IMG/VR virus record: IMGVR_UViG_3300042881_004347
Span: 1 to 22,712 of that record
Strand: one strand, 5' to 3'
From: a virus
DNA: 22,712 bases
Positions 1 to 22,712 of the stretch are shown here, one piece after another (positions within the stretch are counted from its first letter, which is position 1; each line of letters begins with the position of its first letter). The notes under the pieces were generated by a model. It was not told the origin of the DNA. It worked only from the letters and a program-made list of their open reading frames with translations, and made no database searches. The translations under genes were made by a program, and so were the position numbers.

Positions 1-105
1 TATGATTCGGTTATTTTTCCTGGGAATAAAAAAACAGCTGAAGCATGGAAAACTCTATTGCCTCAAGATTCAATTTTAATGCGATATAGCGGCGAGTTTA
101 AATAG
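1..105 (+). CDS. 3' end of an unidentified gene (partial)
   Basis: The first reading frame is open from the window edge to a TAG at 103-105, giving the last 34 residues of a protein (ending RYSGEFK). No family is recognised from so short a tail. The TAG is followed directly by an ATG in the same frame, so the next small ORF continues this frame after a single amber codon. By position it probably belongs to the same structural region as the following genes, but that is inference. Confidence 0.6.
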   Translation, partial: YDSVIFPGNKKTAEAWKTLLPQDSILMRYSGEFK

Positions 106-204
106 ATGCCAGTACCAACAATCCCAAACACAATATCGTTAGATAACTCGAATTATCCCGTAGCAGTTCCACCTGGCGGGCAAATTGTTGTCAAAATCGA
201 GTAA
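106..204 (+). CDS. 32-aa mini-ORF sharing the C-terminal module of the next gene
   Basis: ATG at 106 follows the upstream TAG with no gap, and the ORF ends at TAA 202-204. Its last 20 residues, including NYPVAVPPGGQIV, match the last 20 residues of the 661-aa repeat protein at 248-2233 at 18 of 20 positions. In those 20 codons 14 differ only synonymously, 4 are identical and 2 change the amino acid, which indicates selection on the protein sequence. There is no clear Shine-Dalgarno; GGCGAG lies at 91-96. It could be a real small protein translated by reinitiation, or the last part of the upstream protein if the TAG is read through or is a sequencing error. Function is unknown; a virion-protein tail module is likely. 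Confidence 0.5.
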   Translation: MPVPTIPNTISLDNSNYPVAVPPGGQIVVKIE

Positions 205-214
205 TTTAATATTC

Positions 215-222
215 GCTAAATA
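215..222 (+). promoter_or_regulatory. T4-like late promoter GCTAAATA
   Basis: GCTAAATA resembles the T4 late promoter consensus TATAAATA. It lies in the 43-base gap before the repeat-protein gene, 25 bases before its ATG, the same spacing seen before the genes at 5906 and 10760. Confidence 0.55.
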
Positions 223-247
223 CTATCATACAGTGTAGTGAGCGAAA

Positions 248-2233
248 ATGACAAAGGCTACAAACTTAAGAAAAAGCTGGATCGGTGGAGCTTCGAGAGT
301 AACAACGACTTTTAATGCTCCAGGAAGTTTAACACTTCCATATGGGCAGTTTAAGGGGACTGTCTCTGGTCGTGCTGGAACAGGTAACGACCCAGTTGCA
401 GCGACATATAGCATCACTTATGCTACCAATTATAATATTGCCTATCCGATCGCAAATCAGCCGATCGCAAACCAACCAGCGACTGCATATACAATCAATT
501 ATAACACCAATTATAATGTCGCATATCCAATCGCTAACCAGCCGATCGCAAACCAACCAGCGACTGCGTTTACTACAAATTATAACACCAATTATAACAC
601 TGTCTACCCAATCGCAAATCAACCAGAAGCATCAAGACCCGTAACTGCATACTCTACGAATTATAACGTTGCTTATCCGATAGCAAATAGACCAGAAGCT
701 GCAAGACCAGCGACGGCATACTCTACGAATTATAACACGAACTATAATGTTGCGTATCCAGTTGCTAACCAACCAGCAACTTCGTATTCTATTCTTTATA
801 ATACCAATTATAATGTTGCGTATCCAGTTGCTAACCAACCAGCAACTGCGTATTCTATTCTTTATAATACCAATTATAATGTTGCGTATCCAGTTGCCAA
901 TCAACCAGAAGCATCAAGACCTGTAACTGCGTATTCTATTCTTTATAATACCAATTATAATACTGCGTATCCAGTTGCCAATCAACCAGAAGCATCTAGA
1001 CCAATAACTGCTTATAGTACAAATTATAACACTGTGTATCCAGTTGCAAATCAACCAGAAGCATCTAGACCAATAACTGCTTATACTACAAATTATAATA
1101 CAGTTTATCCAGTCGCGAATCAGCCACTTGCAAACTATAATCCAGCAACTTCGTTTAACTGGAATTATGTGTATTATTTTGCATATGAAAATAATGATTA
1201 TTATGAAACAGGATCTGGTAGCACTCCAGGGTGCCCATCTCCATTTAGTTTCTATGATTTTATGAACTCTGAATATACTGAGAGTAATTATTCTTGCACA
1301 CCTGCAGGAAATAATGCAAATTATAATACCAATTATAATGTCGCATACCCAGTCGCGAATCAACCAGCAACTGCATATTCTATTCTTTACAATACAAACT
1401 ATAACGTTGCATACCCAGTCGCGAATCAACCAGCAACTGCATATTCTATTCTTTACAATACAAACTATAACGTTGCGTATCCAGTAGCCAATCAACCAGA
1501 AGCATCTCGTCCAGCGACTGCATATTCTATTCTTTATAATACAAATTATAACACTGCCTATCCAGTCGCGAATCAACCAGAAGCATCAAGACCTGTGACT
1601 GCATATAGTACAAATTACAACGTTGCTTATCCAGTTGCCAATCAACCAGAAGCATCAAGACCTGTAACTGCGTATACTACAAATTATAATACTGTGTATC
1701 CAATTGCAAATCAACCGATTGCAAATCAACCAGCGACTGCATACACAATCAATTATAACACCAATTATAACATCGCGTATCCAATTGCAAATCAGCCAGC
1801 AACTGCGTATTCTATTCTTTATAATACCAATTATAATGTCGCGTATCCAGTTGCAAATCGACCAATTGCAAATCAACCAGCGACTGCATACACAATCAAT
1901 TATAATACCAATTATAATACTGTCTATCCGATCGCCAATCAACCAATTGCAAATCAACCAGCGACTGCGTTTACTACAAATTATAATACCAATTATAACA
2001 CTGTCTACCCAATCGCAAATCAGCCAGAAACTGGTCGACCAATAACATCATATACTCCAGGTAATCCTGGCGCATCTACAACTGTTCTTGGTGTATTTTT
2101 CCCAGGAGGAGCAGTTTCTACTCTTGCTCCGACTGTAAGTCCAACTTTGGTCGACTATGAACGATTCCCTGATAATGCAAACTATCCCGTGGCAGTGCCT
2201 CCAGGTGGTCAGATCGTAATTAAGATTGAATAA
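248..2233 (+). CDS. Tyr/Asn/Pro-rich tandem-repeat virion protein, probable fibre
   Basis: This 661-aa protein has three parts. Residues 1-57 form a non-repeated head with the stretch FNAPGSLTLPYGQF. Residues 58 to about 603 are degenerate repeats built on YNTNYNVAYPVANQP, with linkers PATAYSIL, IANQPATAY or EASRPVTAY. The last 58 residues are a Gly/Pro/Val-rich tail ending in NYPVAVPPGGQIVIKIE. A 64-residue island (residues 294-357) interrupts the repeats; it is rich in aromatic residues and holds the only obvious cysteines, C329 and C350. There is no signal peptide and no membrane segment. Similar head and tail modules are, from memory, common in virion proteins of marine T4-like phages. 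The position upstream of fibre genes and the late promoter support a structural role, probably an elongated fibre or adhesin. The exact role is unknown. Confidence 0.7.
   Translation: MTKATNLRKSWIGGASRVTTTFNAPGSLTLPYGQFKGTVSGRAGTGNDPVAATYSITYATNYNIAYPIANQPIANQPATAYTINYNTNYNVAYPIANQPIANQPATAFTTNYNTNYNTVYPIANQPEASRPVTAYSTNYNVAYPIANRPEAARPATAYSTNYNTNYNVAYPVANQPATSYSILYNTNYNVAYPVANQPATAYSILYNTNYNVAYPVANQPEASRPVTAYSILYNTNYNTAYPVANQPEASRPITAYSTNYNTVYPVANQPEASRPITAYTTNYNTVYPVANQPLANYNPATSFNWNYVYYFAYENNDYYETGSGSTPGCPSPFSFYDFMNSEYTESNYSCTPAGNNANYNTNYNVAYPVANQPATAYSILYNTNYNVAYPVANQPATAYSILYNTNYNVAYPVANQPEASRPATAYSILYNTNYNTAYPVANQPEASRPVTAYSTNYNVAYPVANQPEASRPVTAYTTNYNTVYPIANQPIANQPATAYTINYNTNYNIAYPIANQPATAYSILYNTNYNVAYPVANRPIANQPATAYTINYNTNYNTVYPIANQPIANQPATAFTTNYNTNYNTVYPIANQPETGRPITSYTPGNPGASTTVLGVFFPGGAVSTLAPTVSPTLVDYERFPDNANYPVAVPPGGQIVIKIE
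419..2056 (+). repeat. Tandem coding repeats, 66-base core period
   Basis: The basic unit is 66 bases (22 codons, TATTCT...): copies start at 785 and 851, and the next at 932 is 15 bases longer because it carries an EASRP insertion. Similar near-identical pairs occur around 1375-1500. A unique island at 1127-1318 splits the array. High DNA identity between neighbouring copies suggests recent expansion or ongoing homogenisation. Confidence 0.8.
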
Positions 2234-2238
2234 TATAC

Positions 2239-2267
2239 TTGACATAGTCCAATAAATAAGTTATAAT
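2239..2267 (+). promoter_or_regulatory. Exact consensus sigma70 promoter (TTGACA-17-TATAAT)
   Basis: TTGACA at 2239-2244 and TATAAT at 2262-2267 are separated by exactly 17 bases. Both hexamers match the bacterial vegetative consensus fully. The site is in the intergenic gap upstream of the oxygenase gene at 2297, with a predicted start near 2274. It should be read by unmodified host RNA polymerase, as T4 early promoters are. Confidence 0.8.
2251..2258 (+). promoter_or_regulatory. T4-like late promoter AATAAATA inside the sigma70 spacer
   Basis: AATAAATA carries the TAAATA core seen before most transcription units here. It lies between the -35 and -10 of the sigma70 promoter, 38 bases before the ATG at 2297. 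The overlap may allow early and late expression from one site, or may be chance in an AT-rich spacer. Confidence 0.4.
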
Positions 2268-2296
2268 TTGATTTCGTTATTCTTGAGGTTTATTTT

Positions 2297-2899
2297 ATGC
2301 CATATCCAGTGCAACGTTATGCTCGTGTTCTAAATCGTTTTTGTGTCGCTACAAAAGCATTTACCAAAGAAGAAGTAGAAAAAATTTTTGCTCTTGAAGA
2401 CTTGCAAAAGTTTCAAAAAGGCGCAATTGGTGGTGGTGCAGGAAAGGGTCAGGTTAGCAAGAAAAACCGCGACAGTGACGTCATGTGGGTGATGCATGAC
2501 CAAAACTCTGACTGGCTTTACCAAAAATTCTCAGGTTTAGTTTCTGCAGTCAATTATGATCATTTCATGTATGATGTTGAAGGTTTTGAGAACTTTCAAT
2601 ATACAGTTTATCGATCTAAAGACAAGCAGCACTATGATTGGCATATCGATGCTGGAAATACATCAAGCCCATTTGAACGCAAGATTAGTGCATCATTAAT
2701 TCTTACCGATCCAAGTAAGTATGAAGGCGGTGAATTCGAATGTGTGATGAATGGTCGTGTTGATGAGCCTTTTGTTGCAAAAGCAGAAATTGGTGATGTG
2801 ATTTTCTTTGATTCTCGCATGCCTCATCGTGTGCGTCCAGTCACCTCTGGTGTTCGTAAATCATTAGTATGTTGGATTATGGGCAAGAACACATGGTAA
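2297..2899 (+). CDS. PKHD-type Fe(II)/2-oxoglutarate dioxygenase
   Basis: This 200-aa protein is a likely soluble Fe(II)- and 2-oxoglutarate-dependent hydroxylase of the prolyl-4-hydroxylase-like (PKHD/YbiX) group. The iron triad is visible: H116 and D118 in HYDWHIDAG, and H177 in RMPHRV. R187, ten residues further on, is placed to bind 2-oxoglutarate. EGGEFE (143-148) and AEIGDVIFFDS (163-173) are the usual core strands of the double-stranded beta helix. GAGG-type Shine-Dalgarno (GAGG, 2285-2288) lies 8 bases before the ATG. The gene is headed by a consensus sigma70 promoter and overlaps the next gene by 7 bases. Substrate is unknown: protein prolines of the neighbouring fibre proteins are one option, and host proteins, nucleic acid or small molecules are others. 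The enzyme class is clear; the target is not. Confidence 0.88.
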   Translation: MPYPVQRYARVLNRFCVATKAFTKEEVEKIFALEDLQKFQKGAIGGGAGKGQVSKKNRDSDVMWVMHDQNSDWLYQKFSGLVSAVNYDHFMYDVEGFENFQYTVYRSKDKQHYDWHIDAGNTSSPFERKISASLILTDPSKYEGGEFECVMNGRVDEPFVAKAEIGDVIFFDSRMPHRVRPVTSGVRKSLVCWIMGKNTW

Positions 2900-3633
2900 A
2901 TCTAAAAAAACTTAGATTTTGGGATAATCCAATAATTGAGTTTTATTGCCACCCAGAACTTTATGGAATTATTCCTGAGCCAAAAGCAGCAGTAAAGAGT
3001 CTGCCTGACTGGTTTAAGAATTTAGAGCCAACATTTGGTGATGGTAGTAATAGAGATACATTTGGCAATAAACCCATGTCTGCTAAAAAATGCCTTCCGC
3101 TATTAGATGGAATGTCTTTAGGATTCACTATTCCGTTATGCGGCGATGTGCATGTAAGATCAAACTATAACAATAGTCAATTTGATATAAGAAATCCTCC
3201 AGGTATCAAAGTTTGTGAATTTCATGATGCCAATCAAGTTGGTGGAAATAGTGGAATTAAATTAAATCATGGCAATCCTTTGAAATTCCTCAATCCATGG
3301 GTTGTTAAAACAGCTCCAGGGTGGTCTGCATTGTTCATCAATCCAATGAACAATTATGAACATCCATTTACATGTTTGAGTGCAATGGTAGATACAGACA
3401 AGTATCCAAAAGAAGTAAACTTTCCTGCTCTATGGCATGAAAATGATTCTGACTATCACATTCCTGCAGGAACACCATTAGTTACAGTTATTCCAATTAA
3501 ACGAAATTCGTTTGAAAAGAAACCTCGCGTTCGATCAATGTCACCAAAAGAATTCAAAGAGATTTCTGTAATACAAAAACGACAAAATATGCGCACACAT
3601 CATTATACCTATGATTTGAGAGAGAAGAAATAA
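2893..3633 (+). CDS. Unknown-function protein, DUF6065-like (paralogue 1)
   Basis: The 246-aa product begins at ATG 2893, which overlaps the upstream stop (ATGGTAA). An in-frame ATG at 2869 would add eight residues but lies deeper inside the oxygenase gene and has no ribosome binding site. The N-terminus has FYCHPELYGIIPEP and LPDWFKNL, and the C-terminal half has PWVVKTAPGWSALF, MVDTDKYPKEVNFP and IPAGTPLVTVIPIKR. This pattern resembles phage proteins that I recall as DUF6065; that name is from memory. The PAGTPL..VIP ending recalls a cupin-like beta fold. There is no membrane segment. The next gene is a diverged relative. Location between an oxygenase and a glycosyltransferase suggests a part in the same process, but no activity can be assigned. 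Confidence 0.7.
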   Translation: MVNLKKLRFWDNPIIEFYCHPELYGIIPEPKAAVKSLPDWFKNLEPTFGDGSNRDTFGNKPMSAKKCLPLLDGMSLGFTIPLCGDVHVRSNYNNSQFDIRNPPGIKVCEFHDANQVGGNSGIKLNHGNPLKFLNPWVVKTAPGWSALFINPMNNYEHPFTCLSAMVDTDKYPKEVNFPALWHENDSDYHIPAGTPLVTVIPIKRNSFEKKPRVRSMSPKEFKEISVIQKRQNMRTHHYTYDLREKK

Positions 3634-3635
3634 TT

Positions 3636-4370
3636 ATGTTTAATTTTCTTAAAAAAGATAAACCCGATCTTGAATTTATAGATTCATCTGAGGTAGTGTA
3701 TCCTCACTATCCACCAATTCTTGCAAAAGATTTAAAGCCTTTAAAAGAGCATCAAGAAAAAAAGTTTGAGAGTTATATCTTTCCACAATGTCCTGGAATG
3801 CATGATTATTCTAGAATGGGTTATATAATTCCAGCATGGAGTAATTTTCATATCAAAGCAAACAAGGCTGGTTGCGTTGCATTTTTGGGTAGCGATGGTG
3901 AAAATAGAGATAAACGAGGCACTCCATTAGGTCAACCACAAAATATGGATGTGAAAATTACTGATGGTTTATTTAAACTTAATGGTGTCGATCCTTGTAT
4001 TTGGAATTTTCCAGGTGCATGGAAAGTTTTTGGCAATGGGAATGTTTCAGCATTAGTCATGCCAGCATTTTTTCATTCAACATTTTTAGATGATCTTTAT
4101 GTTTATCCAGGAGTAGTAGATTATAATAAATTTACAACGCTTAATTTTATATGTTCACCGAAACATGAATGCGAAGTTCAGATTAAAGCTGGCGATCCAA
4201 TATTGCATGTGATTCCTTTTATAACCAACAAAGATATTGTTGCAAGTTATGGTCCTGCATCAAAAGAACAAAAGGACTATCCTAAAACAATTAAATGGTT
4301 TCATGAATTAAATTTCTATAGAAAATACTATATGATTCGTAAAAAATATAAGATAATTAAAAAGAGTTAA
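3636..4370 (+). CDS. Unknown-function protein, DUF6065-like (paralogue 2)
   Basis: This 244-aa protein starts two bases after the previous stop, with a purine-rich GAGAGAAG stretch upstream. It keeps the plan of the preceding protein: a proline-rich entry, PGAWKVFGNGNVSALVMP in place of PGWSALFINP, VVDYNKFTTLNF in place of MVDTDKYPKEVNF, and IKAGDPILHVIPF in place of IPAGTPLVTVIPI. Overall identity is low outside these blocks, so the duplication is old. The N-terminal 30 residues and the lysine-rich C-terminus (KKYKIIKKS) are unlike the relative. Function is unknown. Its place in the oxygenase-glycosyltransferase cassette suggests co-expression with those enzymes. Confidence 0.7.
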   Translation: MFNFLKKDKPDLEFIDSSEVVYPHYPPILAKDLKPLKEHQEKKFESYIFPQCPGMHDYSRMGYIIPAWSNFHIKANKAGCVAFLGSDGENRDKRGTPLGQPQNMDVKITDGLFKLNGVDPCIWNFPGAWKVFGNGNVSALVMPAFFHSTFLDDLYVYPGVVDYNKFTTLNFICSPKHECEVQIKAGDPILHVIPFITNKDIVASYGPASKEQKDYPKTIKWFHELNFYRKYYMIRKKYKIIKKS

Positions 4371-4375
4371 CACTG

Positions 4376-5338
4376 ATGGCAAAAATCTTCGTAAACATTT
4401 GTTCATATCGAGATAAATTACTCGCACCGACTCTCTATAGTTTGTTGGAAACTGAGTCTGGACGAAACGCTATTACATATGGAGTTTTCGAACAAACAAA
4501 AATCGAGGATAGTTTGCAAACAACACATCCTGATCTTGTCAATCATAAACAAATTCGATATAAACGAATTGATCCACAATTTTCTGATGGAGTTGTTTGG
4601 GCACGATGTATTAATTCGATGCAAATTTATGATGAAGATTTCCAGTATCAGATAGATTCTCATATGTTATTTGATAAAGATTGGGACAATCAATTGATAC
4701 TTGATTATAATGATGCATGTAAAGTGGCTGGGAAAAATAAAGTAGTTTTAACTTCTGGCACAAAAAATTACGATCTAGAAAATGAAAGAATCATTAAACA
4801 CACCTTAACTGATGATATTACTGTCAAGTTAGGTTATTTTCAATTCGATAAGGATCTAAGATTGCATGCTCATGGTGCATGGGTTCCAGCAACAGAGCGA
4901 GTTACTCCATCAATTCATATCTGCGCTGGCAACTTTTTCATGCCTGTAAGTTGGATCAAAGACGTTGGATACAATACAAAGATATTTTTTGAAGGCGAAG
5001 AACAGATTTTTGTTATTAGTTCAATTCTTGCTGGATATAGCATATTCCATCATCGCAAGATTAAAGTATATCATTATCTTCGATCTGGTAGCCATGACAC
5101 CAAACAAACGATTAATCCTGTTGCCAGCTCAGAAAAATTAAAGATGAATCACGATCGATCTAAGAAAGAGATCATTGATTACATCTATTCTCTATCCGAG
5201 GAACAGCTCGAACACTATCGTCGCATAACAGGTGTCGATTATATAAATAGAAGACTAGAGGATCGTGCAATTTCTCGTAAAATCTCTCCCAATCCTGGAA
5301 TTGTAAATGATTGGGAGGTGTCAAATAGAGATGGTTAA
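4376..5338 (+). CDS. GlcNAc-transferase-like glycosyltransferase
   Basis: This 320-aa protein resembles the GlcNAc-transferase family (PF11397), whose eukaryotic members add GlcNAc to hydroxyproline of Skp1. Family-like features are the start KIFVNICSYRD (residues 3-13), VVWARCINSM (73-82), the YQIDSHMLF block (91-99) with a D-x-H metal/nucleotide site, HICAGNFFMP (181-190) and FFEGEEQIF (204-212) followed by VYHYLR. The fold would be GT-A and cytosolic. The ATG follows the upstream stop by 5 bases with AGAG in range. The gene ends TAAATG, directly against the next start. The family link to hydroxyproline glycosylation is suggestive, given the hydroxylase in the same operon, but the acceptor here is unknown and could be a fibre, a host glycan or DNA. 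Confidence 0.8.
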   Translation: MAKIFVNICSYRDKLLAPTLYSLLETESGRNAITYGVFEQTKIEDSLQTTHPDLVNHKQIRYKRIDPQFSDGVVWARCINSMQIYDEDFQYQIDSHMLFDKDWDNQLILDYNDACKVAGKNKVVLTSGTKNYDLENERIIKHTLTDDITVKLGYFQFDKDLRLHAHGAWVPATERVTPSIHICAGNFFMPVSWIKDVGYNTKIFFEGEEQIFVISSILAGYSIFHHRKIKVYHYLRSGSHDTKQTINPVASSEKLKMNHDRSKKEIIDYIYSLSEEQLEHYRRITGVDYINRRLEDRAISRKISPNPGIVNDWEVSNRDG

Positions 5339-5863
5339 ATGTCTATAAAGATTAAACAATTTATTGGTGGGAGTTGTACTGCAGCTGTTGGTTGTAATAT
5401 AAGCCTTGAAACGAATGTTTCACCACAAAAATTCAACTTAAATAAGAGTTATTACCTTCTACGAGGTGGTATTGTTGTTGATTACGAGGGCGAGAATACA
5501 GTAAATGTTGTCTGCCCATATAATTCTAATTGGAATCCATATGTAGATCAATGGAATTATGATAAAAATGTTATCCTTACGACTACACCGAATACAAAAT
5601 TTACAGTTGTATCTGTAACCGAAGGTAATACAAATAATGCAGTCGCATTCACTTCTTCTGTACTGATGCTAGAAAACTCTAATTTAACAAAGACAATGAA
5701 TGCTAACTCTTATTTGTTAGTTTTTGGATCCGCGTACTCTATCGATAGCGTAAACTATCATAATATTAACGGTCAATCTAGAACAATATTTGCTAATTCT
5801 CCCCGAGAAGTGCAAATATCGACTTCTAATTCATGTGAATTGATCTATCTTGAAACTATCTAA
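5339..5863 (+). CDS. Hypothetical beta-rich protein, probable virion component
   Basis: The 174-aa product is rich in Ser, Thr, Asn, Val and Tyr with alternating hydrophobic patterns, as in beta-sandwich virion proteins. I recognise no family. Cysteines occur at the N-terminus (GGSCTAAVGCN) and further on, and there is no signal peptide or membrane segment. Its ATG directly follows the TAA of the glycosyltransferase gene. GGGAGG lies about 20 bases upstream, further than usual, so translation is probably coupled. It sits just before a late promoter and the fibre genes. Confidence 0.65.
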   Translation: MSIKIKQFIGGSCTAAVGCNISLETNVSPQKFNLNKSYYLLRGGIVVDYEGENTVNVVCPYNSNWNPYVDQWNYDKNVILTTTPNTKFTVVSVTEGNTNNAVAFTSSVLMLENSNLTKTMNANSYLLVFGSAYSIDSVNYHNINGQSRTIFANSPREVQISTSNSCELIYLETI

Positions 5864-5872
5864 TTTAAATCT

Positions 5873-5880
5873 AATAAATA
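5873..5880 (+). promoter_or_regulatory. T4-like late promoter AATAAATA
   Basis: AATAAATA lies in a 42-base gap, 10 bases after the previous stop and 25 bases before the ATG at 5906. An AGGAA ribosome binding site follows at 5893-5897. It would drive the small beta protein and the collagen-like fibre gene as one late unit. Confidence 0.55.
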
Positions 5881-5905
5881 AGAATATCAAGTAGGAACCC
5901 TTTAA

Positions 5906-6241
5906 ATGGCGCAATTTGTAGAAGTAGATCTAGATCAAGGAACAACCTTTAATCTTGATATTGTAGTTAAGAACGATGATGGCAGCAGAATTAATGTTGC
6001 AGGCTACACATTTTCTTCCTCAATGCGCAAATCATTTTATTCTTCAAGTGTGACAGCAAATTTAACCGTTGCAGTGATTGATGCTGCGAATGGTGATGTT
6101 AGATTTTCGCTAAATGCAGCGTCAACTGCTAACATAAAAGCAGGTCGTTATGTGTTTGATATCAAACAAATTAATACTTCAAATGTTACATCGCGTATGT
6201 TTGAAGGGATTATTACAGTTAATCCACAGGTAACGAAATGA
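5906..6241 (+). CDS. Small beta-sandwich virion protein (BppU-N-like), upstream of fibre
   Basis: This 111-aa protein starts [27 protein letters not shown] and continues with [44 protein letters not shown] and [14 protein letters not shown]. The order of strands (opening strand, modified-residue strand, 'G-x-Y-x-F-D' strand, closing 'EG.I.V.P') resembles small Ig-like phage baseplate or fibre-attachment domains such as the N-terminal domain of BppU. That is a pattern resemblance only. Its stop overlaps the start of the collagen-like gene as ATGA, so the two are translationally coupled. It is likely an attachment or accessory protein of that fibre. AGGAA at 5893-5897 supports the start. Confidence 0.7.
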
Positions 6242-9200
6242 CGACAATTTCAGTTTCATCCACTGCTGGTCCACAAGGTCCACAAGGTCCACAAGGTTCT
6301 ACTGGTAACATTGGTCCACAGGGTCCACAAGGATCAGTTGGTCCACAAGGTCCACAAGGTCCATCTGGTTCTACTGGTCCACAAGGTCCATCTGGTGCAC
6401 AAGGTGCTGCGTCAACTGTTGCTGGTCCTCAAGGACCACAAGGACCACAAGGTGCTGGTCCACAAGGACCACAAGGACCACAGGGTGTAACTGGTGCACA
6501 AGGTCCATCTGGTCCACAAGGTGTCGCTGGTCCATCTGGTCCACAAGGTGATACAGGTCCTCAAGGTCCTCAAGGTGTCACTGGTGCACAAGGACCACAG
6601 GGTGCAACTGGTCCACAGGGTCCTCAAGGTGTCACTGGTGCACAAGGACCACAAGGTGTTGTTGGTGATACTGGACCACAAGGTCCGCAAGGTGTCACTG
6701 GTGCACAAGGTCCACAAGGACCACAAGGTCCGCAAGGCGTCACTGGTGCACAAGGTCCATCTGGTGCTCAAGGTAATCAAGGTGCACAAGGCATTCAAGG
6801 TTTAACAGGTGATACTGGTCCACAAGGTCCTCAAGGTCCTCAAGGTGTTGCGGGACCACAAGGTCCACAAGGTGTCGCTGGTCCACAGGGTGTCGCTGGT
6901 GCACAAGGTCCATCTGGTGCTCAAGGTAATCAAGGTGCACAAGGCATTCAAGGTTTAACAGGTGATACTGGTCCACAAGGTCCACAAGGTGTCGCTGGTC
7001 CATCTGGTCCATCTGGTCCACAGGGTGTTGCTGGTCCACAAGGTCCATCTGGTGCTCAAGGTAATCAAGGTGCACAAGGCATTCAAGGTTTAACAGGTGA
7101 TACTGGTGGACAAGGTCCATCTGGTCCATCTGGTCCATCTGGTCCACAAGGTGTCGCTGGTCCACAAGGTGTCGCTGGTGCACAAGGTCCACAAGGTGAT
7201 ACAGGTCCATCTGGTCCATCTGGTCCACAAGGTGTCGCTGGTCCACAAGGTGTCGCTGGTCCACAAGGTCCACAGGGTGATACAGGTCCACAAGGTCCTT
7301 CTGGCGTGTCAAATGTTCCTGGTCCGCAAGGTCCACAGGGTGATACAGGTCCTCAAGGTCCTCAAGGTCCACAAGGCGTCACTGGTCCACAAGGTCCATC
7401 TGGTGCTAAAGGTGATCAGGGTGAATTTGGTGGCGCAACTTTTGAATACATCTACTTAACAGACACAGCAAACACAGATCCTGGTGTAGCAAATTTAAAA
7501 TTCGATAATATAACATTTTCTTCTGTATCACGATTGTATATCGACTTTACAGATTTAAGTACTGCAAACGTATTTAATTATTTACAAACTATTGATGACT
7601 CTACGTCAACAATCAAAGGAACATTTAAAGTTTCAAATACTGCAAATGTAAGTGAATTTGCATACTTTAATATTAATGGATCTCACGAACACGTTTCAAG
7701 TTATTTCTCTGTTCCTGTTGCACATTTAAGTGGTGTTACAAGTTTTTCAAATTCTACCAATGTCATCATCACATTTGTTCGCACAGGTGATAAAGGTGAT
7801 ACAGGTCCACAAGGTCCACAAGGTCCACAAGGTCCACAGGGTGCTGGTCCACAAGGTCCACAAGGTCCACAGGGTCCCCAAGGTCCACAGGGTCCCCAAG
7901 GTCCCCAAGGTCCCCAAGGACCACAAGGTGTCACTGGTGCAAGAAATTACACTGTAACGAATAGTGGTGCCAGTCATTATGTGATTGATGGCGCAAATGA
8001 TCCTACATTGTATTTGATGCGCGGATTCACATATGAATTCTTTGTAAGTGCATCTGGACATCCTTTCTGGATCCAAACAGTTCCTGCGCCATACAGTGTT
8101 GGAAATGTTTACAGTAGTGGTGTAACAAATAATGGTGACGATGTTGGCACTGTAATATTTGCGGTTCCATATAATGCACCAAATACTCTTTATTATGTTT
8201 GCCAAAACCATTCTTCAATGTCTGGTACAATTGTTATCAGTGATGTGGGTCCAGTTGGTCCTCAAGGTCCACAAGGTGTAACTGGTGATACAGGCAATCC
8301 TGGACCACAAGGTCCAACTGGTCCAGGTGGTAATACTGGTGCACAAGGTCCACAGGGTGTTGTTGGTCCACAGGGTCCACAGGGTCCACAAGGTCCAACT
8401 GGCGCAGATTCAACAGTTGCTGGTCCTCAGGGTCCATCTGGTCCATCTGGTGCTCAAGGTAATCAAGGTGCACAAGGCATTCAAGGTTTAACAGGTGATA
8501 CTGGTCCACAAGGACCACAAGGTCCACAAGGTCCACAAGGTCCTCAAGGTGATGCATCAAGTGTTGCTGGTCCACAAGGTCCACAGGGTCCATCTGGTGC
8601 ACAAGGTAATCAAGGCGCACAAGGTTCACAAGGCATTCAGGGTTTAACAGGTGATACTGGTCCACAAGGTCCATCTGGTCCACAAGGTGCTGCATCAAGT
8701 GTTGCTGGTCCACAAGGACCACAGGGTCCGCAAGGTTCTACTGGTGACACAGGACCAACAGGTCCACAAGGACCACAAGGTCCACAGGGTGCTGGTCCAC
8801 AAGGTCCGCAAGGTCCTCAAGGTGATGCATCAACTATTGCTGGTCCACAAGGACCACAAGGTCCACAAGGACCACAAGGTGCTGCGTCAAGTGTTGCTGG
8901 TCCACAGGGTCCACAGGGAGCAATTGGTCCGCAAGGTCCGCAGGGCGTCACTGGTGCAAGAACATATACAGTGACGAATGTCGGAGCTGGTGCATATCAA
9001 ATCGATGGTTCTAGCAATCCAACATTAAATTTACTGCGTGGATTTACTTATGAATTTAGTATAAGTGCTTCTGGACACCCTTTCTGGATTCAAACAGTTT
9101 CTGGTGCATATAGTTCTGGAAATATATATTCATCAGGCATTACAAATAACGGCACTCAAGTTGGAACGCTAACATTCGCTGTTCCTTATGATGCACCAAG

Positions 9201-10722
9201 TACTCTTTATTATGTTTGCCAATTCCACGCATCGATGCAGGGTATAATTAATATTAGTGATGTTGGTCCTATTGGTCCACAAGGTCCACAGGGACCACAA
9301 GGACCACAAGGTTCAATTGGATCAACTGGTGATGTTGGTCCTCAAGGTCCGCAAGGTCCGCAAGGTCCACAGGGTCCGCAAGGTGCTGGTCCTCAAGGTC
9401 CACAAGGACCACAAGGTGATGCGTCAAGTGTTGCTGGTCCGCAAGGTCCACAAGGTCCACAAGGTCCACAAGGTGTCACTGGTGCACAGGGTCCACAAGG
9501 TCCACAAGGTGTCACTGGTGCACAGGGTCCACAAGGTCCACAAGGTGTCATTGGTGATACAGGACCACAAGGTCCTCAAGGTGTGACTGGTCCTCAAGGT
9601 CCTCAAGGTGATACAGGTCCACAGGGTCCTCAGGGTCCACAAGGACCACAAGGTGTTAAGGGTGACACTGGTGACTTTGGTGGTGCAACGTTTGAATATA
9701 TCTTCAATACCAATACAGCAAATACTGATCCAACAGCTGGCTATGTCAAGTTCAATAATACAACATTGCTATCTGCGACTGAGATGTATATTGATAACAT
9801 CGATCGTTTAAGTGGAAATGTTTTCAATTACTTGAATACAATTGATGACTCAACATCAACAATCAAAGGCACGTTCAAGATTGCAAATTCTGCAAATGTT
9901 CTAGAATACACATTCTTCAATATTAACGGTACTCATCTTCATGTTGCTGATTGGTTCGTTGTTCCTGTTGCAGGATTGAACTCAACATTAACTGGCTCGA
10001 ACTTCTCAAATAGCACAAATGTGATTATGACATTTGTTCGTACTGGTGATAAAGGTGATGCAGGTCCACAAGGTCCACAAGGTCCACAAGGTCCGCAAGG
10101 TGTCACTGGTGCACAAGGTCCACAAGGTCCACAAGGACCACAAGGTCCGCAAGGTGTCACTGGTCCACAGGGTCCACAGGGTCCACAAGGTGTCATTGGT
10201 GATACAGGACCACAAGGTCCACAAGGTGTGATTGGTCCTCAAGGTCCTCAAGGTCCTCAAGGTCCACAAGGTGTCACTGGTGCACAAGGACCACAAGGTC
10301 CACAAGGTCCTCAAGGACCACAAGGTCCTCAAGGTCCTCAAGGCAACACAGGTCCAACTGGACCAAATGAAGGTGCAACGCTTAAAGCTGTAAAAGACTT
10401 TATGGTTTCGAATACAAACACTAATGGCGCAAATACTGTCAGTCTTACAACTGCTAACTATTTCCGTCATACATTAACAGCAAATGTGACATTTACATTC
10501 ACGGATGCACCATCTTCTGGAACAGGTCAAATGTTCTCGCTATTATTGTCGCAAGATGGAACTGGTGGAAGATTGCCATCATTCTCCAATACAATTTATT
10601 GGGCTGGTGGATCTATTCCTCCTGCGACAACAGATGCAAATGCTCGTGACTTGTGGACATTTATCACATATGATGGTGGTACGACATATTGGGGCACTTT
10701 GACTATGAAGGACCTTCGATAA
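6238..10722 (+). CDS. Collagen-like fibre protein with two cupredoxin-like domains
   Basis: The 1494-aa protein has five Gly-X-Y blocks, mostly GPQ with GVT, GAQ, GPS and GDT: residues 11-397, 517-567, 671-906, 1010-1147 and 1270-1376. Four globular inserts separate them in A-B-B-A order. A (398-516, 1148-1268) starts GGATFEYI and ends [10 protein letters not shown] (568-670, 907-1009) is cupredoxin-like, with H608/C655/H658/M661 and H947/C994/H997/M1000. The C-terminal 118 residues (1377-1494) resemble phage fibre tips ending with a 'DGGTTYWG' strand. Collagen-like phage fibres form trimers, so a long trimeric fibre is expected. The only lysines in collagen blocks are four Y-position K-G-D sites beside A domains. 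The ATG overlaps the upstream stop; AGG at 6228-6230 is its ribosome binding site. Receptor and fibre position are unknown. Confidence 0.9.
6763..6819 (+). repeat. 57-base identical direct repeat, copy 1
   Basis: This stretch encodes the series [19 protein letters not shown]. It is identical at every base to copies at 6916-6972, 7051-7107 and 8449-8505; a diverged relative begins near 8596. Confidence 0.85.
6916..6972 (+). repeat. 57-base identical direct repeat, copy 2
   Basis: Identical to copy 1; the 15 bases upstream are also shared with copy 1, so this pair forms a longer repeat. Confidence 0.85.
7051..7107 (+). repeat. 57-base identical direct repeat, copy 3
   Basis: Identical to copy 1. 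The triplet after it is GGQ rather than GPQ, the only such break after this repeat. Confidence 0.85.
7939..8247 (+). other. Cupredoxin-like domain B1 coding segment
   Basis: Residues 568-670 of the fibre protein. The candidate type 1 copper ligands are H608 (SGHPFW), C655, H658 and M661 ([10 protein letters not shown]). The 47-residue H-to-C gap equals that of plastocyanin (H37 to C84), and C-x2-H-x2-M equals amicyanin (C92, H95, M98). Metal binding is predicted, not shown. Confidence 0.65.
8449..8505 (+). repeat. 57-base identical direct repeat, copy 4
   Basis: Identical to copy 1 although it lies more than 1.3 kb away, across domains A1 and B1. This is consistent with recombination between collagen blocks. 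Confidence 0.85.
8956..9264 (+). other. Cupredoxin-like domain B2 coding segment
   Basis: Residues 907-1009 of the fibre protein, a diverged duplicate of B1. H947, C994, H997 and M1000 ([10 protein letters not shown]) keep the same spacing while surrounding residues vary, which favours a functional site. Confidence 0.65.
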
Positions 10723-10726
10723 GTTC

Positions 10727-10734
10727 GATAAATA
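10727..10734 (+). promoter_or_regulatory. T4-like late promoter GATAAATA
   Basis: GATAAATA lies in the 37-base gap after the collagen-like gene, 25 bases before the ATG at 10760. It probably starts the transcript of the second glycosyltransferase cassette. Confidence 0.5.
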
Positions 10735-10759
10735 GATTATATTATTTTATGAGTTTATT

Positions 10760-11755
10760 ATGAAAATACATGTGTTAGCAAATCCGCGCAATCCTACTGG
10801 GTTGATGAATCGCGTTGATCCATTTGCAGTTCATGCACACAAGTATATCAAACATTTGTCTCAACATTTCCATATGATTCATTATGGAGTTCCAGGCGCA
10901 CAAGTCGACTGCGAGCATGTCGACATTCCAACAACACCAGTTGAAATTAACGAATTTAATTTGTTAGCAGGTAAAGAGATTCAAGAGCGAGCAAGCACAG
11001 GCGATATTATCGTTTGCTTTTTTGGTGTGGATAATAAAGTTGCTTGTGATATGAATCCTGGATGTAAAATTGTTGAACCATCAATTGGATATCGCGCCAA
11101 TGGCGTGTTTGCTCCATATAGAGTATTCACATCATATGCAAACATGCATTATTTTTATGGTGATCGTGACATGTTAATGTCGCCAAGCTGGTTCGATGAT
11201 GTAATCGGCAATCCATTTACAGTAAGTGAATTTGAATATAGTGAAAAGAAAGAAGATCATTTCTTGTATTTTGGTAGAGTGTGTGAAGAAAAAGGTGTAC
11301 ATCTAGCCATTCAAGCAACAGAAAAGATGGGCAAGAAACTCGTCATCGCTGGTCCTGGATCGTTGCAAGCATTAGGTTATGATAGAATACCAAATCACGT
11401 TGAAATGTTTGGCGTTGCAAATGCAGAGCAGCGAAAACAATTGATGAAAAATGCAAAGTGTTTGTTTGGACTAACACACTATGTTGAACCATTTGGTAAT
11501 ATGATCATTGAAGCAAATCTTTCTGGTACACCTGTGATTACAACTGATTGGGGTGCATTTCCAGAGATTGTTCTCGAGGGGAAAACAGGATATCGAGTGA
11601 GGGATTTCAAATCACTATTAAATGCTATGAATTTAATAGATAAAATAGACTTGTGCGATTGTCGATCATGGGGATTAAATTTCTCTGACGAAGTTATTCA
11701 CATGAAGCATAAGCAATACTTAGATAAAGTTATTTTAAATTCATTTTATGCGTAA
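10760..11755 (+). CDS. GT-B glycosyltransferase (GT4-like)
   Basis: This 331-aa protein has the two-domain GT-B pattern. The C-terminal nucleotide-sugar half shows YFGRVCEEKGV (170-180), KLVIAGPGS (193-201), VEMFGVAN (214-221), and the E-x7-E motif E243-P-F-G-N-M-I-I-E251, followed by GTPVITTDWGAFPEIV and GKTGYRV. These mark a retaining transferase of the GT4 type, cytosolic and without a membrane anchor. Length is slightly short for the family. No strong Shine-Dalgarno is seen before the ATG. The gene overlaps the next by 8 bases. The sugar donor and acceptor are not visible; fibre protein, lipopolysaccharide and DNA are all possible acceptors. Confidence 0.85.
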   Translation: MKIHVLANPRNPTGLMNRVDPFAVHAHKYIKHLSQHFHMIHYGVPGAQVDCEHVDIPTTPVEINEFNLLAGKEIQERASTGDIIVCFFGVDNKVACDMNPGCKIVEPSIGYRANGVFAPYRVFTSYANMHYFYGDRDMLMSPSWFDDVIGNPFTVSEFEYSEKKEDHFLYFGRVCEEKGVHLAIQATEKMGKKLVIAGPGSLQALGYDRIPNHVEMFGVANAEQRKQLMKNAKCLFGLTHYVEPFGNMIIEANLSGTPVITTDWGAFPEIVLEGKTGYRVRDFKSLLNAMNLIDKIDLCDCRSWGLNFSDEVIHMKHKQYLDKVILNSFYA

Positions 11756-12500
11756 GTTATTTGTAGTTAGTTCTTCTATCGCACCAAAGCCTGGGACTTT
11801 TACATACAGTCCAACTCGCTCTGTTTTTGGAGCAGAGGAACGATTTAGGCAAACAATCTTTACAATCAATTCGATACAAGCAGCATTTCCGAATGATAAG
11901 ATTGTAGTTGTAGACTCGTCAGAAGATTGTGCAGATTACATTGTGACATTAAGGCATCTTAAGAATGTTGATTATTTGCCTGTCAAAGAGTATGCGCCAG
12001 AAATCTTTAATCTTGTAAATTACCATCAAAATAAAAGTCTATGTGAGTGCGCACTTTTAAATAGTTACTACAAAACATTTAAAAACGAAATTAAAAATTA
12101 TGACTATGTCATTAAGGCGACTGGCAGATATTTCTATTTCAATTTTAACGATGCATTGTTTACCCCAGAGAATAAAGATAAGATATTTTTTAAACGACCA
12201 TTAAATTTTGAATGGAACGATAATTGGAGATACCAATTTGTAGATTATCGAGCGCAGCAAAACAATAACAGACTGCATCAATATTGCACCGTGTTATATG
12301 GATTTGGTATTCATCAATTTGACAAGTTTATAGACATGAATGATGCAGTTATTAATCTATTAGACAATGAAAAGATGGCGCATTATGACATTGAAACTTT
12401 GTCATATTACTTTACGAGACCATTCGAAAAGGATATAATTGAGACTGATTGGATAGTTTCAGGGTGGGATGGTACCTCAGCACGATTTATGTACTACTAG
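11748..12500 (+). CDS. Putative glycosyltransferase (family uncertain)
   Basis: The 250-aa product opens with a strand RKLFVVSSS, has a second strand DKIVVVDSSED (50-60) and a segment NYDYVIKATGRYFYF that resembles the 'K-x-T-G-R-Y' block of small GT-A-type sugar transferases. The N-terminus, a helix with a run of hydrophilic residues, and lack of membrane segments agree with a cytosolic enzyme. The start overlaps the upstream glycosyltransferase gene by 8 bases, which implies coupled translation. No DxD motif can be named with certainty. It could instead be a non-catalytic partner or a WcaF/stealth-like capsular enzyme, so the assignment is tentative. Confidence 0.5.
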   Translation: MRKLFVVSSSIAPKPGTFTYSPTRSVFGAEERFRQTIFTINSIQAAFPNDKIVVVDSSEDCADYIVTLRHLKNVDYLPVKEYAPEIFNLVNYHQNKSLCECALLNSYYKTFKNEIKNYDYVIKATGRYFYFNFNDALFTPENKDKIFFKRPLNFEWNDNWRYQFVDYRAQQNNNRLHQYCTVLYGFGIHQFDKFIDMNDAVINLLDNEKMAHYDIETLSYYFTRPFEKDIIETDWIVSGWDGTSARFMYY

Positions 12501-12507
12501 GTGACAA

Positions 12508-13065
12508 ATGAAAACTACTTTAATTATTGTTGACGACTTTTATCAAAACCCTGATCAAGTAAGAGCATATGCTCTGTCACAACCATTTGAAGTCTCTGGA
12601 AACTATCCTGGAGTTCGAACAAAGCCATGGCTTCCTGATGATTTAAGGAATTCTCTTCAATACATTATACAAAATGCGGGTGGTCAAATCACTAATTGGT
12701 TTGAAGAATCTGGATATACTGGCGCGTTTCAAATCTGTACTGCTCAAGACAGAACATGGATTCATGCTGATAGTTTTAATACTTGGGCAGCTGTTTGTTA
12801 TCTGACACCAGATGCACCACTTTCTTCTGGAACTGCCTTGTATCGATGGAAAGAAACAAAAGAATATGAAAGGATCGATCGCGATGCACCATATCATGAT
12901 GGATACGATTACACTAAATGGGAAAAGACAGATTATGTTGCAAACAAATATAATCGAATTGTGCTGTATCGTGGAAACTTATATCATGCATCGTTAGACT
13001 ATTTTGGCAATAATTATCAAAATGGTCGATTGTTTCAAACCTTTTTCTTTAATACAGAGTACTGA
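12508..13065 (+). CDS. Fe(II)/2OG oxygenase-like protein (DUF6445 type)
   Basis: This 185-aa protein has the triad of an Fe(II)/2OG oxygenase: H86 and D88 in TWIHADSFNTWAAVCYLTP, H160 in YRGNLYHASLDYFG, and R174 in NGRLFQTFFF as the likely 2-oxoglutarate ligand. The arrangement and the 'GTALYRWK' strand resemble proteins I recall as DUF6445. It differs strongly from the PKHD enzyme at 2297, so the window encodes two unrelated-looking oxygenases. It starts 7 bases after the previous stop and overlaps the next ATG by one base (TGATG). Context, between glycosyltransferases, suggests hydroxylation of a substrate that is then glycosylated. The substrate is unknown. Confidence 0.72.
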   Translation: MKTTLIIVDDFYQNPDQVRAYALSQPFEVSGNYPGVRTKPWLPDDLRNSLQYIIQNAGGQITNWFEESGYTGAFQICTAQDRTWIHADSFNTWAAVCYLTPDAPLSSGTALYRWKETKEYERIDRDAPYHDGYDYTKWEKTDYVANKYNRIVLYRGNLYHASLDYFGNNYQNGRLFQTFFFNTEY

Positions 13066-13811
13066 TGAAGATCTTGCATGTAATATTCTCTACGAATCGA
13101 ATCAAGTATCTGATGCCAACTCTAGAGTCTCTAAAAAATCTAGACTATGGCAATCATACGGTTGATAAATTAATTATCGACGATTATCCGAGAAATAGGA
13201 ATCCTGCCATATTTGACCTAATCTCAAAGGTTTATGGTTTTAATTTACGATTTAACGAGACTAACTTGGGTCTATCGGTTAATTGGAGCGCGTTCTTCGA
13301 TTGGTTAAAAACACAAGATTATGACTATATCTTACATCAAGAGGACGATGTTCTATTGACGAGTCCGATTCGAATTGACGACTTGATAACTATTCTAGAA
13401 TCAGATGAAAAAATGGCTTCAGTCGTTCTTCAGCGTCAATCATGGTATTTTCATGAAACTGAACCCGTAATCGATGTTACCGATGTTAAAATTGGAAACT
13501 ATTACTATAGCCAAAATGTAAAAACTTTTCCAATCATATTCTCGCTCTATCGTAAAAATGTGATCGAATATTCGTTTAGAGATTACTGGAAATTTAATGT
13601 AAACGAAGGAATGATCATGGTTTATCTAAATTTCTTCCATCAAATGTATTCTGCAACTTTAAAGGGTCCAGAAGGTCAAAATTTAATCGTTCATATCGGA
13701 GAAGAGACTGTTGGTAAACGACTCGAGCCAGGAGAGCCAAACTGGGAGCAATTCTCTCATATGGACCCAAACAGAGTTTATAACTCTCGAAATGGTAAAT
13801 TAATCGAGTGA
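13065..13811 (+). CDS. GT-A glycosyltransferase (GT2-like)
   Basis: This 248-aa protein begins KILHVIFSTNRIKYLMPTLESL, the usual GT2 opening (strand, then a helix after 'T-x-N/D-R'). LIIDDYPRN (37-45) is the second strand and YILHQEDDVLL (88-98) contains E93-D94-D95, the likely metal-binding DxD equivalent. NLGLSVNW follows the family position for the donor pocket. No membrane helices follow, so it is a soluble transferase. It is the last gene of the cassette, joined to the previous one by TGATG. The next gene begins a conserved morphogenesis operon with its own promoter. Donor and acceptor are unknown. Confidence 0.78.
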   Translation: MKILHVIFSTNRIKYLMPTLESLKNLDYGNHTVDKLIIDDYPRNRNPAIFDLISKVYGFNLRFNETNLGLSVNWSAFFDWLKTQDYDYILHQEDDVLLTSPIRIDDLITILESDEKMASVVLQRQSWYFHETEPVIDVTDVKIGNYYYSQNVKTFPIIFSLYRKNVIEYSFRDYWKFNVNEGMIMVYLNFFHQMYSATLKGPEGQNLIVHIGEETVGKRLEPGEPNWEQFSHMDPNRVYNSRNGKLIE

Positions 13812-13818
13812 CTAAATA
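13811..13818 (+). promoter_or_regulatory. T4-like late promoter ACTAAATA, neck-terminase operon
   Basis: ACTAAATA begins on the last base of the preceding stop and lies 23 bases before the gene 13 start. AGAGG (13831-13835) serves as ribosome binding site. This should head genes 13-14-15-16-17, which have gaps or overlaps of 12 bases or less. Confidence 0.6.
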
Positions 13819-13841
13819 TAGAATACATAGAGAGGTTCTAA

Positions 13842-14600
13842 ATGTCGCAACCTAGCACTCGAACTCAACTTAAAGATTACTGTCTCCGTAAACTCGGATT
13901 TCCTGTAATTGACATCAATGTCGATGACGATCAACTCGAAGATCGAATCGATGATGCACTGCAGCACTATTCAACATATCATTATGATGGCACAGAAAGA
14001 GTATATTTGTCACAGGCTATAACAAATGCCGATAAATTAAATGGATACTTGAAACTATGTGATAATATTGTTAGTGTGTCAAGAGTATTTGCATTTACAG
14101 GTTCAACTGTGGGTTCAACATCTTCGACTGGTTTTAATATGTTTGATATTAATTATCAGTTGCGTCTCAACGATTTCTATAATCTAACATCATCATCATA
14201 TACCTACTTTGTTATCGCTCAAGAACATTTAGCAATGTTAGATATGATTATAACAGGTCAGATGCCATACACATATAATAAAAATATAAACAGACTTACC
14301 GTAATTACTGATTGGGATAGATTTGATGTTGGCAATTTTATGGCATTTGAGGCTCATAGAATTGTAGATCCAGAAACATATGAGAAAGTATACAATGACC
14401 TGTGGGTAAAAGAGTACACAGCTACATTGTTTAAGCAACAATGGGGCACTAATCTAAAGAAGTATGGAAATTATGTTCTTCCAGGTGGTTTGGTTATCAA
14501 CGGTCAGCAAATTTATGATGAAGCATCAGCAGAGTTAGAAAAACTAAATGAAAAACTTCGTGATACTTACGAAGAACCAACTGCATTTTTAGTAGGCTAA
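13842..14600 (+). CDS. 13: Neck protein gp13 (head completion)
   Basis: This 252-aa protein matches T4 gp13, which with gp14 closes the filled head and joins it to the tail. The N-terminus TRTQLKDYCLRKLGFPVIDINV followed by DDDQLEDRIDDALQHYSTYHYDG is characteristic, as is the C-terminal YVLPGGLVINGQQIYDEA. It is shorter than T4 gp13 (309). AGAGG lies 6 bases before the ATG and the late promoter is just upstream. The next gene starts one base after the stop. Gene order 13-14-15-16-17 is the same as in T4 and supports the call. Confidence 0.9.
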   Translation: MSQPSTRTQLKDYCLRKLGFPVIDINVDDDQLEDRIDDALQHYSTYHYDGTERVYLSQAITNADKLNGYLKLCDNIVSVSRVFAFTGSTVGSTSSTGFNMFDINYQLRLNDFYNLTSSSYTYFVIAQEHLAMLDMIITGQMPYTYNKNINRLTVITDWDRFDVGNFMAFEAHRIVDPETYEKVYNDLWVKEYTATLFKQQWGTNLKKYGNYVLPGGLVINGQQIYDEASAELEKLNEKLRDTYEEPTAFLVG

Positions 14601-14601
14601 A

Positions 14602-15489
14602 ATGGCAACTAGTGTATATTTTAATAATCAACGAGCAACCGTTGAGCAAAATCTTCTTGAAGATTTGATTATAGAATCAATTAAGAATCATGGTATAGAT
14701 GTTTACTATCTTCCTAGAGAATCACAATCATCAATTGATGAACTTTTTGGTGACGATCCAGTAAAATATTTTCGAAAAGCAATTAAGTTAGAGATGTATC
14801 TTGAATCTTTTCAAAATTATGAAGGTAATCAAGAATTTTTCTCTAAATTTGGTCTCGAAATTCAAGATACTGCTCGCCTTTGCGTTGCTCGAAGAAGATT
14901 TGAGCGTCAAGTTGCTTCAGTAATGGGTGCTGATCGAAGACTTCCAAAAGAAGGCGACCTAATTTATCTACCAATTCAATTTAAATTGATGGAGATTAAG
15001 TTTGTTCAAGAAGAAAAAAACTTCTTTCAATTAGGTAGAGATTCTATCAATCCATACATGTATGGATTAACTGTAGAAGCATTTAAGTATAATGGAGAGC
15101 TGCTACAAACTGGAACAGAAGAAATTGATCGTATTGCAGATCTACAAAGTAATGTTCTAGAATTAAATTTAAACGCTGGTGGCACAGGCACTTTCCAACG
15201 CTTTGAGGTTGTATATCAAGGGTCTAATCTTGCAACCGCGACAGCGAAAGCAATTGTTGCTGGTTGGAATCTACCGACACAAAAATTAAAAGTAAGAAAT
15301 GTAAAAGGCGCATTTGTAGGTGGCACTTTAGTTAAAGGCTCAACAAGTAATGCTCAGTGGACTCTAAACGCACCACCAGATTTACTTAACAATGTTAATG
15401 TAGGAAATATTGAGGATAATGATATAATTGAATCAGAGGCTGATGGAATTATAGATTTTACTGAGATTAATCCATTTGGTGAACCATAA
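14602..15489 (+). CDS. 14: Neck protein gp14 with an added beta domain
   Basis: This 295-aa protein matches T4 gp14 (256 aa), the second neck protein. Family features are the start ATSVYFNNQRATVEQNLLEDLIIESIKNHG, YYLPR, and the FSKFGLEIQDTARLCVARRRFE helix region. Residues about 194-257 (GTGTFQ to WTLN) form an additional domain with the pattern 'EVVYQGSNLATATAKAIVAGW...KLKVRNVKGAFVGG', which also occurs in gp15 of this phage and explains the extra length. The C-terminus is acidic and ends INPFGEP, as in relatives. Its TAA overlaps the next ATG by one base. Role: docking of head to tail. Confidence 0.9.
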   Translation: MATSVYFNNQRATVEQNLLEDLIIESIKNHGIDVYYLPRESQSSIDELFGDDPVKYFRKAIKLEMYLESFQNYEGNQEFFSKFGLEIQDTARLCVARRRFERQVASVMGADRRLPKEGDLIYLPIQFKLMEIKFVQEEKNFFQLGRDSINPYMYGLTVEAFKYNGELLQTGTEEIDRIADLQSNVLELNLNAGGTGTFQRFEVVYQGSNLATATAKAIVAGWNLPTQKLKVRNVKGAFVGGTLVKGSTSNAQWTLNAPPDLLNNVNVGNIEDNDIIESEADGIIDFTEINPFGEP

Positions 15490-16490
15490 TGTTATCTAAT
15501 ATTCACTTTTATCATCGTATAACTCGTAAAATGGTTGTTGCGTTTGGCACATTATTTAATAATATTCGTTTGGTTCGTTATAATAAGGCAGGAACTCAAG
15601 AAATTGAACGAATTAATGTTCCGTTGCAATACTCACAAAAAGAAAAGTTTTATCAACGCATAACGCAAGATCCAGAACTTACAAAAGAAGTTCAAATCAC
15701 ATTACCAAGAATGTCATTTGATTTAACATCAATAACATATGACCCAATGAGAAAAAGAAGTTTGTTTACTGAATCTTTTTCTCCCGAGACACAAACAACA
15801 ATAAAGTCGATTCGCACAACTCCATATAATTTTGATTTTGAATTAAATATCTATGTTCGTAACACTGAAGATGGCACTCAAATTATTGAACAAATTTTAC
15901 CATTCTTTAATCCAGACTACAATGTAACAATTGATGTTATAGGATTATCAGATCAAAAAGTTGATGTTCCATTTATATTGCAAAATATCTCATACAATGT
16001 TGACAGTGTTGGCGCACCAGATACAACAAGAATGATAATATGGACATTAACATTTACAGCAAAGGGTTATATGTTTGGTCCAATCCTATCTCGTAATATC
16101 ATTCGAAAGTCTACTGCAAATACATTCAATTCAATTTTTGAATTAGATGGTCTTCGTGAATTGACTATGAATGCAAATAGTGGCGTAGGAAACTATCAAA
16201 CTGGGGAAGTAGTGTTTGAGGGTCGATCATTAGATGCAGCAAATTCAACTGCAACAGTTAGTAGTTGGAGTAATACAACCAAAGTTCTTGTTGTATCTGA
16301 TGTTAATGGAGTTCTTGAAACAGGAAGAAATCTAACTGGCATAGTTACAAATACATCATATAAAATACAATCATTTAGCACAGCAGAAAATCAATTAGTT
16401 AATCTCTCAGTGGTTCCAACGCCAAATAATGCAAGTGCTCAAACTGCGTTTGGATTTGATGAAACAGTTATTGAGTTTCCAAATTTATAA
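15489..16490 (+). CDS. 15: Tail sheath stabiliser gp15 with an added beta domain
   Basis: This 333-aa protein matches T4 gp15 (272 aa), which caps the tail and stabilises the contractile sheath. The start IHFYHRITRKMVVAFGTLFNNIRLVRY and the block 'QITLPRMSFDLTSITYDPMRKR' are characteristic. Residues 231-295 (SGVGNYQTGEVVFEGRSL to SYKIQSF) carry the same kind of beta domain as gp14, placed near the C-terminus. The gene starts on the last base of the gp14 stop and ends 6 bases before gene 16. The long size compared with T4 is explained by the domain. Confidence 0.9.
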   Translation: MLSNIHFYHRITRKMVVAFGTLFNNIRLVRYNKAGTQEIERINVPLQYSQKEKFYQRITQDPELTKEVQITLPRMSFDLTSITYDPMRKRSLFTESFSPETQTTIKSIRTTPYNFDFELNIYVRNTEDGTQIIEQILPFFNPDYNVTIDVIGLSDQKVDVPFILQNISYNVDSVGAPDTTRMIIWTLTFTAKGYMFGPILSRNIIRKSTANTFNSIFELDGLRELTMNANSGVGNYQTGEVVFEGRSLDAANSTATVSSWSNTTKVLVVSDVNGVLETGRNLTGIVTNTSYKIQSFSTAENQLVNLSVVPTPNNASAQTAFGFDETVIEFPNL

Positions 16491-16496
16491 AATAAT

Positions 16497-16898
16497 ATGA
16501 GTGAAGTTGATAAAAATCTCTCTAATATTCTAAACACTGACTATATTCCTGTAGTAAGTGATAAAGAAACTAAATCGATGATTGTTCATCAGGATGATTC
16601 ACAAAATCCTGATGCAGATTACTCGCGTTCTAATTATTACAACCTTATCGAAAGGGGTAATGAGGCTTTGGATGGTATTCTTGAGGTAGCGAGAGAATCA
16701 CAGCATCCACGAGCATACGAAGTAGCAGCCAACATGATTAAGAATCTCTCTGATGTCACAGAGAAACTTATGATTCTTCAACGGCAACAACAAGAATTGC
16801 AACCAAAAGAGCAAGCACCAACAAATATTGCAATTGATAAAGCAGTGTTCATTGGATCTACAGCAGATCTATTGAAGCAAATAAAAAATGAATCTTAG
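16497..16898 (+). CDS. 16: Small terminase subunit gp16
   Basis: The 133-aa product is the likely small terminase (T4 gp16 is 164 aa), the DNA-recognition partner of the packaging motor. It has an acidic N-terminus, then DADYSRSNYYNLIERGNEALDGILEVARESQHPRAYEV, a helical oligomerisation region rich in charged residues, followed by MIKNLSDVTEKLMILQRQQQ. The C-terminus IGSTADLLKQIK resembles the part of gp16 that contacts gp17. The gene overlaps gene 17 by 11 bases. The call rests on pattern and place, between 15 and 17. Confidence 0.85.
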   Translation: MSEVDKNLSNILNTDYIPVVSDKETKSMIVHQDDSQNPDADYSRSNYYNLIERGNEALDGILEVARESQHPRAYEVAANMIKNLSDVTEKLMILQRQQQELQPKEQAPTNIAIDKAVFIGSTADLLKQIKNES

Positions 16899-18519
16899 AT
16901 CTAAACTAAAGCATTATCTTGGGAATCCCTCTTTAAAACGCATTAATATGCCAATGCAGCTCACGGAAGAACAAATCCGCGAGTATGTTAAATGCTCAAA
17001 AGATCCAATCTACTTTATCGAAAACTATGTAAAGATTATTACTCTTGACAAGGGTTTTGTGCAGATATCTTTGTATCCATTCCAAAAACAAGCAATTACA
17101 GATATTAATGATAATCGCCGCGTTATAGTAAAGGCAGGTCGTCAGGTCGGTAAGACTACGATGGTCGTTGGATATATCCTTTGGTATATTCTGTTTAATC
17201 AAGATAAATTTGTGGCTATCTTGGCAAATAAAGCACCAACAGCTCGCGAAATCTTAAACAGAGTTAAAATTGCGTATGAGGCATTACCACTTTGGATACA
17301 ACAGGGTGTAAAAGTATGGAACAAAGGTGACATTGAACTAGAAAATAACTGTCGTATAATGGCAACCTCTACTGCGTCAAGTGCGATTCGTGGTTACTCT
17401 ATCTCGTTGCTATATCTTGACGAGTTCGCATTCGTGCCAAGTAATATTGCTGATGAGTTCTTCACCTCTGTATACCCAACTATCTCTTCTGGTACACAGT
17501 CTAAAATTCTAATTTCTTCCACGCCAAATGGAATGAATCATTTTTACAGAATGTGGACTGAAGCAGTTGAAGGGCAAAGTGGATTTAAACATATTGAAGC
17601 CAACTGGCGACAGGTTCCAGGTCGTGATCAAGCATGGGCAGATGATCAAAGACGCATTCTTAAAGACGAAAAGTTTTTGCAGGAAATGGAATGCGAGTTT
17701 ATGGGGTCGGCGGGTACATTACTTTCTTCTGTAGCCTTAAAGTCCCTTGCATTTGTAAAACCAATACATCTTTCGGAAAATGGAATTAAAGTTTATCAAG
17801 CTCCGATTCCAGAGCACAATTATGTAATTATTGCTGATACTGCTCGTGGTAGAGGACTTGACTATTCTGCATTTAGTGTTATCGATGTTACAAGTATACC
17901 ATATAAACAAGTTTGTATATATAAGGATAATAACATCAGTCCTATTGTGTATCCATCAATTATTAGGCGTATGGGTGAATATTATAACTCAGCGTATGTA
18001 TTGATTGAAATTAATGATAATGGTCAGCAAGTCGTCGATTCTTTATTTGATGAGTATGAGTATGAAAATATTCTTTCTACAGTAGAGATTAAAGGAAAGA
18101 TTGCAGTTACATGGGGATACGGAAACAAGTCCTACCGAGGAGTTCGAACTACAAAATCTGTAAAGAGACTCGGTTGTTCTATCATGAAGAATCTTATAGA
18201 AGCGCAACAGCTCATTATACAAGATTTTGATACAATATCAGAACTTTCGACCTTTATATCGAATGGAACAAGTTTTGAGGCTGCAGAAGGAAGTCATGAC
18301 GATCTTGTTATGACTCTTGTTTTATTTGCATGGTTAACCAATCAAAAATTCTTCTCTGAGTTAACAAATACTGACATCAGATTAAAATTGTATGAAGAAC
18401 AGATGAAACAGATCGAAGAGGAGAGACTTCCTACATTTTTGGGTGGACATATCGATGTTGATCAAAATGACGGAAGTTATCTAGAAAATGGTGATATTTG
18501 GACGCCAGTAAATCACTAA
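16888..18519 (+). CDS. 17: Large terminase subunit gp17
   Basis: This 543-aa packaging motor (T4 gp17 is 610 aa) has an N-terminal ATPase and a C-terminal nuclease. Walker A is GRQVGKTT (84-91), Walker B is YLDEF with D178 and catalytic E179, and the coupling motif is SSTPNG (210-215). The RNase H-like nuclease carries D317 (IIADTARGRGLDYSAF), E374 (LIEINDNGQ) and D471/D472 (GSHDDLVMTL). All expected catalytic residues are present. The ATG overlaps gene 16 with only a weak ribosome binding site; M21 (MPMQLTEEQI) is an alternative start. It cuts concatemeric DNA and pumps it through the portal, encoded at 20941. Confidence 0.95.
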   Translation: MNLRSKLKHYLGNPSLKRINMPMQLTEEQIREYVKCSKDPIYFIENYVKIITLDKGFVQISLYPFQKQAITDINDNRRVIVKAGRQVGKTTMVVGYILWYILFNQDKFVAILANKAPTAREILNRVKIAYEALPLWIQQGVKVWNKGDIELENNCRIMATSTASSAIRGYSISLLYLDEFAFVPSNIADEFFTSVYPTISSGTQSKILISSTPNGMNHFYRMWTEAVEGQSGFKHIEANWRQVPGRDQAWADDQRRILKDEKFLQEMECEFMGSAGTLLSSVALKSLAFVKPIHLSENGIKVYQAPIPEHNYVIIADTARGRGLDYSAFSVIDVTSIPYKQVCIYKDNNISPIVYPSIIRRMGEYYNSAYVLIEINDNGQQVVDSLFDEYEYENILSTVEIKGKIAVTWGYGNKSYRGVRTTKSVKRLGCSIMKNLIEAQQLIIQDFDTISELSTFISNGTSFEAAEGSHDDLVMTLVLFAWLTNQKFFSELTNTDIRLKLYEEQMKQIEEERLPTFLGGHIDVDQNDGSYLENGDIWTPVNH

Positions 18520-18531
18520 AAACCTCATTTT

Positions 18532-18539
18532 ACTAAATA
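18532..18539 (+). promoter_or_regulatory. T4-like late promoter ACTAAATA before gene 18
   Basis: ACTAAATA lies in the 61-base gap between genes 17 and 18, 41 bases before the ATG. CAGGAG (18568-18573) is a strong ribosome binding site, fitting a major structural protein. Confidence 0.6.
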
Positions 18540-18580
18540 AACCGTATATTTCTTAATCTCCATTTAACAGGAGCAAAAAC

Positions 18581-20272
18581 ATGGCTTTTCTAGTATCACC
18601 AGGCGTGAATGTATCCGAGATTGATGCAACCACAGTTGTACCATCAGTTTCCACATCCACTGGCGCAGTCGCTGGCGCGTTTCAGTGGGGTCCAATCGAT
18701 GTTGCCCGTTTAGTCAGCTCAGAAGATGAGCTCGTTCAAGTGTTTGGCAAACCAGATTCAACAACTGCATTAACTTTCTTCACTGCTGCAAATTTCCTTG
18801 CGTATAGCAGCAGTCTATTTGTATCTCGAGCTGACGCAGCAACTCTAAACACTGCGATAGCTCTAAACGTTGCTGCTAATACTTTTGCAAGTAATGTTAA
18901 GATTCGCAATGAAGATCACTACTTTAATAGTTTCTACACTGCAACAAATGCAAACGTTGCTGTAGCAGCTCGTTATCCTGGTTCACTAGGTAACTCATTA
19001 AAGGTTGCATTTTGTGCGAATGCAAACGCTGTAGCATTCTCAACTTGGACATATGCTCCATTTTTCGATGCTGCTCCTGGTACTTCACCGTTTGTTGCTG
19101 CGAAATTTAAGTCAGATGCGAATGATGAAATGCATATCGCAATTATCGACGAAGATGGTCTAATCACTGGTACTGCAAACACTGTTCTAGAAAGATATTC
19201 AAACGTTTCGAAAGCAACAAACGCTAAAGGTGAGTCTGGTCAAAGCATTTATTGGGTTGATGTTCTCTATAATAACTCAAAATGGGTATATGGATTAGGT
19301 CAAAACAATGCAACATGGGGCGTTGCTGCTAATGCAAGCCACTCATTTGCTGGCGAAAATATAAATGGCATCTCTTTTGTACAAGGTGTGGATGCTACAC
19401 CGACTGATGGTAATGTTCAAATTGCCTACCAACAGTTTGCGAGCTCTGAAAATGTTGATATTAGTCTTGTAATGACAGCAGGTCATTCATCAACGGTTGC
19501 AGCAAATACTATCTCTCTTTCTGACGGTCGCCGCGACTGTGTGACATTTGTGTCACCTACTCTCGCAAACGTTCAGGCTGCTGATCCAGTAACAGCAATT
19601 ACTAATTTCCGCAATTCTCTTACATCAACTTCGTTTGCTGTACTAGATAGTGGCTGGAAGTATCAATACGACAAATATAATGATGTCTATCGATACATAC
19701 CACTAAATGGTGATATTGCTGGTCTCTGCGCTCGCACAGATCTAGATCGCGATCCATGGTTCTCACCAGCTGGATTTAATCGTGGTCAATTAAGAAATGT
19801 GGTTAAACTTGCATTTAATCCAAATCAAGCACAACGAGACACGCTATACAAGGCAGGTGTAAATCCTGTTGTTTCGTTCCCAGGAGAAGGCACTGTTCTG
19901 TTTGGTGATAAAACACTATTAACACGACCAAGTGCGTTTGATCGTATTAATGTTCGTCGTTTGTTTATCGTTCTCGAGAAGGCAATCAGCAGAGCAGCGA
20001 AGGCAAGCCTCTTTGAATTCAATGATGAGTTTACAAGAGCACAATTTATTAATCTTGTTGAGCCATTCCTACGATTAGTGCAGGGTCGTCGCGGCATCTA
20101 TGACTTCCGTGTTGTTTGTGACGAAACAAATAATAGTCCAGAAGTTGTTGACCGCAACGAATTTATCGGTGACATCTACATCAAACCAGCTAAAGCAATC
20201 AACTACATACAGTTGAACTTTGTTGCTGTTCGTACTGGTGTTGCCTTCGATGAAATCGTTGGTCGTTTCTAA
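18581..20272 (+). CDS. 18: Tail sheath protein gp18
   Basis: This 563-aa protein is the contractile tail sheath subunit (T4 gp18 is 659 aa). The start MAFLVSPGVNVSEIDATTVVPSVSTSTGA is diagnostic, and the C-terminal part has SLFEFNDEFTRAQFINLVEPFLRLVQGRRGI, with the ending YIKPAKAINYIQLNFVAVRTGV typical of the handshake domain that links subunits. The middle, about residues 100-300, is the variable surface domain and is Ala/Asn/Ser-rich. It has its own late promoter and the strongest ribosome binding site in the block, expected for about 140 copies per virion. It acts with gp19 and gp15. Confidence 0.95.
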   Translation: MAFLVSPGVNVSEIDATTVVPSVSTSTGAVAGAFQWGPIDVARLVSSEDELVQVFGKPDSTTALTFFTAANFLAYSSSLFVSRADAATLNTAIALNVAANTFASNVKIRNEDHYFNSFYTATNANVAVAARYPGSLGNSLKVAFCANANAVAFSTWTYAPFFDAAPGTSPFVAAKFKSDANDEMHIAIIDEDGLITGTANTVLERYSNVSKATNAKGESGQSIYWVDVLYNNSKWVYGLGQNNATWGVAANASHSFAGENINGISFVQGVDATPTDGNVQIAYQQFASSENVDISLVMTAGHSSTVAANTISLSDGRRDCVTFVSPTLANVQAADPVTAITNFRNSLTSTSFAVLDSGWKYQYDKYNDVYRYIPLNGDIAGLCARTDLDRDPWFSPAGFNRGQLRNVVKLAFNPNQAQRDTLYKAGVNPVVSFPGEGTVLFGDKTLLTRPSAFDRINVRRLFIVLEKAISRAAKASLFEFNDEFTRAQFINLVEPFLRLVQGRRGIYDFRVVCDETNNSPEVVDRNEFIGDIYIKPAKAINYIQLNFVAVRTGVAFDEIVGRF

Positions 20273-20278
20273 TAAATA
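20271..20278 (+). promoter_or_regulatory. T4-like late promoter AATAAATA before gene 19
   Basis: AATAAATA overlaps the gene 18 stop codon and lies 27 bases before the gene 19 ATG. AGGAGA at 20295-20300 is its ribosome binding site. Confidence 0.6.
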
Positions 20279-20305
20279 GACTAAAGATAAAGTCAGGAGA
20301 AAACA

Positions 20306-20887
20306 ATGGCTTTTAATGTAAATCAATTTCGTACTCAATTACAGGGTGATGGCGCTCGTCCAAATCTATTTGAGGTCGAATTAAATTTTCCTTCATATGT
20401 AACGGGAAGAGCAATATCTACTGCGAAATCAACATTCATGGTTAAAACTGCTGCTCTTCCAGGGTCAACAGTTGGAATGGTTACAGTGCCTTACTTCGGT
20501 CGCGAAGTAAAGGTTGCTGGTAATCGTACTTTTGCTGATTGGTCAGTAACGATTTTAAACGATGAAGATTTCGGAATTCGTAATTCGATGGAATCATGGG
20601 TTCGCGGTATTAATGAAAATGTTACAAATCTTCGCTCAGCAACAGCAAGAACATCACAGCAATATGGTGTTGATGCCACTGTAACTCAGTATGGTAAAGG
20701 AGGTCAAAGACTCAAGAGATATCGTTTAGTTGGTATGTTCCCAACAGATATTTCTCAAATTGATCTAGACTGGGGTTCAAACGACACGATTGAAGAATAC
20801 ACAGTCAACTTTGCTTATCAGTACTGGGAATCAATTGATCGTGGTGTTACAACGTCTCTAGTAACACCAGTTGAATCGCTATTCTAA
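20306..20887 (+). CDS. 19: Tail tube protein gp19
   Basis: This 193-aa protein is the tail tube subunit, around which gp18 assembles (T4 gp19 is 163 aa). Family features are the start NVNQFRTQLQGDGARPNLFEVELNFP, 'FMVKTAALPGSTVG', 'VPYFGREVKVAGNRTFADWSVTILNDEDFGIRNSMESW', and the C-terminal 'RYRLVGMFPTDISQIDLDWGSNDTIEEYTVNFAYQYWE'. The late promoter and AGGAGA give it a separate transcript start between gene 18 and gene 20. The gene is followed by a late-promoter-like site and a terminator-like hairpin. Confidence 0.95.
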   Translation: MAFNVNQFRTQLQGDGARPNLFEVELNFPSYVTGRAISTAKSTFMVKTAALPGSTVGMVTVPYFGREVKVAGNRTFADWSVTILNDEDFGIRNSMESWVRGINENVTNLRSATARTSQQYGVDATVTQYGKGGQRLKRYRLVGMFPTDISQIDLDWGSNDTIEEYTVNFAYQYWESIDRGVTTSLVTPVESLF

Positions 20888-20890
20888 ATA
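20883..20890 (+). promoter_or_regulatory. T4-like late promoter TCTAAATA overlapping the gene 19 stop
   Basis: TCTAAATA spans the gene 19 stop codon and lies 50 bases before the gene 20 ATG. A transcript from here would begin almost at the hairpin at 20899-20920, so it may be chance, or the hairpin may form the 5' end of the gene 20 message. Confidence 0.4.
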
Positions 20891-20898
20891 TAGTGTGT

Positions 20899-20925
20899 TG
20901 GGGGAGGATATCCTCCCCCATTTTT
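20899..20925 (+). terminator. Rho-independent terminator between genes 19 and 20
   Basis: A perfect 22-base inverted repeat (half-site TGGGGGAGGAT) at 20899-20920 can form a 9-bp GC-rich stem with an ATAT loop, followed by TTTTT at 20921-20925. This is the classic terminator layout. It should end or reduce the late transcripts of genes 18 and 19. GGAG for gene 20 follows at 20931-20934, outside the stem. Confidence 0.8.
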
Positions 20926-20940
20926 ATAATGGAGTAATAT

Positions 20941-22509
20941 ATGGCGCAGTCAATTAATCTATTCGGTTTCGAAATTACTCGCACAAAACCAGAAGGTGCG
21001 CCACAGCAGCTTCAACCTCAAGTTTCTACACCTGTTTCTGATGATGGTGCAATAACAGTAACTGCTGGTGGATATTTTGGCACTTATCTTGATTTAGAAG
21101 CAAGTTTTAAAAACGAAAATGATCTAGTCACTCGTTATCGCGAGATGGCGATGCAACCAGAACTTGAATCTGCAATTGATGAAATCGTAAATGAATCAAT
21201 TGTGCACGATGTTACAGGTAAATCTGTTACAATCATAGTTGACGATCTAGAACAACCAGAAAATGTAAAAGAAATGATCCGTGAAGAATTTCAAAATGTT
21301 CTTCGCATGTTAGACTTCTCAAACATGGGATCAGATATTTTTCGTGGGTGGTATATCGATGGAAGACTATTTTACCAAGTTTTGATCGATGAAAAAAATC
21401 CAAGAATGGGAATTCAAGAACTAGTTTATATCGATCCTCGCAAAATTAAAAAAGTTCGAACAGTTATTAAAAAGAAAGATCCTCGCACAAAGATCGAAGT
21501 TATCGATGGATATCAAGAATTCTATGTGTTCAATGACAAGGCAACTGTGCAAGGGCAAACATTAATCACACAAGTAAATGATACTTCGGTTAAAATTGCC
21601 ACTGATGCAATCGTGAATATTAATTCTGGATTACTCGATGCAAAACGACAAATGGTATTGTCTCATGTTCACAAAGCAATAAAACCTCTTAACCAGCTTC
21701 GTATGGTCGAAGATGCTGTCGTAATTTATCGTTTGTCTCGTGCTCCAGAGCGTCGTGTATTTTATATCGATGTTGGAAACATGCCATCGAAAAAGGCAGA
21801 GCAGTATCTTCGTGATATTATGACGAAGTTCCGTAACAAGGTTGTGTATGATTCTTCAACTGGCGAAGTCAAAGACGATCGCAAGTTTATGTCAATGATG
21901 GAAGATTTTTATATTCCACGACGTGGTGAAGGAAAGGCAACAGAAATTACTACTCTTCCTGCAGGTCAAAATCTCGGAGAGTTGTCTGATGTTCGCTACT
22001 TTGAAAATAAATTATACAAAGCATTAAATGTTCCTATTTCTCGTTTAGAAACACAGACAGGATTCTCTCTTGGTCGTTCAACAGAGATTACAAGAGATGA
22101 ACTAAAATTTTCAAAATTTGTCGACCGTTTAAGAAATAGATTTACTATTTTATTCGATGAATTGATGAAGCGTCAATTATCTTTAAAAGGTATTTGTTCT
22201 ATCGATGAATGGGAAACATTAAAAGAAAAGATTCACTACGATTTTCTCAAAGATAATAATTTTTCTGAGTTAAAAGAAGCAGAACTTATGAGTGCTCGTT
22301 TACAACTTATGGCGCAAATTGATCCGTATGTTGGAACATACTATTCAAAAGCGTATGTTAAGAAACATGTATTACATTTTGACGAGGAAGGCATTAAACG
22401 AATGGATGTAGAAATTGCTGAAGAGCAAGCAGAAAATCCTCTACCAGAGACTAGTGCTGAACCAAATTCAAGTGTTGATCAAGCATTTCAATCAGAAATT
22501 ACTAAATAA
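20941..22509 (+). CDS. 20: Portal vertex protein gp20
   Basis: The 522-aa protein is the portal (T4 gp20 is 524 aa), forming the dodecameric ring through which gp17 packages DNA and on which the prohead starts. Diagnostic segments are LVTRYREMAMQPELESAIDEIVNESIV, 'GRLFYQVLID', 'ELVYIDPRKIKKVR', 'VVIYRLSRAPERRVFYIDVGNMPSKKAEQYL', 'MMEDFYIPRRGEGKATEI', and 'LPAGQNLGELSDVRYFENKLYKALNVP'. The length and whole order agree with the family. GGAG lies 6 bases before the ATG. The C-terminus is acidic and Glu/Ser-rich. The final codons contain the late promoter of the next gene. Confidence 0.96.
   Translation: MAQSINLFGFEITRTKPEGAPQQLQPQVSTPVSDDGAITVTAGGYFGTYLDLEASFKNENDLVTRYREMAMQPELESAIDEIVNESIVHDVTGKSVTIIVDDLEQPENVKEMIREEFQNVLRMLDFSNMGSDIFRGWYIDGRLFYQVLIDEKNPRMGIQELVYIDPRKIKKVRTVIKKKDPRTKIEVIDGYQEFYVFNDKATVQGQTLITQVNDTSVKIATDAIVNINSGLLDAKRQMVLSHVHKAIKPLNQLRMVEDAVVIYRLSRAPERRVFYIDVGNMPSKKAEQYLRDIMTKFRNKVVYDSSTGEVKDDRKFMSMMEDFYIPRRGEGKATEITTLPAGQNLGELSDVRYFENKLYKALNVPISRLETQTGFSLGRSTEITRDELKFSKFVDRLRNRFTILFDELMKRQLSLKGICSIDEWETLKEKIHYDFLKDNNFSELKEAELMSARLQLMAQIDPYVGTYYSKAYVKKHVLHFDEEGIKRMDVEIAEEQAENPLPETSAEPNSSVDQAFQSEITK
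22502..22509 (+). promoter_or_regulatory. T4-like late promoter CTAAATAA inside the end of gene 20
   Basis: CTAAATAA overlaps the last codons and stop of gene 20. The TAAATA core ends 16 bases before the next ATG, which is close but leaves space for AGGAGA (22513-22518). Confidence 0.45.
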
Positions 22510-22524
22510 ATTAGGAGAAAAATT

Positions 22525-22712
22525 ATGGAAAGTTATGAACTAATTGATGCGGCGTTAAATCAAGATAAAGAAACATTTGCAGCTGTTTTTCAGTCTGCAA
22601 TTGCAAGTAAAGTTACTGACGCATTAGAAGTTAAAAAAGTTGAGATTGCCTCAACACTTATTGTGCCAGAAGTAGAAGTAGGAACAGATGAACTTGAAAC
22701 AACTGAAGTTGA
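22525..22712 (+). CDS. Prohead core (scaffold) protein, gp67-like (partial)
   Basis: The first 62 residues of a small protein are seen before the window ends: MESYELIDAALNQDKETFAAVF then SAIASKVTDALEVKKVEIASTLIV, followed by an acidic Glu/Val/Thr-rich stretch. It follows the portal gene, the place of the gene 67 prohead core protein in T4-like phages, and the helical start with 'ALEVKKVEIASTL' resembles what I recall in marine T4-like relatives. AGGAGA at 22513-22518 supports the start. The C-terminus is not seen, so the call is tentative. Confidence 0.6.
   Translation, partial: MESYELIDAALNQDKETFAAVFQSAIASKVTDALEVKKVEIASTLIVPEVEVGTDELETTEV

What the first reader, a model, noticed from the sequence alone, without database searches (positions are those of the whole stretch)
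7939..9264. Two cupredoxin-like domains with complete copper ligand sets inside a fibre
Both domain B copies keep His, Cys, His and Met (H608/C655/H658/M661 and H947/C994/H997/M1000). The 47-residue His-Cys gap equals plastocyanin and C-x2-H-x2-M equals amicyanin. The ligands are kept while nearby residues differ between copies. A metal site in a trimeric fibre could bring copper or redox chemistry to the host surface, or just stabilise the fold. From memory, similar domains occur in other marine viral proteins, usually without a described function.
Basis: partly seen in the sequence, partly recalled or inferred. Interest (0 to 1): 0.75.

Follow-up and report, generated by a model that had tools for sequence, protein, structure and literature searches.

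The report
Copper-protein modules in a phage fibre
A marine T4-like phage carries, inside a collagen-like tail fibre, two small domains that look like copper proteins such as rusticyanin and plastocyanin; their metal-binding residues are strongly kept across hundreds of relatives and, when lost, are nearly always lost together, which makes a real metal site likely, although copper binding and its purpose are untested.

Summary
ORF 6238-10722 (1494 aa) holds two 72%-identical ~100-residue domains with His-Cys-His-Met at the stated residues; its only two cysteines are these. The AlphaFold2 model of copy 1 (pLDDT 97, pTM 0.89) has a cupredoxin fold: best solved matches are rusticyanin, copper nitrite reductase and laccases (Z 9-11). 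A family profile finds nitrite reductase, plastocyanin and amicyanin sequences first, with Cys, C-terminal His and Met aligned.

In a ligand-blind search of 435 sources, 310 of 339 complete domains keep all four residues. After setting aside 17 divergent rows, His, Cys and His were lost as a set in 9 of 10 cases (165 control triples: at most 39%). The HxH motif elsewhere in this fibre is poorly kept.

So this is very probably a type-1-copper-type cupredoxin module in a collagen-like fibre, from a family widespread in marine phages and present in bacteria. No Pfam cupredoxin model matches the window copies, and nine PMC searches listed no description of it. I favour a metal-locked structural or host-facing module over electron transfer. 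Metal identity, redox activity and benefit to the phage are unshown. The His-Cys gap of 47 is incidental (family range 41-76).

The parts
6238..10722 (+). 1494-aa collagen-like tail-fibre protein carrying both cupredoxin modules
   Evidence: ORF; Pfam Collagen 6.8e-117; best PHROG match phrog_5073 tail fiber protein 1.1e-271
7945..8247 (+). Cupredoxin module copy 1 (residues 570-670)
   Evidence: AF2 model pLDDT 97.2; Foldseek and VIA-align matches to cupredoxins; phrog_677 1.8e-28
8962..9264 (+). Cupredoxin module copy 2 (residues 909-1009)
   Evidence: 72% identical to copy 1; phrog_677 1.1e-27
8059..8061 (+). codon of H608, first ligand of copy 1
   Evidence: conservation
8200..8220 (+). 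C655-x2-H658-x2-M661, ligand loop of copy 1
   Evidence: C-x2-H-x2-M in 309 of 310 intact domains
9076..9078 (+). codon of H947, first ligand of copy 2
9217..9237 (+). C994-x2-H997-x2-M1000, ligand loop of copy 2
7786..7944 (+). collagen-like Gly-x-x stretch before copy 1 (residues 517-569)
   Evidence: segment scan
8248..8961 (+). collagen-like stretch, with short breaks, between the copies (residues 671-908)
   Evidence: segment scan
9265..9687 (+). collagen-like stretch, with a short break, after copy 2 (residues 1010-1150)
   Evidence: segment scan
7438..7785 (+). Domain A copy 1 (residues 401-516), other globular module of the fibre
   Evidence: AF2 pLDDT 96.8; no PDB match at Foldseek E <= 0.001
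9688..10044 (+). Domain A copy 2 (residues 1151-1269)
   Evidence: alignment A4, 64% identical to copy 1
10369..10722 (+). C-terminal domain (residues 1378-1494), like phage tail-fibre proteins
   Evidence: phrog_7760 tail fiber protein 5.8e-12
5906..6241 (+). small upstream gene resembling tail-fibre assembly proteins
   Evidence: phrog_1084 (unknown function) 9.9e-23; phrog_3304 'L-shaped tail fiber protein assembly' 1.9e-14

Best explanation
Each module is a cupredoxin domain with a complete type-1 mononuclear copper site (His, Cys, His equatorial, Met axial) on an amicyanin-length C-x2-H-x2-M loop. Two such modules per chain sit between Gly-x-x stretches of a collagen-like tail fibre; if the fibre is a homotrimer, as collagen-like fibres usually are, each fibre would carry six sites in two rings of three. 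The site most likely binds copper (Cu(I) in the host, or copper from sea water after lysis) and works as a metal lock that stiffens the module, which serves as a spacer, joint or host-facing knob of the fibre, rather than as an electron carrier. Shown by computation: fold, ligand set, strong conservation, loss of ligands as a set, position between collagen stretches. Inferred: that a metal is bound, that it is copper, the trimer, the mechanical or adhesive role.
For: Fold: AF2 model pLDDT 97.2, pTM 0.89 from 59 homologues; 50 PDB chains at Foldseek E <= 0.001, led by rusticyanin, AcoP, three-domain Cu nitrite reductase and plastocyanin; VIA-align Z 10.8 to rusticyanin 2cal (1.9 A over 92 residues) and Z 10.8 to nitrite reductase 2dv6 (2.0 A over 88), whereas domain A of the same fibre reached only Z 6.1 in the same test. 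Sequence: the profile of 67 relatives finds Cu nitrite reductase 9cck at E 1.3e-4, plastocyanin 2plt 0.0027, amicyanin 1sfd 0.014, with Cys, C-terminal His and Met aligned; NCBIfam amicyanin is matched by 6 of 67 members (best 1.9e-6), rusticyanin by 4, plastocyanin by 3. Site: 310 of 339 domains intact in a ligand-blind search; with 17 rows set aside (16 of a divergent group in gp9-query loci, 1 doubtful) and one misaligned row counted as intact, 9 of the 10 domains that lost any of H, C, H lost all three, none lost exactly two, and no one of 165 triples of comparably conserved columns exceeded a ratio of 13 of 33. In two viral scans whose search stretches held no His or Cys ligand (queries L063 and L244, themselves ligand-less), 98 of 102 site-spanning unique domains were intact. 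The state 'lost' needs 8 changes on the best tree, at least 3 forced by supported branches (7 of its 14 'lost' rows are of the set-aside kind). Structural role: 83 of 226 intact viral-contig domains have collagen-like sequence on both sides.
Against: No metal has been measured. In the HMMER alignments to plastocyanin the first His of the family is not placed on plastocyanin's first His ligand; that register rests on the fold match. The residue after the first His is Pro in 309 of 310 domains where plastocyanin, azurin and amicyanin have Asn (recalled), so the second shell differs. No Pfam cupredoxin family is matched by either window copy. One relative lost Cys alone (L319), and the third such scan (query L203, itself ligand-less) found 0 of 4 intact domains. 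The tree gives too few independent cases for a significant sign test (p 0.25). The mechanical or adhesive role is chosen by elimination.
Confidence: 0.6

Rival explanations
1. The site is real but binds zinc or Cu(I) in the host cytoplasm as a plain structural metal, with no type-1 redox copper in the virion.
For: The fibre is made in a reducing, copper-poor cytoplasm (general knowledge); recombinant cupredoxins often load zinc (recalled). Loss of ligands as a set fits any metal.
Against: Cys, two His and Met is the type-1 copper set. Of the 311 domains aligned with H, C and H, 310 keep Met; the exception is a bacterial domain with Gln (L159), a change that still fits type-1 copper (recalled from stellacyanin). 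But Met also stays in all nine domains that lost H, C and H, so its conservation may be partly structural.
Confidence: 0.2
2. Copper carried on the fibre is bait: the phage exploits a host copper-uptake or copper-binding surface protein, the copper analogue of the iron 'Ferrojan Horse' idea.
For: HxH iron sites in tail fibres and the Trojan Horse proposal are in print (PMC11705849, passages read). The domain sits in fibres and in gp9, the baseplate-fibre connector.
Against: A type-1 site holds its metal buried, so it is a poor donor (general knowledge). The domain is also in virion proteins that need not touch the receptor, such as gp9 and a structural protein of S-TIM5. No receptor evidence.
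Confidence: 0.06
3. Electron transfer or redox sensing: the modules exchange electrons with a host surface or respond to redox state to trigger a fibre change.
For: The fold and loop are those of electron carriers.
Against: No electron-carrier or haem-protein family turned up in the window ORFs that were scanned; this is weak, because the record is a 22.7-kb fragment, ORF 16497-16898 was not scanned and 2297-2899 is a 2OG-Fe(II) oxygenase. The modules are tethered in a fibre.
Confidence: 0.05
4. The residues are an inherited relic kept by fold constraints; no metal is bound.
For: No metal measured; sister domains without H, C and H exist.
Against: Fold constraints alone would not make H, C and H disappear together (9 of 10 cases), nor keep them among the most conserved columns at under 45% identity (Met rank 1, second His 3, Cys 4, first His 10 of 95; 29 domains).
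Confidence: 0.09

Closest known systems
Rusticyanin, amicyanin and plastocyanin (type-1 blue copper cupredoxins)
   Same: Fold (VIA Z 10.8 to rusticyanin); His-Cys-His-Met ligands; C-x2-H-x2-M loop as in amicyanin (alignment); profile and NCBIfam matches.
   Different: Pro after the first His in 309 of 310; no match above a curated cut-off for the window copies in Pfam; embedded in a collagen-like fibre; no known redox partner.
Cyanophage gp9 'baseplate wedge tail fiber connector' (phrog_677, T4-GC 398)
   Same: Carries the same domain at its C-terminus (phrog_677 positions 307-410 of 412, E 1.8e-28), with all four ligands in the five gp9 domains read (P-RSM4, S-P4, S-SSM7, ME01, P-RSM6).
   Different: Annotated as a connector, without reference to cupredoxins or copper, in the records seen; not a collagen-like fibre.
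Phage-encoded plastocyanin PetE (cyanophage auxiliary gene)
   Same: Type-1 copper protein encoded by a phage (PMC3037559, passages read).
   Different: PetE is a separate photosynthetic electron-transport protein, not a module of a virion fibre.
HxH iron sites of T4 gp37 and marine phage tail fibres
   Same: Metal site proposed in a phage tail fibre (PMC11705849, passages read).
   Different: Iron held by His pairs in the fibre; here one cupredoxin site within each module. Domain A's own HxH motif is poorly conserved (21 and 19 of 75).
Bacterial proteins with the same domain
   Same: 41-58% identity over the domain in 51 contigs; all four ligands in 64 of 66 domains, one of the others being incomplete and one HCHQ.
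   Different: Many are short and begin like secreted or lipoproteins (by eye, no predictor run), one scanned is CHRD-fused (L135); some of the 51 contigs look phage-derived (L134, L174, L175, by eye).

Membership tests
Cupredoxin fold, type-1 copper class | Greek-key beta-sandwich of about eight strands | tested here: met
   Eight strands in a pLDDT 97 model; cupredoxins lead both PDB comparisons; strand topology itself was judged through these matches only
Cupredoxin fold, type-1 copper class | One His upstream, and Cys-His-Met on the loop between the last two strands | tested here: met
   H608/C655/H658/M661, H947/C994/H997/M1000; model strands 82-87 and 94-100 flank the loop, strand 42-45 follows the first His (residue 40 of the model)
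Cupredoxin fold, type-1 copper class | Ligands conserved as a functional unit | tested here: met
   310 of 339 intact; set loss in 9 of 10 after setting 17 rows aside
Cupredoxin fold, type-1 copper class | Four side chains within copper-binding distance | not testable with these tools
   Model coordinates are not on the script machine
Cupredoxin fold, type-1 copper class | Copper bound, with S-to-Cu charge-transfer band | not testable with these tools
   Needs protein
Pfam PF00127 plastocyanin/azurin family | Match above the curated cut-off | tested here: not met
   No match for either window copy at E <= 1; 5 of 67 relatives match at E <= 0.01, 6 of 59 at E <= 0.05; 0 of 1 own record and 0 of 7 related records
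Amicyanin (TIGR02657) | Match to the NCBIfam model | tested here: not met
   Window copy 1: no NCBIfam match at E <= 0.01; 6 of 67 relatives match
Collagen-like phage tail fibre | Long Gly-x-x stretches and tail-fibre homology | tested here: met
   PF01391 6.8e-117; phrog_5073 tail fiber protein; C-terminal domain phrog_7760
Collagen-like phage tail fibre | Trimeric assembly in the virion | not testable with these tools
   Only single chains can be modelled
HxH iron-binding tail fibre (T4 gp37 type) | Conserved repeated HxH motifs | tested here: not met
   One HxH per domain A, kept in 21 and 19 of 75 relatives

The most novel reading that the evidence does not exclude
Marine tailed phages build working type-1 copper centres into their adsorption apparatus (collagen-like fibres and the gp9 connector), so that virions are copper proteins, and the metal state of the fibre influences adsorption; phage particles would then be part of the ocean's pool of strong copper ligands.
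Probability: 0.3. Interest if true: 0.85.

Novelty: new variant of a known kind. Interest (0 to 1): 0.62.

Why it matters
If the modules bind copper, virions of very abundant marine phages carry copper-protein centres in their host-contact machinery, which would open direct tests of metal-dependent adsorption, of fibre mechanics, and of phages as copper ligands in sea water. It would also put a name on a domain that is annotated only as tail, structural, connector or hypothetical protein in the phage records seen.

Tried and rejected
Chance match of four residues: rejected by conservation and set loss.

Equality of the 47-residue gap with plastocyanin as evidence: rejected; the gap runs from 41 to 76 among 310 intact domains.

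HxH of domain A (H483/H485, H1233/H1235) as a second metal site: rejected as a general feature, 21 and 19 of 75 relatives. Domain A has a confident model but no PDB match at Foldseek E <= 0.001 and a best VIA Z of 6.1; its fold stays unassigned.

Single-sequence searches of PDB sequences led nowhere: window copy 1 (best E 0.76, a WD-repeat protein) and bacterial L137 (best E 0.41, unrelated). A first genome-contig scan with copy 1 alone found no relative.

Gene neighbours of bacterial relatives as a clue to function: six neighbour proteins of three loci (L137, L159, L172) gave only SEC-C and queuosine synthesis above cut-off; nothing on copper.

Counting the divergent group in gp9-query loci (patterns QATH 9, EATA 2, DSSA 2, QASH, QATY, DANR; 16 rows) as set losses: not done, because the first-His column is uncertain there (a His lies one residue on in several); VSDI (1 row) was also set aside; NCHM (1 row) is a misalignment and was counted as intact.

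Print: nine searches for a phage, cyanophage or marine-virus cupredoxin, plastocyanin-like or copper domain gave no listing whose title or shown abstract start describes this domain; only 10 of 19 papers were listed. PMC11705849, PMC9605863, PMC3037559 and PMC4535781 were opened, at passages only. Most subscription papers and all bioRxiv preprints are outside the library.
Full report
WHAT WAS CHECKED. The window is a 22,712-base virus record. It carries a T4-like block: terminase and tail sheath, sheath stabiliser, head-tail adaptor, head closure, tail tube and portal. Among the 12 best rows shown, its portal is 50-52% identical to those of cyanophages and of Pelagibacter phage Mosig, and its terminase 48-50% to those of Methylophilales, Pelagibacter and cyanobacterial phages, so the host is not settled. 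The finding lies in ORF 6238-10722, 1494 aa, mostly Gly-x-x repeats (Pfam Collagen 6.8e-117) with five globular parts: domain A twice, the cupredoxin-like domain twice, and a C-terminal domain like phage tail-fibre proteins.

FOLD. From 59 homologous domains (alignment A2) AlphaFold2 gave a model of copy 1 with mean pLDDT 97.2 and pTM 0.89, eight strands. Foldseek found 50 PDB chains at E <= 0.001, led by rusticyanin, the cupredoxin AcoP, copper nitrite reductase and plastocyanin. VIA-align 2 gave Z 10.8 (1.9 A over 92 residues) to rusticyanin 2cal, Z 10.8 (2.0 A over 88) to nitrite reductase 2dv6, and Z 9.4-9.9 to laccases. The other module of the fibre, modelled equally well (pLDDT 96.8), reached at best Z 6.1 and no Foldseek match at E <= 0.001, so the match is not a by-product of the method. 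The model's coordinates cannot be read by script, so ligand distances are not measured.

SEQUENCE KINSHIP. Single-sequence comparison with PDB sequences gave nothing (best E 0.76 and unrelated). The profile of A2 gave Cu nitrite reductase 9cck at 0.0039 and plastocyanin 2plt at 0.04. The profile of 67 wider relatives (A3; chosen at under 65% identity and only from domains with all four ligands, so its ligand columns are invariant by choice, and the match leans on them) gave 9cck at 1.3e-4, another Cu nitrite reductase at 7.1e-4, plastocyanin at 0.0027 and amicyanin at 0.014, with Cys, C-terminal His and Met aligned. In the plastocyanin alignment the first His does not fall on plastocyanin's own first His ligand; that register rests on the fold. 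NCBIfam: 6 of 67 members match amicyanin (best 1.9e-6), 4 rusticyanin, 3 plastocyanin, 3 halocyanin. Pfam: no match for window copy 1; PF25489 (At5g54830-like) matches copy 2 at 0.0046, below its cut-off. PF25489 is the Pfam model that most relatives touch (22 of 59 at E <= 0.05, best 5.4e-5; 11 of 67 at E <= 0.01, best 3.1e-5); PF00127 Copper-bind is touched by 6 of 59 and 5 of 67.

LIGAND CONSERVATION. To avoid circularity the four ligand columns were masked before building the HMM. Over 435 sources it found 339 unique domains that span the site; 310 have H, C, H, M. The rest: 26 have lost H, C and H as aligned, 1 lost Cys only (L319), 1 has Gln for Met (bacterial, L159), 1 is misaligned (NCHM). 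Of the 26, 16 belong to a divergent group in gp9-query loci where the first-His column is uncertain and 1 (VSDI) is doubtful; these 17 rows were set aside before the set-loss count. Of the remaining 322, first His is lost in 9, Cys in 10, second His in 9, all three in 9, exactly one in 1, exactly two in none. Over 165 triples drawn from 11 columns of 91-95% conservation, the best all-to-any ratio was 13 of 33 and the median 1 of 51, against 9 of 10 for the ligands. The nine losers are QSSM (5), QSTM, YSFM, SSYM and FAVM; some of the QSSM rows are near-copies, so they are not nine events. Met is kept in all nine. A tree on the other columns, of 168 rows (thinned at 80%), 14 labelled lost (7 of them of the set-aside kind), needs 8 changes, at least 3 forced by supported branches; the independent pairs (3 of 4 going the same way for Cys and each His, none the other way) are too few for a significant sign test (p 0.25).

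ASCERTAINMENT. Two viral scans used search stretches that contain ligands, as did the gp9 scan and the genome-contig scan (first His only). Scans seeded with ligand-less relatives, whose stretches hold no His or Cys ligand (that of L063 holds the Met), gave 44 of 46 (query L063) and 54 of 56 site-spanning domains (query L244, 3 more incomplete) intact, and 0 of 4 (query L203). Domains already seen in other loci were counted once only. An earlier round on loci up to L272 gave 122 of 125 viral, 64 of 66 bacterial and 18 of 24 phage-record domains intact. In that set, at under 45% identity to copy 1 (29 domains), Met ranks 1st, second His 3rd, Cys 4th and first His 10th of 95 columns.

WHERE IT OCCURS. 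tblastn finds the domain in 356 phage records, 347 of them named Synechococcus, Prochlorococcus or 'Cyanophage', all at under 60% identity; many of the 60 listed matches lie in genes annotated 'baseplate wedge tail fiber connector' (gp9). I fetched 18 of the 356. In IMG/VR, 483 stretches encode a relative in the first scan, of which 80 were kept. Of 226 intact unique viral-contig domains, 83 have collagen-like sequence on both sides, so the arrangement of the window is a recurring one. 51 bacterial contigs carry relatives at 41-58% identity; many of the proteins are short and begin like secreted or lipoproteins (by eye), and one of those scanned is CHRD-fused (L135). Some of these contigs look phage-derived (L134, L174, L175, by eye). 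BFVD structures match too, 61 at E <= 0.001, including 'Beta-sandwich protein' entries labelled Pithovirus and Marseillevirus.

HOW IT MOST LIKELY WORKS. Shown by computation: fold, ligand set, conservation and joint loss, position in the fibre. Inferred: that a metal is bound (I put this at about 0.8), that it is copper (about 0.7), and that its main use is to lock and stiffen a module which serves as a spacer, joint or host-facing knob (about 0.6). I prefer this over electron transfer because no electron-carrier family turned up in the window ORFs scanned (a fragment, and not every ORF was scanned) and the modules are tethered, and over a copper-bait role because a type-1 site buries its metal; both points are arguments, not tests. 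The loss of all three polar ligands in some sister domains that remain full-length shows that the site can be dispensed with, so where it is kept it is probably selected for.

WHAT IS KNOWN. Iron held by HxH motifs in tail fibres and the Trojan Horse idea are in print (PMC11705849, passages); cyanophages encode plastocyanin PetE as an auxiliary gene (PMC3037559, passages). Nine searches of the PMC library found no listing that describes this domain as a phage cupredoxin. Pro after the first His, in 309 of 310, sets the family apart from plastocyanin, azurin and amicyanin, which have Asn there, and recalls the His-Pro of multicopper oxidases (both recalled).

VERDICT. Observation confirmed; interpretation partly supported; a new variant of a known kind: type-1-copper-type cupredoxin modules used as building blocks of a viral fibre, with the chemistry untested.

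Noticed in passing
window 2297-2899: 2OG-Fe(II) oxygenase (PF13640 1.4e-14; phrog_61 9.9e-32) a few genes before the collagen-like fibre; could be a prolyl hydroxylase for it, although Pro sits mostly right after Gly. One search for print on phage, collagen-like, tail fiber and prolyl hydroxylase gave none.
   Followed up: partly
window 248-2233: 661-aa ORF made of tandem repeats around NYNTNYNVAYPVANQPATAY, with no PHROG match better than E 0.04.
   Followed up: no
window 7438-7785 and 9688-10044: Domain A of the fibre: confident AF2 model (pLDDT 96.8) with no PDB match at Foldseek E <= 0.001 and best VIA Z 6.1.
   Followed up: partly
window 4376-5338, 10760-11755, 13065-13811: Three glycosyltransferase genes around the fibre gene (PF11397, PF00534, PF00535); they may glycosylate the virion or alter the host surface.
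   Followed up: no
window 2869-3633 and 3636-4370: Two neighbouring genes of one family of unknown function (phrog_7084; the first also DUF6065).
   Followed up: no
L258 3310 onwards; ORFs after gp9 in L355-L434: The gene after cyanophage gp9 holds a divergent version of the domain that lacks the Cys in 16 site-spanning cases, while S-SSM6b (L258) keeps all four ligands there.
   Followed up: partly
BFVD entries A0A481Z6J5, A0A481YXP1 and others: Proteins of records labelled Pithovirus and Marseillevirus match the module's fold, several named 'Beta-sandwich protein'.
   Followed up: no

Follow-up and report, generated by a model that had tools for sequence, protein, structure and literature searches.

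Two adjacent genes at the head-tail joint of a T4-like phage raised the question of whether the neck protein gp14 and the tail protein gp15 contain the same additional domain and what it might do there. The stretch of DNA analyzed (the window) comprises 22,712 nt of the IMG/VR record IMGVR_UViG_3300042881_004347 and comes from a T4-like phage, whose terminase is ~50% identical to those of Synechococcus phage S-SKS1 and Methylophilales phage Melnitz. The two genes overlap by one base (Table 1) and encode a T4-type neck protein (PF11649: 129.7 bits against a curated cut-off of 25) and a T4-type tail sheath stabilizer (PF16724: 221.5 bits against a curated cut-off of 25), the model of the latter matching T4 gp15 in Foldseek with an E-value of 1.8e-14. 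Other genes of the window encode a 661 aa protein (248–2233) that consists for the most part of imperfect NYNVAYPVANQP(A)TAYS-type repeats and has no match in Pfam or PHROG, and a 1494 aa collagen-like protein (6238–10722), probably a fiber, with GPQ repeats and interspersed non-collagen domains. A 2OG-Fe(II) oxygenase (2297–2899) is encoded near the collagen-like gene, while three glycosyltransferase genes of different families (4376–5338, 10760–11755 and 13065–13811) lie amid the structural genes.

Table 1. Positions of the two neck genes, their beta-modules and the segments behind them in the window
Feature	Position	Strand	Evidence and remarks
gp14, neck/head-closure protein, T4 gp14 family	14602..15489	+	295 aa; PF11649 E 1.7e-37, PHROG 460 E 4e-76, T4 gp14 chain E 1e-27
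Beta-module copy 1, gp14 residues 185–257 (originally 194–257, plus first strand)	15154..15372	+	Homology; AlphaFold2 model of 79 residues, six strands
gp14 C-terminal arm (258–295), ESEAD..IDF.E.NPFG, kept behind the insert	15373..15486	+	Conserved with or without module (Cr30, cyanophages)
gp15, tail terminator/sheath stabilizer, T4 gp15 family	15489..16490	+	333 aa; PF16724 E 1.2e-65, T4 gp15 chain E 1e-21
Beta-module copy 2, gp15 residues 223–298 (originally 231–295, plus flanking strand residues)	16155..16382	+	Homology; AlphaFold2 model of full gp15
gp15 C-terminal tail (300–333), conserved AFGFDE motif, kept behind the insert	16386..16487	+	Alignment with module-free cyanophage and Cr30 gp15

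The original prediction had placed one and the same small beta domain at gp14 residues 194–257 and gp15 residues 231–295. These limits corresponded exactly to window positions 15181–15372 and 16179–16373, and the motif quoted for the domain was present in both proteins. The two segments aligned in BLASTP over 64 columns with 0 gaps and 31% identity (E 2e-10), and the full-length proteins matched at the same place (E 1e-9). The Smith-Waterman score of 95 lay well above the shuffled mean of 25.4 (sd 4.9, z = 14), the highest score among 20,000 shuffles being 59, and hhalign matched the gp14-only and gp15-only domain profiles over 65 columns with a probability of 99% (E 3.4e-18). Together with the common register of the predicted strands described below, this bore out the presence of the same domain in both proteins: the gp14 and gp15 segments are homologous.

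The AlphaFold2 models of the two copies were obtained from input alignments with zero sequences in common: a gp14-only alignment of 46 rows for the gp14 module and a gp15-only alignment of 51 rows for the full gp15. The gp14 module was modeled with a mean pLDDT of 96 and a pTM of 0.86. The module in gp15 had a pLDDT of mostly 81–89, as against a mean of 72 for the whole chain, whose pTM of 0.49 makes the relative placement of its parts unreliable. The two folds did not differ: the six strands of gp14 (186–190, 203–206, 215–223, 228–236, 243–246 and 252–255) coincided, at an alignment offset of +38, with those of gp15 (223–227, 241–244, 253–261, 266–273, 281–284 and 290–298). The module begins ~7–8 residues ahead of the limits first given, because its first strand lies upstream of them, and it is a reusable six-stranded beta-module of ~70 aa of T4-like virion proteins. 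Searches of Pfam and NCBIfam returned no model for it. Single-member matches in these two collections (E 0.02–0.2) were rejected, as were the WD40 proteins that the domain profile retrieved from PDB sequences; these have many identical repeats and matched in single stretches with E above 300. No Ig-type Pfam model matched and neither an Ig nor an Hfq fold occurred among the best 50 PDB fold matches, while the Hfq/Sm-like model PF23874 (Phage_Hfq) scored 13.4 bits with gp15 against a cut-off of 24.2 (E 0.09). The three best PDB fold matches of the gp14 module in Foldseek were gp7 of T4 and of Klebsiella phage KP1 (probability 0.92–0.99, TM 0.45–0.68, with non-significant E-values of 0.04–0.4); sequence similarity to the module was not detected in T4, gp7 included. 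Among predicted viral structures the module turned up again in gp7, in neck and fiber-like proteins and in one protein annotated as a tail sheath.

Alignment with T4, Caulobacter phage Cr30 and cyanophages placed the gp14 module between the core and the IDF.E.NPFG arm, of which T4 gp14 has a looser equivalent, and showed the gp15 module flanked on one side by the core and on the other by a tail whose (A/D)FGF motif is conserved. Both T4 proteins were without any copy, in agreement with the proposed insertion relative to T4. The further suggestion that the module explains the greater length of the two proteins held only approximately: gp14 minus the module has ~230 aa against 256 in T4, a shortfall due to an extended N-terminus and a longer C-terminus of the T4 protein. 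The distance from the end of the gp14 module to the C-terminus was 35–48 residues (median 39) in 261 sequences from the window's clade and from cyanophages. Before docking, the C-terminal residues 178–256 of T4 gp14 are disordered, and they then contact gp15 203–245 extensively (PMC12270204, preprint), these contacts being new and formed when the head docks on the tail (PMC12270204). Given this pairing, both inserts appear to map into the docking segments; T4 aligns only loosely here, and the exact residue equivalence is uncertain.

Exactly one copy of the module was counted in 263/265 gp14 and 262/275 gp15 sequences from IMG/VR relatives and a few reference phages, a redundant count in which some contigs were included more than once. 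Without redundancy, there were 87 non-identical gp14/gp15 pairs, in each of which both proteins had one copy. The exceptions in the redundant count were T4, Cr30, cyanophage-type gp15s and frameshifted or truncated genes. At one locus (L080:2896-3911) gp15 was divided over two overlapping frames, by a frameshift or an assembly error. Extra copies suggested by gp15 matches of ~1300–1430 bases at some loci were rejected by the profile count of one per protein; the longer span probably reflects the gp15 module also matching the module of the neighboring gp14. None of the 87 cyanophage-like and more distant loci (L327–L413) had the module in gp15, while every readable gp14 there had it, except possibly one fragment (L410). 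At the sensitivity used, no module was found in gp14 or gp15 of Melnitz and Mosig, Kyanoviridae of heterotrophs.

In a tree of 72 copies, few in columns and silent on which protein donated the gp15 copy, the gp15 copies fell on one side of a branch (97/88). They form one clade, consistent with a single gain followed by vertical descent. AU tests rejected neither a single clade of gp14 copies (p 0.25) nor one of gp14 and gp15 copies together (p 0.44). The modules evolve faster than the cores (mean identity 55% against 67–72%), their structural residues being strongly conserved. Co-variation of the two copies was dismissed as weak and unspecific: after removal of core divergence, the domain-to-domain distances correlated with a partial r of 0.24, against 0.12–0.19 for other neighboring segments. 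The mean net charge of the modules in the window's clade was +2.6 in gp14 (mostly positive) and -0.9 in gp15, compared to -0.6 in the gp14 modules of cyanophages, where a partner module in gp15 is missing; this contrast is one evolutionary comparison.

The view of the module as an extra domain of the neck proved too narrow, since the module is also present in gp7-, gp8-, gp10- and gp53-like baseplate proteins. In contig G008, near-identical to the window and with a gp14 99% identical to the window's, three more proteins had a copy, one gp7-like (1171 aa), one gp8-like (666 aa) and one gp10-like (1065 aa), the first two named from family matches and the third from gene order alone. The gp53 homologue of a longer relative had one copy. 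The isolated gp14 copy matched PHROG 701 (E 4.5e-6) and PHROG 460 (E 5e-6), and the isolated gp15 copy PHROG 701 and 4406 (E 0.0012 and 0.0018, weak taken alone). In the virions of these phages the module is thus a general one. This affects annotation: PHROG 460 and 3465 ("head closure Hc2") include the module or its neighbors. In Pelagibacter phage HTVC008M, the gene at L148:33435-36485 has the RefSeq name "head closure Hc2", yet is flanked by two baseplate wedge genes, and its product matches Pfam Baseplate_wedge; PHROG 3465 has the same doubtful label, probably via shared modules.

As to the role of the two neck copies, a brace of the head-tail joint is favored over outward decoration, at a confidence just short of even. 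In both proteins the module is spliced between a conserved core and a conserved C-terminal tail, apparently in the very segment through which gp14 and gp15 of T4 touch after the filled head has joined the tail. With both proteins assembling as hexamers, as in T4, six gp14 and six gp15 modules would gather around the joint (up to 6+6, because the module is inserted in both docking partners) and would stiffen it after docking. We infer that the modules touch each other or neighboring subunits and stabilize the joint; the gp14-gp15 interaction put forward originally is plausible, because both copies lie in segments touching in T4. The near-universal presence in gp14, at a near-constant spacing from the C-terminus, suggests a tie to the docking arm. 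A brace is further supported by the homology and common fold, the docking-segment sites, the single copies in all 87 pairs, the nearest solved fold being part of the baseplate wedge protein gp7, and the charge contrast. Against it stand the cyanophages, in which gp14 has the module and the gp15 partner copy is absent; because of such gp15s, and of baseplate proteins with a copy, contact between copies is not the module's general job. The faster evolution of the modules also suits exposed parts better than a tight interface, and the weak co-variation of the two copies and the unrelated inserts taken up by the gp15 site count against a brace as well. A narrower version of the brace, in which the gp15 copy made a new head-tail latch of two stacked six-membered rings whose partners bind by complementary charge, is unlikely; if true, a module already on gp14 would have been gained by its docking partner, giving a lock absent from T4 and cyanophages.

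Surface decoration is a real, if lesser, possibility. The modules might be exposed neck knobs that bind an external target (extracellular polymers, sugars on the host surface or fibers of the phage itself), a role presumed for accessory domains of other phage virions. Their rapid variation relative to the cores would fit, as would the similar folds of fiber and LamG-type cyanophage proteins and the variety of inserts found at one and the same place in gp15. This site has a different domain of ~65 aa in L327, L388, L407 and MED4-213 (for the L327- and L388-type inserts, identity with the module was rejected at an hhalign probability of 0.3%). The 532 aa gp15 of Pelagibacter phage Mosig (L311:6690-8288) has ~270 extra residues, on which Pfam is silent and which were read as LamG-like. 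These insertions mark the gp15 site as a hot spot, and because it takes unrelated inserts, the function of gp15 may not depend on the module fold. However, the gp14 module, near-universal and at an almost constant distance from the C-terminus, does not behave like an optional adhesin; the module is also present in the wedge proteins gp7, gp8 and gp53, and no carbohydrate-binding family of Pfam or NCBIfam matched it.

An attachment site for neck or long tail fibers, as with domain III of T4 gp13 and fibritin, is improbable. T4 does offer a precedent, its whiskers being fastened at the neck through the extra gp13 domain (PMC12270204), and long collagen-like and repeat proteins are encoded near by in the window, but the module was linked to no fiber and is carried by baseplate proteins too. 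Neutral spread of a piece copied into permissive C-terminal loops, with no specific role in the gp14/gp15 pair, would agree with its presence in five or more virion proteins of a single phage and with the tolerance of the gp15 loop for unrelated inserts, yet it has little to recommend it against retention in 87/87 non-identical pairs and nearly all cyanophage gp14s and strong conservation of the structural residues.

The locus presents a β-module that recurs in T4-like aquatic phages, is unlisted and lies in each of the two proteins that meet when head and tail dock. Compared to T4 gp14 and gp15 (PF11649, PF16724), the two proteins share core folds, gene order and position at the head-tail joint, and differ in the module, absent from both T4 proteins. 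The T4/KP1 baseplate wedge protein gp7 is the nearest solved match to the gp14 module in fold, at non-significant E-values, while the large virion structural proteins of PHROG 701, 4406 and 18802 have a sequence-related module copy, but are very long baseplate or fiber-like rather than neck proteins. In the cyanophages (Kyanoviridae), gp15 is module-free, and some gp14s (L313, L314, L344 and other cyanophage-like ones) reach 460–670 aa through repeats of a second kind ahead of the module (GYT.PPT.TI..GGG.GA.A), which may also occur in gp6; cyanophage gp14 (P-SSM7, S-PM2, P-SSM2) nevertheless has the module in the same place as in the window, between the core and the IDF.E.NPFG arm.
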